Positions 1-64,000 of a stretch of DNA of 64,000 nucleotides are shown piece by piece. Source of the DNA: Fictibacillus halophilus. GTDB lineage: Bacteria; Bacillota; Bacilli; Bacillales; Fictibacillaceae. The notes under the pieces are model-generated. The model was given only the letters and a program-made list of their open reading frames with translations, was not told the DNA's origin and did no database searches. The stretch lies in assembly GCF_016401385.1 (NCBI RefSeq), contig NZ_JAEACF010000001.1, positions 1,426,001-1,490,000 of the forward strand. The letters run 5' to 3'. Positions within the stretch are counted from its first letter, which is position 1, and every line of letters begins with the position of its first letter. Both the position numbers and the translations under genes were made by a program.

Positions 1-90
1 TACATGTACTTTCAACAAATAAGCGAATTAGTCCTTCAAAACTGAATTACGATTATCATTTGTGTATAGTTTGCGTGAGATAGATCACAA

Positions 91-124
91 AAAAAGACAT
101 TTCCATAAAATGTTAGAAATGTCT
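91..124 (-). terminator. Terminator of the EcsC-family gene
   Basis: A 9-bp stem (AGACATTTC / GAAATGTCT) is followed on the minus strand by a run of seven T. It starts 17 bases after the stop of the EcsC-family gene. The first 90 bases of the window show nothing I can name. Confidence 0.75.
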
Positions 125-140
125 ACTTCGTATATTCGTT

Positions 141-962
141 TTACTCCGATTCTATAGCAGCGGTCGTATCACACTTTAACCTTTCTACAATTCTTCTTTT
201 CTGGTAAAGCATCGTTCCTGTTTCTGCAAGATCATTGATCATAGACCGATTCGCGAATGCACCAAAGAGGATTCCTGCGATAGGTACCATTTGAAACAGC
301 TTTTTCCAACCAAATGACTCTGTAAACGTTAAAGTAACTTCTCTCCAACCTTGAATTTGAGAAATAACTTCTCTAGATTTCTTCTCTTCCTCACTAATTG
401 CAGCAAGTTCATTAAGGATCGCTTCTTTACCTATATAATCAGAAGTAGAGAATTGAAGGCATTTTAGGATATAGACTCGTTCTTCTTTATCGTTTGGATC
501 ATATCCGTGTATAATCGCTATTTCTTGTAAAGTTTTTAAAGAGATTGCTAATATAGTAGGGATATCAATCGCTAGCGTGAAGATACCTCCAATTCCAGTA
601 CTAGCTCCTTGTAGAGTTGCAGCACTTTTTCGTTTGTTTGCTAGTTCTAAAGAAACCTTCTTCATTTCTTCTACTGGTATTGTTTTAAAGTCTGCTAAAT
701 CATGAATCGTTCTACCCGTTTGTTTTTCGAAGAACTGAAAAACAGATTTCTCTTTGGATAGATATTGACCACCATTCTGTATGTATCCACCAATTTCATC
801 GAGAAGTGTACCAATTTTATTTTGAATAAACTTTGGTGTCACTTTATCTAGCAGCTTAAACGGCAAGCGCGTTATCCGCTCCCAAAACCATATCCCTTTT
901 TGATCTTTTTCCCATTTCTCAATCTGTTGAAGTTCTTTCAATAAATACTCCCTTGTTTCCAT
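141..962 (-). CDS. EcsC family protein
   Basis: The 273-residue protein matches the EcsC family in length and texture: a basic, Trp-rich N-terminus (EKWEKDQKGIWFWERI), an amphipathic middle, and two hydrophobic Gly/Ala-rich stretches at about residues 117-150 and 225-245 (for example MVPIAGILFGAFANRS). Family members are probably membrane-associated. EcsC of B. subtilis lies in an ABC transporter operon but its own activity is unknown, so I propose no reaction. Here it stands alone with its own terminator and no ABC genes next to it. The ATG start is the only good candidate. Confidence 0.75.
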   Translation of the reverse strand: METREYLLKELQQIEKWEKDQKGIWFWERITRLPFKLLDKVTPKFIQNKIGTLLDEIGGYIQNGGQYLSKEKSVFQFFEKQTGRTIHDLADFKTIPVEEMKKVSLELANKRKSAATLQGASTGIGGIFTLAIDIPTILAISLKTLQEIAIIHGYDPNDKEERVYILKCLQFSTSDYIGKEAILNELAAISEEEKKSREVISQIQGWREVTLTFTESFGWKKLFQMVPIAGILFGAFANRSMINDLAETGTMLYQKRRIVERLKCDTTAAIESE

Positions 963-1030
963 CGTTCTTCATCCCATCTATATTTTCATATCTATTTTAC
1001 GCTTTGTGCTACATTTAGTTTCAACCATTG

Positions 1031-1064
1031 AAAAAAACCGCCTAGAATCTATCTCTAGACGGTT
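1031..1064 (-). terminator. Terminator of the YfkM-like gene
   Basis: An 11-bp near-perfect stem (AACCGCCTAGA / TCTAGACGGTT, one G-T pair) is followed on the minus strand by seven T, 15 bases after the stop of the PfpI-type gene. Confidence 0.8.
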
Positions 1065-1078
1065 CATCTTACAACCAC

Positions 1079-1594
1079 TTATTGTTGCAGTGCTTTTAAT
1101 GACTCTCGAATAAAGGCAGGAATATCATCTGGTTGGCGACTCGTTACAAGATTACCACCACAAACAACTACTTCTTCATCCTTAACTGTTGCTCCCGCGT
1201 TCTTTAAGTCAACATGAATAGACTTGAATCCAGTAACGTGTCTCCCCTTTAAAACCTCGGCAGAAATCAAGAGCTGAGGACCATGACAGATTGCAAATAC
1301 AGGCTTCCCTTCATCAGCAAAATGCTTCGTAAACTGTACGAATTGATCATCACCTCTTAAGATATCAGGCGAGAATCCACCAGGAATGAAAAGTGCGTCA
1401 TAATCTTCAGGTGACACTTCTGAGATCGCGGCATTCGTCGTCACTTGGGCTTCCTTTTGCTTTCCTTCAAGTGTTGCACCTTTTTCTGAGCCGATAACGG
1501 TTACCTCATGGCCAGCTTCCCGAAACGCTTTTGCTGGTTCTGTGTATTCTACATCTTCAAACATGTTTGCGAGTACTGTTGCAATTTTAGCCAT
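1079..1594 (-). CDS. DJ-1/PfpI family protein, YfkM-like
   Basis: This 171-residue protein is a single DJ-1/PfpI (class I glutamine amidotransferase-like) domain. The nucleophile elbow is AICHGPQ with Cys103-His104, preceded by the IPGGFSPD loop near residues 70-77 that carries the partner acidic region. Length and sequence closely resemble B. subtilis YfkM (general stress protein 18). Relatives act as deglycases, chaperones or peptidases, and which applies here cannot be read from the sequence. It has its own terminator and appears monocistronic. It is cytoplasmic, with no signal peptide. Confidence 0.88.
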   Translation of the reverse strand: MAKIATVLANMFEDVEYTEPAKAFREAGHEVTVIGSEKGATLEGKQKEAQVTTNAAISEVSPEDYDALFIPGGFSPDILRGDDQFVQFTKHFADEGKPVFAICHGPQLLISAEVLKGRHVTGFKSIHVDLKNAGATVKDEEVVVCGGNLVTSRQPDDIPAFIRESLKALQQ

Positions 1595-1678
1595 TCTTTA
1601 ACCACTCCTCAATTTTGTGTGTACATTTGTTGTATTACCATTGAGGAAGTATATTAAACCCCTTTTTAAATTCTTGCT

Positions 1679-2185
1679 TTAAAACAAGGAGACGATATAT
1701 AGATGAATCATTAATACAGCGGCTATTAAACCAAGTAACGAGGCTATGTTTGTTTCCTTTTTTGAACCTGTTTTTGTGTAGAATGGAAAACGAAAACGAA
1801 TGGGCAGCGGATACAGAAGCTGAATACCTCTCGATGTTGCAGCATCTAAAATAAGATGCGAAAGTACCCCTACGACCAAGCCGGTACATAAACTTTGTTC
1901 ATATTGCCAATCTATCCACTCTGGCAACAGAAATAATAGTAGAATTATAATCCAGCTATGAGTAATCGTACGATGACCAAATGTCTTAGATATCGTTTTA
2001 GATAAAAATACCGTTTTCTTTCCTATATATGATCCTGGATGACAAAGATCAGGAAGCAGGCTACCAAGAACAGCCGCACCAAAAAAAGTCAGTTCATGCT
2101 GCAGAGTCTCTGGAGGCAGATCTGTAAAAGCCTTGTAAGCAGCACCTGCAACAACTCCTCCAAGTAAATGTGTGTTGCTCTTCAT
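1679..2185 (-). CDS. Membrane metal-dependent hydrolase, YdjM/YvsG (DUF457) type
   Basis: The 168-residue protein has the signature of the LexA-binding/metal-dependent membrane hydrolase family (DUF457): an N-terminal THLLGG with His6, LLPDLCHPGS with Asp46 and His49, and HRTITHSW with His71 and His76, interleaved with four hydrophobic helices. These conserved His/Asp residues are thought to bind metal at the membrane face. The physiological substrate is unknown. The ATG is preceded by a purine-rich stretch (AGAAATGAGAGATAC). Nothing around it suggests a pathway. Confidence 0.78.
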   Translation of the reverse strand: MKSNTHLLGGVVAGAAYKAFTDLPPETLQHELTFFGAAVLGSLLPDLCHPGSYIGKKTVFLSKTISKTFGHRTITHSWIIILLLFLLPEWIDWQYEQSLCTGLVVGVLSHLILDAATSRGIQLLYPLPIRFRFPFYTKTGSKKETNIASLLGLIAAVLMIHLYIVSLF

Positions 2186-2309
2186 GTTATGTATCTCTCA
2201 TTTCTCTAGTTGTGTAGTTTCCCTAACTGTTTTATATTCCTCATTTACAAGTTACAGAGGGTTCTTTATCTACATTGCTGCTGATTTTTAATTCTTGACT
2301 TCTTTGGTA

Positions 2310-2440
2310 AGTTGATTGGAGTGCAAGGTGCGAGACTCCTATGGGACGAGCGGTCAGGTGGAGACTCCTAAAGGCGCAAAGCGGCAGGAGGCTCACTGTA
2401 CGCCCCATGGAAAGCGAGCATCCTGGAACGAAAATCAACT
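2310..2440. repeat. ~130-bp Bacillus-type intergenic repeat, copy 1
   Basis: This fills the 300-base gap between parC and the DUF457 gene. It is bounded by a perfect 8-bp inverted repeat (AGTTGATT at 2310-2317, AATCAACT at 2433-2440) and contains GAGACTCCTATGGG, GGCAGGAGGCTCA and GCCCCATGGAAAGCGAGC. This is the style of the abundant non-coding repeats seen between genes in many Bacillaceae. A diverged copy in opposite orientation lies at 25227-25354: the outer ~35 bases of each side match well and the interior is poorly conserved. Short ORFs crossing it are not convincing genes. Confidence 0.7.
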
Positions 2441-2489
2441 ACTTTCAAGAACTACCAAGTATTAAAAAAGAAGAAAAGAGCAGCAAGAG

Positions 2490-4934
2490 CTACTCTTTTG
2501 ATTGTTCAGTTGAAACCAATGATTTGATTCGAGTTATTGGTCCCGTTTCTCCTGTATCCACAACAAACGAACCATTGTTGTACCGATCAGCTGGTTTGTA
2601 ATTTGATGGAGAAATCGTCTCAACTTTTCCTGAACTTGTTTCTAAAACAAACTGTATGTCATCTGTTGTAATTAACTTCATACCCACAATACGATGAGGA
2701 TTTGATTTCAACTCCCTCACCATGACGAGACCACGTTTTGCACGTGAGGTTTTCTCAAATTCTGAAATCTTCATCTTTTTAAGTGCACCACGCTGTGTCG
2801 CAATAACAACTTGTGCTTTTTCTGGATCTTTTGGCAGCGCAAATCCGCTAACCACATGGTCACCAGCTTTTAAGTTAATTCCTTTAACTCCTGAAGCTCT
2901 CTGTCCAACGATTGAGATCTCTTCTTCTGCAAACCATAATCCCAATCCAAAATGTGTCGTAATGAAAACGTCTTTCTCTCCGTTTGTTAACGAAACATCA
3001 ACAACTTCATCGTCTGCTTTAAGCTTCACCGCCATCAGTGGACGGTTATATCGTGTTGCTTTATAAGACTTAAGTTCTGTTTTCTTAGCCATACCTTGCT
3101 TTGTAAAGAAGATGAGGTATTGATTCTCTGCAAACTCTTTAATCGGGTATGCTTTGATCAGTCTTTCATCTTTATCTAGTCCAACAAGACTCGCTAAGTG
3201 CTGCCCCATGTCTTTCCAGCGAATCTCTGGCATCTCATACACAGGCAGATAAACGTAGTTACCTTTGTTCGTAAACATGAGAAGCGTTTCGGTTGTGTTT
3301 AGCTGAGACGCCATGAGAAGTGAATCAGTATCCTTCATGCCTGGCGGTTCTCCGTTTGAAGCACTGTAAGAACGAACACTAGAACGTTTTACATATCCGT
3401 CTTCTGTAACAGTCACCATAACATCTTCAGACGGAATCATCACTTCCATGTCGATCTTGATCTCTTCAATTTCCGCTTCAATGATTGTACGGCGTGGATC
3501 GGCGTATTTCTTCTGAACCTCAGCCATCTCTTTTTTGATAACGTTAAATAGCTTTTTCTCACTGTCTAATAAAGAACGTAGATACGTAATTTTTTTCGCT
3601 AAGTCCTCAGCTTCAGACTGGAGCGTCGTAATATCCGTATTTGTTAAACGATAAAGCTGTAAAGTCACAATCGCTTCAGCTTGTGGTTCTGTAAACTGAA
3701 ACTTTTCAATGATGTTGTCTTTTGCATTTCGTTTATCTTTTGAAGCACGGATCGTTTCGATCACTTCGTCTAGGATCGAAATAGCTTTAATCAAACCTTC
3801 AACGATGTGTGAACGTTCTTCTGCTTTTCTTAGATCATATCGTGTACGGCGAGTAACAACTTCTTTTTGATGCTGAATGTAAGAATGAAGAATGGCCTTC
3901 AAACCCATCAGTTTCGGTGTCTTGTTATGAATCGCTACCATGTTGTAGTTATAAGAGACTTGAAGATCGGTATTCTTAAAGAAATAGTTTAGAATTCCTT
4001 CAGCATTACCGTCCTTACGAAGCTCGATCACGATACGTAGACCCGTGCGATCAGTCTCGTCTCGAATTTCAGCGATACCATCTACTTTTTTATCTAAACG
4101 CAACTCATCCATGCGCTTAACGAGGTTCGCTTTGTTCACTTCAAAAGGAACTTCCGTTATGACAATCTGCTGACGACCGCCTTTTAAGCTCTCGATCTCC
4201 GTTTTTGCACGAATGACAAAGCGTCCTTTTCCTGTTTCAAACGCCTTCTTAATGCCATCAAGACCTTGGACGATTCCGCCTGTTGGGAAATCTGGCCCTT
4301 TGATCACAGTCATTAATTCCTCAAGAGAAACATCGGGGTTATCGATCTGCATCGTTACCGCATCGATAACTTCAGCAAGGTGATGCGGTGGAATATCTGT
4401 CGCATAACCGGCAGATATTCCCGTTGATCCATTGACTAATAGATTCGGATAACGGCTTGGCAATACGACCGGCTCTTCGGTTGTATCATCAAAGTTTGGT
4501 GCGAACTCTACTGTCTCTTTATCAATATCACGTAGCAGTTCAGAAGCAATCGCAGATAGCCTCGCTTCTGTATAACGCATGGCAGCTGCAGGGTCTCCAT
4601 CAATACTACCGTTGTTACCGTGCATCTGAATCAGAACATTTCTTACTTTCCAGTCCTGACTCATACGGACCATTGCTTCGTAAACGGAAGAATCACCATG
4701 TGGATGATAGTTACCGATTACGTTACCGACCGTTTTTGCTGATTTTCTGTATGGTTTTTCGTTCGTGTTTCCTTCTGCGAACATCGCATATAAAATACGG
4801 CGCTGAACGGGCTTCAGGCCGTCTCTTGCATCAGGTAATGCACGCTCCTGAATGATGTATTTACTGTATCTTCCGAAGCGGTCGCCGATTACGTCTTCTA
4901 ACGGCAGCTCTCTAAATTTCTCAAGCAGTGACAA
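2490..4934 (-). CDS. parC: DNA topoisomerase IV subunit A
   Basis: ParC is the DNA-cleaving subunit of topoisomerase IV, which with ParE decatenates daughter chromosomes. The 814 residues show the family order: winged-helix/tower N-terminal breakage-reunion domain with catalytic Tyr121 in AAMRYTEARLS, coiled-coil gate, then a C-terminal beta-propeller with degenerate repeats. The quinolone-determining loop reads HPHGDSSVYEA, so Ser82 and Glu86 (S80/E84 of Staphylococcus GrlA) are the sensitive forms. The start is TTG, chosen because GAGGAGG sits 8 bases upstream. It follows parE after 13 bases, so the two are co-transcribed. Confidence 0.97.
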   Translation of the reverse strand: MSLLEKFRELPLEDVIGDRFGRYSKYIIQERALPDARDGLKPVQRRILYAMFAEGNTNEKPYRKSAKTVGNVIGNYHPHGDSSVYEAMVRMSQDWKVRNVLIQMHGNNGSIDGDPAAAMRYTEARLSAIASELLRDIDKETVEFAPNFDDTTEEPVVLPSRYPNLLVNGSTGISAGYATDIPPHHLAEVIDAVTMQIDNPDVSLEELMTVIKGPDFPTGGIVQGLDGIKKAFETGKGRFVIRAKTEIESLKGGRQQIVITEVPFEVNKANLVKRMDELRLDKKVDGIAEIRDETDRTGLRIVIELRKDGNAEGILNYFFKNTDLQVSYNYNMVAIHNKTPKLMGLKAILHSYIQHQKEVVTRRTRYDLRKAEERSHIVEGLIKAISILDEVIETIRASKDKRNAKDNIIEKFQFTEPQAEAIVTLQLYRLTNTDITTLQSEAEDLAKKITYLRSLLDSEKKLFNVIKKEMAEVQKKYADPRRTIIEAEIEEIKIDMEVMIPSEDVMVTVTEDGYVKRSSVRSYSASNGEPPGMKDTDSLLMASQLNTTETLLMFTNKGNYVYLPVYEMPEIRWKDMGQHLASLVGLDKDERLIKAYPIKEFAENQYLIFFTKQGMAKKTELKSYKATRYNRPLMAVKLKADDEVVDVSLTNGEKDVFITTHFGLGLWFAEEEISIVGQRASGVKGINLKAGDHVVSGFALPKDPEKAQVVIATQRGALKKMKISEFEKTSRAKRGLVMVRELKSNPHRIVGMKLITTDDIQFVLETSSGKVETISPSNYKPADRYNNGSFVVDTGETGPITRIKSLVSTEQSKE

Positions 4935-4947
4935 TCTTTAAACCTCC

Positions 4948-6909
4948 TCAGAATGCTGACAAGTTCTCGTTATCTAGTATGTTAGTTTCTTCGTTTATGC
5001 CAAACGCCACGTGTTCTTCAATCCACTTTCGTCGTGGTTCTACTTTATCTCCCATTAGGACAGATACACGTTTTTCAGCACGGGCAGCGTCATCAATTCT
5101 TACTCGGATCAATGTACGAGTGTCGGGATCCATCGTTGTTTCCCATAACTGGTCAGCGTTCATCTCACCTAGACCTTTATAGCGCTGGATAATGTAGCCT
5201 TTTCCAATCTTTTTCTGTGCTTCTCTAAGCTCGTCCTCATCCCAAGCATACTCGATGACTTCCTTCTTACCAGTTCCTTTGCTTACTTTATAAAGAGGAG
5301 GAAGTGCGATGAATACTTTTCCTTCTTCAATAAGCGGCTTCATGTATCGATAGAAGAAAGTTAGTAATAGAACTTGGATGTGCGCACCATCTGTATCTGC
5401 ATCAGTCATGATGACAATCTTATCGTAGTTCACATCTTTTAAAGTAAAATCAGAGCCCACTCCAGCTCCAATCGCATGAATGATTGTGTTGATTTCTTCA
5501 TTCTTAAAGATATCAGCAAGCTTTGCTTTTTCTGTGTTAATAACTTTCCCTCGTAGCGGAAGGATTGCCTGAAATTTACGGTCACGTCCTTGCTTAGCAG
5601 AACCGCCTGCAGAATCACCCTCGACAAGATAGAGTTCGTTGCGTTCAGGATTCTTTGATGTAGCTGGCGTTAACTTTCCACTCAACATAGAATCCTTACG
5701 TTTGTTCTTTTTACCGTTTCGAGCATCCTCACGTGCTTTACGTGCTGCTTCACGCGCTTGTGCGGCTTTAATACTTTTACGGATGAGCATTTCACTAATT
5801 GCAGGATTTTCCTCAAGGAAATACGCCAGCTTAACCGCTACTACGGCATCTACAGCAGAACGTGCTTCACTCGTTCCTAATTTACTCTTCGTTTGCCCTT
5901 CAAATTGCAGAAATTCTTCGGGAATACGAACTGAAACAACAGCTGTTAAACCTTCACGGATATCAGATCCATCTAAGTTCTTATCTTTTTCTTTTAACAT
6001 GTTCGTTTTACGAGCATATTCGTTGATGCTTCGAGTAATCGCCGTTTTCGCACCAGATTCATGCGTTCCACCGTCTTTTGTGCGCACGTTGTTTACGAAC
6101 GATAATACGTTTTCGGCATATCCATCGTTGTACTGAAACGCAAAATCCACCTCGATCTCGTTTTGTATGCCTTCAAAACTCACCACAGTGTGCAGGGAAT
6201 CTTTATCTTCGTTCAAATATTTTACGAATGCCTCAAGACCTGTATCAAATTGAAACTCGTCTTTTTCACCGTTACGTTCATCTTCAAGTACGATCTTGAT
6301 TCCCTTTAACAGGAACGCTGCTTCTCGTAAACGTTCACTTAGTGTTTCGTAGTTGTAGTTGATCGTAGAAAACATGGTCGGGTCTGGTTTAAAATGGACG
6401 GTCGTTCCAGACTTACGCGTATTTCCGATCACTTCAAGTGTTGTTACTGGTTTTCCACCATTCTCAAAACGCTGGCGATAAGTCTTTCCGTCACGGTGGA
6501 TGGTTACCACCAACCATTCAGATAGTGCGTTTACAACTGAAGCTCCTACCCCATGCAATCCTCCAGATGTTTTGTATCCCCCTTGACCAAACTTTCCACC
6601 AGCGTGAAGAACAGTAAAAATGATTTCTGGTGTTGGTTTCCCAAGTTTGTGCATACCTGTTGGCATTCCTCGGCCATCATCAGATACCGACACACTATTA
6701 TCTTTGTGAATTTTCACATGTATGTAATCACCGAATCCGCCTAAAGCTTCATCAACAGCGTTATCTACAATTTCATATACGAGGTGATGCAACCCTCTAG
6801 CATCCGTACTTCCAATATACATACCTGGACGCTTTCGAACGGCTTCTAAACCTTCGAGCACCTGTATGGCATCATCGTTATACTCCATTAATGACTTATT
6901 ACTAGCCAA
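4948..6909 (-). CDS. parE: DNA topoisomerase IV subunit B
   Basis: ParE supplies the ATPase of topoisomerase IV. The 653 residues contain the GHKL ATPase site (DNAVDEALGG; GRGMPTG; GGLHGVGASVVNALS), the transducer domain, and a TOPRIM region with EGDSAGGSAKQGR and DADTDGAHI that coordinates Mg for cleavage. EGDSAGGSAKQGR distinguishes it from typical GyrB only slightly, but the partner immediately downstream and lack of a nearby gyrA support ParE. The start is TTG, 9 bases after AAAGGAG; the next Met (MEYNDD) has no ribosome binding site. A predicted LexA box lies 45 bases upstream. Confidence 0.97.
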   Translation of the reverse strand: MASNKSLMEYNDDAIQVLEGLEAVRKRPGMYIGSTDARGLHHLVYEIVDNAVDEALGGFGDYIHVKIHKDNSVSVSDDGRGMPTGMHKLGKPTPEIIFTVLHAGGKFGQGGYKTSGGLHGVGASVVNALSEWLVVTIHRDGKTYRQRFENGGKPVTTLEVIGNTRKSGTTVHFKPDPTMFSTINYNYETLSERLREAAFLLKGIKIVLEDERNGEKDEFQFDTGLEAFVKYLNEDKDSLHTVVSFEGIQNEIEVDFAFQYNDGYAENVLSFVNNVRTKDGGTHESGAKTAITRSINEYARKTNMLKEKDKNLDGSDIREGLTAVVSVRIPEEFLQFEGQTKSKLGTSEARSAVDAVVAVKLAYFLEENPAISEMLIRKSIKAAQAREAARKAREDARNGKKNKRKDSMLSGKLTPATSKNPERNELYLVEGDSAGGSAKQGRDRKFQAILPLRGKVINTEKAKLADIFKNEEINTIIHAIGAGVGSDFTLKDVNYDKIVIMTDADTDGAHIQVLLLTFFYRYMKPLIEEGKVFIALPPLYKVSKGTGKKEVIEYAWDEDELREAQKKIGKGYIIQRYKGLGEMNADQLWETTMDPDTRTLIRVRIDDAARAEKRVSVLMGDKVEPRRKWIEEHVAFGINEETNILDNENLSAF

Positions 6910-6953
6910 GTTGTGTTGCTCCTTTCGCGTTGCTGCAGTACTACTATAATAGC

Positions 6954-6967
6954 AGAACGTTTGTTTC
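6954..6967. promoter_or_regulatory. Predicted LexA (SOS) box of parEC
   Basis: AGAACGTTTGTTTC fits the Bacillus SOS consensus CGAACRNRYGTTYC at 12 of 14 positions. It lies in the parE promoter region, overlapping the sequence just before a TATTATAG -10-like stretch on the minus strand. The B. subtilis parEC operon is reported to be LexA-controlled, which agrees. I rate it moderate because short palindromes of this kind also occur by chance. Confidence 0.5.
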
Positions 6968-7083
6968 TATACTACTGTTGTCTGTATATTCTCCTCTTAT
7001 TTCTCGGTATATCAACTGAAAACCTTTAGTGTCGAAAAGAATATTTTCTAATAAAAATGTTACTTTGCTAGATAGCATGGGAA

Positions 7084-7109
7084 AACCACCCGTATGATTG
7101 CGGGTGGTT
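7084..7109 (-). terminator. Terminator of the CoA-binding protein gene
   Basis: A 9-bp perfect stem (AACCACCCG / CGGGTGGTT) lies 6 bases after the stop codon and is followed on the minus strand by TTTTCCC, a short T run. Confidence 0.7.
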
Positions 7110-7114
7110 CATTA

Positions 7115-7522
7115 CTACCGTATCATAGCATGTTCCACTTTAATGCACTTATCCATAATATAAGGAATCGTCGCACTTTGCAAAATCTCTTCTGCTTCTG
7201 CACTGTAAAGACCTAACTGAGCCCAAAAGAAACCAGCTTTAATTTTAGCAGCAGAACGTGCAACTTCAGGCAAATATTCACTGCGTCTAAATACATTAAC
7301 AATATCAACGTGGCCATCAATTTCTTCAAGCGATGCATACGCTTTTTGCCCTAAAACCTCTTTGACATTAGGATTTACGGGGATTATCTCGTAACCGGCA
7401 TTCTGCATATATTCTGAAACCATATAGGACGTACGAAAAGGTTGATCAGATAGACCGACTACAGCAATGCGCTTTCTTAATTTTAACAGGTTCTGGATAT
7501 CTTGTGTCGTTGCAGCTCCCAT
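7115..7522 (-). CDS. CoA-binding domain protein (YccU type)
   Basis: The 135-residue protein is a single CoA-binding Rossmann-like domain of the YccU/DUF type related to succinyl-CoA synthetase alpha. It shows the VVGLSDQPFRTSY nucleotide loop near residues 20-32, the strand EIIPVNPNVKEVLG, and the conserved tail MDKCIKVEH. No active-site partner for acyl-CoA ligation is present, so it is probably a binding or regulatory protein rather than an enzyme by itself. AGGAGG lies 8 bases before the ATG. It is monocistronic with its own terminator. Confidence 0.85.
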   Translation of the reverse strand: MGAATTQDIQNLLKLRKRIAVVGLSDQPFRTSYMVSEYMQNAGYEIIPVNPNVKEVLGQKAYASLEEIDGHVDIVNVFRRSEYLPEVARSAAKIKAGFFWAQLGLYSAEAEEILQSATIPYIMDKCIKVEHAMIR

Positions 7523-7654
7523 CTTTATTTCCTCCTAGTGTCGTTTTATATAGTTTTAGACAAAATATGTACAAATGAAACATTTTCATTAAGAAAACTT
7601 GGCTGACACCAAGCTTTTCAAGATAATATTCGGTGAACCTATACGATCGTATTA

Positions 7655-7693
7655 AACTTGTTGTTACGTATAAAATCATTCTGACAACAAGTT
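7655..7693. repeat. 10-bp inverted repeat upstream of the CoA-binding gene
   Basis: AACTTGTTGT (7655-7664) and ACAACAAGTT (7684-7693) form a perfect 10-bp inverted repeat with a 19-base spacer, lying between the terminator of the M32 peptidase gene and the CoA-binding gene. There is no T run next to it, so an operator or leader hairpin is more likely than a terminator. Confidence 0.4.
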
Positions 7694-7710
7694 ATACTTT
7701 TAGATTATGT

Positions 7711-7752
7711 AAAAAACCGGCATTCTCGATATATAAATTCGAGTCCGCCGGT
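7711..7752 (-). terminator. Terminator of the M32 carboxypeptidase gene
   Basis: On the minus strand ACCGGCGGACTCGA pairs with TCGAGAATGCCGGT (two mismatches) and is followed by six T. It begins 10 bases after the stop codon. Confidence 0.75.
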
Positions 7753-7761
7753 AGGATGTAG

Positions 7762-9282
7762 TTAGTTCTCTAAGCGGTAAATATCACTGTATTTCTTTTC
7801 GAAATAAGCGATCAGATGATCAGGATTGAGTCCCTCACCCGTTACGTCTTTTAAGATTTCAATCGGTTTCTTCATCTTTCCATATTGATGAACATTTTTT
7901 GTTAACCATTCTTTGATCGGAAGAAGGTTACCAGCCTCTACAAGTGCGTCGAAGTCAGGAATATCATTCAGCATCGCATGTTTAAGCTGTGCCGCGTAAA
8001 TGTAACCTAATGCGTAAGACGGGAAGTAACCAAAGCTACCGCCTGACCAGTGAACGTCCTGAAGCACACCTTCCGCGTCGTTCTTCGGCGTTACACCGAT
8101 ATATTCTTGCATCTTCTCATTCCAGATGCGTGGAAGGTCTTTTACTTCGATTTCGTCGTTAAATAAACCTTTTTCGATTTCATAACGAACGATAACATGC
8201 AGTGGATATGTCATCTCATCAGCTTCAATACGAATGAGCGAAGGCTCGACCACGTTGATTGAACGGTAGAAATCTTCAAGTTCTACTCCGTTAAACTGTG
8301 CACCAGAAACCGTCTTTAACATGTTGTATTGATTTTTCCAGAATCCAAAATGACGACCAACAAAGTTTTCCCAGAACAGTGACTGAGACTCGTGAATGCC
8401 CATTGATGTACCCGTAGCAAGTGGTGTTCCAACGAGTTCATCTGAAATGTTTTGCTCATAAAGTGCATGTCCACCTTCATGAATCGTTCCGAATACTGCC
8501 GTACGGAAGTCATTTTCCATATACTTCGTTGTTACACGAACGTCTCCAGGGTTTAATCCGATCGCGAACGGGTGAACCGTTTCATCCAATCGACCAGAAT
8601 CAAAGTCATAACCCATATCTTTTAGAACATGAAGACTAAATTCTTTTTGCTTTTCTTTCGGAAAATGTTCGAATAAGAACTTCGTATCTGGCTGTCCTGC
8701 TTCTGTAACTTTTTGAAGAAGAGGCACGATTCGATCACGAAGTTTAGAGAACGTCTCATCTAAGATTTCAACGGTAACACCAGGCTCATACATATCTAAG
8801 AGTGTATTATATTTATTCCCTTCATAGCCCCAATAGCCGATGAATCTCTTATTGAATTCAACAAGCTTTTCTAAGTATGGCTGGAATAAGGAGAAGTCTG
8901 AAGCATTCTTCGCTTCTTCCCACACAGTTTCTGCTTTTGATTGTAAAATGACATATTCTTTAAATTCTGCTGGAGGAATCTTAGCATTACGCTCGTAATC
9001 TTTATTTACTTCCTCAAGCGTTTTTTTCGTAACATCAGATAGAGAGTCCTGTATATCTGACTTAGAAAGTTCTTCGATGTAACTCTTCATTTCCTCAGAA
9101 GTAGACATCGCAAATACATCCGAAGATAATGTTCCAATTACTTCAGAACGTTGTTCAACACCCTTTTTAGGTGCGCCCGTGCGAAGATCCCAATACATGA
9201 GGCCGATCGCTTCATTGATGTGCACCATTTTTTTTACATAATCTAAGAATTCTTTTTCAACAGTTACTTTTGTTTGTGTCAT
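7762..9282 (-). CDS. ypwA: M32 family metallocarboxypeptidase, YpwA-like
   Basis: This cytoplasmic zinc carboxypeptidase removes C-terminal residues from peptides. The 506-residue length is typical of the M32 family. The zinc site is TIHEGGHALYEQ with His268, Glu269 and His272, and the third ligand is Glu298 in GIHESQSLFWENF. The family marker HPF lies at 237-239, followed by GDVRVTT. Position next to the rlmL-like gene, rnpB and gpsB matches the B. subtilis order, which supports the ypwA name. It is transcribed alone and ends at a strong hairpin. Confidence 0.93.
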   Translation of the reverse strand: MTQTKVTVEKEFLDYVKKMVHINEAIGLMYWDLRTGAPKKGVEQRSEVIGTLSSDVFAMSTSEEMKSYIEELSKSDIQDSLSDVTKKTLEEVNKDYERNAKIPPAEFKEYVILQSKAETVWEEAKNASDFSLFQPYLEKLVEFNKRFIGYWGYEGNKYNTLLDMYEPGVTVEILDETFSKLRDRIVPLLQKVTEAGQPDTKFLFEHFPKEKQKEFSLHVLKDMGYDFDSGRLDETVHPFAIGLNPGDVRVTTKYMENDFRTAVFGTIHEGGHALYEQNISDELVGTPLATGTSMGIHESQSLFWENFVGRHFGFWKNQYNMLKTVSGAQFNGVELEDFYRSINVVEPSLIRIEADEMTYPLHVIVRYEIEKGLFNDEIEVKDLPRIWNEKMQEYIGVTPKNDAEGVLQDVHWSGGSFGYFPSYALGYIYAAQLKHAMLNDIPDFDALVEAGNLLPIKEWLTKNVHQYGKMKKPIEILKDVTGEGLNPDHLIAYFEKKYSDIYRLEN

Positions 9283-9376
9283 TTTTGTTCCATCCCTTCA
9301 CGGTTTCATTAAAAACATACCGCTATATGAATTCGTGACGCAATAAAAAAGTCCTGCTGGTCGGTTTTATTTTTTT

Positions 9377-9556
9377 CTAAAAATCTTCTTTGAATAGTTC
9401 TGCATACGCAGCAAAAGACGGATCAATATTGTTTACATGACCGATTGACTGATGAAGAACACTTTGAATTTCAATTTTGTGTTGATCTTCCAGGTGCGGA
9501 TGTATATTCTGATATGCCTTCCTAATGCTATCTAGATGGCTGAATTGAGCGTACAT
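9377..9556 (-). CDS. Small hypothetical protein, 59 aa
   Basis: A short reading frame starts MYAQFSHLDSIRKAYQN and ends AELFKEDF. AAGGCAGG lies 8 bases before the ATG. The product is soluble, predicted helical and rich in His, Gln and charged residues, with no membrane segment or recognisable domain. It sits in the same direction as and 94 bases upstream of the ypwA-like gene, without an obvious terminator between, so it may share that transcript. I recognise no family. Sensible amino acid composition and the ribosome binding site support a real gene, but its shortness keeps confidence moderate. Confidence 0.55.
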   Translation of the reverse strand: MYAQFSHLDSIRKAYQNIHPHLEDQHKIEIQSVLHQSIGHVNNIDPSFAAYAELFKEDF

Positions 9557-9845
9557 AATAATAACCTGCCTTTATTTTATAGTTAGGCATAGTATGTACG
9601 TGTTTATTGGGTCTTTAAACTTTGTACAAGTAGTTAAATGAAGTGATTTGAGCAGATTGTATGGTATGTGATTGCTGTTTTTTAGGTGAGTTAGATCAAT
9701 GTAGTTTCAAAGCGGTGTAGATTTGACTAAATTAGGTTCAAATTGTTTAATAACTTGTATTTTTTCTTTGAAAATATATGAAATATGTACGGTACGTGAA
9801 ATTATTATTGTTTTAATGCTTATATTTGTGCGATTCATATCAAAA

Positions 9846-9874
9846 AAGGCTGACTTTTTTATTGAGTCAGCCTT
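9846..9874. terminator. Bidirectional-type hairpin in the ypwA-rlmL interval
   Basis: AAGGCTGACT and AGTCAGCCTT form a perfect 10-bp stem with an A run before it, so it reads as a terminator with six T on the minus strand. It is placed to end transcription from the rlmL-like gene after the tandem repeat. Confidence 0.65.
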
Positions 9875-9896
9875 CCTTATCTTTTTTGGTGAGATG

Positions 9897-10001
9897 AATC
9901 CAAAACTTTTTGCCTTGAATCCATAAATTTTGTAGCTCAATCCACGAGTTTTGCTTCTCAATCCACAAATTTTTGGCTTTTATCCGCGAGTCTACAATCT
10001 T
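9897..10001. repeat. Five-unit 21-bp tandem repeat
   Basis: The core AATCC (TATCC in the last unit) recurs at exactly 9897, 9918, 9939, 9960 and 9981, always 21 bases apart. Each unit continues with a variable pair, then A/G-A/G-TTTT and a pyrimidine-rich end. It lies between the stop of the rlmL-like gene and the hairpin at 9846, hence in that gene's likely 3' untranslated region. Exact 21-base spacing corresponds to seven codons or two helical turns. The rest of the interval 9557-9845 is AT-rich and I see no gene in it. Confidence 0.75.
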
Positions 10002-10051
10002 CGACACTCAACGTGCACCAACACCCACACCATATTTACATAACGCACTCA

Positions 10052-11200
10052 TCAGCCTTGATGCTGTCTAGGCGGACGTTTGCCGAAGTATTGATAATAA
10101 TCGGTCTTCAGATCACCATTGTACAACTTACGCTTCTTCGTTGCTGAACGGCCATAATATTCTTCAAAGTTTTCATTCGAAGTAATCACGTATACACTCC
10201 AAGTATCATACGGTTTCATTGCCATGCCTAGGTCACGATACATTTGAGCTACTTCTTCTCTCTCACCTAGTCGCTCTCCGTAAGGCGGGTTCGTTACAAG
10301 ACATCCGTAATCTTTTCTAGTCGTAAAATCGCGGACTTGCATCTGTTTAAACGTGATAAAATCCTCGAATCCTGCTTCGTTTGCATTATTCTTGGACAGT
10401 TCGATCATCTTATGATCAATATCGGATCCTTGAATCTCAAGAGGTAGATCGTATTTTGCAACATCTTGAGCTTCTCCTACTGCCTCATACCATACTTTTT
10501 TATCAATCCAGTTCCATTTCTCTGAAGCAAACTCACGATTTAGTCCAGGAGCAATGTTTTGTCCAATCATCGCAGCTTCTATCGGTAATGTTCCGGATCC
10601 ACAGAAAGGATCTGCGAAAGGCTTGTCTGGCGTCCAATTTGTTAGCATGATCAGAGCCGCAGCCATCGTTTCTTTAATTGGCGCCCCTGAATGCAACTCA
10701 CGGTATCCACGCTTGTGCAGACCTGTGCCACTCGTATCAAGAGTTAATGTCGCGATATCCTTATGAATCGCAACCTCGATTCGATACAGTGCACCGTCCT
10801 CGGGGAACCACGTTTTACGGTTATACGCTGTTTTCAAGTTATCTACTACTGCTTTTTTCACGATTGCTTGGCAGTCAGATACAGAAAATAGTTTTGATTT
10901 TACAGATCGGCCGATTACAGGGAACTCTCCGTCTTCAGGAATAAAATCAGCCCACGGAAGTGCCTTCGTCTGCTCAAAAAGTTCATCAAACGTCTCCGCT
11001 TTGAACTCGCCAACCACTAATTTTACGCGATCTGCCGTCCTCAACCACAGGTTAGCTTTTACTAAAGTTTTCTCATCACCATCAAAATAAACTTTCCCGT
11101 TTTCAACTTTCACATTTTCAAAACCTAGTGCGCGAACTTCATTGGCCACTAGAGCCTCTAGTCCCATAGCCGCTGTTGCCAGCAGTCGTAATTGTGTCAT
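10052..11200 (-). CDS. THUMP-domain 23S rRNA guanine-N2 methyltransferase, RlmL/YpsC-like
   Basis: This is a SAM-dependent RNA methyltransferase of 382 residues. An N-terminal ferredoxin-like/THUMP RNA-binding part covers about residues 1-155. The catalytic Rossmann domain then shows motif I ADPFCGSGTLPIEAA (196-210) and motif IV TNPPYGERLG (303-312), the N-PPY type used for amino-group methylation. It corresponds to B. subtilis YpsC and to the N-terminal half of E. coli RlmL; the exact rRNA position is inferred. AAGGAG lies 9 bases before the ATG. It sits next to rnpB, as in B. subtilis. Confidence 0.92.
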   Translation of the reverse strand: MTQLRLLATAAMGLEALVANEVRALGFENVKVENGKVYFDGDEKTLVKANLWLRTADRVKLVVGEFKAETFDELFEQTKALPWADFIPEDGEFPVIGRSVKSKLFSVSDCQAIVKKAVVDNLKTAYNRKTWFPEDGALYRIEVAIHKDIATLTLDTSGTGLHKRGYRELHSGAPIKETMAAALIMLTNWTPDKPFADPFCGSGTLPIEAAMIGQNIAPGLNREFASEKWNWIDKKVWYEAVGEAQDVAKYDLPLEIQGSDIDHKMIELSKNNANEAGFEDFITFKQMQVRDFTTRKDYGCLVTNPPYGERLGEREEVAQMYRDLGMAMKPYDTWSVYVITSNENFEEYYGRSATKKRKLYNGDLKTDYYQYFGKRPPRQHQG

Positions 11201-11284
11201 AGTATGAACTCCTTAATCTTCATCGTTTCGTATAGTAATAAGTATACCCTTATTTCAGGGGACATTTTTATGTAAATAGAAAAA

Positions 11285-11301
11285 GCCCCGGTAAACGGGG
11301 C
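11285..11301 (-). terminator. Terminator of rnpB
   Basis: GCCCCG / CGGGGC forms a GC-rich 6-bp stem with a 5-base loop, followed on the minus strand by TTTTTC, just past the 3' end of RNase P RNA. Confidence 0.8.
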
Positions 11302-11321
11302 CCTCATTCAGCTTTAATTTA

Positions 11322-11753
11322 GGTACCAATAACGTTCTGTAAGCCATGTTCTGTTCCTTAGTACTACAAACGGCTGGTAGCCTCGTACACCGGTGGTAAT
11401 CATCTATCTACAAAAAGCCTTGGCTTCTTGTTCTCCCAATCGTTCAATTCCGAAATGGGAAACTCCCCTACCATAATTTGGGTTTCTCGCTCGTGGGGTT
11501 TACCGCGTTCCACTCCCTCTGTTTCCATCGGGACTACGTCACTGTGGCACTTTCAAGGTATTAACACCATATCCAAAGGACTTAGGTGCGTTCCCTGCCG
11601 TTAGTCCAGTAAGCTTTATTCAAGCAAACCAAGCTACCCTGGCTTATTTTTTGGCCAGGCACGATCATTACGGTCATCTCAGATCCGTGCGAGCATGGAC
11701 TTTCCTCTAAACCTGAAAAATCAGATCCAGCGATTACCCGAACGCTATTGATT
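11322..11753 (-). ncRNA. rnpB: RNase P RNA, type B
   Basis: This is the catalytic RNA of RNase P, which matures tRNA 5' ends. On the minus strand it carries GCGTTCGGGTAATCGCTG near the 5' end, GAGGAAAGTCCATGCTCGCA (P4/CR-I), CTTGAAAGTGCCACAGTGAC, GGTAAACCCC and GCGAGAAACCC, and ends with ACATGGCTTACAGAACGTTA. These are the conserved segments of the Bacillus type B RNA. The ends were set by the 10-bp P1 pairing between 11741-11750 and 11327-11336, extended by a few bases. The exact 5' and 3' nucleotides are approximate. Confidence 0.95.
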
Positions 11754-11820
11754 TAGTTTTTAAAAGCAAGATTCATTATAGCATGCTGAATGGATAAAAA
11801 CAAATGGATAATAACTGGAA

Positions 11821-12135
11821 TCAATCGTACAATTTACTGCCAAAAACATGTTTTTCCAAGTTAGACAAACGCTGAAGAATATCGGAGTTCGTCGTGCTTG
11901 ATGTTACTGCAGACATTCTGCGTGTTTGCTGATGATCAGAAGAATTTTGAGCTTCTTTACGCAGTCGATTGTTTTCTTGTACAACTGCATCATACTCTTT
12001 TTGGAAATTTTCATAATCCTTAATAATAAGATCTAAGAATTTGTCTACCTCGTCTTGATCATAGCCACGAAAGCCTTGTTTAAAGTCTTTTTCCAAAATT
12101 TCTTTCGCCGTTAAATGAAAACGCTGTTCACTCAT
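11821..12135 (-). CDS. gpsB: Cell division/elongation regulator GpsB
   Basis: GpsB is a small DivIVA-like coiled-coil protein that shuttles PBP1-type enzymes between division and elongation sites. The product is 104 residues from the chosen start [18 protein letters not shown]. The lipid/partner-binding head has [14 protein letters not shown] near residues 22-35, followed by a coiled coil to about residue 70 and a C-terminal trimerisation helix (SNLEKHVFG). The start was chosen because GAGGTGATTCAC directly precedes this ATG; the upstream in-frame extension lacks a ribosome binding site. It lies between rnpB and ypsA as in B. subtilis. Confidence 0.95.
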
Positions 12136-12217
12136 GTGAATCACCTCACACAAAGATTCTAAAATTATTTTTTCACTACCTGACCTAAATGTCAATTTTT
12201 TTCGACTTTAGATTCAT

Positions 12218-12778
12218 TTATTCATTACGATTGTATTGTTCCTCTTGTACAAGAACATCCAAGTCATAAGGAGTAATATAGAATATTTCGTACGAATTGT
12301 CCATTTCCTGCTTTTGTTTGGCTGTATCTAAATAATACTTCGGCGAACCATCTTTTTCTTCGTCGTAAAGGAGCAAGACACCATCGCTTTTTTGTACAAG
12401 AAACTGATTCTTGGCTCGAAGCTGTCCTGGCGACTCGTATGGCTTACGGCTTACCGAATCAACAAAGTCGGCCCCCGCTAAAATTTCGTGATATTTTTCC
12501 TGCACATTTTCTTTCCAGCGAGCTTCTTGCTCTAAGAACGGTGTTAGAACAGCTAGTTTTAAATCGGGGAATTCTGGTTGAAGTTCAAATACCACTTCTG
12601 CAGCCCACATTTCGACACCAGGCTGCCCACTGATGATCACCCATTCTAGACCTTCATCAAGAAGAGAAATCAACTTTTGCTGGATTGCTTTCTTAATGTA
12701 GTATACCCCTTCATGTTTATCACTAAAAATACCCAGTTCATGAGCTTTGTAGCCACTAACAAGTAGTGTTTGAAGCAT
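12218..12778 (-). CDS. ypsA: YpsA, SLOG/DUF1273 family protein
   Basis: The 186-residue protein is a SLOG-superfamily Rossmann-like domain (DUF1273). It begins MLQTLLVSGYKAHELGIF and has the nucleotide-binding type turn WVIISGQPGVEMWAAEVV near residues 47-64. In B. subtilis, YpsA influences cell division and is linked to GpsB; its ligand may be a nucleotide or ADP-ribose derivative, which is inference. The start was set at the ATG 8 bases after AGGAGG rather than the in-frame Met ten codons earlier. It lies 82 bases upstream of gpsB and is probably co-transcribed with it. Confidence 0.9.
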   Translation of the reverse strand: MLQTLLVSGYKAHELGIFSDKHEGVYYIKKAIQQKLISLLDEGLEWVIISGQPGVEMWAAEVVFELQPEFPDLKLAVLTPFLEQEARWKENVQEKYHEILAGADFVDSVSRKPYESPGQLRAKNQFLVQKSDGVLLLYDEEKDGSPKYYLDTAKQKQEMDNSYEIFYITPYDLDVLVQEEQYNRNE

Positions 12779-12800
12779 GGGAAAAAACCTCCTATTAATG

Positions 12801-12829
12801 AAAAACACCCGGCTCTGTCAATAGCCGGG
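12801..12829 (-). terminator. Terminator of the 30-aa membrane peptide gene
   Basis: CCCGGCT / AGCCGGG forms a perfect 7-bp stem, then GTGTTTTT on the minus strand. It begins 6 bases after the stop of the 30-codon frame, and ypsA's own ribosome binding site follows. A terminator here means that something short upstream is transcribed. Confidence 0.75.
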
Positions 12830-12835
12830 GCTTCA

Positions 12836-12928
12836 TTAAAAGTTTTGTGTTGTGTGACTGATTTGATTGCCAATCATTACTGTTAACCCGACGATTACAA
12901 AAAATAGAACAACAATCCACTGCTTCAC
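12836..12928 (-). CDS. Putative single-pass membrane peptide, 30 aa
   Basis: A GTG-started frame encodes 30 residues: a Lys-Gln-Trp start, a hydrophobic core (IVVLFFVIVGLTVMIG) long enough to cross the membrane, and a polar tail ending in QNF. GGAGAG lies 7 bases before the GTG and a strong terminator follows the stop. The ~260 bases upstream, to mrfB, show no larger gene. The function is unknown; small membrane peptides of this shape often modulate membrane enzymes, but that is general knowledge, not evidence here. A longer overlapping frame in another phase is compositionally poor and was rejected. Confidence 0.45.
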   Translation of the reverse strand: MKQWIVVLFFVIVGLTVMIGNQISHTTQNF

Positions 12929-13189
12929 TTACCATCTCTCCATAGCTTAAAATATATATTTCCCTATTCTTAATTTCGGTTATTGCGCGAAAACAATCGA
13001 ACACCTAAGAAATTTGACGAAAACTTAGGAGAAAAATGAAGTTTTATGGCGTTTTATGCGCTTACCCGGGCAATAAAAAAGGGGGGAATTTATTTTATTA
13101 GGAACATTTCCATGTCCTCTTATATTCTACAAAAAACAAAGCCGATTGAGAAGAGATATTTTGCAAGAATTCATAAATTTGACGAATTT

Positions 13190-14455
13190 TTACGAATATT
13201 GGATAACGCGTTGTTCTAATCGTTCGATTCTTTTTGTAAAAGCCTGTTTTTCCTGTTCTTCTTTTCTTTTCGTTAGCCTTTTTTTACCCTTCCATCTCGA
13301 ATAAGCCAATACAGCAAAATGAAGAGATTTATCATAATCTTTTTGAATGTGCTCATAATACTTAGAAAGTTCAACGGCCGGTTCTTCATCTAATTCATTC
13401 TCGTCTAGTAACTCCAGCCAATATTGTACGGAGATCTCTATTTCGTTACATTTTTTGTATAAAGCAGCTAAAGATTTTTTGGATTGAGATGCAAGTGAAG
13501 TTCCGGTTTGAATAACTTCATGGTGAAGAGACATAGCTTGTTCCTTTTCGTTCATCGCCTCAAACCATCTCGCTGATTCATATGTCTCTTTTTCTGTTCG
13601 AAATCCATTACCTGTTACAATCCGAGACATGTGTGTATAAAGAGTTATGAGAGAAAGTACATCCCACTCGTTATGCTGAAAAACACCTTCCAGTAGCGAT
13701 GGGTCTCCTTCATTGCAATATTGAAAATAGAGCATAGGCGCTAGAAAACCAGGCGTATCATGAATTCGGTTCACACCTAGTATCTCTTTTTCAACAACGG
13801 AAAGCTTTACAGCAGGTAACTTATCTTTCCACAGTCTCCTTGCTCCGTGTAGCAGATCAAAGTGGCCAAACTCAGGCAATGAAGGCACATAATCACGTAT
13901 TAAAGTATGACGCGTTCTTACTTGCGGCCAATCAAAGGATTTTCCGTTATACGTAACCAGGTTTCGAAGTTCTTTCACATGATTTAAAAAATAATGATAA
14001 AGAGCCACTTCAGACCCTGGTCCCGGTAAAAAGAATTGGTGCACTAAAACGTGATCTCCCTTGATCTGACTCATCCCAAGCATAAAGATGGTATTACCTG
14101 CTCCACCGCTCAGACCTGTAGTTTCGGTATCAAAGAACAAAAGATCAGAAGCGTCTAAATCCCTAGCGTGTAAAGGATGAGCGGCATCAATATCTTGCCA
14201 ATTCGATACTGCGTTCAAAACATCTGAAAACTGATAACGCCCCCATTGTGTATCAAGAGGGTATTTTACTTTTCGAACGATACAATAATCATCTTCGAAA
14301 AAATAAGCTGAAGCACCAAACTTTTCCCAATAGTCCGCATGTTGAATTCTTTCACTAGTGGAATTCTCCAAATGTGACTTACTTTCAACAGGAGGCTCGG
14401 AAACCGTATTGACCATATGCTTTTTTAGTCGATTCAGCTTGTTTTTAATCGACAT
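13190..14455 (-). CDS. mrfB: MrfB/YprB, DEDD exonuclease of mitomycin repair
   Basis: MrfB is the putative nuclease of the UvrABC-independent mitomycin C excision pathway described in B. subtilis. The 421 residues carry a DEDD RNase H-like exonuclease fold: motif I FFDTETTGL with Asp109 and Glu111, motif II with VTYNGKSFDWPQ near 166-177, and a late acidic motif HNEWDVLSL. The C-terminal third looks like TPR helices (AALYKKCNEIEISVQYW). The ATG lies inside the end of mrfA (11-base overlap), indicating translational coupling of helicase and nuclease. Confidence 0.92.
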   Translation of the reverse strand: MSIKNKLNRLKKHMVNTVSEPPVESKSHLENSTSERIQHADYWEKFGASAYFFEDDYCIVRKVKYPLDTQWGRYQFSDVLNAVSNWQDIDAAHPLHARDLDASDLLFFDTETTGLSGGAGNTIFMLGMSQIKGDHVLVHQFFLPGPGSEVALYHYFLNHVKELRNLVTYNGKSFDWPQVRTRHTLIRDYVPSLPEFGHFDLLHGARRLWKDKLPAVKLSVVEKEILGVNRIHDTPGFLAPMLYFQYCNEGDPSLLEGVFQHNEWDVLSLITLYTHMSRIVTGNGFRTEKETYESARWFEAMNEKEQAMSLHHEVIQTGTSLASQSKKSLAALYKKCNEIEISVQYWLELLDENELDEEPAVELSKYYEHIQKDYDKSLHFAVLAYSRWKGKKRLTKRKEEQEKQAFTKRIERLEQRVIQYS

Positions 14456-16721
14456 GTTTTGTCGCTCCTTTGATTTGAGAAATCAATTTTACAGCTAGAT
14501 TCTTGCTGTTATTCCCTTCTTCTAATGTTCCTGTGCAAGACGGACAGCCACTTTCACAAGGACATCTTTGTATCATAGAGAGTGCCTGATCAAGAACCGT
14601 ATCCCACGAGCCATACACTTTTTCACTAAGACCAATACCACCTGGATATCTGTCGTAAATAAAAATGGTAGGCTGTTGATTATGAACCGCTTTGACCTGT
14701 GGTACAACGTGAAGATCGTTTGCATCACACATAACGAATAAAGGGGCAACATGGCGCAAAACATGTGCGATTCCAAGGAGTCCTGCTTCAAGCTTCTCTT
14801 CGCTTAAGTCGTTATTTTCAAAAGTAAGCCATGTTGCAGAAGTGTGTAACTCCTCCTCCGGAAGATGAATTGGGCCTGAGCCAATATTGTCGTGAGTTTC
14901 AAACTTAATTTTTTTAAAGATGGTTGCCTTTGCGACTACCATAACATCCCCGTAGGCTTTTGCATTCTGTTCTTCATTCGTTTCTTTGTCTATCTCAAGC
15001 ACATTTAACGAGACAGCGAGGTTTGCGTCTGTAAAATAATCAACATCCACTTCACGAACGAACGCTTTCTTCTCTTCATAATCTAACTTTTCTACTTGAT
15101 ATTGCGTACCTTGATGAAGATAGATCGCTTCTTCATGAAGAAGCGTCATTGAGCTAAAACGATCCATCTCACCGATCACTTTTACGTCTGCCACATTACT
15201 TTGATCGATGATAACAACGTTCTCCTGTGAAGCAGATCGAAGGGAAATGTTATGCGCAGGAAAAGAATCGTTCATCCAATAGAAATGCTTTCCTCTTTTG
15301 TGAAGCACTTGTTCGTCCACTAAAAATTCTAAAACATCCTGTATCTCTTGATCACCAAATTTTTCATTTTCTTGAAATGGCAGTTCATACGATGCGCATT
15401 TTAGATGATCCACTAAAATAATCAGATTGTCAGGATTCATACGAGCAGACTCTGGTGATCTTTCAAAAAAGTAATCTGGATTCTGAATCACATATTGATC
15501 GAGTGGTGATGAAGAAGCTACCATAATCACGACACTTTCATCTTGACGACGCCCCGCACGTCCAGCTTGTTGCCACGCACTGGCAATCGATCCTGGATAA
15601 CCTGTCAAAATACAAGCGTGAAGCTGACCAATATCTACCCCTAATTCTAAAGCATTTGTTGAAACAACTCCCATGACTTCTCCATTACGAAGTCCTTTTT
15701 CGATCGCACGTCGCTGTTTAGGAAGATATCCGCCTCTATACCCTTGAATGGACTTTGTACCAAACTCTTTTTTAACAAGTTCTTGCAAATAGGTAAGCAA
15801 TATTTCCACGCGTACACGACTACGTGCGAAAACGATCGTTTGGATATGGTTTTCTAAAAATAGCTTCGCCAGGTTTCTAGCTTCAAGGGTAGCGCTTCGC
15901 CTTACGTTTAGTGGCTTATTGACAACTGGCGGATTGTAAAAGAGAAAATGCTTACGACCCGCTGGTGCTCCGTTGTTATTGATAAGCGTCATGAGATTTC
16001 CAGTAAGCTGTTCAGCCAACTCTTTTGGATTCGCAATGGTTGCAGATGTACAGATAAAAATGGGATCACTGCCATAAAAGTTACAGATCCTCTTCAAACG
16101 GCGAACTACATTAGCCACATGACTCCCAAAGACGCCTCGATATGTATGAAGCTCATCTACCACTACATATTTCAGATTTTCAAATAGCGATACCCATTTG
16201 GTATGGTGTGGAAGAACAGCAGCATGAAGCATATCAGGATTTGTCATGACAATGTTTCCCGCTTTTCTGACCACTTGTCGAATATTTGCGGGTGTATCCC
16301 CATCGTACGTATAGCTTTTAATATCCAATCCCATCTCATCGATCAATTCGTTCATCTCTGACTTCTGATCTTGCGCCAGTGCTTTTGTAGGAAAAAGATA
16401 GAGAGCTCTTGCCTCGGGATTATTAGCGACTTCTTGTAGTACAGGCAGGTTGTAACAAAGCGTTTTTCCAGACGCTGTAGGTGTTACAGCTACAAAGCTT
16501 TCACCGCGTAAAGCTGCTTCATAGGCTGATAACTGGTGAATATATAAGGAAGAAATCCCTCTTTTTGAAAGAGCGGATTGAATAGTTGGATGCAAAGAGT
16601 CAGGAAGTGGCACTGAAACCGCCTCTCGTGGCTCAATTGTTTTCCAATGAACAATTTGTTTAGCTAGTTCTGGCTCTCGTAAAACGTCCATAACTTGCTG
16701 GATAGATTTTTTTCGAAACAT
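14445..16721 (-). CDS. mrfA: MrfA/YprA, DEAD/DEAH-box helicase of mitomycin repair
   Basis: MrfA is the helicase partner of MrfB in repair of mitomycin C adducts. The 758 residues contain Walker A TPTASGKT, DEAD-type box VVVDELHTYRG, motif III CTSATIANP, and C-terminal helicase motifs QAGRAGRRQDES. The MrfA-specific C-terminal domain (DUF1998) ends in a zinc-type cluster CPCESGCPSC with Cys at about 720, 722, 726 and 729. The start is the ATG 5 bases after GGGAGGTGG; the in-frame GTG three codons earlier overlaps that ribosome binding site. An SOS-like palindrome sits immediately upstream. Confidence 0.94.
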   Translation of the reverse strand: MFRKKSIQQVMDVLREPELAKQIVHWKTIEPREAVSVPLPDSLHPTIQSALSKRGISSLYIHQLSAYEAALRGESFVAVTPTASGKTLCYNLPVLQEVANNPEARALYLFPTKALAQDQKSEMNELIDEMGLDIKSYTYDGDTPANIRQVVRKAGNIVMTNPDMLHAAVLPHHTKWVSLFENLKYVVVDELHTYRGVFGSHVANVVRRLKRICNFYGSDPIFICTSATIANPKELAEQLTGNLMTLINNNGAPAGRKHFLFYNPPVVNKPLNVRRSATLEARNLAKLFLENHIQTIVFARSRVRVEILLTYLQELVKKEFGTKSIQGYRGGYLPKQRRAIEKGLRNGEVMGVVSTNALELGVDIGQLHACILTGYPGSIASAWQQAGRAGRRQDESVVIMVASSSPLDQYVIQNPDYFFERSPESARMNPDNLIILVDHLKCASYELPFQENEKFGDQEIQDVLEFLVDEQVLHKRGKHFYWMNDSFPAHNISLRSASQENVVIIDQSNVADVKVIGEMDRFSSMTLLHEEAIYLHQGTQYQVEKLDYEEKKAFVREVDVDYFTDANLAVSLNVLEIDKETNEEQNAKAYGDVMVVAKATIFKKIKFETHDNIGSGPIHLPEEELHTSATWLTFENNDLSEEKLEAGLLGIAHVLRHVAPLFVMCDANDLHVVPQVKAVHNQQPTIFIYDRYPGGIGLSEKVYGSWDTVLDQALSMIQRCPCESGCPSCTGTLEEGNNSKNLAVKLISQIKGATKHVD

Positions 16722-16746
16722 GATTACCACCTCCCTTCTATTTTAA

Positions 16747-16760
16747 CGAATATTTGTTCG
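16747..16760. promoter_or_regulatory. SOS-box-like palindrome upstream of mrfA
   Basis: CGAATATTTGTTCG differs from the ideal CGAACATATGTTCG at two positions. It lies 26-39 bases before the mrfA start, where a repressor would block transcription. Binding by LexA is inference. Confidence 0.35.
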
Positions 16761-17071
16761 TAAATAAACAAGGACTTATTCGGAATGTTCAAGCCCTGAT
16801 TGAGATTTTTCAACAAATTTATACAAGATTAAATTTCATTTGTTAATTTTTGATAAAAAACATACTGTTCTTGAAGGAAAAAAGAAAATGATGAAGAATT
16901 TAATGATTTAATATTTAATTTGAACAAATATTTATCCAGCTTTTATTCTGATAATTGAAGGAGTATATCATGATCTTTGTAAACCTCTTAAAAAAACTTG
17001 TTTTGGAATGATGTGTTATAATTAATATATTAAAATAACTTAGGGCCTTAGACTTTTCTTAGTCACCCTCC

Positions 17072-17090
17072 GTTAAAGGAAGGGAGTGCA
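17072..17090 (+). promoter_or_regulatory. Possible RBS-sequestering leader hairpin
   Basis: CACCCTCC can pair with GGAAGGGAGTG across a GTTAAA loop, and the latter contains the AAGGGAG ribosome binding site of the cREC gene. A smaller GACT/AGTC hairpin lies just before it. Translational control by folding is possible but unproven. Confidence 0.3.
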
Positions 17091-17095
17091 AGAAA

Positions 17096-17467
17096 ATGAA
17101 AAAGATCAGTGTATTTATGGATGATTATCGTAGTCCGCCTGAAGGATATGTCTTCGTAGAAACGATAGATGAATGTATGAAACTTCTAAGGAACCATGAC
17201 ATTGAGCATTTATCATTAGATCACGATTTATTGAGCAGAACAAGAAATGGTCTCATGCTCGTAAAAATGATGATTAAGGAAAAGTTATTTGCAAATCGAA
17301 TAACCATTCACTCTGCGAATTCTGTTGGTGGCAAGAACATGTACAATTGCCTTAAACAAGCTCAAAAAGACTTAATCATGCCTCACACTATCATTGTTTC
17401 CTTACGCCCACTTCCACTAAAATATATTCCGCCGCGCGTGCTTCAGCATTATAGTGATATCAAATAA
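17096..17467 (+). CDS. Cyclic-phosphate-processing-type receiver (cREC) protein
   Basis: The 123-residue protein is a stand-alone receiver-like domain of the cREC type rather than a classical response regulator. Acidic pairs occur at FMDDYRSPP (Asp9, Asp10) and LSLDHDL (Asp42, Asp44), and HSANSVGGKNM (72-82) replaces the usual Ser/Thr-Lys region. Such domains are predicted to process cyclic phosphates at RNA or nucleotide ends and are often found in RNA-repair and defence contexts. That activity is a family prediction. It is convergent with the PP2C gene, 37 bases apart, and has AAGGGAG 10 bases before the ATG. Confidence 0.7.
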   Translation: MKKISVFMDDYRSPPEGYVFVETIDECMKLLRNHDIEHLSLDHDLLSRTRNGLMLVKMMIKEKLFANRITIHSANSVGGKNMYNCLKQAQKDLIMPHTIIVSLRPLPLKYIPPRVLQHYSDIK

Positions 17468-17504
17468 TAGATCCCAAACCAAAAATAGAATAGGAGGAAG
17501 CAGC

Positions 17505-18305
17505 TTACAGATCACTTGGCAAACTAGCTGTTTCCTCTATATAAACAGACCAGGCGATGATGGTCGTACTATCCCTTACATGATTTCTTTTTATTTCATC
17601 CATAAGAAAATGAACGCCTTCATCTAAACTCATATCGCTCAATACTTTTTGAACCTCTGCCGCATCTTCGTATGGAACACCTGGACATTCAGTCAGCCCA
17701 TCAGTTGTCATGAAAATTTGGTTAAGTCCCTTTCTCATTTCTTTCTTCCCCGTACTATAACAAGGTACCGGAAGTTCAAATGTATTCACTTCACCAACCC
17801 ATTCGTAAAAACTTCGCTGAACAAGCTGCCTTTCACCTAGTGCTATCAATTCAGGATGAAATAGATGAAGAATACAATCTCCCACGGAGAACCACCATAA
17901 ATACTTTTCTTTTCGCACAACGATTAAACAAGCTGTTTCACCCGTAGTCTTCCGGCAAGATTCCATAAAATCAGGATCTTGAAAGATATCTAGTATAAGA
18001 TGATCTAACTTTTTAAGGGCTACACTTGCGGACTCTGCGAGCACACGCTTGATTACGTTCTCATTCTTTAGAAAATGATTCAAAACGAGTTCGACACTTT
18101 GTGCTGTCTTATGCCCATCAAGGACCATTGTAAATTCCCAGTTTTCCGCTTCGTTGATCCATACTAAACATCCATCTTCATTTTTATATGAACCCGCTGC
18201 AGAATTACCTCCAAATCTACCTACCGAAACGTTATGTACTTGTGTTACATCTAATTGATCTACAAATGTCTTATGACTTCCAACCCAAGTCAAATTAGTA
18301 TTCAT
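17505..18305 (-). CDS. PP2C-family protein phosphatase-like protein
   Basis: The 266-residue protein has the metal-dependent PP2C fold: NEDG near 42-45, VLDGHKTAQS with Asp63, the strand WWFSVGDCILHLF near 133-145, FMTTDGLTECPG near 203-214 and the final RDSTTIIAW near 245-253. The last motif usually reads DNxT; here Asp and a Ser/Thr remain, so metal binding is plausible but not certain. The substrate is unknown. Its ATG overlaps the end of the HIT gene by 11 bases, so it is translated together with HIT and lies under the same T-box. Confidence 0.82.
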   Translation of the reverse strand: MNTNLTWVGSHKTFVDQLDVTQVHNVSVGRFGGNSAAGSYKNEDGCLVWINEAENWEFTMVLDGHKTAQSVELVLNHFLKNENVIKRVLAESASVALKKLDHLILDIFQDPDFMESCRKTTGETACLIVVRKEKYLWWFSVGDCILHLFHPELIALGERQLVQRSFYEWVGEVNTFELPVPCYSTGKKEMRKGLNQIFMTTDGLTECPGVPYEDAAEVQKVLSDMSLDEGVHFLMDEIKRNHVRDSTTIIAWSVYIEETASLPSDL

Positions 18306-18753
18306 ATCTATTCTCCTCCAAATGATTTTTTACACGTTCGCAAACTTTGACAATATCTTCATTCCTTCCAAACGGAGCATCCGCCCAACCATAGACTTCA
18401 TTCGGTCCCCAATATTCCTCTGGTGTATTTGGATAACGCGGAACGATGTGCATATGCAGGTGGGCAACAGAATTTCCAGATACCAGTGCATAAATGTGTT
18501 CTGCATTCTCTGTTTCCTTTATGGCTCTGCTCACTCGAGCCATGATCTGACCGAATGCATTTGCTTCTTGTATGGTCAGGTCACCAAGACTTGCTGCGTG
18601 TCGCTTCAGGTCGATCATGATATGCCCTAGGTATGATGGCTGGCCTCCTTTATCAATATGACCCACATAAACAAATTCATCTTCAAATATTTTTACACCT
18701 GCTGTTTCAATAGTGCCTTTATGTTTGTCGCAAATAAAACAATCCTCACTCAC
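18295..18753 (-). CDS. HIT-family nucleotide hydrolase
   Basis: This 152-residue histidine-triad protein should hydrolyse dinucleoside polyphosphates or aminoacyl-/phosphoramidate-AMP conjugates. The triad is HLHMHIVPR (His98, His100, His102). N-terminal CFIC (Cys5, Cys8) plus DKH could contribute to a zinc site, as in many HIT proteins. The GTG start is fixed by AAAGGGGAG 7 bases upstream. It is the first gene after a complete T-box leader and is overlapped by the PP2C gene. HIT proteins acting on aminoacyl-AMP would make sense under tRNA-charging control, but this is inference. Confidence 0.9.
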   Translation of the reverse strand: MSEDCFICDKHKGTIETAGVKIFEDEFVYVGHIDKGGQPSYLGHIMIDLKRHAASLGDLTIQEANAFGQIMARVSRAIKETENAEHIYALVSGNSVAHLHMHIVPRYPNTPEEYWGPNEVYGWADAPFGRNEDIVKVCERVKNHLEENRYEY

Positions 18754-18775
18754 TTCTGATCTCCCCTTTAATAAA

Positions 18776-19012
18776 CAAAAAGCCCATCATCTCTTAAAGA
18801 GACGATAGGCAATTCCTAACGTGGTACCACTCTTCTTTGCTTGCAAAAAATCCATGCAAACCTCAGAACCTGATTACGGTGGTTAACCGTACAGACCTCA
18901 TTTTAGTCTGTCCACTCCAAGGCAAGTTCAGGATACTTGTTGACTGCATCTCACCCTTCTGCAGCTCTCTAAACAACAATAAGACCCCTACTACTCCTAA
19001 TCATCACGTTTA
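18776..19012 (-). promoter_or_regulatory. T-box riboswitch, leucine-type specifier (CUU)
   Basis: All T-box landmarks are present on the minus strand: the loop-E AGTA near 18990 opposite GAA, apical AGAGAGCTGC and GGTGAGATGCAG, the antiterminator TGGTACCACG, and a terminator hairpin (GCCTATCGTCTCTT / AAGAGATGATGGGC plus TTTTTG). The three bases after GAA read CTT, followed by G, which would recognise tRNA-Leu. The antiterminator TGGT fits a tRNA with discriminator A. It ends about 23 bases before the HIT start. The specifier assignment rests on manual folding. Confidence 0.88.
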
Positions 19013-19032
19013 ACGATGGAAAACTTTTACTA

Positions 19033-19061
19033 ATGATAAGATGATTAGTAATTTCTGTCAA
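19033..19061 (-). promoter_or_regulatory. SigA promoter of the T-box operon
   Basis: TTGACA and TATCAT are separated by exactly 17 bases on the minus strand, about 20 bases upstream of the T-box stem I. The -35 lies within the end of the broken grpB frame. Confidence 0.75.
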
Positions 19062-19571
19062 GTTTGTTTTTTCTGATTTTATGTAAGATGTTAGAGATGA
19101 ATTTCGTTTTTCCTTCTGTGTATTCTGCTCGCGTGCTTTTCGATGTAACTAAACAAGTTTTAAGATGATTATATTCTTCAACAGCTTTTGGATGAGTCCT
19201 TAAATAATCTCGAAAATCCAAACGGTTTTTCAATTCCATACTATTTTCATCACAAACGTATAAGTGATGCTTAATACGATTAGAAAGACATGTTGATTTT
19301 TCATTTAAATTTTCAAATGCTTCTCTTCCCTTAAAGCTCCATTGTAATTGATGAATATATCCCAAACCGTTTAGTTTAGTAACTACTTCTGGAAGTCGAT
19401 CATAATTCTCAATGATAATATCTAAATCAACAATTGGCTTTGCAATCATACCTTTTATTGAAGTACATGTTCAATTCCTTTTATTAAATTTCCTAGCTCA
19501 GTTTCAAAAACTGTTTTTAATCTAATATACGCTTCTTCCCAACGAGAATTATATTCATGAAGTTCAATCAT
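19045..19571 (-). pseudogene. GrpB family protein, frameshifted
   Basis: GrpB proteins belong to the nucleotidyltransferase superfamily. The first part reads MIELHEYNSRWEEAYIR... and ends in GIEHV, where intact members continue with a Gly-Ser-Thr-Ser motif and a Pro/Lys-Gly loop. Here seven bases are missing between GAACATGTA and CTTCAATAAAAGG, so the frame meets a stop; the remainder (IAKPIVDLDIIIENYDRLPE...) continues in another phase for about 130 residues. The lost motif is part of the active site. The ATG overlaps the end of the DHFR gene, so it was the last gene of that operon. Confidence 0.8.
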
Positions 19572-20064
19572 TAACTGTAACTTTCCTTATGTATTCATGA
19601 AAATAATAGGTATAAGGATTTTGTTTGTCCTGAATTCCTTTAACTCTAGAAATCTCTTTCCAATCTCTTTCATTGAATATAGGAAAGTAAGTATCCCCTT
19701 CAAAGGCATGGTGTATTTTGGTTAGATACATTTTAGTTACCATAGGCATAAACTGCGAATAGATTTCCTCTCCTCCAAAAATAAAAACTTCTTCATCGTC
19801 TTCACAAGCATTTAGCACCTCTTTTATAGAATGGAAAACGATACAGTTTTGGGGTATGAAATCCATTTTCCTCGTAAGCACGATGTTCCTCCTACCAGGC
19901 AGTGCTTTCCCAATAGATTCGAAGTTTTTTCTACCTAAAACAATGGTTTTTCCCATTGTAATCTTTTGAACATACTTCCAATCTCTCGGCAACCTCCAAG
20001 GTAAATCATTATCTTTGCCTATTACTCTATTTTCCCCCATAGCAGCTATTATTGAAAAGTTCAT
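19564..20064 (-). CDS. Dihydrofolate reductase
   Basis: DHFR reduces dihydrofolate to tetrahydrofolate with NADPH. The 166 residues show MNFSIIAAMGENRVIGKDNDLPW, with the catalytic acidic residue replaced in the usual place by the WRLPRDWKY helix Asp, then GRKNFESIG, the NADPH loop FIFGGEEIYSQF and the C-terminal Tyr-rich strand. No thymidylate synthase is nearby, unlike the usual thyA-folA arrangement, and the gene sits among small accessory genes, so it may be an additional copy that could affect antifolate sensitivity; that is inference. It follows the NTF2-like gene after 8 bases. Confidence 0.9.
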   Translation of the reverse strand: MNFSIIAAMGENRVIGKDNDLPWRLPRDWKYVQKITMGKTIVLGRKNFESIGKALPGRRNIVLTRKMDFIPQNCIVFHSIKEVLNACEDDEEVFIFGGEEIYSQFMPMVTKMYLTKIHHAFEGDTYFPIFNERDWKEISRVKGIQDKQNPYTYYFHEYIRKVTVND

Positions 20065-20072
20065 AACGAATC

Positions 20073-20498
20073 TTACCTTTCTTTTGTCGTAATCTCTAAA
20101 CTCAGCATCTTTTCTGTTGGTATTCCTGCCTCTATATAACTTCTAACCATTTTCCAACTTCCATCTTCCCATCTAAAAGTCTTAAAGAACAAGCTAGCCG
20201 TTTCAATAGGTTGATCATTAACATTCAGCGATGCCCAAATAATCGCCATCACTTCATCGTCTTTTAAAGAAAAGATTACATCTTCTTTTAGAATCCACTT
20301 CGCCCTCTTTTCTCCTAACTCCTTAAATGCATATTTCCATCCTTCAATTGATTCTTCATAGCCAAAATCATAAACCTCTTTGCCTCTAATTTCCCGTGCT
20401 GCGTATTTAGGCGAAACAACATTCTCTATACCTTTGATAGAAAAGTTTCTCCAGCTATCTAGATAATTTCTATAAAATTGCTCAAAAGATTCTTTCAT
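20073..20498 (-). CDS. NTF2/SnoaL-like protein
   Basis: From the chosen start MKESFEQFYRNYLDSW the product is 141 residues with the alpha+beta cone texture of NTF2/SnoaL/DUF4440 proteins: an N-terminal helix pair, then alternating strands (AIIWASLNVNDQ; ASLFFKTFRWEDGSWKMVRS). The final strand with WxDGxWKMV is typical. Members include small enzymes and binding proteins, and the ligand cannot be predicted. The second ATG of a tandem ATGATG was chosen because GGGAG then has 5-base spacing. It is in an operon with the DHFR gene. Confidence 0.65.
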   Translation of the reverse strand: MKESFEQFYRNYLDSWRNFSIKGIENVVSPKYAAREIRGKEVYDFGYEESIEGWKYAFKELGEKRAKWILKEDVIFSLKDDEVMAIIWASLNVNDQPIETASLFFKTFRWEDGSWKMVRSYIEAGIPTEKMLSLEITTKER

Positions 20499-20676
20499 CA
20501 TCACTCCCAATAAATGGATTTTTGTGTATACATTGACCATCGCTCTCACCTATATATTCAAATCCATTTTCAACATAAAACTGATTAAATTTAATATAAT
20601 TTGCCTCGCAATCTATAATTATTTGCTGATATTCTTGAGATGCTTTTTGAACATATATTGATTTCCCCGAGTGCAT
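20482..20676 (-). CDS. Small GNAT-tail-like protein, 64 aa
   Basis: AGGAGG lies 9 bases before the ATG, so this short frame is probably translated. Residues 27-42 (NYIKFNQFYVENGFEY, followed by IGE) resemble the last helix and strand of a GNAT acetyltransferase. The acetyl-CoA-binding half is absent and no matching sequence lies upstream, so it may be a remnant that has kept or acquired a start. Its end overlaps the start of the NTF2-like gene. I assign no activity. Confidence 0.4.
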   Translation of the reverse strand: MHSGKSIYVQKASQEYQQIIIDCEANYIKFNQFYVENGFEYIGESDGQCIHKNPFIGSDDERIF

Positions 20677-20756
20677 TAAAAATCTACCTCCTATTTATAC
20701 TTAAACTAACTTCTTTATTCTTTATGTGAATCCTTCCAAATTCCCCCATGAATAAT

Positions 20757-20783
20757 GAAAAGCAGCAACTCTAAAGTTGCTGC
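20757..20783 (-). terminator. Terminator of the RibD-like reductase gene
   Basis: GCAGCAACT / AGTTGCTGC forms a perfect 9-bp stem (inner AGTT/AACT included) with TTTTC following on the minus strand, directly after the stop of the reductase gene. Confidence 0.75.
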
Positions 20784-20789
20784 TCCGTT

Positions 20790-21323
20790 TTATACCGTTC
20801 TATAGCTTACCTGTACCAATCCTGTTTCAAACGATTTACTATCAATTAATTCAAGTTTAATTTCTGTTTCGGTTTCCTGAAACAATGAGATTCCATTACC
20901 TAGCATGATAGGAATATAAGATATCACGTATTCATCAATAAGATTATGTGATTTCAGTTCTCTTACAACCTCTGATCCACCATCAATAAAAATGTTTTTT
21001 CCCTCTTTGTTCTTTAACTCCTGAATTAGATTACTAACATCCCCACCATAAAAAGTAACATTTTCATCATTGCCCGTTTTGGTTCTTGAGATAACATAGC
21101 ATTCTTTATTCTTATGAGGAAATTCAATTCCAAATGATAACACCTTGTCATACGTTTTTCTTCCCATGATCACCGTATCTACGGTCTCAATGAACGATTC
21201 ATATCCGTAATCTTCACCAGGACGTTCAACAACAGATAACCAATCAATAGCACCATTTTCTTTTGCAATAAATCCATCAACACTTGATGCAATATACAAA
21301 ATTACTTTTCGTTCCAATTCCAC
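20790..21323 (-). CDS. DHFR/RibD C-terminal-like reductase
   Basis: The 177-residue protein belongs to the RibD C-terminal (DHFR-like) family exemplified by B. subtilis YyaP/YwjB. It shows YIASSVDGFIAKENGAIDWL at the N-terminus, IMGRKTYDKVL near residues 53-62 and the NADPH loop IFIDGGSEVVRELK. These are NAD(P)H-dependent reductases whose natural substrates are largely unknown. It is not the true folate enzyme, which lies 700 bases downstream. The start is GTG with AAGGAG about 11 bases upstream. It appears monocistronic. Confidence 0.82.
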   Translation of the reverse strand: MELERKVILYIASSVDGFIAKENGAIDWLSVVERPGEDYGYESFIETVDTVIMGRKTYDKVLSFGIEFPHKNKECYVISRTKTGNDENVTFYGGDVSNLIQELKNKEGKNIFIDGGSEVVRELKSHNLIDEYVISYIPIMLGNGISLFQETETEIKLELIDSKSFETGLVQVSYRTV

Positions 21324-21350
21324 GCAATGATCATCTCCTTTTTACATCCA

Positions 21351-23540
21351 TTATTTATTTGTACTCTGGTTCTCTATTACTCCTCCCAATTCATTACCTA
21401 ACTCAACAAGTGATTGGTTGATGCGCCATACATAATAGAGGTGATGAATCAGATCACGCTGAGATTGCTTACGGCTTGGCGCAAGACGTTCAAACTTCTC
21501 TCGTTCTTCTTCTAATGAATAAAGAACATACTCCCCTTCATTTTCTGTTACAAGCGCAGATAATGAATCAATGTTGTTCTTTATTTTTGTCTCGATCTGA
21601 ATAAATCCTTCAAGAAGTTCCTCCGGATAATCAAATCCCTTTCTGTAAGCAGAAGCGACCAGATGTTTTGCGTAATAGTTAATCGCAGCTAACCTTGTCA
21701 TCCAACTGACCATATCAGCATAGATCGGTGATCCTGGTCGTTGAAGAAACGATTGCGCTTCATCTCTGATCGCCTGAAGTTTTAGATCCAGCTTAAACGC
21801 ACTTTCTGAAAGATTCTTTACGTTAACATCTTCCCTAAATCCTCTGACGTATTCCGTGACAAAGGGAGCAAGTTCTTCTAAGAATTCTTTGATTGATTCC
21901 GCTACCTTTACTTTCGTTTTCTTCGGGAAGATTAAATAAGAAACAGCTAAAGCTATCGATGCACCTGCAATCGTATCTAGCACTCTGGCTCCAATTAACG
22001 AAAACGTAATTCCTCCTAATAAAAGGTCATACATAAACGCAATTAGCATGGTGATAAACACACTCATTAACGTGTAGGAAACAGTCATTAAATAAAAGGC
22101 TAGAAAAACAACAACAAAGAGAAAGGTGACTTCTAAAACGGTATGTCCGGAAAGAAGTTTAGCAAGGACAAAACCGATAACAGCTCCTATGATTGTACCT
22201 AAAGAACGCTGATATCCTTTCGTATAAATCCGTCCGATGGACTCAGTTCCAAGTAGAACGACAAACGCTGTAAGAAGAACCCAATATGGCTGTGCTGGTG
22301 AGATTATTAAGCCAACTATTATTGATAAAATTCCTGCTACAAGTGCTTGATATGCTTTTTTAGTTGAGGGCTTTAACGATTTGTCTTCCTCTTTCGTAGC
22401 TTCTTCGCTAACTCTTTCAACTTTCTCTTCTACTTTTTTATCTACAGACTGAGAATAGAGAGATTGCTGTATCGTAACAGCACCTTCTATCACGTGATTA
22501 GCGATTGATTCAATTCGGCGGATAAGGTAGATCCACCCTTGAGGAGGCGCTTCTCGTTCAAGTAGTTTCATGATTAACATTCGAAGCTGCTGAACCGATT
22601 TTTCAGCGGGGAGAATATTTTGTTCTTTCACATGTGGAGCGAGTACTTCGGCATCACGAACAGCAACTGTCACAGCAATTAGCAATTGCTTAATCTCATC
22701 AACTTGAAGAGCATCTGCCTTTTTCAATCCTCGTACTGAATCAACTAACGTTTCAATCAACATACCCGTATCAAACACGTAAAGCCGAAGTTGACTTGGT
22801 AATAAACCTGGCCAGATTTTTTTTACATCATTCTCGGTGATATAACCAGAAACAATAAGAGCATAATCTCTTAACTTGGAAACATTCTTCTCTAATTCTT
22901 CCTTACGTTTAAAGCTTGATTCTTTATCTTGCATTGCTTCAATCAAGAGGTTAAGAGTCAGATTACTCTGTATGTGAAACGAATGAATACTTCTTTTTAA
23001 ATTTCTTGCCGTATCTTGAAACAAGAAAAAATTCAGGATAAAGGCATATGCTATACCTAGCCATATTCCAACGTAAAACCATGGTAGCTGCTCACTAGAT
23101 AACTTTAAAACAGAAGAAAAATAAACCGTCATAAAGAAGATCATGAACAAGGAAAAATAGCGTGTACCAAATCTTGAGAAATAAAAACTGCTAAACACAC
23201 TTAAAACTAAAACTACATCTATGTAATAGGCATTGTTCGCTACTAGGGAACCGACCGTGATGCCCAACATAGCAGAAACTCCGAGCCATAACGTGGTTAC
23301 TCTCATCTCTTGTTTTGTATCATCCATTACGACCATGATACCCATCAACCCAAGCATACCTGAAACAATAGCTGGTGTGATGCCTCCAGAGTGACCGGTG
23401 TATCGCATGATAAGTAGGGTAGTGAATACAGCAAGAATTAAACTAGCAGTCGCTCTTCCGGCTTTTTGCAGCCGTACATATCCAGGATCAGCTGCTACCA
23501 TTTTCGCTAACCACTGATGCTTGTTATATAATCGTTGCAC
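21351..23540 (-). CDS. FUSC-family membrane protein (aromatic acid exporter type)
   Basis: The 729-residue protein has the duplicated architecture of FUSC/YccS/ArAE exporters: a first block of about six membrane helices (residues 25-180), a long cytoplasmic segment with a Lys/Glu-rich charged linker (about 365-395), a second helix block (395-545, ending SYLIFPKKTK), and a cytoplasmic C-terminal helical domain. Members export aromatic carboxylic acids or similar compounds with a proton gradient; the substrate is inferred from the family only. The start is GTG with AAAAGGGGGG upstream. It is divergent from the FAD oxidase. Confidence 0.85.
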   Translation of the reverse strand: MQRLYNKHQWLAKMVAADPGYVRLQKAGRATASLILAVFTTLLIMRYTGHSGGITPAIVSGMLGLMGIMVVMDDTKQEMRVTTLWLGVSAMLGITVGSLVANNAYYIDVVLVLSVFSSFYFSRFGTRYFSLFMIFFMTVYFSSVLKLSSEQLPWFYVGIWLGIAYAFILNFFLFQDTARNLKRSIHSFHIQSNLTLNLLIEAMQDKESSFKRKEELEKNVSKLRDYALIVSGYITENDVKKIWPGLLPSQLRLYVFDTGMLIETLVDSVRGLKKADALQVDEIKQLLIAVTVAVRDAEVLAPHVKEQNILPAEKSVQQLRMLIMKLLEREAPPQGWIYLIRRIESIANHVIEGAVTIQQSLYSQSVDKKVEEKVERVSEEATKEEDKSLKPSTKKAYQALVAGILSIIVGLIISPAQPYWVLLTAFVVLLGTESIGRIYTKGYQRSLGTIIGAVIGFVLAKLLSGHTVLEVTFLFVVVFLAFYLMTVSYTLMSVFITMLIAFMYDLLLGGITFSLIGARVLDTIAGASIALAVSYLIFPKKTKVKVAESIKEFLEELAPFVTEYVRGFREDVNVKNLSESAFKLDLKLQAIRDEAQSFLQRPGSPIYADMVSWMTRLAAINYYAKHLVASAYRKGFDYPEELLEGFIQIETKIKNNIDSLSALVTENEGEYVLYSLEEEREKFERLAPSRKQSQRDLIHHLYYVWRINQSLVELGNELGGVIENQSTNK

Positions 23541-23800
23541 GGTTTCCCCCCTTTTCTAAACTATAATTGAAAATGATATCATGCGTGATGTTTTCTAACC
23601 AAATGAACTGCTTTGCTATTGTGAATCATCGACCTATTATAGTATTCCCTTATTTATCACTTTTTTTAACTCACTATCCCTACTTTTTCGGAAGAAACTC
23701 CTTAAAGTGTTTTCTGACTGAGCAAAAGGTGTTAACCGACTATTCGTTCCCTGCATACATTTATATAACTACAAATATGTCTTTGCCGGGAGTGGAAATA

Positions 23801-25138
23801 ATGGGATCAACAGAGTTAACAGGAAGAATAATCTTTAAAGGTGACCCTGGATATAATGAAGCCGTTAGAAACTGGAACCCTTATGTCAACACATATCCTC
23901 TTGTATTCGTTTTTGCTCAAAATGCATGTGACGTTAGTAATGCGATTAAATGGGCTCGTGAGAACGATGTGCCTCTTAGAGTCAGAAGTGGCCGCCATGC
24001 TCTAGACAAAGAGTTCAATGTGGTAAAGGGTGGAATCGTTATCGACACAGGTGATATGAATAAAGTACATCTAGACAAGAAAAAAGGAATTGCTACTGTT
24101 CAACCTGGAATTCGTGTTGGTCCTCTTGTAAAAGGTCTAGCTCGAGAAGGCTTTTTGGCTGTCTTTGGCGATAGTCCGACCGTTGGAATCGGAGGCATCA
24201 CAACGGGTGGGGGATTCGGGTTACTCTCACGTACAATTGGTGTCATATCAGATAACCTTCTTGCACTAGAGACCGTAGATGCAAAAGGACGGATTCTTAA
24301 AGCGAGCCCAACTTGCAACGAAGACTTGTTTTGGGCCTCTAGAGGAGGCGGTGGTGGTACATTTGGTTACAATACGGAATATACGTTTAAAGTTCATCGT
24401 GCACCTGAAACCGCAACGGTCTTTAACATTATATGGCCATGGGAACAGCTCGAAACAGTATTTGAAGCATGGCAAAATTTGATGCCGTTTGTAGATTCAC
24501 GATTGGGCAGTTATATAGAGATCTTCAGCAAAGTGAATGGACTATGTCAAGTAACTGGCCTTTTCTTAGGTTCAAGACCTGAATTGATTCAAATATTACA
24601 ACCTTTACTTAATGCTGGGACACCTTCCGAAGTAGTCATAGAAACGCTATTCTACCCAGACTGTATTGATTTCCTTGATCCACCTGAACCACCTTATGCT
24701 GATCAAAACTTTAAATTCTCATCCTCTTGGGCGACTAGTCTTTGGCCAAAGGAACCGATTAAGGTTATGAAACAGTTTTTAGAAGAAGCACCTGGAACAG
24801 AGACCAATTTTTATTTTACCAATTGGGGCGGTGCGATTAGCAGTGTACCAAAAGATAAGACGGCTTTCTATTGGCGTGATCCGCTGTTTTACACCGAATG
24901 GAACGCTACCTGGGTTAATAAATCTGAAGAAGCGAGTAGTCTTGCATCAGTAGAGTCTGTGCGTCAGCAGTTAAAACCTTATACAGTTGGTTCTTATGTA
25001 AACGTTCCAGATGAAAACATTCAAAACTTCGGAACCGCTTACTGGGCAACAAACTTTGCTAGACTGCAGAGAGTAAAAACAAAATATGATCCTGAGAATG
25101 TATTTAATCATCCTCAGAGTGTCCCACCACTGTATTAA
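23801..25138 (+). CDS. FAD-linked oxidase, berberine-bridge type (YgaK/CotQ-like)
   Basis: This 445-residue flavoprotein has an N-terminal PP-loop FAD-binding domain with VRSGRHALDKEF, where His66 is the likely 8-alpha-histidyl attachment site, and GIGGITTGGGFGLLSR. The substrate domain is followed by the C-terminal BBE tail (TAYWATNFARL, KYDPENVFNHPQS). B. subtilis relatives YgaK and the coat protein CotQ (YvdP) have this length. The oxidised substrate is unknown. The start was set at ATG 23801, eight bases after GGGAG; the long upstream in-frame extension is hydrophobic non-protein-like sequence. Confidence 0.88.
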   Translation: MGSTELTGRIIFKGDPGYNEAVRNWNPYVNTYPLVFVFAQNACDVSNAIKWARENDVPLRVRSGRHALDKEFNVVKGGIVIDTGDMNKVHLDKKKGIATVQPGIRVGPLVKGLAREGFLAVFGDSPTVGIGGITTGGGFGLLSRTIGVISDNLLALETVDAKGRILKASPTCNEDLFWASRGGGGGTFGYNTEYTFKVHRAPETATVFNIIWPWEQLETVFEAWQNLMPFVDSRLGSYIEIFSKVNGLCQVTGLFLGSRPELIQILQPLLNAGTPSEVVIETLFYPDCIDFLDPPEPPYADQNFKFSSSWATSLWPKEPIKVMKQFLEEAPGTETNFYFTNWGGAISSVPKDKTAFYWRDPLFYTEWNATWVNKSEEASSLASVESVRQQLKPYTVGSYVNVPDENIQNFGTAYWATNFARLQRVKTKYDPENVFNHPQSVPPLY

Positions 25139-25149
25139 AAATAAAAAGT

Positions 25150-25192
25150 TACAATAGTTATCCGATATTTTGAATATCGGGTAACTATTGTT
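25150..25192 (+). terminator. Terminator of the FAD-oxidase gene
   Basis: TACAATAGTTATCCGATAT pairs with ATATCGGGTAACTATTGTTA around a TTTGA loop, giving a nearly uninterrupted 18-bp stem 11 bases after the stop. Confidence 0.8.
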
Positions 25193-25226
25193 ATTTACAT
25201 AAGCTGTTATAGTGAGTTTTGAAGTA

Positions 25227-25354
25227 CTTGATTTCCGTCCAAGGCTCCCTTTCCGCGGGGCAGACGGTGAATTACATTCGTACGTTTCACGTTTAAGTGT
25301 ATCCCCTCCCTCCTGTCCTAGCCGAGTGTCTCCCACGTTCTACTCCAAACAACT
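25227..25354. repeat. ~130-bp intergenic repeat, copy 2 (inverted)
   Basis: This is in the opposite orientation to the copy at 2310-2440. Reverse-complemented it starts AGTTGTTTGGAGTAGAA and ends GGAAATCAAG, matching the outer parts of copy 1 (GGAGT, GTG.GAGAC at one side; GCCCC, GGAAAG.GAGC, TGGA.CG at the other). The interior differs strongly, so this is an old copy. It lies between a terminator and the nucleotidyltransferase gene, where no gene is visible. Confidence 0.65.
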
Positions 25355-25474
25355 TTTAAAGGAGACAAGGATTTGTGAAAACAACTATTAGAAAAGGACG
25401 TGTACATAAAAAAACATAACTACACTTTACAAATAATGTTAATATTAACAAACATATATAATGTGAGGTGTCCT

Positions 25475-26260
25475 ATGTATTCTCCAAAAGATCGAGATTC
25501 TTTTTTTCTGCGTACAGTCGATGCGTTAAATGTATTACCCATGGTTGAAGGCGTTGTTCAATTAGGCTCTGGTGTAACAGGTTATAAAGACGAATATTCG
25601 GATATTGATTTGATGGTAGCTACTTCAACAGAGAATGATGTCGTGGGAGCGAAAGATAATATTCAACAGTTTTTCAGCGAATTGAATCCCGTCATTATAA
25701 AAGAAAAGCAGTTCTCAAAGAATATCTATCTATTCATTGTCATCCTAGAAAACTCGTTGGAATTCAATGTTTCTATTCTGCCAAGGAGTTCATTGAGTGT
25801 AAGATCTCCGTTGTGGAAAGTAGTTTTGGACAAAACAGGATTAGTTTCAAAGAAGATGGAAAAAGAAAATCTTGCTTTTTCTAACAAACTTGTAAAGTAT
25901 GCCACTTTCGAAGATCCTGCTTTTGAGTTTGTTTATTGTTACATAAGATTAGACAAAGAGTTGAAACGCAATAATCTTGTATATGCATTAAAGATGCTAG
26001 AATCGATGAGAGATTACACGTTAATCGTACAGGCAATGAACGAGAATAAAAAACTTCATCAGTTTAAAGCTTACGACTCGTTAGATAATGACTTTTTAAA
26101 GATTTTTCTTTCCACCTATCCCAAAGATATAACGGGTATTTGTTTGGCTGAATCTGCTTCTATATTAAAAGAACTATTTTTAGATACCGTAAACCAAAGT
26201 TCTATCTACACGATGGATGATCTTTTAAAAAATCTGTTGAGTGATAAGAAAATTGTATAA
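25475..26260 (+). CDS. Nucleotidyltransferase-fold protein
   Basis: From MYSPKDRDSF the product is 261 residues. The N-terminal half carries the polymerase-beta-type motif: QLGSGVTGYKDEYSDIDLMVA gives Gly31-Ser32 and the metal pair Asp43-x-Asp45, with a third acidic strand in LEFNVSILP. The C-terminal half is helical, as in aminoglycoside or lincosamide nucleotidyltransferases (AadK/Lnu type), but no diagnostic substrate-binding sequence is recognisable. The substrate is unknown. The start was chosen at the ATG with GAGGTG 5 bases upstream; an in-frame extension would run into the leader. Confidence 0.75.
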   Translation: MYSPKDRDSFFLRTVDALNVLPMVEGVVQLGSGVTGYKDEYSDIDLMVATSTENDVVGAKDNIQQFFSELNPVIIKEKQFSKNIYLFIVILENSLEFNVSILPRSSLSVRSPLWKVVLDKTGLVSKKMEKENLAFSNKLVKYATFEDPAFEFVYCYIRLDKELKRNNLVYALKMLESMRDYTLIVQAMNENKKLHQFKAYDSLDNDFLKIFLSTYPKDITGICLAESASILKELFLDTVNQSSIYTMDDLLKNLLSDKKIV

Positions 26261-26289
26261 GAAATAAGCATATTTCTATTGCGAAAAAA

Positions 26290-26321
26290 GACAAAAGCAC
26301 TGTATGCACAGTGCTTTTGTC
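26290..26321. terminator. Shared bidirectional terminator
   Basis: GACAAAAGCACTGT / ACAGTGCTTTTGTC is a perfect 14-bp stem with a 4-base loop between two converging genes, with A and T runs inside the stem. Confidence 0.85.
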
Positions 26322-26342
26322 AATTACCCGATAACCTCTTTA

Positions 26343-26969
26343 TCAGTACAGTCTGTTTTTGTAGCCTTCTAAAAGGTCACTTGCTATTCTTTCTTGGGTC
26401 ATATCTGGCAGATTAACGTGAGCTGCTAAGATTTTCGCAGCATTAGGCAGGGATTCTTTCTCTACCCAAGTTTCTGGTTCCCAAAGTCCAGATCGCTTAA
26501 ACGCTTTACCACAGTGCATATAGCATTGTTCTACCTTTACAAGGATTCCAAGGAGTGGAGCTTTGCCACCTACAGCCATTTTTTCAAGTATTTCTTCATC
26601 TTTAATAATGGCAGCCTCTCCGTTGATACGTAGCGTTTCACCCATACCTGGGATTAAAAAAAGCAATCCTACTTTTGGGTTGTAGAGAATATTAAACATT
26701 GAATCTACTCTTTTATTACCCGGTCGGTCGGGAATAACGAGATGGTGATCATCTACAATAAATACAAAGCCAGGCCCATCTCCTCTTGGAGAACTATCGC
26801 AGTTCCCTTCATGATCTGACGTAGCTAAAATTACAAATGGTGAATGGGCTATAAAGTCTTTGCAATGTTCATCTATTCGAGAGATGACTTTATTCTGCCC
26901 CCTAAGGCTTGGGGTTCCGAGCATAAGCCTTAGTTCTTCTTGACTTCTCACATAATTCGTTACTTTCAC
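26343..26969 (-). CDS. PPOX-class flavin-dependent oxidoreductase
   Basis: This 208-residue protein has the split-barrel FMN fold of the pyridoxamine-5-phosphate oxidase family, of the MSMEG_1061-like group: FVILATSDHEGNCDSSPRGDGPGFV near residues 45-69, VIPDRPGNKRVDSMFNIL, VGLLFLIPGMGETLRINGEA, and CYMHCGKAFKRSGLWEP near 148-164. Such proteins bind FMN or F420 and reduce unknown substrates. The start is GTG with AGGGGG upstream at long spacing. It follows the 96-residue membrane protein gene by 15 bases, so they probably share a transcript. Confidence 0.85.
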   Translation of the reverse strand: MKVTNYVRSQEELRLMLGTPSLRGQNKVISRIDEHCKDFIAHSPFVILATSDHEGNCDSSPRGDGPGFVFIVDDHHLVIPDRPGNKRVDSMFNILYNPKVGLLFLIPGMGETLRINGEAAIIKDEEILEKMAVGGKAPLLGILVKVEQCYMHCGKAFKRSGLWEPETWVEKESLPNAAKILAAHVNLPDMTQERIASDLLEGYKNRLY

Positions 26970-26984
26970 GACTGTTTCATCCCC

Positions 26985-27275
26985 CTATTTCCTGAGAGCA
27001 TCCGCTGCTAGATGGACATCTGCCTTTTTGACATAAATATCGTATTGCGTGTTGTCAACAACGGGTCTTTCTCTATCACCAAATGCTTGCCCCGGAATTC
27101 TTACTTTATATGTCACACCATCTGCTTTAAGTTTGGAAATGATTTTAAAATAGTTTTCTTGACCAAATGCAGTATAGATAAGATTCATATTGCGGTATCG
27201 ATACTTATGAATCAACGAGCCTATAATGATTCCGCCAAGCACGATTAAAACAAAAAGCCATCCAAATACCGGCAT
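26985..27275 (-). CDS. Small membrane-anchored protein, 96 aa
   Basis: One N-terminal membrane helix (FGWLFVLIVLGGIIIGSLI, residues 4-22) is followed by a soluble alpha/beta domain of about 70 residues (YFKIISKLKADGVTYKVRIP ... YDIYVKKADVHLAADAL). The last segment resembles proteins of the putative signal-transducing DUF2007 kind, which also end in a pattern of strand plus helix, but I do not claim identity. AGAGGTG lies 9 bases before the ATG. It is the first gene of a two-gene unit with the PPOX flavoprotein. Confidence 0.6.
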   Translation of the reverse strand: MPVFGWLFVLIVLGGIIIGSLIHKYRYRNMNLIYTAFGQENYFKIISKLKADGVTYKVRIPGQAFGDRERPVVDNTQYDIYVKKADVHLAADALRK

Positions 27276-27489
27276 GTTTCACAACACCTCTTTTGTAATT
27301 TTATTCGAATAACAGATCAAGTACTGAATTTTTCCTTCAAGAATATTCGAATCATCACCAATCATATGATGATGGAAAAATTTAGTCAATAAATGAAATT
27401 ACCCCCATAAATAAACGATTCTCTCTTAATAGTGTATAGAGTACATAAAAAGAAATGACACACGTACGAACACTGTAAGGAGGCAAAAC

Positions 27490-27787
27490 ATGGAGCCGTA
27501 TGTAAAGGATGCTCTGCTTGAATGGAAAGATGAGATTGAGCAACAGAAGAAAGAAATAGACGAAGAGTACGAGAAAGTGAAAACAGAACTTCAACTCGAA
27601 ACAAGTCATCCAATCCACCATCAATGAAGAAATGATCAAGAACATCAAGAAAACATATCAGCAGCCTTTTGAGGAAAAATACAATGAGTTGAAGCAACAG
27701 CTAAAAAAGCTAGAAGAAAAACGTAGCGTCTTCAACATGTTTGTAGAAAAGATCGAAATTGCTTCTGTAAAAGAATCGAATACTTAA
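27490..27787 (+). pseudogene. Coiled-coil protein gene with a one-base frameshift
   Basis: AAGGAGG lies 6 bases before an ATG and the frame reads MEPYVKDALLEWKDEIEQQK... to about residue 36, then meets TGA after 46 codons. Another phase continues the same Glu/Lys-rich coiled coil (TINEEMIKNIKKTYQQPFEE ... KEIASVKESNT style) to a stop followed by a good terminator. One extra base near CTCGAAACAAG restores a single frame of about 98 codons. Either the gene is broken or there is a sequence error. No function is recognised. Confidence 0.7.
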
Positions 27788-27792
27788 ACATT

Positions 27793-27818
27793 GAAGCTTG
27801 GAGTAGATTCCAAGCTTC
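27793..27818 (+). terminator. Terminator of the coiled-coil gene
   Basis: GAAGCTTGGA / TCCAAGCTTC is a perfect 10-bp stem, followed by ATTTGTATTCTT, 5 bases past the stop. Confidence 0.75.
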
Positions 27819-27877
27819 ATTTGTATTCTTCTGGATTTTAAGTATGAATAGAACACTCGCTATTTTGTTGTTACCTA

Positions 27878-29143
27878 TTACTTCACGACTTGAGCAACAA
27901 TGTCTTTTTTTAATGCTTTTTCGGTTACCTTCTCTCTCAAAAAGAGTCCAGAATACATGAAGAATGCGCCGATCATGATAATTACTCCCATATATACACT
28001 CATCATCACAGGTACTAAAAAAGCACCTAGGATAATCGTCGAACGAGCTAACATATCTGCTCCACTGAAGGAAACATTTGCAAAAGCAGAGTACGATCCT
28101 CTCTTATCACTAGGAATCATGTTTGCCTTCTCCGCTTCTTTAATCGGAGAATAGATCAACTCACCCATCGTAGCGATCACGTTAAATAACAGTAGAACAT
28201 ACCAAGCGTTTGCTGAAGTGACGGTCACATAACCAATTCCGTATAACAATAAACCAATCAACAAGGCATTCTTCTTAGAAAAACGATCCATAACTCGATT
28301 GATTAAAAACGTGAAGCATACGACCATCAACATGTTTTGGATGTTTAGCATACTGAGCATGCGGACTCCAGTGATCTCAAAATTACCTATATGAAAAGTG
28401 TCAAATGTTTCAGCCAATCGGATACCAATATAACTGTTCAGAGTAAATTCTGCTGAAAAAATAAATGTTCCACCAATAACCACTTTTACAAATGCGGAAT
28501 CTTGTAAAGCCACTCTGTAGTTTTGAAACAAGTCCAGAAACACATTTTCGTGTGTTTTTTTCAAAAAACCAGTGAATTCATCACGTAACCAAATACCATA
28601 AGCAATGGGGATGCTGATTGACGTAACGGTTAACAATACGAAAAGTTCAATCTGGTGACTCACATAAAGCAATCCACCTAAAGCTGCTCCAATTGCCATC
28701 GATAAGTTAATCATCCAATAATCAAGCGTATATACTTCTTTCCTGTTTTCAGGTGTCGTCGAATCCATGATGATTGCATGCATAGCAGGTCTGCCTAGAC
28801 TGCTCGTAATGATGAATCCAATATAAGCGATCGCAAAGAGCATGATCCAATTTTTTTCTGGAAGTAAGCTAACGGTCATGAGTAAAAACATGACTGCGTT
28901 TAACCAAGAAGTCGTCATCAACACTTTCTTTCTTGGAAAACGATCGGATATGTAGCCACCGATTAAATTTACAATAAATCCAATGACAACCGTCAAAATT
29001 AAAAATGTTCCTGCCCAAACCTTACCCTTCTCAGTTGCAAAGAATAAAGCCATAAATGGCATAACGGCCGATGAAACGGCTCGATTAAAGAACGATGTGA
29101 TTAACCGTACTTTAATATTTTGGGGGTATTCTCTCCATCCCAT
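27878..29143 (-). CDS. MFS transporter
   Basis: The 421-residue protein is a 12-helix major facilitator: ISDRFPRKKVLM between helices 2 and 3 is the MFS motif A, and the second half repeats it as VMDRFSKKNALL. The central loop is charged (LRDEFTGFLKKTHENVFLDL). Family level only; the substrate is unknown. GGAGGGG lies 6 bases before the ATG. It is divergent, 100 bases away, from an SgrR-type regulator, an arrangement like E. coli sgrR-setA, so it may export a sugar phosphate-related or toxic small molecule. That is inference. Confidence 0.88.
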   Translation of the reverse strand: MGWREYPQNIKVRLITSFFNRAVSSAVMPFMALFFATEKGKVWAGTFLILTVVIGFIVNLIGGYISDRFPRKKVLMTTSWLNAVMFLLMTVSLLPEKNWIMLFAIAYIGFIITSSLGRPAMHAIIMDSTTPENRKEVYTLDYWMINLSMAIGAALGGLLYVSHQIELFVLLTVTSISIPIAYGIWLRDEFTGFLKKTHENVFLDLFQNYRVALQDSAFVKVVIGGTFIFSAEFTLNSYIGIRLAETFDTFHIGNFEITGVRMLSMLNIQNMLMVVCFTFLINRVMDRFSKKNALLIGLLLYGIGYVTVTSANAWYVLLLFNVIATMGELIYSPIKEAEKANMIPSDKRGSYSAFANVSFSGADMLARSTIILGAFLVPVMMSVYMGVIIMIGAFFMYSGLFLREKVTEKALKKDIVAQVVK

Positions 29144-29243
29144 GTTGTCCCCTCCTTCTCTGTATTGTAATATTAAACTAGACTACAAATGATAAAAATG
29201 GACAATTAACTAAAACATGTCTACTTTTATATTGGAGGAGAAC

Positions 29244-30899
29244 ATGGATAACAAACTTCTCATTCTATGGAGATACTTTTCATCAGGTCATATTCGAACA
29301 GAAGAGATAGCTGAAGCCCTTCAGATCAGCCAGAAACAAACTACGCGATACTTAAAAAAATGGAACGATGAAGGCTGGTTAACCTTTACTCCGGGTCGGG
29401 GAAGAGGAAATGTCTCACGTCTTCAATGGTTGAAAAATATTGAAGAAAACTTTGAGGATGAAGTTCTGCTCAAATTGGACCGTGAACCGGTTGAGATTAG
29501 CAGTAAATATTTAATGTATGATTGGTCAACAGATACGAAGTTGAGATTGATGAACAAATTTCATACGCAATTTGGTTTTGTACAGAAAGCGAAAGACAAA
29601 CTCGTCGTTCCAAAACGCTATCCGTTTAGGACCCTCCACCCATTAGATGCCGCAGATGCTCATAGCGCAAATATGGTATCAAATGTATTCAACCGACTCG
29701 TTTCGTTAACCGATCAAGGAGAAATCCTGCCTGAACTTGCTCACAGCTGGGATGTTTCACCTACAAAGCTACGACTTTATTTAAGAAAAGACGTTTGCTT
29801 TCACGACGGATCTGTTTTGACGGCAACAGATGTAATCAATTGTTTAGAAAAACTGCGATTTCATGAACAAAATAAAGATTTATGGACACCAATTGATGAG
29901 ATTGTTTCTAAAGCTCCACTCGTGGTTGATATTTTGTATAGTAGAGGATGCAGCTATATTCTTCCCTTGTTGAGCATGATGACATCGAGTATTTACAAAG
30001 AAAGCAAAGGAAGAATATATGGGACTGGTGGATTCTTGGTCGAAGAAGACACGGATCAAAAAACTACGCTCACCGCTTTTAAGGAACATTTCCAAGAGCG
30101 GCCATTACTTGATGCTGTTGAATTCGTTAAAGTTCCAAAAGACTTTCCGATCATTTACCACTCATCGTTAGAGGCTAATCATCATGAAACCTTTCAAGTA
30201 GAGAGCGATTCGGGCTTTGGAGTACTTATCATGAATGCATACCGTAAAGGATCACAGATTGCTAACGTTGAAGTACGGCAATATATCCATCAAATTCTAG
30301 CGATGAATCGTCATAGAATACCAGAATATGAGTCAAGAGCCATACCGAACGACAACAGCTGCATGATTGGAAATCGCCTACCCTATTCGATACCTTCAGC
30401 AATCCGGCCAGAATTTAAAGAGCCTCTTATCATAAGGGTAGCTGAGCATACAGAAGAAGCTTCAAGATGGCTTCTTGACACGTTTGCTCAATATGACATT
30501 CCTGTTAAAGTCATAAAAGTATCTTTTGAAGACGCAATCTTTAATAAACAACTTACTGATGAAACAGACATGTTCATACATGGTGAAATTTTTGAGTTGA
30601 ACCAAAACTTATCTTTCTATTTTTTCTTAACAAACGGTTTTGCTCCACTGCCTCTCATTTTAGGAAAAAACAAGAGATGGCAAAAACGTATTTCTCAATA
30701 TGTTCATACACCATTTGAAGATTGGACCGATTTAAATGTTGCAGTCGAAAAGGAACTTATTGATGAAGCCATTATGATTCCACTGTATTATCAAAAAAGA
30801 TACATTCCTTTTTCAACTGAATTGATGAACGTCAATATCAAGCATTTCGGATATGTCGACTTTTCTAAACTTTGGTTACGTCCTACGCTTGATCAGTAA
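29244..30899 (+). CDS. SgrR-type regulator with solute-binding domain
   Basis: The 551-residue protein joins an N-terminal winged-helix domain (TEEIAEALQISQKQTTRYLKKW near residues 20-42, then GWLTFTPGRGRGNVSRLQW) to a cytoplasmic family-5 solute-binding domain that starts near residue 140 (NVFNRLVSLTDQGEILPELA; LRKDVCFHDGS). This is the SgrR architecture, in which the binding domain senses a small molecule. There is no signal peptide, so it acts inside the cell. The start was set at the ATG 5 bases after GGAGGAG. It probably controls the divergent MFS gene. Confidence 0.88.
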   Translation: MDNKLLILWRYFSSGHIRTEEIAEALQISQKQTTRYLKKWNDEGWLTFTPGRGRGNVSRLQWLKNIEENFEDEVLLKLDREPVEISSKYLMYDWSTDTKLRLMNKFHTQFGFVQKAKDKLVVPKRYPFRTLHPLDAADAHSANMVSNVFNRLVSLTDQGEILPELAHSWDVSPTKLRLYLRKDVCFHDGSVLTATDVINCLEKLRFHEQNKDLWTPIDEIVSKAPLVVDILYSRGCSYILPLLSMMTSSIYKESKGRIYGTGGFLVEEDTDQKTTLTAFKEHFQERPLLDAVEFVKVPKDFPIIYHSSLEANHHETFQVESDSGFGVLIMNAYRKGSQIANVEVRQYIHQILAMNRHRIPEYESRAIPNDNSCMIGNRLPYSIPSAIRPEFKEPLIIRVAEHTEEASRWLLDTFAQYDIPVKVIKVSFEDAIFNKQLTDETDMFIHGEIFELNQNLSFYFFLTNGFAPLPLILGKNKRWQKRISQYVHTPFEDWTDLNVAVEKELIDEAIMIPLYYQKRYIPFSTELMNVNIKHFGYVDFSKLWLRPTLDQ

Positions 30900-30903
30900 A
30901 AGA

Positions 30904-30935
30904 AAAAAAGGATCTGACATTTCAGATCCTTTCCC
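30904..30935. terminator. Shared bidirectional terminator
   Basis: AAAGGATCTGA / TCAGATCCTTT forms an 11-bp perfect stem with a 4-base loop between the convergent SgrR-type and YhdK-like genes, with A-rich and T-rich flanks. Confidence 0.85.
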
Positions 30936-30945
30936 TCACTGAAGC

Positions 30946-31251
30946 TTATGGTTTTGCATTAATCGTCCATGACAACCCGAACATCAAGCCAATAAAGATA
31001 GGAATAAAAAGATTGATTCCTATTCCCCACCAAGCGAACTGTTTGGAACGATTCTTTGTAATCAACCCGACAACTCCTAAGAAAACTCCAAGAAAAGGTA
31101 AGGGAAATAGAAATAATTCAGGAATATCCATCGTTTCTATTAATAACCCCATGTTTAATACAGCTAGAGCGAGTAATCCAATTATAAAGGAAATAAATCC
31201 AGTCATCATCTGAAGCTTTCTTTTCCTTTTCTTTTTTATTTCCAATTCCAT
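30946..31251 (-). CDS. Small membrane protein of an ECF sigma operon (YhdK-like position)
   Basis: The 101-residue protein begins with a strongly basic stretch (KKKRKRKLQ) and has three membrane helices at about 16-37, 44-65 and 72-95. It is the third gene of the sigma/anti-sigma unit, overlapping the anti-sigma gene by 16 bases. In B. subtilis the sigM operon has the same plan: sigM, then yhdL, then the 96-residue membrane protein yhdK, which contributes to SigM inhibition. I infer an equivalent role from position and shape, not from sequence identity. Confidence 0.6.
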   Translation of the reverse strand: MELEIKKKRKRKLQMMTGFISFIIGLLALAVLNMGLLIETMDIPELFLFPLPFLGVFLGVVGLITKNRSKQFAWWGIGINLFIPIFIGLMFGLSWTINAKP

Positions 31252-32282
31252 AACTTGACCTCCCCTACTTTTACCGCACGAATATTTTTCACTTGTTCTA
31301 ATTTCCTTAACTCTGGAACAGGTCCTGTTACAACCGCTCCATAAACCTGTATGCCTTTGTCTTCCACGTATTTTCGGCGTTCTTTTATCTCAAGTGATTT
31401 TATTTTAGATACCATTTCTGCTGTTTGTTCATTTTTCTCTAATAACTTTAATATATTGAGAAATACTTCCTCATTCGTTTGTTCTCTTCCGTTAAAGGGC
31501 GACCAAGTAGTTGTATCAACTTGTGCAGGGTACCCTATTGGAGTGATAGGAACACCTTCTTTGTCCAGTTGCTTCGCTTCTAACCCTGTATCAACTGCTA
31601 ACCAGCGAATATCCATTTCTTTCGGTAACATCTTTTCAATTTCATCAGGTTTCAATAATTGTGAAAATGAAACATATGCCTCTGCAACCGTTCCGTCTGG
31701 AAGATTATTCAGCACATCTTCTGCTTCAGTTGTATTAAATGGAACCATTGCATCGGGGTGATACATTTTCTGTCCATCCTTCACCACATCAATTCCATAA
31801 CCCATCGGAGGAAGTTGTTCTAAAAATGATATTTTTTCAGGGAATTTCGGCTCATCTAATCCGAAATATACATTTACCTTCTCAGCAAGATAATCTTCAC
31901 TTCCAATACGCTTAAACGTATCGAAGGTAACATTCATGGAAAACAAGCCGATCTCGCTCTCAATCTCCATCTCTTCTAGACTAATATTAGGTTCGGTCAC
32001 ATAAATTGTCTTTCCTACTACATCAATCATCTTGTTTGCTTTACCACCAATGCCATAATACATATAAGTGATCAAAGTCATGAGGGGTAGAATAAGAAGC
32101 AAGATCGCTAAACTTATCATAACAGTTGTATTTCGAGCTGTATTTGAACCTACTCGAATGATTTCTCTTTGCTCTTCTTCAGAAAGAGTTGGTGAATGAT
32201 GAATGTCGCTTTTCGTTTTCATCATGTAAGCTTTATATAGATTTTGGTCTTTATTTTGATCCTGTTTATGCTCGTCGCTCAT
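31236..32282 (-). CDS. Transmembrane anti-sigma factor (Sigma_reg_N/C type)
   Basis: The 348 residues have a cytoplasmic N-terminus (about 1-52, IHHSPTLSEEEQREIIRVGS), one membrane helix (VMISLAILLLILPLMTLITY, 54-73), and a large extracytoplasmic domain whose C-terminal part (VYGAVVTGPVPELRKL) resembles the sigma-factor regulator C-terminal domain. This fits YhdL-like inhibitors that hold an ECF sigma factor at the membrane until an envelope signal arrives. No zinc-binding HxxxCxxC motif is present. It overlaps the sigma gene by 17 bases, which favours balanced expression. Confidence 0.78.
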   Translation of the reverse strand: MSDEHKQDQNKDQNLYKAYMMKTKSDIHHSPTLSEEEQREIIRVGSNTARNTTVMISLAILLLILPLMTLITYMYYGIGGKANKMIDVVGKTIYVTEPNISLEEMEIESEIGLFSMNVTFDTFKRIGSEDYLAEKVNVYFGLDEPKFPEKISFLEQLPPMGYGIDVVKDGQKMYHPDAMVPFNTTEAEDVLNNLPDGTVAEAYVSFSQLLKPDEIEKMLPKEMDIRWLAVDTGLEAKQLDKEGVPITPIGYPAQVDTTTWSPFNGREQTNEEVFLNILKLLEKNEQTAEMVSKIKSLEIKERRKYVEDKGIQVYGAVVTGPVPELRKLEQVKNIRAVKVGEVKLWNWK

Positions 32283-32772
32283 CTAGGTTCATCCTTTCCT
32301 TAACTCGTTCCACTAGCTTCTTCCTACCTCTTGAAATATGACTTTTTAATGTGTTCATTTTAATATTCAAGATCTCAGCAACTTCTTGATAACTAAGTTC
32401 ATTCAAATCGCACAACAGAACAGCCTGTTTTTCGATTTCTTTTAAACACTTTAAATCCTCAATTAATAATAAAAATGATTCCTTTTCTAACATCTTACTT
32501 TCCGGTGTATTTTCTCTCATATCTACAATTTCTTTAATCTCATCAGTTACTATAGTTTTTTTATTCTTTCTTTGATGATCTATAAATGCATGGTACGCAA
32601 CTTTAAACAGCCATGCTTTAATATTGTTAATCTCATAGTCTGCTAAAGTTAAATAGGCTCGGTAAAATGCTTCTTGCATCAAATCCTCCGCAACATGGTG
32701 ATTCTTCGAAAGAGAATACAAATAGCGGTACAGATCATTCATATAATGTTTATATACATCCTCTAGTTGCAC
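32266..32772 (-). CDS. ECF sigma factor, SigM-like
   Basis: The product is 168 residues from a GTG start (VQLEDVYKHYMNDLYRYLYSL). Region 2 contains HVAEDLMQEAFYRAYLTL and KAWLFKVAYHAFIDHQRK, and region 4 is a helix-turn-helix ELSYQEVAEILNIKMNTLKSHISRGRKKL. Length and start resemble B. subtilis SigM. The GTG was chosen because AAAGGGGGAG lies just before it and because the upstream extension is not conserved in style. An ECF-type promoter (TGCAAC, 17, CGTG) directly precedes the gene, which suggests self-activation. Confidence 0.88.
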   Translation of the reverse strand: MQLEDVYKHYMNDLYRYLYSLSKNHHVAEDLMQEAFYRAYLTLADYEINNIKAWLFKVAYHAFIDHQRKNKKTIVTDEIKEIVDMRENTPESKMLEKESFLLLIEDLKCLKEIEKQAVLLCDLNELSYQEVAEILNIKMNTLKSHISRGRKKLVERVKERMNLDERRA

Positions 32773-32796
32773 AACCGCTCCCCCTTTCATATCAAC

Positions 32797-32823
32797 CACG
32801 TTTTAAACATAAGAAAAGTTGCA
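32797..32823 (-). promoter_or_regulatory. ECF-type autoregulatory promoter
   Basis: On the minus strand TGCAAC followed by TTTT, then after a 17-base spacer CGTG, matches the SigM/SigW/SigX pattern TGAAAC-N16/17-CGTC with two differences. It lies 25 bases before the GTG start of the ECF sigma gene, the usual location for an autoregulatory promoter. Confidence 0.65.
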
Positions 32824-32855
32824 ATTTTTTACAATTATATTTCAATAAAAAATAC

Positions 32856-33335
32856 TCAGATTGATTTCTGAGCATTCTCTGGTTCCATCTGTTCAATTAT
32901 TTGTGCACATTCTTTCCTTGTGTCCGGATGCAGAATGACTCGATCAGTCAGAAGATTGGCGATCAAAAGATCTGATATAGTCGGTCCTGATCGTTTCCTT
33001 CCCCATCTTCTTGAGAAAGATTTGTAATCACAGATCATTTCAAGTACATACTTTCGGGGAATCGACACCGCTTCTCTTTTAAGCTGATCGACTACCCAAT
33101 AATTCCAATGATGTTTATTGTGATGTTGATGATGAAGCCAAGCATATTGCCATTCCACTTCACTCGGTTTCTCATCTGAATAAAATTTCTTAGCATATGT
33201 AAAAAACTCAGCTGGATGAAATTTAGATAAATCATGTGTAAACGCTTGAACATAAAGTCCTAACTTCCAGCATTCTATAAAGACATTTAATTTATGTTCA
33301 AAGATATATAGTAGATATTTTCCGTATGCTTGCAT
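32856..33335 (-). CDS. DUF5662 family protein
   Basis: The 159-residue soluble protein matches DUF5662: KLGLYVQAFTHDLSKFHPAEFF at residues 23-44, a His-rich segment LHHQHHNKHHWNYW near 68-81, and a basic C-terminal part RRWGRKRSG. The clustered His and Asp residues suggest an HD-like metal-binding site, but no activity is known for this family, which also occurs in phages. GGGTG lies 8 bases before the ATG. It follows the 57-residue membrane protein gene after 6 bases, so these form an operon. Confidence 0.75.
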   Translation of the reverse strand: MQAYGKYLLYIFEHKLNVFIECWKLGLYVQAFTHDLSKFHPAEFFTYAKKFYSDEKPSEVEWQYAWLHHQHHNKHHWNYWVVDQLKREAVSIPRKYVLEMICDYKSFSRRWGRKRSGPTISDLLIANLLTDRVILHPDTRKECAQIIEQMEPENAQKSI

Positions 33336-33341
33336 GAATTT

Positions 33342-33515
33342 TCACCCACTAATTAAAAATTTACTCCCATAAAACAGAATCACTGTAAAAATGATTACTT
33401 CAATCATTAATAGTCCAGTTCGTTTCAATGGTGTTCCTTTGTACTTTATTCGTTCAAACAGATATTGTATGAAAACAATAGCAAGTGCAGTGAAAAAACT
33501 GTCTAAAAGCGTCAC
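33342..33515 (-). CDS. Small two-helix membrane protein, 57 aa
   Basis: A GTG start 6 bases after GAGG opens a 57-codon frame with two membrane helices: FFTALAIVFIQYLF near 7-20 and LLMIEVIIFTVILFYG near 35-50, separated by a basic loop (ERIKYKGTPLKRTG). It lies between a broken membrane protein gene and the DUF5662 gene with gaps of 9 and 6 bases, which supports it as a real translated member of the operon. No family is recognised. A rightward frame covering the same bases lacks a ribosome binding site. Confidence 0.6.
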   Translation of the reverse strand: MTLLDSFFTALAIVFIQYLFERIKYKGTPLKRTGLLMIEVIIFTVILFYGSKFLISG

Positions 33516-33524
33516 ATTCTTCCT

Positions 33525-33808
33525 CTATTTATCAATGAAGTTCACCAGGAATACAAATACAAAGATTGTAATGAACGTATATCCGGCTCCTACAACTTTA
33601 TTTTTTTCACCAAAGATTTTTTCAAATATCTCTACAAGTATTCGATATAATGTAGCACTTCCTAAAATTAATAAGATATAGTTTAGAGGCTTCTCCCAAA
33701 TACGTTCAAAATCTAAAATTGTATAATTGTGAGGATTACAATAAGTCCATAAAGCTCTCCGATATTGTTCTTAGATCGTTTAAAGAAGAAACTTTTCAGT
33801 ATATTCAT
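33525..33808 (-). pseudogene. Small membrane protein gene with a one-base deletion
   Basis: GGAGG lies 7 bases before an ATG that reads MNILKSFFFKRSKNNIGELY and on to GLIVIL, then a stop. In another phase the protein continues NYTILDFERIWEKPLNYILL with further hydrophobic helices and ends FLVNFIDK. Adding one A in ACAATTATAC would join them (LTNYTILDF) into about 94 codons. It is the first gene of a unit with the 57-residue protein and DUF5662. Either a recent mutation or a sequencing error could explain the break. Confidence 0.7.
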
Positions 33809-33954
33809 AAGCTGTCCTCCATATCTGTCTATAATATGTGATTCAAATTTCATTCCTTAAAAGTCTCATTTTTCCTTCTTAAACCTTCAATCTTATAAAT
33901 TTAGTTCAAATAATGAACATAAGATGTATGAATACATGTAACAGGAGGTTTTCT

Positions 33955-34866
33955 ATGAAGGCTGTATTGTGTACGAAGTATGGCTCTCCACAAGTACTCA
34001 TTCTTCAACAAGTCCCTAAACCTGCTCCAAAAGAAAACGAGGTCCTTATTAAAATCCATGCTACAACTGTAACATCTGGGGATGTAAGGGTTCGTGGTTT
34101 TAAAAGCCCCCTTTTATACTGGTTACCCATGCGTATATTCTTAGGGATAAGACGGCCACGGAAACCGATTTTAGGTGTTGAATTAGCAGGTGTTGTAGAA
34201 GAAGTCGGACAGAGGGTTACTCGGTTTAAAAAGGGAGATCAAGTGTATGCAATGACCGGGATGCGATTTGGCGCACACGCAGAGTATACCTGTCTACGTG
34301 AGGATGGAATTGTCACACATAAACCACAGAATGTAACTTTTGAAGAAGCCGCAGCCATTCCATTTGGAGGAACTTCAGCACTACATTTTTTGAGAAAAGG
34401 AAAGATTCAAAGCGGACAAAATGTTTTGATCTATGGGGCCTCTGGAGCTGTAGGGTCAGCTGCTGTCCAACTTGCCAAGTACTTTGATACTGAAGTAACA
34501 GCCGTATGCGGTCCAACTAATCTAGAACTGGTTAAATCGTTAGGAGCTGATCATGTCGTAGATTATACAATAGAGGATTTTACAAATTCGAATAATAAAT
34601 ACGACATCATTTTTGATGCTGTAGGCAAAGCATCAACGTCTAAGTGTCAAAATGCATTAAAAACAAACGGTAAATTTGTAACTGTTGATGGACAGGGTAT
34701 AGCAAAAGAGCGTACAGAGGATTTAGAATTTCTAAAAGAACGAATTGAATCAGGTCAAATGAAACCCGTCATCGATCGTTACTATAAGCTAGACCAAATT
34801 TCAATCGCACATGAATATGTAGAAACTGGACGCAAGAAAGGTAGCGTTGTCATAAGAGTGGTTTGA
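33955..34866 (+). CDS. Zinc-independent MDR alcohol dehydrogenase/quinone oxidoreductase
   Basis: The 303-residue protein is a medium-chain reductase of the quinone oxidoreductase branch. The N-terminal GroES-like part (MKAVLCTKYGSPQVLILQQVP ... GVELAGVVEEVGQRVTRFKKGDQVYAM) lacks the zinc-ligand Cys/His set, and the NADPH domain has YGASGAVGSAAVQLAK near 160-175. It should reduce quinones or enones with NADPH. AGGAGG lies 7 bases before the chosen ATG; the in-frame ATG 14 codons earlier has none. It is monocistronic, ending at a shared terminator. Confidence 0.88.
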   Translation: MKAVLCTKYGSPQVLILQQVPKPAPKENEVLIKIHATTVTSGDVRVRGFKSPLLYWLPMRIFLGIRRPRKPILGVELAGVVEEVGQRVTRFKKGDQVYAMTGMRFGAHAEYTCLREDGIVTHKPQNVTFEEAAAIPFGGTSALHFLRKGKIQSGQNVLIYGASGAVGSAAVQLAKYFDTEVTAVCGPTNLELVKSLGADHVVDYTIEDFTNSNNKYDIIFDAVGKASTSKCQNALKTNGKFVTVDGQGIAKERTEDLEFLKERIESGQMKPVIDRYYKLDQISIAHEYVETGRKKGSVVIRVV

Positions 34867-34872
34867 ATATAA

Positions 34873-34908
34873 AAATCCGCACTTCTCAAATTAGAGAAGT
34901 GCGGATTT
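34873..34908. terminator. Shared bidirectional terminator
   Basis: AAATCCGCACTTCTC / GAGAAGTGCGGATTT forms a perfect 15-bp stem with a 6-base loop. The right arm overlaps the last codons of the leftward kinase-like gene. Confidence 0.85.
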
Positions 34909-35811
34909 ATTAATGCACTTCCTCAACAAGTTTTTGAAGACTTGAATGGTTCTTAAAAAGTCATCATGTATATTTCCATCTTCAATTGTCCAACAAGTTG
35001 CTAACACAGCATGTGAATAGGCTCGTAATAAAAGTCGTTCTTTATTCAAGTTCAGTAGATTCACAAATATATCAACTCGATTTTCTGTTACTTCTTCCAC
35101 TTGATATTTTGGTAATTTATTCAGCAAATATTGAACAACCTCATATTCACGGTCTCCGATTAAACCCTTAGGATCGATCACCGTCCACGAATCTCCATTT
35201 GCTAGTATATTGTAGTGGTGAAGATCGCCATGAAGTAAATAGGGTTTGTCTATAGAACTGTTTAATTTTTTTGTAATGAATAAAGCCTCTTCTATGGTCG
35301 CTTTTGAAACAGGTTGATAACTGTTGTAATTTTGATAGATTCGTTTCAAAGTATATTCACGATCAAGAACAGTCGAAAGATTAGAATCAACTGGGGCAGG
35401 AATCATTAACTTCTTCATCACATTGGCAGCAATTAAAGTAGCCTTATCATCATCTTCTATTTCTGCTAATGTTTGTCCTGGCTGTATTCGTTCAAGGATC
35501 ATAATTCTTCGTTCACTATCAAATGCTAATACTTTAACAGTACTTTCACCTGACAAAAGCTTAAGTGAACGTAGCTCAGCTTCAAATTCTTTCAGATCAA
35601 CCACAACTTTCAAAACTACCTCACTTCCTTCACTTGTTGTGGCTGGAGCAACAAAATTATATGAAAGATTGAAAGGTTGTTTAATGTGTAATCCATACAT
35701 CTCTTCGCAGTCAGCGATTAATCCTGCAAAATTATTCAGCCATTCACTAGCTTTGTCTCCATGAACACCTTTAAGCTGTTCAATAAATAAATCAGGAAGT
35801 TTGTAACTCAT
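34891..35811 (-). CDS. Aminoglycoside/hydroxyurea-type phosphotransferase, APH(6)-like
   Basis: This 306-residue protein has the kinase-like fold of the PF04655 family (streptomycin 6-kinase, hydroxyurea kinase). The catalytic loop is LLHGDLHHYNILANGDS near residues 192-208 and the metal motif is VIDPKGLIGDREYE near 211-224, with an ATP-site lysine in VVLKVVVDL. Many chromosomal members have no proven resistance activity, so resistance is only possible. AAGGAGAGATAGG precedes the ATG. It follows the serine-hydrolase gene after 11 bases and is co-transcribed with it. Confidence 0.82.
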   Translation of the reverse strand: MSYKLPDLFIEQLKGVHGDKASEWLNNFAGLIADCEEMYGLHIKQPFNLSYNFVAPATTSEGSEVVLKVVVDLKEFEAELRSLKLLSGESTVKVLAFDSERRIMILERIQPGQTLAEIEDDDKATLIAANVMKKLMIPAPVDSNLSTVLDREYTLKRIYQNYNSYQPVSKATIEEALFITKKLNSSIDKPYLLHGDLHHYNILANGDSWTVIDPKGLIGDREYEVVQYLLNKLPKYQVEEVTENRVDIFVNLLNLNKERLLLRAYSHAVLATCWTIEDGNIHDDFLRTIQVFKNLLRKCINKSALL

Positions 35812-35822
35812 CCTATCTCTCC

Positions 35823-36599
35823 TTAAGTCATCTGTTCTTTTCTTTGAATGGTGTATTCGTGGTACAACAACCTCATAGACTCTACTATTCTTTCATCTGA
35901 CAAGGTGTTAGTATAACGATTCGGAATATCATTGACTCCTAGAACATAGAGCAAGGGATGTTGATGAAATTCTCCTAAAATCCCTATATCCACTACTAAG
36001 TTCTCTAAACCTCCGCTCATGTGATTCAAAAGATGGTCTGGAATTCCGTCGAAGTGATCTTGAGGGCGAACTAGACCATTCATTACTGGTAACCACAATT
36101 GGGGTTGAACTTCGTACCCTTCAAATATCGTTTTCAAAACTTGAAGCACTTCACCAAGTTCTCCACAATTTTCAACATCTCGTGGATTAAAGGTTACATT
36201 TATGTGATTATACACTCTATTTAGCTCTCTATTTACTTTCTCCCATCCTCCACAAAATTTCACAACGCTATCAGCTGCTTTACTGTCGTGACAAGCGATC
36301 ATCACTTCAACAAGATCTCCTAAAGACAAAGACATTCTACCTTGAAAATGTGGAAATAAAACGGCGCTGTTCTCCTCTTTATCAAGTTGGAAATCCTCAA
36401 TCAAGTCTTCCCAATGAAACAAACCTTTCTCTACCCATTTTGTTATACAGTATCCAAGGATTACTTTCGCGGCTGAGGCTAGTGGAACAATTAAGTCAGG
36501 ATTAAATGAACAAACAACTTCTTTTTGTTTGGTTGAATAGATGATTATACCTACTTGACTTGATTCAACAGTCTTTAATGTTGTTAATACTCTCTGCAT
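35823..36599 (-). CDS. Beta-lactamase-fold serine hydrolase, motif-degenerate
   Basis: The 258-residue protein has the class A beta-lactamase fold: nucleophile motif SAAK (Ser42, Lys45), the helix MIACHDSKAADSVVKF where the SDN motif should be, NPRDVENCGELGEV in the omega-loop region, and HMSGGLENLVVDIGIL in place of KTG. The SDN Ser is replaced by His and the KTG Lys by Met. There is no signal peptide, so the protein stays in the cytoplasm. Penicillin hydrolysis is therefore unlikely; an esterase or peptidase role is possible. GGAG lies 8 bases before the chosen ATG. Confidence 0.78.
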   Translation of the reverse strand: MQRVLTTLKTVESSQVGIIIYSTKQKEVVCSFNPDLIVPLASAAKVILGYCITKWVEKGLFHWEDLIEDFQLDKEENSAVLFPHFQGRMSLSLGDLVEVMIACHDSKAADSVVKFCGGWEKVNRELNRVYNHINVTFNPRDVENCGELGEVLQVLKTIFEGYEVQPQLWLPVMNGLVRPQDHFDGIPDHLLNHMSGGLENLVVDIGILGEFHQHPLLYVLGVNDIPNRYTNTLSDERIVESMRLLYHEYTIQRKEQMT

Positions 36600-36736
36600 A
36601 TTGTTTACTCCTTCACACCATAAACTTGTATTTTTTATCCAAGTTAACCATAACACAATTTATTTTTAAAGCGTATAATTCTCAGTATGATATTCGTTGT
36701 ACATAGTGAACGTAAAAAAAGAAGGGAGTTATAACC

Positions 36737-37672
36737 ATGTCTCAGTCAACAAATACACTTCAAACACAGTCGAATGAATTACGACAAAGACTTGATGAAG
36801 AAATAAGTGATTTTAGTGAAGCGCTGTGGAACTATTGTAGATATCTTACTGGTTCACCTTGGGATGGTGAGGATTTGTATCAAGAGACGATGCTTAAAGT
36901 ATTAGGAGGACTTTGTACAAGATGGCATCCTACCAACCTAAAATCATATATATTTCGGATTGCAACAAATACATGGATCGACCTCTGCAGGAAAGAAAAA
37001 CGAACACTTGGCGTTCTTTCGGAAGAAAATGAAGGATTTGAAGAATTCTCGGACAGTCTAGAGTTAGAAGAAGCTCTTCTAAAGTTAGATGACCTTTTTA
37101 CCCCGCGACAAACAGCCGTGTTTCTTCTTTTGGAGATTTTCCGTTTTCATGCCGATGAAGTTGCTAGTATCGTAAGAACAACACCTGGTGCTGTATATGC
37201 CTCAGTAAGAAGAACGAAACACAAGTTACAAAACACTATTCATCAATCTGTTAAACCAAAGTTTGAGAGGTCACCTCAAAAATCAAAGATTATACAAGCC
37301 TATTTGAATGCATTTAATCATGGCGATCTTGAAGGGATGCTATCACTCATAAGTAATCAAGCTCATTACGAAGCATCATTAGGGTTTTTAGAAGTAAATA
37401 AGGATGAAATCATAAATGGATCACTTGCCTACGGCTTACCAGGTCATCATGCTATGGAATGTGAGCTTTGGGGTAGACTTGTTATTGTCGTCTTAGCTGA
37501 GTCAGATCAAGGTCAGCTTGTACACGATATCCAATATCAAGAAGTCGAAAATAACAAAATTGTATACCATAGAAGCTTCTTTTTTAGAAAAGAGTTCATA
37601 GTGGCTGCTTCAAAAGAATTGGGATACAAGCCACAATTAAACAAGCCTCCTCTTAACTGGGAAAATGAATAA
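36737..37672 (+). CDS. ECF sigma factor with SnoaL-like C-terminal extension
   Basis: The 311 residues combine sigma region 2 (LWNYCRYLTGSPWDGEDLYQETMLKVLGG, then NLKSYIFRIATNTWIDLCRK), region 4 (LDDLFTPRQTAVFLLLEIFRFHADEVASIVRTTPGAVYASVRR) and a C-terminal NTF2/SnoaL-like domain from about residue 190 (IIQAYLNAFNHGDLEGMLSLI). In ECF groups with this extension, the SnoaL domain replaces a separate anti-sigma factor and controls activity directly. No anti-sigma gene is adjacent, which agrees. GAAGGGAG lies 7 bases before the ATG. Confidence 0.88.
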   Translation: MSQSTNTLQTQSNELRQRLDEEISDFSEALWNYCRYLTGSPWDGEDLYQETMLKVLGGLCTRWHPTNLKSYIFRIATNTWIDLCRKEKRTLGVLSEENEGFEEFSDSLELEEALLKLDDLFTPRQTAVFLLLEIFRFHADEVASIVRTTPGAVYASVRRTKHKLQNTIHQSVKPKFERSPQKSKIIQAYLNAFNHGDLEGMLSLISNQAHYEASLGFLEVNKDEIINGSLAYGLPGHHAMECELWGRLVIVVLAESDQGQLVHDIQYQEVENNKIVYHRSFFFRKEFIVAASKELGYKPQLNKPPLNWENE

Positions 37673-37684
37673 GAAGTATATTAA

Positions 37685-37727
37685 AAACTCCCCTTCTTGT
37701 TAATAAAACGATCAGAAGAGGAGTTTC
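37685..37727. terminator. Shared terminator between sigma and ABC genes
   Basis: AAACTCCCCTTCT and AGAAGAGGAGTTT pair over 13 bases with one mismatch, followed by TCTTTC on the plus strand, between converging genes. Confidence 0.7.
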
Positions 37728-37741
37728 TTTCTACTATTTGC

Positions 37742-38992
37742 TTAGTAACGCAGCCACTTCCAGATCTCACTTGGTGTTGCATTTTTTCCATAAAGTAAAA
37801 TCCCTGTCTTAAACACCTTACCAGCTAGTTTCATCAACAGCCAAATACTAGCTAACAAGATGACCATTGCTATAATGATTTCCACCCAAGGCCATTCATC
37901 CAATAGTGACAGGCGAAGGATAAGGATGCTTGGAGATGTAAGTGGAAAATAGGTTGCAACTTGGGCGATGATGCCGCTCGGATTTGCCAATATAGGGCCG
38001 ATAAATATGAGCGGAAGAAACGGCAGCATCATGACGATTCCTTGAAAATTGCTTGTAGCTGTCATATCTTCAACTGTTGCACCAATACCAACGAAAATAG
38101 CAGCAAACATCAAGTATCCTGCAATAGAAATCGCTAGCAAGAGCAATAGTTCAGGCACAAAGAGATATTCCATGACCGGTAGATCATATCTCCATGCTGC
38201 AATCGGAACAACGAGTAATAACCAAGTTCCTACTTGAACAAGTCCTAATATGAAATAACCGATGATTTTTCCTTGCATTAAATCTCCAGGTGTTACGGAA
38301 GATAATACGATCTCCGCTACTTTTTCCTTCTTTTCTTGAGAGGCACTCTGGAAAATCATCATTCCTGTCATAACGATCGAAAAGAGTACGATACCAGCAA
38401 ATGCGCCTGGGATTGTGCGTTCCATGGAGCTGTCATCAGCACTCTGTTTATCTGACGGGTTTTCAGAACTTGAATCAGTTTGTGTGGAAGCTTCTTCTGA
38501 CTTGATCTCTATTCCTTTTGTTATTGATTGAACGACTTCTGGCGAAAGATTTAGTTGATCATATTTCACCTGACGCAGTGGTGCTCCTAGAAATTGCACT
38601 TCACTTGAAAAGGTATCAGGCATCTCATTACTTACGAAAACCTTCACTTCTCCTGTTTTTACTGCATTCTCGGTCAATGCCACATAAGCTTGGTTGTCGG
38701 ATGATTCGATCTTCTTAATAATGCTTTTTGGATCATCAGTTGCTTTCTCCATCTTCCAAGATAAATTTTGAGACTTAACCAATGAATCAACATCATCAAA
38801 TAGGTTCAGTTCATCGTTCACGTAAACTGTTACGTTCTCTGAATTAGGTTCTCCTTCCAATTTTTCAAGGAGAGTCGGAAAACCAGCAAACACAATAAAT
38901 AAAAGCGGCGTCAAGAGAAGTGAAATGATAAATGATTTATTTTTCATGTTCCGTTTCAGTTCCCACTTTGCGACTTTCCAGCTGTTACGCAT
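37742..38992 (-). CDS. ABC-2 type permease, NatB-like
   Basis: The 416-residue protein has one N-terminal membrane helix (FIISLLLTPLLFIVFAGFPTL), a long extracytoplasmic domain of about 160 residues with a Ser/Asp-rich linker (STQTDSSSENPSDKQSADDSS), then five or six membrane helices. This is the plan of the sodium-export permease NatB and related ABC-2 proteins. Ion specificity is not readable from sequence. It overlaps the ATPase gene by 8 bases and is the last gene of the five-gene unit. Confidence 0.85.
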   Translation of the reverse strand: MRNSWKVAKWELKRNMKNKSFIISLLLTPLLFIVFAGFPTLLEKLEGEPNSENVTVYVNDELNLFDDVDSLVKSQNLSWKMEKATDDPKSIIKKIESSDNQAYVALTENAVKTGEVKVFVSNEMPDTFSSEVQFLGAPLRQVKYDQLNLSPEVVQSITKGIEIKSEEASTQTDSSSENPSDKQSADDSSMERTIPGAFAGIVLFSIVMTGMMIFQSASQEKKEKVAEIVLSSVTPGDLMQGKIIGYFILGLVQVGTWLLLVVPIAAWRYDLPVMEYLFVPELLLLLAISIAGYLMFAAIFVGIGATVEDMTATSNFQGIVMMLPFLPLIFIGPILANPSGIIAQVATYFPLTSPSILILRLSLLDEWPWVEIIIAMVILLASIWLLMKLAGKVFKTGILLYGKNATPSEIWKWLRY

Positions 38993-39917
38993 ACTTTACA
39001 CCTTCTTTCACAATCATGTTCTTATCAGAAGCGATATCAATAAAAATCTCATGCAAAGATACACGATCGATTATTAATTCATATACATTCAACTCTACTG
39101 GCAGCTCTCTAAGCCAGGTAGGAATATGAACATCTTGCTCTAAGTAAAGAATAGATCGATCCTCTTTACTTTCAACGCGATGAACAGATGGTATATTACG
39201 TAATAGCTCTTCAGGATTGTCACCAATAATCGTACATTTGAAGTTTGCGTATTCTCTCTTTACATCTTCCATCTCACCATAAATCACTTTTTTGCCTCGA
39301 TGTATCATGAATAATCGATCACATAATTCTTCCACCATGTTCATCTGATGAGAAGAAAGGAGAATAGCTGTACCATTTGCTGCAAGTTCTTTAATTTCGT
39401 CTTTAAATACCTCTTGGCTGACGGGGTCAAGACCTGAAAATGGTTCATCTAGAATTAGCAGTTCTGGTTCGTGAATAATCGCCGCGATCAATTGAACTTT
39501 TTGCCCCATACCTTTTGACAGCTCTTCTACCTTTGTGTTTTCTTTACCAGCAAGTCCGAATTTTTCTAAGTACTGCAGAGCACGTATTTTTGCTTTTTTT
39601 GGTGGATAATCTTTAAGTTCAGCAAAATAAAGCAAGATATCCATCACGTTTACGTTTTTATATAAACCTCTTTCTTCAGGTAAATAGCCTATTTTATGAC
39701 GAGGTATATCAGAATTCCCATGAAAATGAATGGATCCTTCATCTGGATACATAATACCCATAATGTTACGGATGGTTGTAGATTTCCCAGCCCCATTTGG
39801 TCCAAGAATTCCCATGATCTCGCCACGGTGTACCTCAAAAGAGATACCCGAAATAATTCTCTTATCTTTGAACGATTTTCCTAAGCTCTCTACTTTCAAT
39901 ATGCACTTATTCATCAT
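38985..39917 (-). CDS. ABC transporter ATPase, NatA-like
   Basis: This 310-residue ATPase energises the NatB-like permease. Walker A is GPNGAGKST near residues 36-44, the signature is LSKGMGQKVQ, and Walker B is LLILDEPFSGLDP. A C-terminal domain of about 80 residues (CTIIGDNPEELLRNIPS...) is typical of NatA and bacitracin-type exporters. GGGGAGG lies 5 bases before ATGATG; either Met could start. It begins 3 bases after the stop of the upstream ATPase gene. Confidence 0.9.
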   Translation of the reverse strand: MMNKCILKVESLGKSFKDKRIISGISFEVHRGEIMGILGPNGAGKSTTIRNIMGIMYPDEGSIHFHGNSDIPRHKIGYLPEERGLYKNVNVMDILLYFAELKDYPPKKAKIRALQYLEKFGLAGKENTKVEELSKGMGQKVQLIAAIIHEPELLILDEPFSGLDPVSQEVFKDEIKELAANGTAILLSSHQMNMVEELCDRLFMIHRGKKVIYGEMEDVKREYANFKCTIIGDNPEELLRNIPSVHRVESKEDRSILYLEQDVHIPTWLRELPVELNVYELIIDRVSLHEIFIDIASDKNMIVKEGVKYA

Positions 39918-39920
39918 CTC

Positions 39921-40775
39921 TTACCTCCCCGAAAGCATATAAGTTATTATTTCTTCCATTTCTAAAACCTCTGACTGCATAATTTTTAACTCGTTTTTCT
40001 TTAAGAATGTGTCAGTTTGTTCTACATCATTAGAAATGAGCAAACGATCGTTCAAGCGGTCGATCTCGCCAGGAATCTTTTCAATCCCTAGTGCATCTTC
40101 AAACCAATATCGCTTGTATCGATAAATTAATTCTTCTTTTTCATATTTACCTAATAGTTTGCCATCGTTCATGATCACGATGTAATCTGCTAACTTCTTA
40201 ATATCATCAACATGATGGGTAGCAATAACGATTGCTCTCTCATCTCTCTCCATCCAATCAACTAGAATATTCATTAACTTTTGTTTTGAAGGTATATCCA
40301 TATTGGCAGTGGGTTCATCTAATATTAAAAGTTTTGTATTCTTAGAGAGAGCTAAGACAAGGTTTAGTTTTTGCTGCATGCCTTTAGACATTTTTCCAAA
40401 CCTTTTATGGAGATCAATTTCAAATGTCTTTACAAGTTTCATAAACATCTCTTGATCCCATTTTTTATACCAAGGTGCCATTAAATCTCTTAGTTGATTT
40501 CCCGTTAATAAGTCACAACCTAGAACAGATTGTGGTTGATAGGCAACTTCTTGTTTCCAATGTTCACTGGACTTTACACTTGCTCCAAAGTGCACCAGTT
40601 GGCCGTTGTCCGGTTTCACAAGATTCATCATCATTTTTATGAGTGTGCTTTTCCCTGCACCGTTGTTACCAATCAGTGCCGTAATCGTACCAAGTTCAAT
40701 TTCTAAATTTATTGGACCAACTGTGAAATCATCCACTGTTTTCTCTACTCTTTCAATTTGTGTACAAAGCTTCAT
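39921..40775 (-). CDS. ABC transporter ATPase, YtrB-like
   Basis: The 284-residue ATPase shows Walker A GNNGAGKST near 35-43, signature MSKGMQQKLN and Walker B LLILDEPTANMD. In the YtrA-type operons of Bacillus, an ATPase of this type directly follows the GntR regulator. Its membrane partner may be the 242-residue membrane protein encoded first in the operon. Its ATG overlaps the stop of the regulator gene (ATGA), indicating translational coupling. Confidence 0.87.
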   Translation of the reverse strand: MKLCTQIERVEKTVDDFTVGPINLEIELGTITALIGNNGAGKSTLIKMMMNLVKPDNGQLVHFGASVKSSEHWKQEVAYQPQSVLGCDLLTGNQLRDLMAPWYKKWDQEMFMKLVKTFEIDLHKRFGKMSKGMQQKLNLVLALSKNTKLLILDEPTANMDIPSKQKLMNILVDWMERDERAIVIATHHVDDIKKLADYIVIMNDGKLLGKYEKEELIYRYKRYWFEDALGIEKIPGEIDRLNDRLLISNDVEQTDTFLKKNELKIMQSEVLEMEEIITYMLSGR

Positions 40776-41179
40776 GCATGACCACCTCGATCGTTATCTT
40801 TTAGTCTTGCTAGCACTTCTTCAAACACAGATCGAATTTCATCTACCGAGTAATTGTGTCGAAGAGCGGTCTCTACACCTTTTTCAATTGCCTCAGATAC
40901 AGATGATATTGCTAACTTCTCCATCTTTTTTACCTCCACTTCAGCAACGAAAGTTCCCTTCCCTTGCGTTGTTTTGATAAAGCCCCCATACTCTAAATCT
41001 TGATAAGCCCGCCGCGTAGTAATAACACTGATCTCTAAATCTTTTGAAAGTGCTCGAATGGAAGGAAGAGGTGAACCTGCTGGTAACTTACCACTAACAA
41101 TTAGTGCTTTAATTTGTCCTTCTATCTGGTGGTAGATGGGAACCCTGGAATCTCTAGAAAGCTTAATAGGAAGTTCCAT
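40772..41179 (-). CDS. GntR-family regulator, YtrA subfamily
   Basis: The 135 residues begin with MELPIKLSRDSRVPIYHQIEG and a winged helix-turn-helix (GKLPAGSPLPSIRALSKDLEISVITTRRAYQDLEYGGFIKTTQGKGTFVAE), then a short helical dimerisation tail of about 50 residues. The short C-terminal part is the hallmark of the YtrA subfamily, whose members repress their own ABC transporter operons in response to cell-wall antibiotics or other signals. A 30-bp palindrome at the operon promoter is the likely binding site. Confidence 0.9.
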   Translation of the reverse strand: MELPIKLSRDSRVPIYHQIEGQIKALIVSGKLPAGSPLPSIRALSKDLEISVITTRRAYQDLEYGGFIKTTQGKGTFVAEVEVKKMEKLAISSVSEAIEKGVETALRHNYSVDEIRSVFEEVLARLKDNDRGGHA

Positions 41180-41199
41180 TTAAAAGCTTCCTCCCTTCT

Positions 41200-41925
41200 T
41201 TACTGAAAATAATCCAATTTATTCATGTGATTTTTCATATATTTCATCCAAAATGTAACACTTACTCCCGCTGCGATTATGGATATTACAGATGAAATGA
41301 TCGGCCATTTGCTCGCGATCATAATGGTAAGTCCGACTAATCCGTGACTCGAGAGATAAGGAACAGCGAATAATAATAACGTGAAGCTTCCCAATAAAAC
41401 AAATGCGTAAAACGCCATCTTCACATTCGTGACTTTATCTCCTGAATCACTTGCCGGATATACACTTCCATAACAAATTCCGAAGCTCAGCCAGATGAGA
41501 GAAAATGCTATAAACTCAAGGGGCGGCAACGTTTGTCGCAATTCAGGACCAAAGCTATACATGATCACTAAAACCGCTAGATGAAACGGAAGTGAGTAAA
41601 TAAAATATATAAGAAAACGGCTTCTTACCACAATTTCTCTCGGAATAGGGAGTTGATTAAGAAAGACCGTAAATGGCTGTGCCCACATATCGTCAGCGAT
41701 TTTTTGATATTGATATTCCTTTGGTTTAGCCCATATCGCTGCAACTCCAAATATAAGCAAAAAGAAAATATCGTACAGCATAAAGTGTTCTTCTAAGTAG
41801 GAAGGGATCGAAACCGTTAAGAAAAACGAATTGGGTACTAATAGAAACAGTAAAGTAAATATACTTTTCTTTGAATGTAGTAGTTCAAATTTCGAGAGCC
41901 AGAATGCTTGTTGCCACCTTTTCAT
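41200..41925 (-). CDS. Membrane protein of the ABC operon
   Basis: The 242-residue protein has about six membrane helices (for example IFTLLFLLVPNSFFLTVSI, YDIFFLLIFGVAAIW, FLIYFIYSLPFHLAVLVIMY) and basic inner loops. It resembles ABC-2 type membrane subunits in size, but no clear motif proves it. It is the first gene of the unit, upstream of the GntR gene by 20 bases. The start was set at the ATG 9 bases after AGGTGG; upstream Met codons are too close to that site. Confidence 0.65.
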   Translation of the reverse strand: MKRWQQAFWLSKFELLHSKKSIFTLLFLLVPNSFFLTVSIPSYLEEHFMLYDIFFLLIFGVAAIWAKPKEYQYQKIADDMWAQPFTVFLNQLPIPREIVVRSRFLIYFIYSLPFHLAVLVIMYSFGPELRQTLPPLEFIAFSLIWLSFGICYGSVYPASDSGDKVTNVKMAFYAFVLLGSFTLLLFAVPYLSSHGLVGLTIMIASKWPIISSVISIIAAGVSVTFWMKYMKNHMNKLDYFQ

Positions 41926-41952
41926 AAACATCATCCACCTTTTTGCAACTGT

Positions 41953-41982
41953 TATAGTGTTTATATCTATATACACACTATA
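41953..41982. promoter_or_regulatory. YtrA-type operator, 30-bp palindrome
   Basis: TATAGTGT (41953-41960) and ACACTATA (41975-41982) form a perfect 8-bp inverted repeat, with a further TATA symmetry inside. It occupies the spacer of the promoter on the minus strand. This matches the GTGTATA-type sites of YtrA-like repressors. Confidence 0.75.
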
Positions 41983-41988
41983 TAACAA
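41960..41988 (-). promoter_or_regulatory. SigA promoter of the ABC operon
   Basis: TTGTTA (41983-41988) and TATAAA (41960-41965) lie 17 bases apart on the minus strand, 35 bases upstream of the first gene, with the palindrome between them. Confidence 0.7.
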
Positions 41989-42095
41989 TGGCGATCGTTT
42001 TTCCACACTTTTTCCAAAGAAAGTTTAATAAGAACTCATTCCGCTAATATTTACACAAAAAAGACAACTCATTTGAGATGTCTCTACTAGTTTTA

Positions 42096-42656
42096 TTAAA
42101 ATTTAAAAGTATGTTGAATAAGCTTCGCCACTTCATCCGCATTTAGATTTGTATTATTGATACGTAGATAATTTTTCCTTTTTATCTCGCCTTCATAAGA
42201 ATTTAATCTGTACTTTTCCATTGAGGTTCTTACGTCGGTTTCCGACCATGCTAGATCTCGTTTAGAAGGCTTGTGTTCGAGGCGATGCGGTGTTACGTTT
42301 CTTTGGAGCCTTGTCTCTAGATCCGATTCAAGTTCGACAAAATAGATATCTGCTCCCTCCTTTTCAAATACCTGACACACACTTTCAACAAACTCCCCAT
42401 CTTCTTTATAATTAAACGCCCACACATATGTAAATATCATTCCATACTGATCGCTCTTCGCAAATGTCTGGAAAATCTCTGAACGAAATAAGTTCACTAG
42501 TCTTCGCCCATCCTTAGAACCATATTTAAAGAATGGCGTAACAAGGTCGATCGTCATGTGATTATGGAAAAGCTTTAATTTCGTAACCTTCTCTAATTCA
42601 TGTCCCACAGTCATCTTTCCAACAGCTTGTGGGCCAAATAATAATACGAGTTTCAT
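42096..42656 (-). CDS. P-loop kinase-like protein
   Basis: The 186-residue protein opens with a P-loop (LLFGPQAVGKMTVG, residues 5-18) and has a lid-like region rich in Arg (LETRLQRNVTPHRLEHKPSKRDL). It resembles small nucleotide/shikimate kinase-like proteins often annotated as AAA or shikimate kinase, but the shikimate-binding motifs are not evident. The substrate is unknown. GAGGTGGAGC lies just before the ATG, and a hairpin at 42058-42087 follows the stop. It is monocistronic. Confidence 0.7.
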   Translation of the reverse strand: MKLVLLFGPQAVGKMTVGHELEKVTKLKLFHNHMTIDLVTPFFKYGSKDGRRLVNLFRSEIFQTFAKSDQYGMIFTYVWAFNYKEDGEFVESVCQVFEKEGADIYFVELESDLETRLQRNVTPHRLEHKPSKRDLAWSETDVRTSMEKYRLNSYEGEIKRKNYLRINNTNLNADEVAKLIQHTFKF

Positions 42657-42739
42657 TGCTCCACCTCTAACTATTAAAAATTGTTTATCCTATGCTACTA
42701 TAAAAAGGAAAATAATTCTATAAGATATGGAGAGAAAAT

Positions 42740-43150
42740 ATGAACGGAAAAAATGAAATACATGTTGTGGTAAAAGGATTAATTATGTACCAAGATCAAT
42801 ATTTGATTGTTAAACGTTCAGATGAAGATGAAATTGGAGCAGGTACTTGGGAATGTCCTGGTGGAAAAATAGAGTTTGAAGAGGAGATCAAGCAGGCATT
42901 AATTCGCGAAATAAATGAAGAAACAGGACTTGTCATTTCAGTGGATCACATTCTTTATGCAACAACCTTCTTTACAGACCCCACTCGAAAAGTCGTTTTA
43001 CTAACCTACTTATGCCATGCTGATACTTACGAAGTTCTGTTATCCGTAGAACATTCAGCCTATATGTGGGTAACAAAAGAAGAATTAAAAATACACCTTC
43101 CACAAAACATCATACAGAATTTATTAAATTCACAAGTGATTACAAAATGA
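42740..43150 (+). CDS. NUDIX hydrolase
   Basis: The 136-residue protein has a complete Nudix box G42-x5-E48-x7-R56-E57-x2-E60-E61-x-G63-L64 (GKIEFEEEIKQALIREINEE core). The fold's early strands read IHVVVKGLIMYQDQYLIVKR. It is of the MutT/8-oxo-dGTP-ase-like size, but the true substrate among nucleoside diphosphate derivatives cannot be told. It is preceded by GGAGAG 6 bases before the ATG and followed by a strong terminator. Confidence 0.9.
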   Translation: MNGKNEIHVVVKGLIMYQDQYLIVKRSDEDEIGAGTWECPGGKIEFEEEIKQALIREINEETGLVISVDHILYATTFFTDPTRKVVLLTYLCHADTYEVLLSVEHSAYMWVTKEELKIHLPQNIIQNLLNSQVITK

Positions 43151-43186
43151 AAAGGAAGACCACAAACGAAACATGGTCTTCCTTTT
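43151..43186. terminator. Shared bidirectional terminator
   Basis: AAAGGAAGACCA and TGGTCTTCCTTT form a 12-bp perfect stem between the converging NUDIX and hydrolase genes. Confidence 0.82.
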
Positions 43187-43187
43187 A

Positions 43188-44099
43188 TTATGATTGCAGA
43201 TATTCAATCACAACTTGTTTAAACTTCTCTGACTCCTCGTAATGAGGAGTGTGGCCACTTTCTTCAAAGATAAAGATTTCTCCGTTAATAGCATCTCGTT
43301 CGAACACCTCGAAATGTTTTTCACACGTACAAGCATCATATTTTCCAACGAGTAATAACATCGGAGTTTTAACAAACTTAATGTCACCTAGCAAAGAATC
43401 AAATATCTTGCTTTCTTCTCTTAATAAGTTGTAGTGGCGCTCTGAACGGTCATAGAATTCGTCCCAATCTTCTTCAGAATAAAATGAATCATAATCAGTT
43501 GGGTTATTATGATTATGTCGATAGATCTCCATACGGTTTTCACCTAACTCATCACTCAACTTCATATATTCTTCTGTTAATTCACGTATGGTATGATCTC
43601 CCTCAGCGAGCAGTAATCCTTTTTCGTATCCTTCATGTTTCCCATACTTCTTAAGTAAATGAGCAGTCTTTCTAATAAGACTTCTGGATGTTAGCTCAAA
43701 ATCAAAGGTAGGTCCTTCAAAAATGACTTTCTCTATAGAATCGGGATGCTGCCGAACATAAGCTAGAGCTAAAAAGCCCCCAAAGGAATGTCCGATCAAT
43801 GACCACTTTTTTATATGTAAGTATTCACGGAGAGCTTCACAGTCATCAATCAAATCTTGAAATCCAAAAGGTTCGTCCTTTTCTATGTTTTCAGAACGGC
43901 ATACTCCCCTTTGGTCAATTAAGATAAGATTGAAGTGCTTCCCTAATCTTTCAGCTTGATGGAAGGAAAAATCATGACAACCTTCCCCAGGACCTCCATG
44001 AAGATAGAGGATGGCCGGTTTATCCTGGCTACCGTACTGTTCTACATATAGCTTTTTTCCTCTGATTTCAAATTCTTGACCGTTAAGTTGCTGTATCAT
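43188..44099 (-). CDS. Alpha/beta hydrolase, proline iminopeptidase-like
   Basis: The 303-residue protein has the alpha/beta-hydrolase core: HGGPGEGCHDF near residues 34-44 (oxyanion hole), nucleophile elbow LIGHSFGGFLAL near 102-113, an Asp in LLVGKYDACT, and His in EESGHTPHYEES. HGGPG plus the elbow is typical of proline iminopeptidases and related peptidases. It lacks a signal peptide. Substrate preference is inferred only. GGAG lies 8 bases before the ATG. Confidence 0.87.
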   Translation of the reverse strand: MIQQLNGQEFEIRGKKLYVEQYGSQDKPAILYLHGGPGEGCHDFSFHQAERLGKHFNLILIDQRGVCRSENIEKDEPFGFQDLIDDCEALREYLHIKKWSLIGHSFGGFLALAYVRQHPDSIEKVIFEGPTFDFELTSRSLIRKTAHLLKKYGKHEGYEKGLLLAEGDHTIRELTEEYMKLSDELGENRMEIYRHNHNNPTDYDSFYSEEDWDEFYDRSERHYNLLREESKIFDSLLGDIKFVKTPMLLLVGKYDACTCEKHFEVFERDAINGEIFIFEESGHTPHYEESEKFKQVVIEYLQS

Positions 44100-44133
44100 T
44101 TGTTCATCTCCAATCGTCTTTTAAAGAAGGGTC

Positions 44134-45060
44134 TTAGTTTTTACTAGTTTGATAGTACAATTGAAGCAATTCTTCAACAGGAATGTTATTAATTTTCATA
44201 CCGCAAATATTGCTTTTTTCAACCTCAACATTTTTGAGGTCACAATTTATTAGTTTTGAACCAGTAAGATCGCACCTATTAAATACAAGAGGTTTCGCCT
44301 TGTCACCAAGATTCGTATCTGTAAATTGCACACCACTTAACGTTACATAAATGAATTCACTATCCGATAAATTTAAATCGGCAAACATCGTTTTTCTATA
44401 GTTAATATTTTGAAACTTAGAATGACTTAAATTGCAATTGCTCATATGTATATGACTCACATTACTATTACTCACTGAACTGCCTTCCATCGTAACTTGG
44501 TAATATTCAGAGTGACTTAGATCAGAGTTTTCAAATTGCTGATAAGATAAATTTTGATTCTTCAACAAACTCTCATGCTGCACCGGCTGCTTAATATGTT
44601 TTACAAAACAAAACTCTTCTTCCCCTTCAAAGGTCACAACATAACCCAACTTTTTATAAAAGTGATGGTTATTAAGCTGTCTGCTCGACGTCTCAAGATC
44701 CCAAGCTCTTACAAATGGAAATTCTTTTTCAATCAAATTGATAACAGTAGATCCAATCCCGTTGCCTTGATGTTCTGGATCAATAAAAATCCGATCAATC
44801 CTGCCGTATGACTTTCCTGAGATTGTGGCTATGATTCCTCCAACAAGTAACCCATCGTACATTACTTTAAAATATTCTAACTCTTTAATCATATATTTGG
44901 TCAGTTCAATGGATGTGTATCCAGGCGGCTGGATATTGTAATCAATGATGTCTCGATTGAAAAGCCACTTTTCCGCTTCGTAATCAAAGGTTTTCTCCAT
45001 AATGGCTGTTAATTGTTCTGCATCGTTAACTGTTGCTTTTATAAGTGTAGTCTGTAACAT
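44134..45060 (-). CDS. GNAT acetyltransferase fused to pentapeptide repeats
   Basis: Residues 1-165 form a GNAT domain with acetyl-CoA loop HQGNGIGSTVINLIE and tail HHFYKKLGYVVTF. From about 168 to 290 the protein is built of five-residue repeats (LSYQQ FENSD LSHSE ..., LTGSK LINCD LKNVE), about 24 units, interrupted once by a short loop near GDKAKPLVF. Pentapeptide repeats form a right-handed beta-helix; in Qnr/MfpA they mimic DNA and bind gyrase or topoisomerase IV. Whether this does so is unknown. AAGGAG lies 7 bases before the ATG. It stands alone. Confidence 0.85.
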   Translation of the reverse strand: MLQTTLIKATVNDAEQLTAIMEKTFDYEAEKWLFNRDIIDYNIQPPGYTSIELTKYMIKELEYFKVMYDGLLVGGIIATISGKSYGRIDRIFIDPEHQGNGIGSTVINLIEKEFPFVRAWDLETSSRQLNNHHFYKKLGYVVTFEGEEEFCFVKHIKQPVQHESLLKNQNLSYQQFENSDLSHSEYYQVTMEGSSVSNSNVSHIHMSNCNLSHSKFQNINYRKTMFADLNLSDSEFIYVTLSGVQFTDTNLGDKAKPLVFNRCDLTGSKLINCDLKNVEVEKSNICGMKINNIPVEELLQLYYQTSKN

Positions 45061-45095
45061 GTAAGCGTTCTCCTTTTTATGTTTATAACAGTATA

Positions 45096-45290
45096 TTATT
45101 CCTTAAAAGACAGTCCTTTTTCTTGCAGTGCAGCAAGGAGCTGTCCCATCGCTTTCGGTCCCATTCCGTGTAATTTCTTAAGGTCTGATTCCCTCCAATC
45201 CGTTAGTTGTTCAATTGTTGTGATGCCCGCAGATGTCAGAGCCCTTTCAGCCGGTTTTGCTAATTTTGATGGTAGATTTGTATTTTGCAT
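45096..45290 (-). CDS. Helix-hairpin-helix protein, RNA polymerase alpha-CTD-like
   Basis: The 64-residue protein has the texture of the alpha C-terminal domain/HhH fold: LAKPAERALTSAGITTIEQL, then DLKKLHGMGPKAMGQLLAAL. HGMGPKAM is the Gly-rich hairpin that contacts nucleic acid backbone. Small stand-alone proteins of this kind are common in Bacillus and presumably bind DNA, function unknown. GAGGTG lies 9 bases before the ATG. It is 30 bases downstream of the DUF3147 gene and may share its transcript. Confidence 0.75.
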   Translation of the reverse strand: MQNTNLPSKLAKPAERALTSAGITTIEQLTDWRESDLKKLHGMGPKAMGQLLAALQEKGLSFKE

Positions 45291-45325
45291 TTTTACACCT
45301 CTTTACAAAATTTAATGTCTTGTCG

Positions 45326-45673
45326 TCAGATTATAGTTTTTATGAACTTAATAGCTACCTCTTGAAGCAAAATACATACAATCCAACCGCTAATACCTAA
45401 ACCTAAACAAGTCATTAGTGACAATGATTGCTTTAAAGAAACATAAACGATGAATAATAGAACGGCAGTCGCTGGAAATCCCGAAAGAACTCCCAGTGCA
45501 AATTTGCTTAAGGTTTTGGTCTGCTCTCCTTGTACATAAAGCCAGATGATGCTTAACAAACTAACGAGTGGGAGAGCAGCGATCAACCCACCGAAGCTAG
45601 GAAACCTCTTAGCAATTTCGGTAACAGCTGCAATAACTCCTGCAGATATTAGAATTTTCATAACTACATACAT
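45326..45673 (-). CDS. DUF3147 family membrane protein
   Basis: This 115-residue protein has four membrane helices, with the family-type FPSFGGLIAALPLVSLLSIIWLY near residues 24-46 and a Gly-rich turn LSGFPATAVLLFIVY. The function is unknown; some members are grouped with drug-efflux-like proteins. Its first ATG overlaps the end of the MarR gene by 10 bases; the next Met (residue 5) lies just before that gene's stop and lacks a ribosome binding site, so the first Met is kept with moderate confidence. Confidence 0.78.
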   Translation of the reverse strand: MYVVMKILISAGVIAAVTEIAKRFPSFGGLIAALPLVSLLSIIWLYVQGEQTKTLSKFALGVLSGFPATAVLLFIVYVSLKQSLSLMTCLGLGISGWIVCILLQEVAIKFIKTII

Positions 45674-46077
45674 GATTTTGCACGCTCACTAAGCAGTTTA
45701 AAAGCTTTCGTGATTAACTCTATTTCAACTTCGTCCATTTGACTGAAGATATGATTCAACTTTTCTTCATCTAGACTCGTATTCTCGTGAAGTACCTTTT
45801 TCCCAATATCCGTTAACCGAAGAATAACTCTTCGTTCGTCCTCCTGATCGCGTTTCTTTTCTATGTAATTCTTATGGATCATCCGCTTCACATGCTCAGA
45901 AGCCGTATTGTGAGAGATATCAAGATAATTCGCTACATCATTTACAACTACCCTATCTTTCTTTTCAATTAATTGTAGTATTCGTACCACTTGATGAGTA
46001 ATTTTCTCTCCGTGTGGATAGTGCAAGTGAAAATAGATATCTGTCCAATATTGATTTAACTTTGACGAATTAAGCAT
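45664..46077 (-). CDS. MarR-family regulator
   Basis: The 137-residue protein has the MarR winged helix: HQVVRILQLIEKKDRVVVND, recognition helix DISHNTASEHVKRMIHKNYI and wing KKRDQEDERRVILRLTDIGK. It probably represses its own operon with the DUF3147 gene. The start was set at the ATG after GAGGTGTTTATC; the GTG three codons earlier sits inside the ribosome binding site. A 15-bp palindrome lies 29 bases upstream. Confidence 0.88.
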   Translation of the reverse strand: MLNSSKLNQYWTDIYFHLHYPHGEKITHQVVRILQLIEKKDRVVVNDVANYLDISHNTASEHVKRMIHKNYIEKKRDQEDERRVILRLTDIGKKVLHENTSLDEEKLNHIFSQMDEVEIELITKAFKLLSERAKSCM

Positions 46078-46105
46078 GATAAACACCTCTTTTTATATCG
46101 TTAAT

Positions 46106-46120
46106 TAAGATTGTATCTTA
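46106..46120. promoter_or_regulatory. Candidate MarR operator
   Basis: TAAGAT-TGT-ATCTTA is a perfect 6-bp inverted repeat with a 3-base centre, close to a TATAAT-like element on the minus strand and just upstream of the MarR gene. Confidence 0.5.
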
Positions 46121-46142
46121 TTATACGACATAAAAGAAAGAC

Positions 46143-46388
46143 TTATATTACTCCTATGAAAGATAAGATTCCAAAAATAAAGATAATAAAGAACAAACCG
46201 ATACCACTAAAAGCAGTAGTTCTCCAAAATCCTTTTGTACTAATTAAAGCTGTAAGAAACGCTAATACAACCCCAATTAGTAGAATGATAAACCCAATTT
46301 CACTTAAATGATTTTCAATAATGAATTGCAAAATAAGTAAAGTGGATAAAAGTATTAATAGTGATACGATGCCCATATGTTTTCTCAT
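46143..46388 (-). CDS. Small membrane protein, 81 aa
   Basis: Three hydrophobic helices cover nearly the whole 81 residues (IVSLLILLSTLLILQFII, IGFIILLIGVVLAFLTALI, GIGLFFIIFIFGILSFIGVI) with a short TKGFWRTTAF loop between the second and third. No family was recognised. GGAAGG lies 9 bases before the ATG. It is separated from the downstream MarR gene by its own 56-base gap and operator, so it may be transcribed alone. Confidence 0.6.
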   Translation of the reverse strand: MRKHMGIVSLLILLSTLLILQFIIENHLSEIGFIILLIGVVLAFLTALISTKGFWRTTAFSGIGLFFIIFIFGILSFIGVI

Positions 46389-46500
46389 TTCAAGTCGCCT
46401 TCCGGATCTTCTCTATTTTTTTTGACATTATTACTAAATATGGATTTCTTTCATTACCCAATTTAATGGACTATAAATCCTAATCTTTTGTTCCTAACAT

Positions 46501-46535
46501 GAAAAAGGGTCACAGCTTTACTCTGCTCCCTTTCT
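46501..46535 (-). terminator. Terminator of the 85-aa membrane protein gene
   Basis: On the minus strand AAAGGGAGCAG pairs with CTGTGACCCTTT (two unpaired bases) and five T follow, 44 bases past the stop. Confidence 0.6.
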
Positions 46536-46578
46536 CACCTATAAAAGTTAGTCGCTTCACTTTCCTTGTTATATGACT

Positions 46579-46836
46579 TTAAGCTTGCTCAATTCTTCTT
46601 AAATACTTTGTGAAATATGCCCCCAACAGTAACAGTACAACCGATGTTCCCCAGCTCCATACCCCAAGGAAATCAAACCAGTATGCTACAAGATTTACTA
46701 TCGCGATCAAGAAAAAACAGATTGATGTTAAGGCTGTTCTTAGACCTGTTATTCCTTGATTTCGCCTTTGACGTGTGACATATGTAATAGAGAAAATCAA
46801 CGTAATGAGGACTAGAATAGATAAAATAGATTCCAT
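46579..46836 (-). CDS. Small membrane protein, 85 aa
   Basis: From MESILSILVLITLIFSITYV the 85-residue protein has three membrane helices and a basic hinge (TRQRRNQGITGLRT) after the first. The final helix is followed by KYLRRIEQA. No family was recognised. The start was chosen because AGGAGG lies 9 bases before this ATG; the longer in-frame version begins inside the promoter region. It is divergent from the ArsR-type regulator. Confidence 0.6.
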   Translation of the reverse strand: MESILSILVLITLIFSITYVTRQRRNQGITGLRTALTSICFFLIAIVNLVAYWFDFLGVWSWGTSVVLLLLGAYFTKYLRRIEQA

Positions 46837-46969
46837 TTTTACATCCCTCCTATTTGTTTTCATACTTAAATATTACGATTCACGATGCTAATATGTTTCA
46901 TTTTTTTCCAATTTCCTAAAGTAGTTTAACAAATTGACATATCGAGAAAAACCGATTAGAGTATAAACC

Positions 46970-47287
46970 ATGAATAATCCTATCGATGTTTTTAAGGCGC
47001 TTTCTAACGACATTCGCCTTGACATTCTGAAATGGCTCAAAGAACCTCAACAACACTTTGATAAACCTACTGCTCATCTATCAAAAACGATTAATGAAAA
47101 AGGCGGTATCTGTGTGGGAGATATACAGGAAAAAGCGAATCTTTCGCAATCCACTGTATCCCAATATTTATCGATGATGCAGAAAGCTGGTTTGCTTGAA
47201 TCAGAGCGTCATGGCAAATGGACGTACTATCGGAGAAATGAAAAGAACATTCAAGAGTTAGCTACCTATCTAAAAGAAGAATTATAG
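46970..47287 (+). CDS. ArsR-family regulator
   Basis: The 105-residue protein is a winged-helix ArsR/SmtB member: NPIDVFKALSNDIRLDILKWL at the start, recognition helix NLSQSTVSQYLSMMQKAGLL and wing ESERHGKWTYYRRNEK. The metal-binding ELCVCDL-type motif of true arsenic sensors is replaced by GICVGDIQ with one Cys, so metal sensing is doubtful. It is followed after 63 bases by two small DMT transporter genes, which it may control. The ribosome binding site is weak. Confidence 0.85.
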   Translation: MNNPIDVFKALSNDIRLDILKWLKEPQQHFDKPTAHLSKTINEKGGICVGDIQEKANLSQSTVSQYLSMMQKAGLLESERHGKWTYYRRNEKNIQELATYLKEEL

Positions 47288-47350
47288 GTTCTTCTTTTTT
47301 ATTTTTTATATCGATAATTTTAAATATGTAAATATGAAGGGGTTTTGTTT

Positions 47351-47779
47351 ATGAAGATTTGGACTTACCTTTTAGCACTACTTGCTGGAGTTTCACTTAG
47401 TGTTGAAGGAGCGATCTACGGAGAACTTGGCAAAACGATTGGAAAGTTAGAAAGCAGCTTTTATAACTTTTTTGTAGGTGCCATTATTTTAGGAATCGTC
47501 GTTCTGTTTTTAGGTAAGGGTTCTCTCGCCTATACCTTTCAAGCGCCAAAGTGGGAACTTTCTGGTGGTGTCCTAGGTACCATCTATCTGACAATTTTAA
47601 TCATAGCTATACCGATTGTTGGCGTAGGTATTGCTATGATTTCTGTCATCATCGGTCAGATGGCTATGAGTATGCTTATTGAGCACAGAGGTTGGCTAGG
47701 AAGTTCAAAAGCGCGCATTAACAAAGAAAAACTTATTGCAGTAACGCTCATGACAATCTCACTGCTGCTCATTTTTTAG
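47351..47779 (+). CDS. DMT-type half transporter (DUF606/YdcZ), first of pair
   Basis: This 142-residue protein has five membrane helices and matches the DUF606/YdcZ group of drug/metabolite transporters: YLLALLAGVSLSVEGAIYGELGKTIGKLESSFYNFFVGAI. The central WELSGGVLGTIYLTILIIAIPIVGVG is typical. Such short proteins work as homo- or hetero-dimers. The start is the ATG 8 bases after AAGGGG; a TTG two codons earlier is possible. The partner gene follows after 18 bases, so a heterodimer is likely. Confidence 0.85.
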   Translation: MKIWTYLLALLAGVSLSVEGAIYGELGKTIGKLESSFYNFFVGAIILGIVVLFLGKGSLAYTFQAPKWELSGGVLGTIYLTILIIAIPIVGVGIAMISVIIGQMAMSMLIEHRGWLGSSKARINKEKLIAVTLMTISLLLIF

Positions 47780-47797
47780 GAAAGAAGGGATTACAAC

Positions 47798-48265
47798 ATG
47801 CACATAATTATTCTTCTAGGATCAGTCATAGGTGGTGTGCTTCTTAGTGCACAATCCTCCATTAACGGCGCATTCAGTAGAAAATCCGGTACGTATGAAG
47901 CTGCGTTTTTAACGTTTTTCTCAGGTGCACTCCTATTAGCCATTCTGATTCTTTTCTTTGGAGAAGGTAACATCTTAAAGGTCTTTGAAGCGCCAAAATG
48001 GCAGCTTGCAGCTGTTTGGTTTGGGGTTGGTTACTTGTTTTTAACAGTGGTTGCTGTGCCGAAAATCGGTGTTATCGCAACTAACATCGCAACCGTCATC
48101 GGTCAGCTTTCTGCGGGTATGGTTATCGATCATTTTGGATTTTTTGGAGGTCTATCCGTTCCATTCACTTGGGAGCGATTACTCGCGATCCTTTTGATGT
48201 TAATCGCGCTTCGTTATATATATATAGGTAATAAAAAACAAAGGGCGGAAACGGAGCGGTCATAA
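47798..48265 (+). CDS. DMT-type half transporter (DUF606/YdcZ), second of pair
   Basis: The 155-residue protein is a paralogue of the preceding one (SVIGGVLLSAQSSINGAFSRKSGTYEAAFLTFFSGALLLAI; APKWQLAAVWFGVGYLFLTVVAVPKIGV). The shared FxAPKW segment and helix order show that the two arose by duplication. They probably pair in opposite orientations in the membrane to form one exporter. GAAGGG lies 8 bases before the ATG. The exported compound is unknown. Confidence 0.85.
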   Translation: MHIIILLGSVIGGVLLSAQSSINGAFSRKSGTYEAAFLTFFSGALLLAILILFFGEGNILKVFEAPKWQLAAVWFGVGYLFLTVVAVPKIGVIATNIATVIGQLSAGMVIDHFGFFGGLSVPFTWERLLAILLMLIALRYIYIGNKKQRAETERS

Positions 48266-48439
48266 GCTACGTAAGCGTTTGTATCACATTTCTATCACAT
48301 AAACCTCACAGAACGTTCACAAAACCTTTGTGTAAAGTGTCTAAAGGTGTTCTATTATTTGAACTGGGAATTCATTTAGTGCTTTAATAGAAGTGGATTT
48401 AAGGTTACACTATATGGATAATATAGAGAGAGAATTATT

Positions 48440-49375
48440 GTGAAGATGGTGTCTTATAGTATGGAGAAAACTGTAAAAGTAGAAAGACAAAAACGGTCAG
48501 CTATTCTGTCACAAACTGTGAAAACGGGAATCATCAAGTCTAACCTCGTTCCTATGTTTGCTGGACTTACGCTGGCATTATATACGTACGATATCGATCC
48601 TGGCACGAAGTTACTTGATGTTGTATTCGCATTAATTGGAACGATTTTAGTAATCGGTGCTGCTGGTACGTTAAATAATGTATATGACCGCGATATTGAT
48701 GCGATCATGGAAAGAACGAAGAGCCGACCTACGGTTACTGGTGAGATTGATACGAAATTTGCTATTACACTCGCTGGTATTATGGCTGTACTTGGTATTA
48801 TCGCTCTTGCCTTCACTACACCGCTTGCGGCACTACTAGGTTTCTTAGGTCTTTTCTTCTATGTCGTTCCTTATACGATGTGGACGAAACGGAGAACGAT
48901 CTATAACACTGAGGTAGGCAGTATTTCAGGAGCGATGCCTCCACTTATCGGTTGGGTAGCCATGACAGGCACGCTTGCACATCCTGCAATTGCCGCACTT
49001 TTCATCATTCAGGTTATCTGGCAGATGCCTCACTTTTATGCCATCGCCATTCGCCGACACGATGAATATAAGGCAGCTCGTATACCGATGCTACCTGTTG
49101 TAAAAGGGGTAAAAAGAACCTATACACAAACAAACATCTATCTTGTGTTATTGAGTTTAACAAGCTTTTTGTTCCTTCCTTTAAGCTTAGGTTTAACGTT
49201 AGTTGCCCTACTTATGAACGTGGGATGGCTCGTATTGAGCATCTATGGGTACAAGAAAAACAAGGATTCTGAGAAATGGGCAAAGCTGCTCTTTATCTAT
49301 TCTCTAATCCATATGACGATTCTGTTTTCAACAGTCATCGTTTACTCGTTAGTTGGTATTTTTATATTAAATTAG
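48440..49375 (+). CDS. ctaB: Protoheme IX farnesyltransferase (heme O synthase)
   Basis: CtaB adds a farnesyl group to heme B to make heme O for heme-copper oxidases. The 311-residue protein has nine membrane helices; the prenyl-diphosphate motif is NNVYDRDIDAIMERT (NxxxDxxxD) near residues 88-102, and the second conserved loop reads YTMWTKRRTIYNTEVGSISG. CtaB usually lies next to ctaA and cytochrome oxidase genes; none is here, so it may be a second copy. The start is uncertain among GTG 48440, ATG 48446 and ATG 48461. A terminator follows. Confidence 0.93.
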   Translation: MKMVSYSMEKTVKVERQKRSAILSQTVKTGIIKSNLVPMFAGLTLALYTYDIDPGTKLLDVVFALIGTILVIGAAGTLNNVYDRDIDAIMERTKSRPTVTGEIDTKFAITLAGIMAVLGIIALAFTTPLAALLGFLGLFFYVVPYTMWTKRRTIYNTEVGSISGAMPPLIGWVAMTGTLAHPAIAALFIIQVIWQMPHFYAIAIRRHDEYKAARIPMLPVVKGVKRTYTQTNIYLVLLSLTSFLFLPLSLGLTLVALLMNVGWLVLSIYGYKKNKDSEKWAKLLFIYSLIHMTILFSTVIVYSLVGIFILN

Positions 49376-49381
49376 AAGATC

Positions 49382-49410
49382 GGTTCGGTGTTAATCCGAA
49401 CCTTTTTCAT
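49382..49410 (+). terminator. Terminator of ctaB
   Basis: GGTTCGG and CCGAACC form a 7-bp stem with a short loop, followed by five T, a few bases after the ctaB stop. Confidence 0.8.
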
Positions 49411-49423
49411 TTGTAGCATAAAC

Positions 49424-49458
49424 AAAAAGCCTGCTCCAAGTCGTGGAGCAGGCTTTTT
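49424..49458. terminator. Terminator of the MFS gene
   Basis: AAAAAGCCTGCTCCA / TGGAGCAGGCTTTTT forms a perfect 15-bp stem with a five-base loop, 10 bases after the MFS stop; it works in both directions. Confidence 0.88.
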
Positions 49459-49468
49459 CTCTACTATT

Positions 49469-50710
49469 TTAATGCGCAGTATCCATTCGGTCTACGTGCG
49501 CTAGATGTTTGTAGTTCCAACCGATGAAAACGATAGATAGGAAAACGAATCCAGCTGCTACATAAAACGGTAGATGTAAATTGAAGATCTCTGCTAGTTT
49601 TGCTGCCATGTAAGGAGAGATCGCCGCTCCTAAAAACCGCAGAAAACTATACGCGGCTGATGCTGTCGATCGTTCAACAGGTGCAGCTTCCATCACAGCT
49701 GTTGTAATCAGCGTATTTGTATTTCCCAAGATCGCTCCAGCAAAAACGATCGCCGAAATGATCACCCATTGAGTTGAAGTGAATAGCCCCATGATTACAA
49801 GATCAGCTACAAATAAGAAAAGCATGATTGCCATAGATTTTACCGTTCCGAACGTTCTTTCTAGCTTCGGTGCCATAAATACGGAAGTGATCGCTAGCAA
49901 CGTCCCCCAACCTAAGAACACATAACCTAGACCCTTCGGATGTAATCCAAGAACAAATGGTGCGTAAGCCATGATCGTAAAAAAACCAATGTTATAGAGT
50001 GCCGCAACGATTCCAAGTACTAAGAGTGAACGATGTTTCATCGCTTTAAACGGAGCCGATAAAGGCGTTTTTTTCTTTTTCACAGCTAACTGAGTAGTCG
50101 GTTTAGGCATTAATACCAAAAGAATTAGGAATGCAAGAATCATGAGCGTAGAAACTCCTAAGAAAGGAGATCTCCACGAAATACTTCCTAATGTACCACC
50201 GAGTAGAGGTCCGATTGAGATTCCTAATCCTACCGCTGCTTCATACAGAATAATAGCCTTAGCTGTTCCGCTGCTCGAAAGGGATACGATTGCAGCTAGA
50301 GCAGTTGCTACAAACAGAGCATTACCTAGTCCCCAACCTGCACGAAGACCAACTAGTGTCCATATGTTATCAGCAAATCCCCCTAGTGCGGATACTGTCG
50401 CAATTATAAAGACCCCTGCCAAAAGTGTTCCTTTATTGCCGAGTCTAGACGAAACGGTACTTGTAATCAACATAGCAAAAGCCATCACTGCATTATAGCT
50501 TGTATAAAGTAACGTCACTTCACTTGGTGATGCTTGAAGATTTTCAGCTATAGAAGGTAAAACTGGATTTACCAATCCCATTCCCATGAAAGCAGTTATG
50601 CAAGCGAAAAAAACAGCCCATACAGAGATCGGCTGATGAAATAAATTTTGTTTATTAAGTGTTGCTCCTGAAACCTTAGCGCCGCCTACACTTTGTGTGC
50701 TTGATGACAT
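49469..50710 (-). CDS. MFS drug-efflux-type transporter
   Basis: The 413-residue protein is a 12-helix major facilitator of the DHA1 drug-efflux type: FMGMGLVNPVLPSIAENLQASPSEVTLLYTSYNAV in the first helices, SSRLGNKGTLLAG as a motif A form, and the motif C-like GLGISIGPLLGGTLGS in helix 5. Substrates are probably lipophilic drugs or metabolites. The start is the ATG 8 bases after AAAGGAG. It is divergent from a MarR regulator with two matching operators between them, so efflux is likely inducible. Confidence 0.9.
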   Translation of the reverse strand: MSSSTQSVGGAKVSGATLNKQNLFHQPISVWAVFFACITAFMGMGLVNPVLPSIAENLQASPSEVTLLYTSYNAVMAFAMLITSTVSSRLGNKGTLLAGVFIIATVSALGGFADNIWTLVGLRAGWGLGNALFVATALAAIVSLSSSGTAKAIILYEAAVGLGISIGPLLGGTLGSISWRSPFLGVSTLMILAFLILLVLMPKPTTQLAVKKKKTPLSAPFKAMKHRSLLVLGIVAALYNIGFFTIMAYAPFVLGLHPKGLGYVFLGWGTLLAITSVFMAPKLERTFGTVKSMAIMLFLFVADLVIMGLFTSTQWVIISAIVFAGAILGNTNTLITTAVMEAAPVERSTASAAYSFLRFLGAAISPYMAAKLAEIFNLHLPFYVAAGFVFLSIVFIGWNYKHLAHVDRMDTAH

Positions 50711-50749
50711 TCTCACATCTCCTTTATATTTTATTATGACTATAAATAA

Positions 50750-50783
50750 TTGTATAATACAACTATGTAATTGTATAGTACAA
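50750..50783. promoter_or_regulatory. Twin MarR operators
   Basis: TTGTATAATACAA (50750-50762) and TTGTATAGTACAA (50771-50783) are palindromes repeated 21 bases apart, within a 21-bp direct repeat AATTGTATA.TACAACTAT. They lie between the divergent MFS and MarR genes, so one dimer pair on one DNA face could control both. Confidence 0.8.
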
Positions 50784-50877
50784 CTATATAACTGTCAAAC
50801 TTATGATTGTGTTGTTGAATCGTGTTCTAATCGGTTATCATGTTGATAGAGTTTTGTATGCAAAGGTGGCAATTACG

Positions 50878-51306
50878 ATGAAGAATTCCATACTTGAAAG
50901 AATTGAACTCGAGATGGCCGTCCTTGTAAGGCGCGTCACTTCGATCACATCCAAAAACAAAATTGGTAATCTAGACAGATCAGCCTACCTTCTCTTACAT
51001 CAGTTGTCTGTTCATGGACCTCTTGGAGTGAAGACGCTCGCTGATAACTTGCAGCTGGATACCTCTACAGTCAGTCGACAAGCTGCGTCACTTGAGAAAA
51101 AAGGGTATGTGTACAAAGTTCCAGATCATGTGGATCGTCGAGCTTACTTCTTACAGTTAACAGAATCAGGGACAGAAGATTTTAATGAGTACAAAAAGGC
51201 TCGGCTTGATCGCTTTGAAGTGCTTACCGACGATTGGACAGATGAAGAACGCCAACAGTTTGGTCATCTGTTAAAAAAATTTAATAAAGCCATATTAGAA
51301 AAATAA
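50878..51306 (+). CDS. MarR-family regulator of the MFS gene
   Basis: The 142-residue protein is a typical MarR winged-helix repressor: GPLGVKTLADNLQLDTSTVSRQAASLEKKGYVYKVPD is the helix-turn-helix and wing start, and HVDRRAYFLQLTESG continues the wing. It presumably represses the divergent MFS gene and itself by binding the twin palindromes. The start was chosen at the ATG 8 bases after AAAGGTGG; the in-frame extension upstream would overlap the operators. Confidence 0.9.
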   Translation: MKNSILERIELEMAVLVRRVTSITSKNKIGNLDRSAYLLLHQLSVHGPLGVKTLADNLQLDTSTVSRQAASLEKKGYVYKVPDHVDRRAYFLQLTESGTEDFNEYKKARLDRFEVLTDDWTDEERQQFGHLLKKFNKAILEK

Positions 51307-51338
51307 ACCCCACTAAAGCATGTTTAGCGGGGTTTTCC
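51304..51338. terminator. Shared terminator MarR / nucleosidase
   Basis: AACCCCACTAAA pairs with TTTAGCGGGGTT (one mismatch) around GCATG, overlapping the MarR stop and followed by TTCCTT; the two genes converge here. Confidence 0.8.
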
Positions 51339-51344
51339 TTATCC

Positions 51345-52208
51345 TTATTTACCTTTTTTCATGGAGATGTATTGTTTAACAACCTCAAATACATAGTCTT
51401 GATTAGCTGCTGCTGTTGTAGGATCATATTGGCCGCCATTTGTTTTGTTGTTTGAAAGTACGCGGATTCCTAGGAATGGCACATTATAAGCTTTAGAAAT
51501 TTGTGCTGCAGATGCACCTTCCATCTCTTCAACAGAAGTTCCAAAGTTCTCATGGAACCATTTGATACGGTCAACTTCATTGTTCCAAACGTCTGCTGAA
51601 CCGATTGTACCCTCTACAACTTTCCCTTTTGTATACTTATCTTTAACAGCATGAGCCGCTTTTAAAAGCTTTGCATCACCTTCAAAGTAACGCGCTTTTT
51701 CCGCATTCGGATCTTCCCCAGCACTTCCTTCTGATGCCATCAAGTCCATTGGAATCCATGATGTAGGATGAATGCCTTCGTTTGATTCTTTATGTGGCGT
51801 CTTTAAAGAACCGAGATTAACCGTTCTTTTTCCTAGAACTATATCAAAAACGTTTAAGCTTGGATCATGTCCACCAGATGTACCTTGATTAATAATAGCT
51901 GCTGGTTTATATTTTTCAATTGCAATAGCAGTAGCTGCTGCGGTGTTCTCCATGCCCTTACCTGTTTTTGTAACAATAACTGGATAGTTATTCAGTGTTC
52001 CTTTATAGAAAACAAAGTTCCCGGACTTTTCTTCTTTAACGTTCTTTAAGCGTTTTGCAAAATTCTCAGCCTCAATCGGCATTGGTCCTTGGATGATGAT
52101 CGGTTGTTTTGCTTTTTCTTTTCCAGATGCTGTTTGGTTGAAATTAAACCCGGCTAATGCGGATAAAAATAGAACAGCTGCGATTGCTAATAATCCGTAT
52201 TTCTTCAT
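51345..52208 (-). CDS. Secreted nucleoside phosphorylase/MTA-SAH nucleosidase family enzyme
   Basis: The 287-residue protein begins with a signal peptide (MKKYGLLAIAAVLFLSALAG) and continues as a purine phosphorylase-superfamily domain: IIIQGPMPIEAENFAKRL, AAIINQGTSGGHDPSL (substrate loop), SVEEMEGASAAQISKAYN (the E-M-E-x-A ribose site) and GIRVLSNNKTN. It should cleave purine nucleosides outside the membrane, releasing base for uptake. MTA/SAH cleavage is the family default, but a guanine-type riboswitch lies upstream, which points to purine salvage. The downstream Asp that protonates the base is not certain here. Confidence 0.85.
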   Translation of the reverse strand: MKKYGLLAIAAVLFLSALAGFNFNQTASGKEKAKQPIIIQGPMPIEAENFAKRLKNVKEEKSGNFVFYKGTLNNYPVIVTKTGKGMENTAAATAIAIEKYKPAAIINQGTSGGHDPSLNVFDIVLGKRTVNLGSLKTPHKESNEGIHPTSWIPMDLMASEGSAGEDPNAEKARYFEGDAKLLKAAHAVKDKYTKGKVVEGTIGSADVWNNEVDRIKWFHENFGTSVEEMEGASAAQISKAYNVPFLGIRVLSNNKTNGGQYDPTTAAANQDYVFEVVKQYISMKKGK

Positions 52209-52250
52209 TGTATATTACCCTCCAGATGTCACGGATTACACAAATATACG

Positions 52251-52459
52251 CAATAAAAATAGCCTAGAGTATATAGATGCGTTCTACCTCTAGACCAATG
52301 GAGTTAAAGTATCATTAAGCAAAGTGATCTTGCTAAATTAATGGCTGACATACTTGTATTTCAAAATATAACTCAACCTATTACTTCAACTCGTAGTCCA
52401 GTTCTTTCATTGGGAACCGGGTAGAAACACTCAGACCATATTACCGAGCATATACGAGT
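52251..52459 (-). promoter_or_regulatory. Purine riboswitch, guanine type
   Basis: On the minus strand the aptamer spans 52389-52459: P1 is the perfect pair ACTCGTA / TACGAGT; L2 has TAATATGG; J2/3 is GTTTCTACC; P3 is CCGGTTC / AGAACTGG with loop CCAATGA; J3/1 reads GGACTACG. The specificity base after GA is C, as in guanine-sensing members (adenine sensors have T). A terminator hairpin CTAGAGGTAGA / TCTATATACTCTAG with TATTTTTATTG lies at 52251-52293, 43 bases before the enzyme's start. Guanine should switch the gene off. The terminator/antiterminator exchange is inferred. Confidence 0.9.
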
Positions 52460-52691
52460 AATTCGTTTTTTTGTATGTTACTTTGATAATATAACAATAA
52501 TGCATTTCATTTTCAATATAAAACTTAACGTTAATCATTAAAAATTATTTAATGTTCGTGTTTTTTCAAACTCTATATGTATATTCATAATGTCTGAACA
52601 ATCCTTATTTAACAAAATCTATCTTCTCTACTCTTTTTTACGATGAAATATTTTCAGATTCAATAAGGGCTTTCTTTCCAGTTTCATATGT

Positions 52692-52948
52692 TCAAATCCT
52701 GTTTAGAAACCCACAGCTGCCAATCGCAGTATGAGAATTCTTTAATGTGATCCCCCATCGTATCCCTGTTTTTCTTTTAAGGTAGAAAGGTATCACTCTA
52801 TTTCTTCATGTACGGATTCAACCTTTTGAAAAGGTATGACCTCAGAATCTGATAGATAGATAAACATATCATTCGCATCATCTAAGTTTACCGTTCTTAA
52901 TAGTAAGTGGTCCGTTTCAATCATAGGAGGATTCATCATCTCATTCAT
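52692..52948 (-). pseudogene. Degraded GNAT (RimJ/RimL-type) acetyltransferase
   Basis: A 51-codon frame starts MNEMMNPPMIETDHLLLRTV and continues as the N-terminus of a RimJ/RimL acetyltransferase to VESVHEEIE, then stops. Another phase carries the middle of the domain (RWGITLKNSHTAIGSCGF) before a second stop; the acetyl-CoA-binding C-terminal half is missing. It sits 10 bases after the HIT gene on the same strand. The 230 bases between this remnant and the riboswitch are AT-rich and hold nothing I recognise. Confidence 0.7.
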
Positions 52949-52958
52949 ATCTTTCTAT

Positions 52959-53429
52959 TTAACTGTTGGCTACAGAAATCAATTTGCTTAGTTCAGCATA
53001 CAAACGTTTTTTCATTTCTTCCAACTGATCTTGAGAAGGTTTTATTTCATCTGCAAACATCTCTTCTCTATCAACCCACCATACAGGACCTTTTACAGGA
53101 GAGTCATTTTCTCTTCGTGGAAACAGATGCCAGTGGAGATGTGAATCACCATTTCCTAATAGTTCATAGTTTAATTTTTCTGCACCAAACGCTTTATAAA
53201 CGGCTTCAGCTACAATACTCATTTCATTTAAGAATGTCTTCTTCTCTTCTGACTCTAAAAAATGAAGTTCTGTCTTATGTTGTTTTGAAAGAAATAGTGT
53301 ATACCCTTTAAAATATTGATGATCTCCGATTACGACGAAACCAGTCTCTAACTCAGCAACAAAATAAGGATTTGTGTCGTTGTGAATCATTTCAATGCGT
53401 TCACATATTAAACAATCTGTATGAGTCAT
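52959..53429 (-). CDS. HIT-family hydrolase
   Basis: This 156-residue histidine-triad protein has HLHWHLFPRRE with His at the three triad positions, N-terminal CLIC, and ELLGNGDSHLHW. It resembles the Ap4A-hydrolase-like branch and differs clearly from the T-box-controlled HIT protein at 18 kb. The start was set at the ATG 9 bases after AAGGAGG. It follows the NUDIX gene after 21 bases; both hydrolyse nucleoside polyphosphate-type bonds, so they may work on related housecleaning substrates. Confidence 0.88.
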   Translation of the reverse strand: MTHTDCLICERIEMIHNDTNPYFVAELETGFVVIGDHQYFKGYTLFLSKQHKTELHFLESEEKKTFLNEMSIVAEAVYKAFGAEKLNYELLGNGDSHLHWHLFPRRENDSPVKGPVWWVDREEMFADEIKPSQDQLEEMKKRLYAELSKLISVANS

Positions 53430-53450
53430 GCTTATGACCTCCTTCAATAT

Positions 53451-53921
53451 TTATAGTTTAACATTATTTTCCTTTTGGTGATTGTGTTTGTTTAATCTTG
53501 TATGTAATTCCCACAGCGCTGTTTTGTTGCTATCCCATTTTAGCTCTAGGATAGCGTCTTCATAGCTAACCCACCTGTAGGTAGTATGTTCTTTTGATAG
53601 ATTTAATCTCTGATTATAGACTTCTAAACCAAAAGAATATTCTGGAATGACGAACACTTCTTCTCCCCAAAGAAAGTGACCTACTACATGTTCGACTGGC
53701 AAGGAAGTTACCGTATCTAATTGAATTAACCGGCAATCTTCACCTAGACCTGTTTCTTCAAACGCTTCTCTTCTTGCTGCCTGTTCAGGGTTCTCTCCCT
53801 TTTCTCCACCACCAGCAATTCCTTGCCAATAATTCATATCTGAACGTTTTAAGATAGCATATTCAACACGGTGTTCTTTCAATATAAATGGAATTACCAG
53901 AACCTGATAAGGTGCTCTCAT
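53451..53921 (-). CDS. NUDIX hydrolase
   Basis: The 156-residue protein carries a full Nudix box: Gly37-x5-Glu43-x7-Arg51-Glu52-x2-Glu55-Glu56-x-Gly58-Leu59 (GEKGENPEQAARREAFEE core). It begins MRAPYQVLVIPFIL and has a Trp-rich entry (YWQGIAGG), like dihydroneopterin triphosphate pyrophosphatase (NudB)-like members. The substrate is not certain. The start was chosen after GGAGAGG; the 29 in-frame upstream codons have no ribosome binding site. It is the first gene of a NUDIX-HIT operon. Confidence 0.88.
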   Translation of the reverse strand: MRAPYQVLVIPFILKEHRVEYAILKRSDMNYWQGIAGGGEKGENPEQAARREAFEETGLGEDCRLIQLDTVTSLPVEHVVGHFLWGEEVFVIPEYSFGLEVYNQRLNLSKEHTTYRWVSYEDAILELKWDSNKTALWELHTRLNKHNHQKENNVKL

Positions 53922-54031
53922 TGACCTCTCCACATCTCCTTCATGTTCTATTTTTGTAACACTTACAAGCGGTAATTCTTTGAAAACTAGGCTATTATAA
54001 TAATACACTTATTTTTGTTGGAGGCTTTATT

Positions 54032-55114
54032 TTGGAAATGAATCTTTTACAAGAAGCAACTGAATTTATCACCTCCTGTTATCAGGAATTACATAAAACG
54101 CAGAGTGAGATTGATGATCGAATTTCTGACATCGCACAACAAATTCAACTAGATGGTACATACAGTCACTTAGCTTTTGAGATTGATTATGGCGCAAAAG
54201 TAGCGTGGCGAAACAGCAATCGCTGTATTGGAAGATTGTTTTGGGATCAGATGCATACGTTCGATCAACGACATCTTGAAACTGAAGAAGAGATCTTTAT
54301 GGCGATCGTAGAACACATGAAGTATGCGACTAACCAAGGACGCATTCGCCCAACGATATCCATATTTCCTCCGAAATCCCATAAACACCATGTACGTATA
54401 TGGAACCATCAATTGATTCGATATGCTGGTTATCAGACCGAGAATGGTATCATTGGAGATCCTTCTTCTATTGAATTTACAGAGAAATGCATCGAACTTG
54501 GGTGGGAACCCCAATATGGGAGATTTGATATCTTACCTATTGTTATTCAAATAAACGATAATCTTCCTAAGTTATTTGAACTTCCTAAATCTTCTACGCT
54601 CGAAGTAGAGATTCGTCACCCTGAGTTTGAATGGTTTCAAGATTTAGAGCTAAAATGGTACGGTGTTCCCCTCATATCTGATATGGCTCTAGAAATTGGC
54701 GGGCTCCGTTACACGGCAGCTCCTTTCAATGGATGGTATATGGGAACTGAAATCGGAGCAAGAAATCTAGCGGATGAAGAGCGTTACAACATGCTTCCGA
54801 AGATTGCTTCATGCATGGGCATAGATACGAAAAGCTCCATCTCTTTATGGAAAGATAAAGCGCTAGTTGAACTGAACATAGCAGTTTTGCATTCATTCCG
54901 TGAAGATGGTGTTAGTATTGTAGATCATCATACCGCAGCGCAACAGTTCAAAAAATTTGAAGAAAAAGAGTCAGAGAGTGGCAGAAATGTAACAGGTAAC
55001 TGGGCTTGGCTCATTCCACCTATGAGTCCTGCAACGACTCACATTTTTCACAAACCGTACAAAAACGATATCGTAAAACCAAATTATTTTTACCAAGCTA
55101 AACCATATTCATAA
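54032..55114 (+). CDS. nos: Bacterial nitric oxide synthase oxygenase
   Basis: bNOS makes NO and citrulline from arginine, borrowing electrons from cellular reductases. The 360 residues equal the oxygenase domain alone. The heme-thiolate Cys is in [14 protein letters not shown] near residues 53-66; the Glu that binds arginine lies in [22 protein letters not shown]; and the pterin-side C-terminal [20 protein letters not shown] is present. In bacilli NO protects against oxidative stress and antibiotics. The start is TTG, 7 bases after GGAGG; an ATG two codons on is possible. A terminator follows. Confidence 0.95.
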
Positions 55115-55137
55115 TATTAAAATAGTTCGTTAGAGTA

Positions 55138-55168
55138 AACGTTCAGAACATGTTTCTGGACGTTTTTT
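55138..55168 (+). terminator. Terminator of nos
   Basis: AACGTTCAG pairs with CTGGACGTT (one mismatch) with a 9-base loop and six T, 24 bases after the nos stop. Confidence 0.75.
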
Positions 55169-55235
55169 CATACGATCTTCTACTGCTCAATATAATAGCA
55201 TATAGGATTTCGGTTCTCCGAAAGGAGCTGTTAGG

Positions 55236-56159
55236 ATGTCGATCAAACCGCAGCAATTGCAGCAAGGCGACACCATTGGAATTGTTACATTGGGTAGCCC
55301 GCTCGAAGCAAACATTATTAATCAAGGAATCTCAATGTTAAAAAATATGGGTTTTCAGGTGATCGTTGGTGATTATGTATACGCAAAGAATGGCTTTCTG
55401 TCTGGAACCCCAGAGCAACGGGCCTCAGATTTAATGAAAATGTTTCAAAACGATCAGGTGAAGTTAATCCTGCCAACACGAGGTGGTGTGGGAGTAGCAG
55501 GCATCCTCCCCTATCTCGATTTCAATATAATCCGAAGCAATCCAAAGATCATCTCCGGTTACAGTGATATTACCGTTCTAATAAATGTGCTGTATCAACT
55601 AGCAGATCTCGTTACGTTTCAAAGCTTGATGCTCTTAGATTTTCGTGCAAGTACTCCATCCTATAATTTCAGTCAATTTTTTAATAGCATCACTCGAACT
55701 ACTGCACCTTGGCAGATCATGAATCCTCCAAATATACCGCTTATAAGTAAAGTAGCAGGCAATGTTACAGGAGTGATTGTAGGTGGTAACCTTACATCGT
55801 TTGTCGATTGTTTAGGAACTCCTTATGAAATTGACACGAAGGGGAAAATATTATTTCTTGAAGACACTCATGAGCCGGTAAATACCGTTTATAGATATTT
55901 GAACCACTTAAAACTCGCTGGTAAATTTGATGACTGTATCGGTATTATTATGGGAGAATGTACAAAATGTCAGCCTGCATATGCAAAGACATTTGAAAAT
56001 GTAATCGATGAGTTTCTTGTACCACTCGGAAAACCACTGATGACGAATTTAACAAGCGCTCACGGCTATTACAAAGCGGCGATTCCGCTAGGTATCAATG
56101 TGAACATGAACACGATGAATCGAACTCTGACAGTTATGGAGCCTACGGTTATTTTATAA
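55236..56159 (+). CDS. S66 family LD-carboxypeptidase / MccF-like
   Basis: The 307-residue protein is an S66 serine peptidase. The nucleophile Ser is in ISGYSDITVL near residues 106-115; the Glu/His partners appear in ILFLEDTHEPV and LTSAHGYYKAAIPLG. The early strand is QGDTIGIVTLGSPLE. Family members cleave LD bonds of recycled murein tetrapeptides or, as MccF, detoxify microcin C-like compounds. Absence of a signal peptide suits a cytoplasmic role in either. AAAGGAG lies 9 bases before the ATG. Confidence 0.9.
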   Translation: MSIKPQQLQQGDTIGIVTLGSPLEANIINQGISMLKNMGFQVIVGDYVYAKNGFLSGTPEQRASDLMKMFQNDQVKLILPTRGGVGVAGILPYLDFNIIRSNPKIISGYSDITVLINVLYQLADLVTFQSLMLLDFRASTPSYNFSQFFNSITRTTAPWQIMNPPNIPLISKVAGNVTGVIVGGNLTSFVDCLGTPYEIDTKGKILFLEDTHEPVNTVYRYLNHLKLAGKFDDCIGIIMGECTKCQPAYAKTFENVIDEFLVPLGKPLMTNLTSAHGYYKAAIPLGINVNMNTMNRTLTVMEPTVIL

Positions 56160-56209
56160 ATTTTACAATAAAAAGTAGATAGAAACTCCATTAGAAAAGT
56201 TAGAAAAAT

Positions 56210-56249
56210 ACACAAGGCTACTTCTCGATAGAAAGTTGCCTTGTGTTTA
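56210..56249. terminator. Shared terminator S66 / GNAT
   Basis: ACACAAGGC and GCCTTGTGT form a 9-bp stem with a smaller ACTT/AAGT stem inside; TTTAA follows. Converging genes end on each side. Confidence 0.7.
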
Positions 56250-56287
56250 ACTGTTTAAGCAAGTACTAGAGAAACCACTTCATCATT

Positions 56288-56986
56288 TTAATTACAAAAC
56301 AAATCAGAGTTCTCCAAATTCATCTTACTATATGAACGATTTAGAACCTCTTTTGCAATACCATTACCGTGATGATACTTCTCCACATACATCGCCTTCA
56401 CTATTCGTTTCACTTCGGATTTCTTTAGTTCTTGTCTGCTTCGATTTTTTATAAATAAGTGTAGAGGTACATCAACACCATCATCATGGATTGGTGGCTG
56501 AAGATAAAGAAAATCCTCAACTTTGTGAAAACCGTTTCTCATAAAAAAGTTTGTTCGTTTTACGCAATCTTCCTTTTCTATTTTGGTATGCACCATCTCC
56601 TCCGTTTCAGTCTCAAGTATGATGGCATCCAATGACTCATATCCAGCAGCAATGCTATCTTGTTGAAGAATTTCTTCAATACTTTGAAGAGATTGTTTTC
56701 CTAAGCCTTTGCTTCTAATTTTAGGATTCGTTACGAGGTACACAATAAATCCTGTATTCACATCAGCCAAATAGTGAGCCGTAACCAAACTGATCAATTC
56801 ATCATCCTGAAAACCAACTAGAAAATGATACTGATTTGGTAAATGTATTTCAGCATTTTTCAAACTTTGAAGAAAAACCGCTTCTGGTTCCCGAACCTCG
56901 ATCGGAAAAGAGTTATGATACAAAGTAAGTGCTTCTTTCAAATTTTCTTGATAAGAATAGGTGACTTCTTTCCATATGATATCCAT
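56288..56986 (-). CDS. GNAT acetyltransferase family protein
   Basis: The 232-residue protein has a GNAT core: LTLYHNSFPIEVREPEAVFL at the front, AHYLADVNTGFIVYLVTNPKIRSKGLGKQSLQS with the acetyl-CoA loop RSKGLG near residues 94-99, and FFMRNGFHKVEDFLYLQPP at the tail. An additional C-terminal part of about 50 residues (LFIKNRSRQELKKSEVKRIV) extends beyond the usual domain. The substrate is unknown. AGGCGG lies 10 bases before the ATG. Confidence 0.82.
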   Translation of the reverse strand: MDIIWKEVTYSYQENLKEALTLYHNSFPIEVREPEAVFLQSLKNAEIHLPNQYHFLVGFQDDELISLVTAHYLADVNTGFIVYLVTNPKIRSKGLGKQSLQSIEEILQQDSIAAGYESLDAIILETETEEMVHTKIEKEDCVKRTNFFMRNGFHKVEDFLYLQPPIHDDGVDVPLHLFIKNRSRQELKKSEVKRIVKAMYVEKYHHGNGIAKEVLNRSYSKMNLENSDLFCN

Positions 56987-57039
56987 TTACGATTACCGCC
57001 TTTTTTCTTTTCAAGCATATGAATAACTCTAAATGAATT

Positions 57040-58290
57040 TTATTTATTCAATGTAATTCTGACAAATTTTCGCTTCCCAACTTGAATGACCATACCCTCA
57101 GTTAAGTTTAGACGCAAACTTGCATCCTCCACTTTTTCATTATCGACTTTAACGCCTCGGTTGCTAATCATTCTACGTGCCTCGCTTTTTGAAGAAAGCA
57201 ACTTCAACTCAACCATTAAATCTATGATCGATGTCTCTAGAGGACCATCCCATTGGATGACTGGAATATCACTTGGCAAAGATCCTTGTTGAAAGACGGA
57301 GATAAAATGCTTTTCTGACTCTTCCGCCGCTTCCTCTCCATGGTACATACGGACAATCGTTCGAGCAAGATGCATCTTTGCATCCCGTGGGTGAAGCTTC
57401 CCAGTCGCAACATTTGTCTTTATTGTATCTATCTCTTCTTTGTTTAAGTCTGTAACCAGTTCGAAGTACTTGATCATAAGCGTATCTGGAATGGACATCG
57501 CCTTTCCGTACATTTCATGTGGAGCTTCATCAATTCCAATATAGTTTCTTTTAGATTTTGACATTTTTTCAACGCCATCTAAACCTTCTAAAAGAGGCAT
57601 AAGCATAGCAACCTGCTTTTCTTTCCCAAACTTCTCTTGGTAATGTCTTCCCATTAAAATGTTAAAGTGCTGATCCGTTCCACCTAATTCAATATCGCAT
57701 TCTAACATAACAGAATCATAACCTTGCATGAGCGGGTAGAAGAATTCGTGCAATGAGATCGGCTTTCCTGTTGAGATCCGCTCATCAAAATCATCCCGTT
57801 CTAATAATCTTGCCACAGTAATTTTACCTGCCAAATTGATGACATCTTCAAAATCCAGCTTTGAAAGCCATTTAGAATTGTAGTGTAGCTCTACTTTTTC
57901 CATATCTATTATTTTTCCAAACTGTTCAAAATACGTTTTCGCATTGTGCTCTACTTCTTCTGTCGTCAATTGTTTTCTAGCGACCGACTTTCCAGTAGGA
58001 TCACCGATCTTTCCTGTAAAATCTCCAATGATCAATTGAATGACATGACCATTTTGTTGAAACTGTCTTAGTTTGTTCAACACCACTGTATGACCTAGAT
58101 GTACGTCTGGAGCTGAGGGGTCGAGTCCCAGCTTTATTTTTAAAGGTCGATTTTCTAAAATAGACTTCGCTACTTTGGTTTCTAGCTCTTCTGTAGGAAT
58201 AATATCTTGAACGCCTTGTTTATAGATTGCCATCTGCCTCTTAACTTCAACTTGTTGTTTCTCTGTAAGCTGTTCTATAACCTGATTCAT
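57040..58290 (-). CDS. tyrZ: Tyrosyl-tRNA synthetase, TyrZ type
   Basis: This class I synthetase charges tRNA-Tyr. The 416 residues include the HIGH variant HLGH at 64-67 ([15 protein letters not shown]), KMSKS near 230 ([11 protein letters not shown]) and a C-terminal S4 RNA-binding domain ([18 protein letters not shown]). The sequence belongs to the TyrZ branch, not the main Bacillus TyrS. A T-box precedes it and a MarR gene lies upstream, as with B. subtilis ywaE-tyrZ. The start is the ATG 8 bases after AGGAGG. Confidence 0.93.
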
Positions 58291-58337
58291 CCTCTTTTCC
58301 TCCTTATAAAATTTCAAAATGTTAGTTTATAAAAATA

Positions 58338-58589
58338 AAAAAGACCACATCCCTAAAACACAAGGGACGTGGTCTAACTATTTACACGCGGTACCACCCT
58401 AATTGAAGAACAAACATTCTTCCACTCAAACTTAATAACGGTATTCCCGTTCTTCGTCAAATAGAATAGACGAAGAAAGCTCTTGGAAATGTAATTCACA
58501 TGATCTTTGTACTGATTCACACCAACCATCAGCTCTCTAAAAACAGGGAGATCTTTGCTACTGCGTTTCCTGTCATCGCATTTTTATAT
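58338..58589 (-). promoter_or_regulatory. T-box riboswitch of tyrZ (Tyr, UAC)
   Basis: On the minus strand: AGTA loop-E, AGAGAGCTG apical loop, specifier region GTGAATTACATTTCC containing TAC for tyrosine, the antiterminator AGGGTGGTACCGCG, and a terminator AGACCACGTCCCT / AGGGATGTGGTCT with a T run. It lies between the MarR gene and tyrZ. Uncharged tRNA-Tyr should allow read-through. Confidence 0.93.
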
Positions 58590-58593
58590 GAAT

Positions 58594-59115
58594 TTAAAAG
58601 TTATTCTCTCGTATAACTCTTCTCAACAAGCTTGATATTAATTTCTGTTCTTCAACGGACAAGGAAGAGACGACTTCGACTTCACCTTCGTGAAACTTTG
58701 GATACAGCTCTTCCATGACTTTTCTGCCTTTTTCCGTCAAAACAACACATGTGATGCGTCGATCGCGATTATCAACCTTACGATAGCATAATTCTTTTCT
58801 TTCCAATGTATTCGTGATGTTACTTATGGTTGCTTTTGAAACACCAGCGGATAATGCTAGTTTTTTTGTTTCAACGGATTCCCATATCCACAGATCATAA
58901 AGAATCGAAAATGACGTCCACGATAGCCCATGTTTTGCTAATACTTCTCGCTCCATCTTATTACGCAGTCCTTGGGCCGCTCGATAAAGGTTTGTGACGA
59001 CCGTAATAGAGTGTAAATTGAGTGATTCAATCGGTGCTTTCGTCAATTGATTGATGGTATCCTTCTCTTCCGGCAACAACTCACCATATTCATCAAAAGA
59101 ATAGATATGATCCAC
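58594..59115 (-). CDS. MarR-family regulator (YwaE-like position)
   Basis: The 173-residue protein has an N-terminal extension of about 35 residues (MDHIYSFDEYGELLPEEKDT), a MarR helix-turn-helix (KLALSAGVSKATISNITNTLERKELCYRKVDNRDRR) and a wing ending in TCVVLTEKG. It lies upstream of the T-box and tyrZ, as ywaE does in B. subtilis. Its target is unknown. A near-palindrome, ATCGTT-N8-AACGAT, sits 19 bases upstream of the start codon and may be its operator. Confidence 0.87.
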   Translation of the reverse strand: MDHIYSFDEYGELLPEEKDTINQLTKAPIESLNLHSITVVTNLYRAAQGLRNKMEREVLAKHGLSWTSFSILYDLWIWESVETKKLALSAGVSKATISNITNTLERKELCYRKVDNRDRRITCVVLTEKGRKVMEELYPKFHEGEVEVVSSLSVEEQKLISSLLRRVIRENNF

Positions 59116-59133
59116 TCCTTATCAATTATCATA

Positions 59134-59153
59134 ATCGTTAGCATTGAAACGAT
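59134..59153. promoter_or_regulatory. Possible operator of the YwaE-like MarR gene
   Basis: ATCGTT and AACGAT lie eight bases apart in the short promoter region of the MarR gene. The site is weak and is offered only because MarR proteins commonly bind their own promoters. Confidence 0.35.
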
Positions 59154-59200
59154 ATTAACAGATAAAAGTCATAAATGCAAGTTGTTATTTTCTTACATAT

Positions 59201-60292
59201 TTATCTTCTTTTAGTATGTGGTTTTCCATACTTCACCAACACATGCCATAGAAGCTTCAATTCTTGTAATATTTCATTCTGCGTACCTCTATCGCCCCAG
59301 GTCTCTGGATTCTTCATTAAATCCATTACAGCTTCTCCTATGAGATGTGCATGAATCACCTGATCTTTAGAAATTCTTTTTGCTAATGATGGCATTTCCG
59401 GTCCACGAAAATCAAATGGGATATGATCAACAGACAATTGAAATCCTGCATGGTAATAGAGCTTTATATGATATTTCGCACAAAGTTTTGTTAGCGTTTG
59501 TCCTACCTTCGTTTCTATAAATGAAGGGTCTGCAACAAGAATCTCTACATCTTCTTTTAATGAAACAGCACCGTGAACTTGTGCTTCAATATAATGATTG
59601 AGGTTTCGGTAAACTTGTTTTTTAGCTGGATCTTCAAAGGGCTTTTCAATCTTATGAAAAAGGTGTTGGATTAACGAAACCAACATAAGATTATGCTCCC
59701 CGAGCGCAAAATCTCTCGTAAATATCTCTTCAAATAATGCTGCAAGTATCATATCGAACTCTCGAAGTGTGCCCTTTTCTTTTGGATTTTGATGAGAATC
59801 AAGATATGTAAAGGTAGCTCGATTTGATACTTCAGATTTAAGTAAGAAATAACATGATCCAAATCGAGGAGCTGGTCCATCTGCATGATTCAAAATGTTT
59901 AACGCACCATATTTTGCTCGTTCATTAAGGTTCGTGCCTTTTATCTGGTAAGCCCCTCCGAATAATAATTCTTCCCACTGATCGCGAAATCCTCCAGGGT
60001 ACGCAGACACACTTCCGTTTGAAAGTAATGTTTCAAACTGACTTTTGTATATCCCTTCTTGAAACAATGCTTCTGCAATACTAACCATTGATGAGTTTGG
60101 TCGATCTGGATGAAAGTGAAGTGCTATTTGGGAATGCTTTTTAAGTTTATGGACCGCCTTATGATAAAGATCATTTGAGATGTTAGTCATTTTTAATAGA
60201 TGTTGGATGGTTGCTTGAGCATCTTGTTTATGTTGTGCAGCATACCGTTCAATATGATCTATCGCTAATTGTTGGGCTTGAGTTAATTTCAT
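59201..60292 (-). CDS. DUF3626 family protein
   Basis: The product is 363 residues from MKLTQAQQLAIDHIERYA. Conserved features of the family are visible: IALHFHPDRP near residues 54-63, a GGFRDQWEELLFGGAY block near 100-115, YGALNILNHADGPAPRFGSCYF near 128-149 and a late FDFRGPEMP. These His, Arg, Tyr and Glu residues could line an active site, perhaps of a transferase, but no reaction is known to me. GAGGAG lies 9 bases before the ATG. It is divergent from a small membrane protein, with an inverted repeat between. Confidence 0.78.
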   Translation of the reverse strand: MKLTQAQQLAIDHIERYAAQHKQDAQATIQHLLKMTNISNDLYHKAVHKLKKHSQIALHFHPDRPNSSMVSIAEALFQEGIYKSQFETLLSNGSVSAYPGGFRDQWEELLFGGAYQIKGTNLNERAKYGALNILNHADGPAPRFGSCYFLLKSEVSNRATFTYLDSHQNPKEKGTLREFDMILAALFEEIFTRDFALGEHNLMLVSLIQHLFHKIEKPFEDPAKKQVYRNLNHYIEAQVHGAVSLKEDVEILVADPSFIETKVGQTLTKLCAKYHIKLYYHAGFQLSVDHIPFDFRGPEMPSLAKRISKDQVIHAHLIGEAVMDLMKNPETWGDRGTQNEILQELKLLWHVLVKYGKPHTKRR

Positions 60293-60353
60293 AATATACT
60301 CTCCTCTTCCTTCATCAAATAATGTTATTCGAGAAGCAACGAGGGAAACCTTC

Positions 60354-60388
60354 ATATTCAAGAATAGTGATTTAGCATTCTTGAATAT
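60354..60388. repeat. 12-bp inverted repeat between divergent genes
   Basis: ATATTCAAGAAT (60354-60365) and ATTCTTGAATAT (60377-60388) form a perfect 12-bp inverted repeat with an 11-base spacer, 20 bases before the rightward gene and 62 bases before the DUF3626 gene. There is only a weak T run, so an operator for both genes is more likely than a terminator. Confidence 0.6.
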
Positions 60389-60407
60389 ATTTTATCTAAA
60401 GGAGAAG

Positions 60408-60977
60408 ATGACTTTGATTTACAAACCGAAAAGAATCACAGGATCTAGAAGCTTCAGGACTCCGAATACATTTCCTCTCATCCTACTTTTAGTGATTCTG
60501 CTATTGTCTGCATTAAGTTTATTTTTGTCTTCGTCAGTATTTCAAGATCACCTTGTTTTGTCGGAGCTTTTCCTTTATTTTGCCATGTCGCTTATCTCAT
60601 TATTTATTGGTTTTGTTACGTGTTATTCTAGACTAAACAATTGGATAGAACGTATTCTTATTCTGATTGTAATCCTTGGTTCCATTACATTTTCGATTAT
60701 CTTTGCACACACCGCGTTTCAGCTCTTCAAAGACATGAGTGACTATGAAGCTAGAAACTTTAACTTGGTAGAAGGTATCCCCTCATCCTTAACCTACGAT
60801 GGTTCCAAAAATGGTCCTGATTATGTTTCTTCTATAACAATTAATGATAAAAAAATTAACGTCGCACATTTGAATATAACGACAAAGGGCTACGAAGATC
60901 ATTTTAATAACAAAACTATTCGGCTAAAATACCTTTCTCATAGTAAGTTCGCTGTAACTATAGAAAATAACAATTAA
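60408..60977 (+). CDS. Membrane protein, DUF3592-like texture
   Basis: The 189-residue protein has a basic N-terminus (YKPKRITGSRSFRT), three membrane helices at about 22-45, 52-72 and 78-102, and a C-terminal soluble beta-rich domain (LVEGIPSSLTYDGSKNGPDYVSSITINDKKINVAHL). The overall plan recalls DUF3592-type proteins but no motif proves it. The start was set at the ATG 5 bases after AAAGGAG. It is divergent from the DUF3626 gene and may be co-regulated through the inverted repeat. Confidence 0.6.
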   Translation: MTLIYKPKRITGSRSFRTPNTFPLILLLVILLLSALSLFLSSSVFQDHLVLSELFLYFAMSLISLFIGFVTCYSRLNNWIERILILIVILGSITFSIIFAHTAFQLFKDMSDYEARNFNLVEGIPSSLTYDGSKNGPDYVSSITINDKKINVAHLNITTKGYEDHFNNKTIRLKYLSHSKFAVTIENNN

Positions 60978-60992
60978 GTATTTTTGCATATA

Positions 60993-61028
60993 AAAAACAC
61001 AGCCCCTGTGATAGTGAAGCTGTGTTTT
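60993..61028. terminator. Shared terminator before khtU
   Basis: AAAACACAGC and GCTGTGTTTT form a 10-bp stem with an internal TGTGA loop region, between converging genes. Confidence 0.8.
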
Positions 61029-61040
61029 CATTACACATAC

Positions 61041-62267
61041 TCAATTTGCCTTCTTTTTAAGTTGAGGCTGTTCTTCTTTTTTCCATTTAAAGATGCCATT
61101 TAATACACCATAGATTTTCTTCGACTCTTTTGTGAGCAATGGACCAAGAATCGCCAAGATCAGCACATACAGTGCGGAGAATGGTTTTAAAACAGAGGCC
61201 AAGCCGCCTGCCATACCAATGTTTGCTACGATGATTGAGAACTCTCCTCTTGAAACAATCGTTAGTCCAATGTTGGACGAAGCTTTATGTGACAGTCCAG
61301 CCTTTCTTCCTGCGATCATTCCGGCTATAAAGTTCCCGATGATCGTAATGAGAACAGCTCCTAACGCCAACCAAACTGCCCCACCTAACGTAAACGGATC
61401 TATACTTAATCCGAAGCTGAAAAAGAAGATTGCACCAAAGAAATCTCTGAACGGTATGACCATCTTCTCAATACGTTCACTATGTTCAGTTTCAGAAAAA
61501 ACAAGTCCTAACAATAAAGCACCAATCGCTTCAGCAACATGAATCGTTTCTGAAAATCCTGCAATAAAAAACAACGATGCGAAGATCACGATAATAAAGA
61601 TCTCGTTAGATGTTATATTGAGCAGTCTGTTCAAATGCTTCGTACACGTTCTTGCAATAACAAAGAACAAAATCATATAACCAAATGCGATTAAAATGGA
61701 TTTTGTAACGCCTAGAATAGAAGTCGCATCTCCTAACACTAACCCTGAAATGATCGATAGATAAACAGCTAAGAATATATCTTCGAACATAATGATTCCG
61801 AGGATCAGTTCTGTTTCAGGATTCGCTGTACGCCTCAGATCAACGATGATCTTTGCGACGATCGCACTGGAAGAGATGGTGATGATTCCAGCTATGATTA
61901 GAACCTCTAATAGAGGAAAACCCATTATAAATGCGTAGATCAATCCTAATGAGAAGTTGATCAGAATATAGATGCTACCGCCAACAGCAATATTTTTGCC
62001 GGAGCGCACTAACTTACCGACCGAAAATTCTAAACCGAGATAGAACAGCAGAAACAAGACACCTATCCTCCCAAAGAAGGTAATGATCTCGTTGCTGTTA
62101 ATAAAGGTAAAATCCAAAACGCCAATAACAGGGGCATGAGGACCTACAATCATTCCGAATATGATGAGAAACGGAATAATGGAGAAGTTTAATTTATTTG
62201 CGAGTAAAGCAGCAAACGCGATGATGATTAGAGCTGTACCAACTTCTAGTACAAGATGATTTGTCAT
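61041..62267 (-). CDS. khtU: K+/H+ antiporter subunit KhtU (CPA2)
   Basis: KhtU exports potassium in exchange for protons. The 408-residue protein has 12-13 membrane helices of the CPA2 type, with FFGRIGVLFLLFYLGLEFSVGKLVRSG near residues 64-90 and SSAIVAKIIVDLRRTANPETELILGIIMFEDIFLAV near 132-167, which contains the ion-pathway acidic residues. The C-terminus is short, without a fused TrkA domain; that regulatory part is the separate KhtT. Its ATG overlaps the khtT stop by 4 bases. Confidence 0.92.
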   Translation of the reverse strand: MTNHLVLEVGTALIIIAFAALLANKLNFSIIPFLIIFGMIVGPHAPVIGVLDFTFINSNEIITFFGRIGVLFLLFYLGLEFSVGKLVRSGKNIAVGGSIYILINFSLGLIYAFIMGFPLLEVLIIAGIITISSSAIVAKIIVDLRRTANPETELILGIIMFEDIFLAVYLSIISGLVLGDATSILGVTKSILIAFGYMILFFVIARTCTKHLNRLLNITSNEIFIIVIFASLFFIAGFSETIHVAEAIGALLLGLVFSETEHSERIEKMVIPFRDFFGAIFFFSFGLSIDPFTLGGAVWLALGAVLITIIGNFIAGMIAGRKAGLSHKASSNIGLTIVSRGEFSIIVANIGMAGGLASVLKPFSALYVLILAILGPLLTKESKKIYGVLNGIFKWKKEEQPQLKKKAN

Positions 62268-62764
62268 TCACTGCTCACCTCAGCTGAAAACATCTCTTTA
62301 ATAATTCTTTTAACACCAGGTCTTTCACCTGAAATAACAAGCATATCTCCAGAGCCGATCATTGTTTCAGGACCAGGATTCAAGACTTTTTCGTTTCCTT
62401 TTATGATAGCAATGACAGACACTTCGTATTTTTGACGAATATCCAGTTCTCCAATTGTCCTTCCAACCGAAAACGCATTGGAATCAACTCGATACCACTC
62501 GATCATGAGTTCATCAAAAGCCATTTCAATTGTTTCAAGAGCTTTTGGTCGATAAATCATTCCACCAATAATGGCAGCAAACTGTCTTGCTTCCGTATCA
62601 CTTAACGTAATCGACGAGAGACTTTCTTCATAATCGTGCTTATCGAAATGATATAGCTCTCTTCTTCCATCATCATGAACAATTACGACAACTTTATCTT
62701 TATTAGCTATTTCAACTTCGAACTTTCTGCCGATTCCAGGTAATTCTGTTTCTTTAACGATCAT
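62264..62764 (-). CDS. khtT: KhtT, TrkA-C regulatory subunit
   Basis: KhtT gates KhtU and in B. subtilis binds c-di-AMP through its RCK C-terminal domain. The 166 residues have an N-terminal domain (MIVKETELPGIGRKFEVEIANKDKVVVIVHDDGRRELYHF) and a TrkA-C part (YEVSVIAIIKGNEKVLNPGPETMIGSGDMLVISGERPGVKRI) from about 105. B. subtilis has a third gene, khtS, upstream; no such gene is visible here. GGGAG lies 8 bases before the ATG. Confidence 0.92.
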   Translation of the reverse strand: MIVKETELPGIGRKFEVEIANKDKVVVIVHDDGRRELYHFDKHDYEESLSSITLSDTEARQFAAIIGGMIYRPKALETIEMAFDELMIEWYRVDSNAFSVGRTIGELDIRQKYEVSVIAIIKGNEKVLNPGPETMIGSGDMLVISGERPGVKRIIKEMFSAEVSSE

Positions 62765-62910
62765 AACAATCTCCCTTTTTTTGTATTTTTAAGCACAGCA
62801 AATAAACGTTCGGAAACATGTTTTTTCGAAGCGTGCTTATGAATAGATGGTTCTGTTAAATAAACCTTACATCGAAGGCGCTTTTAAAGGTTTTGAGATT
62901 GTTGTGATCG

Positions 62911-63231
62911 TCAGAGGTAATTCGATTGAAATTGATAGGGGGTAAGACGTACAATTTTGTTGTTCACTTGGCTGTATGCTGGGAATACATAATGATCGTT
63001 TGATTCTTCTAAAGGTATCTGGTCATCCGAATAAACAGCTTTTACAGTCTTCTTTAACTTTTTACTTTTTGTAGGATATTCGCCGATTATTGTTGATTCA
63101 TCGATTGACGCTGAGGACAATTCATAAACGTCATTTTGTGGAGGCGAGAACAGGTTTTCCATATTGTAGTTAGGAAAAAGTGATGTAAACGCAAATACAT
63201 ACAATAATCCCAATAAAGAAAATTTCCGCAA
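62911..63231 (-). CDS. Exported or anchored hypothetical protein, 106 aa
   Basis: A TTG start 7 bases after GGGGGAG opens a 106-codon frame. The N-terminus LRKFSLLGLLYVFAFTSLFP is a signal or anchor helix, and the rest is soluble, Lys/Ser-rich (SASIDESTIIGEYPTKSKKLKK; HYVFPAYSQVNNKIVRL). No domain was recognised. An alternative ATG 35 codons upstream would add a second hydrophobic stretch but lies in a terminator and has no ribosome binding site. It may be transcribed alone. Confidence 0.6.
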   Translation of the reverse strand: MRKFSLLGLLYVFAFTSLFPNYNMENLFSPPQNDVYELSSASIDESTIIGEYPTKSKKLKKTVKAVYSDDQIPLEESNDHYVFPAYSQVNNKIVRLTPYQFQSNYL

Positions 63232-63303
63232 TTTCTTACTCCCCCCTTTCTTTTTTACTACTACAAGTATAACACGAAACAACGCGTTTCTGAAGTAAAG
63301 TGA

Positions 63304-63331
63304 AAAAGCTACCTTAACAAAGGTAGCTTTC
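63304..63331 (-). terminator. Terminator of the amino acid permease gene
   Basis: AAAGCTACCTT and AAGGTAGCTTT form an 11-bp stem with a short loop; on the minus strand TTTTTC follows, eight bases after the permease stop. Confidence 0.82.
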
Positions 63332-63338
63332 TTCATAT

Positions 63339-64000
63339 TTATTTAGTTGAGTTTAAGTGGCTGTTACGGTATCCATAACTAAAATATAGAACTAGTCCGA
63401 TGACGAGCCAAACCACAAATCCTTTCCATGTGAATGCTGAGAGTTGAAGCATGAGATAAACGCAGAAAATAATCGCTAATGCCGGAATCACAGGGACCCA
63501 TGGTGTTTTAAAGCCCCGTTTGATATCAGGTCGTGTTTTTCGAAGAACGGCAACGCCTAGAGAAACCGTAGCAAAGGCAAACAAAGTACCAATACTCGTA
63601 AGTTCAGCTAGTTTATCTAACGGAACAAATCCAGCAAACAATGCAACAAGCAATCCAGTTGTCCACGTACTAGGAAGTGGTACTTTCGTTCTTGGATGAA
63701 CCGCGGACAGTTTACTTGGAAGAAGTCCATCACGACTCATAGCATAAAACAATCTTGTCTGTCCGAACATCATTACGATTAAAACCGTTGTAATTCCTAC
63801 AATTGCTCCCAATGAGATGAAGCCGGCAGCCCAATCTTGACCGATGAATTGCAACGCAAATGCTACAGGATCTTTTACATTCAACATGTTATAAGGAACA
63901 ATCCCTGTAAGAATAAGTGAAACGACGATATAGATTACTGTACAAATGGCCAATGCAGAGATAATACCGATCGGCAAGTTTCGCTGTGGATTCTTCACTT
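63339..64000 (-). CDS. Amino acid permease (APC family), 3' part
   Basis: Only the C-terminal ~220 residues are in the window; the gene continues beyond base 64000, where the frame is open (the visible GTG before KNPQRNLPIGI is internal). The E-V-K-N-P-Q-R-N-L-P-I-G loop is a hallmark of cationic/branched amino acid APC transporters such as YfnA, followed by helices TVIYIVVSLILTG, GAIVGITTVLIVMMFGQTR, LFYAMSRDGLLP, and a final pair ending in FSYGYRNSHLNSTK. The substrate is not assignable from this part. Confidence 0.88.
   Translation of the reverse strand, partial: VKNPQRNLPIGIISALAICTVIYIVVSLILTGIVPYNMLNVKDPVAFALQFIGQDWAAGFISLGAIVGITTVLIVMMFGQTRLFYAMSRDGLLPSKLSAVHPRTKVPLPSTWTTGLLVALFAGFVPLDKLAELTSIGTLFAFATVSLGVAVLRKTRPDIKRGFKTPWVPVIPALAIIFCVYLMLQLSAFTWKGFVVWLVIGLVLYFSYGYRNSHLNSTK

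What the first reader, a model, noticed from the sequence alone, without database searches (positions are those of the whole stretch)
17505..19061. A complete T-box with a Leu-type specifier controls a HIT hydrolase and a PP2C phosphatase
Seen: a strong promoter (TTGACA-17-TATCAT), full T-box landmarks, and the first gene 23 bases downstream being HIT, then PP2C with an 11-base overlap. Known: T-boxes normally control synthetases, amino acid biosynthesis or transport. Inference: either uncharged tRNA-Leu induces a nucleotide hydrolase (HIT can cleave aminoacyl-AMP) plus phosphatase stress response, or the T-box is orphaned after loss of its original gene.
Basis: partly seen in the sequence, partly recalled or inferred. 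Interest (0 to 1): 0.72.

Follow-up and report, generated by a model that had tools for sequence, protein, structure and literature searches.

The report
Leucine T-box driving HIT and PP2C
An RNA switch that should sense uncharged leucine tRNA sits before a nucleotide hydrolase and a phosphatase in many Bacillus relatives, and its close relatives sit before members of enzyme families that can disarm antibiotics mimicking activated amino acids, so it may be an inducible defence switch.

Summary
A complete T-box (RF00230, 118 bits, window 19013-18795 minus) with specifier CUU (Leu), its own promoter and a terminator precedes HIT and PP2C genes overlapping by 11 bases. It is not an orphan: 23 of 73 named loci with this HIT carry the same T-box directly before it, under nine genus names. 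The specifier is a CUN leucine codon in 52 of 52 HIT-linked T-boxes counted (38 distinct), and 26 of 46 base pairs show two-sided changes. leuS and a permease here have their own CUC T-boxes. A model of these T-boxes then found close relatives elsewhere before leuA, but also before an MccF-like S66 peptidase (S51 peptidase behind it), GNAT acetyltransferases and methyltransferases. Enzymes of the S66, S51, GNAT and HIT families can inactivate aminoacyl-nucleotide antibiotics such as microcin C. Best reading: uncharged tRNA-Leu, raised by leucine shortage or by a leucyl-tRNA synthetase inhibitor, switches on a hydrolase for aminoacyl-nucleotides plus a phosphatase of unknown target. The switch is well supported by sequence; the defence role is inferred. 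Against it: HIT lacks the MccH-clade lysine, known MccF is Asp/Glu-specific, the S66 and GNAT pairings are rare, and Rim-type GNAT T-boxes read valine.

The parts
19033..19061 (-). promoter TTGACA-17-TATCAT; the -35 overlaps the end of the upstream GrpB-like ORF (stop at 19045)
   Evidence: read from sequence; a similar arrangement seen by eye in many T-box-positive relatives
18795..19013 (-). T-box leader (Stem I, II, III, antiterminator)
   Evidence: RF00230 118.2 bits; 29-sequence alignment A1 with covariation
18924..18926 (-). specifier codon CUU (Leu), followed by purine G
   Evidence: CUN in 52 of 52 HIT-linked T-boxes
18820..18834 (-). T-box sequence AAGAGUGGUACCACG with UGGU bulge for the tRNA acceptor end
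   Evidence: discriminator A of tRNA-Leu(GAG)
18777..18810 (-). intrinsic terminator: hairpin 18782-18810 and T-run 18777-18781, exclusive with the antiterminator
   Evidence: in A1 the terminator helix has 98.0% of cells paired, 4 of 12 pairs with changes on both sides
18295..18753 (-). HIT family hydrolase, 152 aa, triad H98-H100-H102
   Evidence: PF01230; triad conserved at 97% or more in 74 HITs; model pLDDT 88, Foldseek best 2oik
17505..18305 (-). PP2C_2 phosphatase, 266 aa, conserved D44, D63, D202, D245 (taken as metal-site residues from recalled PP2C motifs)
   Evidence: PF13672; conserved at 97% or more in 69 PP2Cs; model pLDDT 88, Foldseek PP2C structures

Best explanation
A leucine T-box controls the HIT-PP2C operon by transcription antitermination: with charged tRNA-Leu the terminator forms; uncharged tRNA-Leu, read by the CUU specifier and the UGGU bulge, stabilises the antiterminator and the operon is made. 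Uncharged tRNA-Leu rises in leucine shortage and also when leucyl-tRNA synthetase (LeuRS) is inhibited. I propose that the second signal matters here: HIT hydrolyses a leucyl-nucleotide-like LeuRS inhibitor, as some HIT phosphoramidases do for microcin C, so the poison's effect switches on its own removal. PP2C is a partner with unknown target. Shown from sequence: the T-box, its leucine codon, its conservation and the enzyme families. Inferred: induction itself, the substrate and the role of PP2C. The switch alone I hold at about 0.93; the whole statement at the value below.
For: T-box directly before HIT in 23 of 73 named loci and in 15 of 29 fetched HIT loci of relatives, own genome left out. 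CUN codon followed by a purine in 52 of 52 HIT-linked T-boxes, with CUC/CUU/CUA synonymous changes. Two-sided changes in 26 of 46 pairs, 0 of 500 shuffles. HIT and PP2C are one 416-aa protein behind the T-box in Alkalihalobacterium chitinilyticum (L122). Of 57 T-boxes at 165 bits or more with the HIT-T-box model, 33 precede HIT, 10 leuA, 6 methyltransferases, 4 GNATs, 1 S66, 1 PP2C alone, 2 no gene within 450 bases. The S66 protein, in a genome of the window's genus that also has T-box-HIT, matches MccF structures at 6e-22 against 1e-7 for a muramoyltetrapeptide carboxypeptidase, with an S51 peptidase behind it. G311 has T-box, Rim-type GNAT, ArsR-type, MFS and S66 genes in a row. RimL/MccE, MccF (S66), MccG (S51) and MccH (HIT) inactivate aminoacyl-nucleotides (passages).
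Against: No expression or enzyme data. HIT keeps the third triad His (H102) and has S92 where the MccH clade has Glu; the MccH clade has Lys in the third place, and E. coli HinT did not cleave aspartamide-adenylate. Known MccF cleaves effectively only aspartyl and glutamyl adenylates (PMC3817062 passage). NCBIfam gives the L202 S66 protein only a sub-cut-off carboxypeptidase match (49 of 378 bits). 'Rim-type' rests on PF13302 and solved relatives that include RimJ-like and spermidine acetyltransferases; the paper credits RimL, not RimI or RimJ. Five related T-boxes read GUC (Val): all three before Rim-type GNATs (L229, L242/L304, L306), one before PP2C alone, one before a methyltransferase. 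No T-box of this type at 50 of 73 named HIT loci. Of the 30 S66 loci closest to L202 none has a complete T-box of this type within about 1.5 kb, of 30 GNAT loci only the query's own. leuA, leuS and permease targets fit plain leucine supply.
Confidence: 0.5

Rival explanations
1. Plain leucine-starvation response: the operon is made when leucine is short, and HIT clears side products of idle synthetases (mis-activated aminoacyl-AMP, Ap4A-type dinucleotides) while PP2C resets phosphoproteins of translation or growth. No antibiotic is involved.
For: The same T-box type precedes leuA (10 of 57), and weaker matches precede leuS and an APC-type permease. Fold neighbours of HIT include Ap4A phosphorylases and Fhit. 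Some T-box-free cassettes have CodY-like boxes: 7 of 49 with at most 2 mismatches against a shuffled mean of 0.4, highest 2 in 60 rounds.
Against: Does not explain S66, S51, GNAT, methyltransferase and MFS genes behind related T-boxes. The CodY signal rests on a conserved right half-site in related sequences and a recalled consensus.
Confidence: 0.35
2. PP2C is the reason for the amino acid control: it dephosphorylates a protein in amino acid shortage and HIT is a passenger.
For: One genome of the window's genus (G001) keeps T-box-PP2C with this HIT missing; the catalytic residues of PP2C are conserved.
Against: That T-box reads GUC (Val), not CUN. HIT without detected PP2C also exists (5 of 73, one of them an actinobacterial outlier).
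Confidence: 0.1
3. Orphaned T-box left after loss of a leucine gene, with no present function.
For: T-boxes of this type move between genes, and one has been lost: F. nanhaiensis MER TA 111 (L059) keeps only what looks by eye like a terminator remnant.
Against: Conserved adjacency, codon and two-sided changes; T-box state clustered on the HIT-PP2C tree, 8 changes against 20.3 shuffled; leuS has its own T-box here.
Confidence: 0.03

Closest known systems
T-box riboswitch (Rfam RF00230), Leu type, as before leuS, ilv-leu and yvbW of Bacillus
   Same: All landmarks, CUN specifier, transcription termination design, UGGU bulge
   Different: Controls a HIT hydrolase and a PP2C phosphatase instead of a synthetase, biosynthesis or transport gene; with the HIT-T-box model the nearest relative in this genome is the permease T-box (146.6 bits), not leuS (79.2 bits)
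MccH / HIT phosphoramidases giving resistance to microcin C-like compounds (PMC7157772, passages)
   Same: HIT family, first two triad histidines, standalone gene; proposed attack on aminoacyl-nucleotides
   Different: Third triad residue is His, not the Lys of the MccH clade; substrate unknown; controlled by a T-box
Microcin C immunity enzymes MccE/RimL (GNAT), MccF (S66), MccG (S51)
   Same: Members of these families stand behind related T-boxes in other genomes (L202, L229, L304, L306)
   Different: Not in the window; the literature enzymes act on aspartyl-type or many aminoacyl-nucleotides, here the T-boxes are of leucine or valine type; activity untested
PP2C phosphatases (PppA, PstP, tPphA)
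   Same: Predicted fold and conserved catalytic residues
   Different: Single-domain protein tied to HIT; a sequence search finds no solved relative at E 0.1

Membership tests
T-box riboswitch RF00230 | covariance model match over the gathering score | tested here: met
   118.2 bits against 93
T-box riboswitch RF00230 | specifier codon matching a tRNA of the host | tested here: met
   CUU; tRNA-Leu(GAG) present
T-box riboswitch RF00230 | T-box bulge complementary to the tRNA acceptor end | tested here: met
   UGGU against ACCA of tRNA-Leu(GAG)
T-box riboswitch RF00230 | mutually exclusive terminator and antiterminator | tested here: met
   both conserved in 29 aligned leaders; 97.4% and 97.1% of cells paired
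T-box riboswitch RF00230 | induction by uncharged tRNA-Leu | not testable with these tools
   needs a reporter
HIT superfamily hydrolase | HxHxH triad and Pfam PF01230 | tested here: met
MccH clade | motif ExxxxxHxHxK (Lys in place of the third triad His, Glu six residues before the first) | tested here: not met
   H102 and S92 here
PP2C phosphatase | PF13672 match and conserved catalytic Asp residues | tested here: met
PP2C phosphatase | phosphatase activity | not testable with these tools
   assay needed
MccF (for the S66 proteins of L202 and L304, outside the window) | closer to MccF than to LD-carboxypeptidases | tested here: met
   best solved matches named MccF, 6e-22 and 2e-28, against 1e-7 and 1e-12 for a muramoyltetrapeptide carboxypeptidase; sequence search only, activity not testable
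MccG (for the S51 protein of L202, outside the window) | clade V of S51 peptidases | not tested
   only PF03575, 49 bits; no solved relative at 0.001

The most novel reading that the evidence does not exclude
A family of leucine and valine T-box RNAs in Bacilli has been turned from amino acid metabolism to antibiotic defence: a synthetase inhibitor raises uncharged tRNA, and the T-box then switches on enzymes that destroy or modify aminoacyl-nucleotide poisons (HIT-PP2C, S66 with S51, Rim-type GNAT-MFS-S66, GNAT-methyltransferase). The tRNA is the sensor of the antibiotic's effect, so one RNA can guard against any inhibitor of that synthetase.
Probability: 0.42. Interest if true: 0.82.

Novelty: new variant of a known kind. 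Interest (0 to 1): 0.66.

Why it matters
T-boxes are known as feedback switches for synthetases, amino acid biosynthesis and transport. Here the same RNA is held by selection before a nucleotide hydrolase and phosphatase, and close relatives stand before members of families that include aminoacyl-nucleotide immunity enzymes. If the reading is right, T-boxes include a class of antibiotic-responsive switches that sense inhibition of a synthetase through its tRNA. The specifier would then name the synthetase under attack, which gives a way to predict, from sequence alone, which synthetase inhibitors soil bacteria meet.

Tried and rejected
Orphan T-box: rejected. A leucine gene between T-box and HIT: none in the HIT loci read. 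leuS T-box moved to HIT: unlikely, leuS has its own T-box, and the permease T-box is the nearer relative. Conserved third gene of the operon: none common to the 73 named loci, whose neighbours differ. A regulon sharing the AAAAGTTTTCCAT element in this genome: 3 sites with up to 3 mismatches, control 5. CodY control of T-box-free cassettes: 7 of 49 at 2 or fewer mismatches against 0.4 shuffled, 0 of 23 T-box-positive loci; the left half is not conserved and the consensus was recalled, so left open. Anti-phage defence library: only a weak HIT match, E 2e-4. Plasmid carriage of HIT: no match at 1e-20 in PLSDB. Systematic T-box control of MccF-like or Rim-like genes: not found; no complete T-box at 30 S66 loci and 1 (the query) at 30 GNAT loci. 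G174 has the GNAT-ArsR-MFS-S66 row without a T-box.

Literature: searches pairing T-box with HIT family, histidine triad, PP2C, synthetase inhibitor and resistance gene, and self-resistance or immunity found nothing by title or abstract start on this arrangement (the papers listed were not opened). Term look-ups in TBDB (PMC7778990; histidine triad, phosphatase, hydrolase), Wels 2008 (PMC2494555) and PMC3766115 (HIT, phosphatase, hydrolase) found none of these words in the main texts. The 2008 and 2009 T-box reviews (PMC2271356, PMC2650889) are not held, and database tables and supplements were not readable, so an earlier listing cannot be excluded.

Full report
What is in the window. On the minus strand lie, in order, a promoter (19061-19033), a T-box leader (19013-18795), a terminator (18810-18777), a HIT hydrolase (18753-18295) and a PP2C phosphatase (18305-17505). 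The T-box scores 118.2 bits against a gathering score of 93. The specifier reads CUU and is followed by a purine. The nearest named relatives of the HIT-PP2C pair are Fictibacillus.

Is it more than chance. The leader folds at z = -3.0. In the antiterminator form 97.1% of cells pair and 26 of 46 pairs show changes on both sides, against 11.5 in shuffles, 0 of 500 as high; the terminator form gives 97.4% and 26 against 12.3. Partners slid by one to three columns pair in 34-47% of cells. The structure came from the same alignment, which favours it, and related sequences can exceed such shuffles.

Is the codon leucine. In 52 HIT-linked T-boxes (23 named, 1 own, 28 unnamed; 38 distinct sequences, because the collections overlap) the codon is CUC, CUU or CUA, always followed by a purine. 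For the 23 named it is 17 CUC, 5 CUU, 1 CUA. Five more read outside that count (L224, L236, L237, L311, L317) are CUC. Variation confined to the third position is what a leucine box should show. tRNA-Leu(GAG) is present, and its discriminator A completes the match to UGGU.

Other T-boxes of the genome. 22 were found, 21 over the cut-off. For 20 of the other 21 (L021 was not run) the longest ORF starting within 450 bases is a synthetase, amino acid biosynthesis or transport gene. leuS (L007) and an APC-type permease (L012) have CUC T-boxes, so the HIT T-box is not a displaced leuS switch. With a model of HIT T-boxes (R1) the permease T-box scores 146.6 and leuS 79.2 bits.

Conservation. The search for related loci gave 73 named loci with this HIT. 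PP2C was detected in 68 of 73, directly behind HIT; in L122 the two are one 416-aa protein. A T-box of this type stands directly before HIT in 23 of 73 (22 of these built the model, L121 did not): Fictibacillus, Rossellomorea, Niallia, Psychrobacillus, Planococcus, Neobacillus, Alkalihalobacterium, Terribacillus and several strains named Bacillus. The gap from T-box to HIT is 20-44 bases. In unnamed relatives, 148 of 149 genomes have some HIT match, but only the close group (E below 1e-55: own and 33 others) is this family; of 29 such loci fetched beside the own one, 15 carry the T-box. On a HIT-PP2C tree (73 rows, L125 left out, quick method, 20 of 70 inner branches open) the T-box state changes at least 8 times, against 20.3 for shuffled labels. 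So it is kept within clades and gained or lost between them. In F. nanhaiensis MER TA 111 the T-box is gone and another ORF lies close before HIT, with what looks by eye like a terminator remnant.

The proteins. HIT keeps the triad H98-H100-H102 in 97% or more of 74 sequences; PP2C keeps D44, D63, D202 and D245 in 69. AlphaFold models have mean pLDDT 88 each and match HIT and PP2C structures.

Following the T-box instead of the gene. R1 was searched in 120 relatives, 397 genomes of the order and 398 of the class (the sets overlap). I took each listed T-box at 165 bits or more, 57 in all, and identified the first gene (the first HIT loci by coordinates): HIT 33, leuA 10, methyltransferase 6 (L205, L226, L233, L314, L315, L316), GNAT 4 (L222, L229, L312, L313), S66 1 (L202), PP2C alone 1 (L203), no gene within 450 bases 2 (G038, where a methyltransferase follows at 463 bases, and G148). 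Checked by profile: one leuA (L204), the methyltransferases L205, L226, L233, L314, the GNATs L222, L229, L312, the S66 and the PP2C; the remaining leuA, methyltransferase and GNAT genes were assigned by eye from the same N-terminal sequence. Matches below 165 bits were read only in part; they include APC-type permeases, leuS, two more HIT-PP2C loci (L236, L237), two more GNATs (L242/L304, L306) and two more methyltransferases (L318, L319).

Why this points to detoxification. L202 lies in a genome of the window's own genus that also has the T-box-HIT unit (G015). Its S66 protein matches MccF structures at 6e-22, and 180 bases behind it is an S51 peptidase (the gap leaves co-transcription open). 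G311 carries T-box, Rim-type GNAT, ArsR-type regulator, MFS transporter and an MccF-like S66 protein in a row; G291 has the row without S66 in the stretch read; G174 has it without a T-box. From passages I read: RimL and MccE acetylate many aminoacyl-nucleotides and MccF cleaves the acyl-phosphoramidate link (PMC3817062); S51 enzymes named MccG cleave processed microcin C, and several standalone Bacillus homologues protect (PMC9239234); HIT enzymes of the MccH clade cleave aspartamide-adenylate (PMC7157772). Agrocin 84, a nucleotide antibiotic, inhibits a tRNA synthetase (passage of PMC6429109), named LeuRS in the abstract start of PMC5059758 (listing). A LeuRS inhibitor would raise uncharged tRNA-Leu, which is the T-box's input.

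Results against it. HIT has His, not Lys, at the third triad place and Ser, not Glu, at position 92, so it fails the MccH test. Known MccF cleaves effectively only aspartyl and glutamyl adenylates. 'Rim-type' is a family label; the nearest solved relatives include RimJ-like and spermidine acetyltransferases, and the paper credits RimL only. T-boxes are not usual before MccF-like or Rim-like genes (30 of 134 S66 matches and 30 of 67 GNAT matches were fetched; one S66 locus has a cut-off 26-bit piece at its edge). Five related T-boxes (L203, L229, L233, L242/L304, L306) read GUC, a valine codon, among them all three before Rim-type GNATs. leuA and permease targets fit ordinary leucine supply. 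No experiment is at hand.

A telling single case. In G001, of the window's genus, this HIT is missing and PP2C follows the T-box at about 32 bases; that T-box reads GUC. Leucine sensing may be tied to HIT rather than PP2C, but this is one case.

Verdict. The T-box-HIT-PP2C unit is real, conserved and leucine-typed. The orphan alternative falls. That the operon, with other genes behind related T-boxes, is a defence against synthetase inhibitors is the best single account of all targets, at about even odds, with plain leucine-starvation housekeeping as the main rival.

Noticed in passing
window 58360-58585 (-): A second T-box (134.9 bits), before tyrS, an ordinary target.
   Followed up: yes
window 52374-52477 (-) and 11335-11745 (-): Purine riboswitch aptamer (76.4 bits) and RNase P class B RNA (293.1 bits).
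   Followed up: no
window 19016-19028 (-); L053-L124: A conserved AAAAGTTTTCCAT-like element 4 bases 3' of the -10, in 13 of 23 T-box-positive named loci (a 14th pattern hit lies inside Stem I); GAAAATTATACCAAT-like near -35 in 18 of 49 T-box-free ones. Function unknown.
   Followed up: partly
L122 (Alkalihalobacterium chitinilyticum), also L212 (G175): HIT and PP2C fused into one 416-aa ORF behind the T-box.
   Followed up: partly
L203 (G001): This HIT missing, T-box-PP2C kept, specifier GUC (Val).
   Followed up: partly
L229, L242/L304, L306, L233: T-boxes of this type with a GUC (Val) specifier before Rim-type GNATs (three) and a methyltransferase (one).
   Followed up: partly
L312-L316, L318, L319: CUC T-boxes before GNAT or methyltransferase genes in genomes of the same class outside the order; in L312 a GNAT is followed by a methyltransferase like that of L314. 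Substrates unknown.
   Followed up: partly
L317 (G588): T-box-HIT-PP2C in a genome outside the order (HIT 44% identical); its PP2C matches in two pieces.
   Followed up: partly
L087: Contig titled Chryseobacterium sp. ISL-80 groups among Bacillaceae on the tree; the organism name is probably wrong.
   Followed up: no
G690, G611, G627, G643, G666, G698: Two T-boxes in tandem, about 25-30 bases apart; where read (L320, L327) a leuA-type gene follows (by eye).
   Followed up: no
window 17096-17467 (+): A cREC_REC protein convergent to PP2C; found beside it in 9 of the 10 named Fictibacillus HIT loci (L053-L061, not F. macauensis L073).
   Followed up: no
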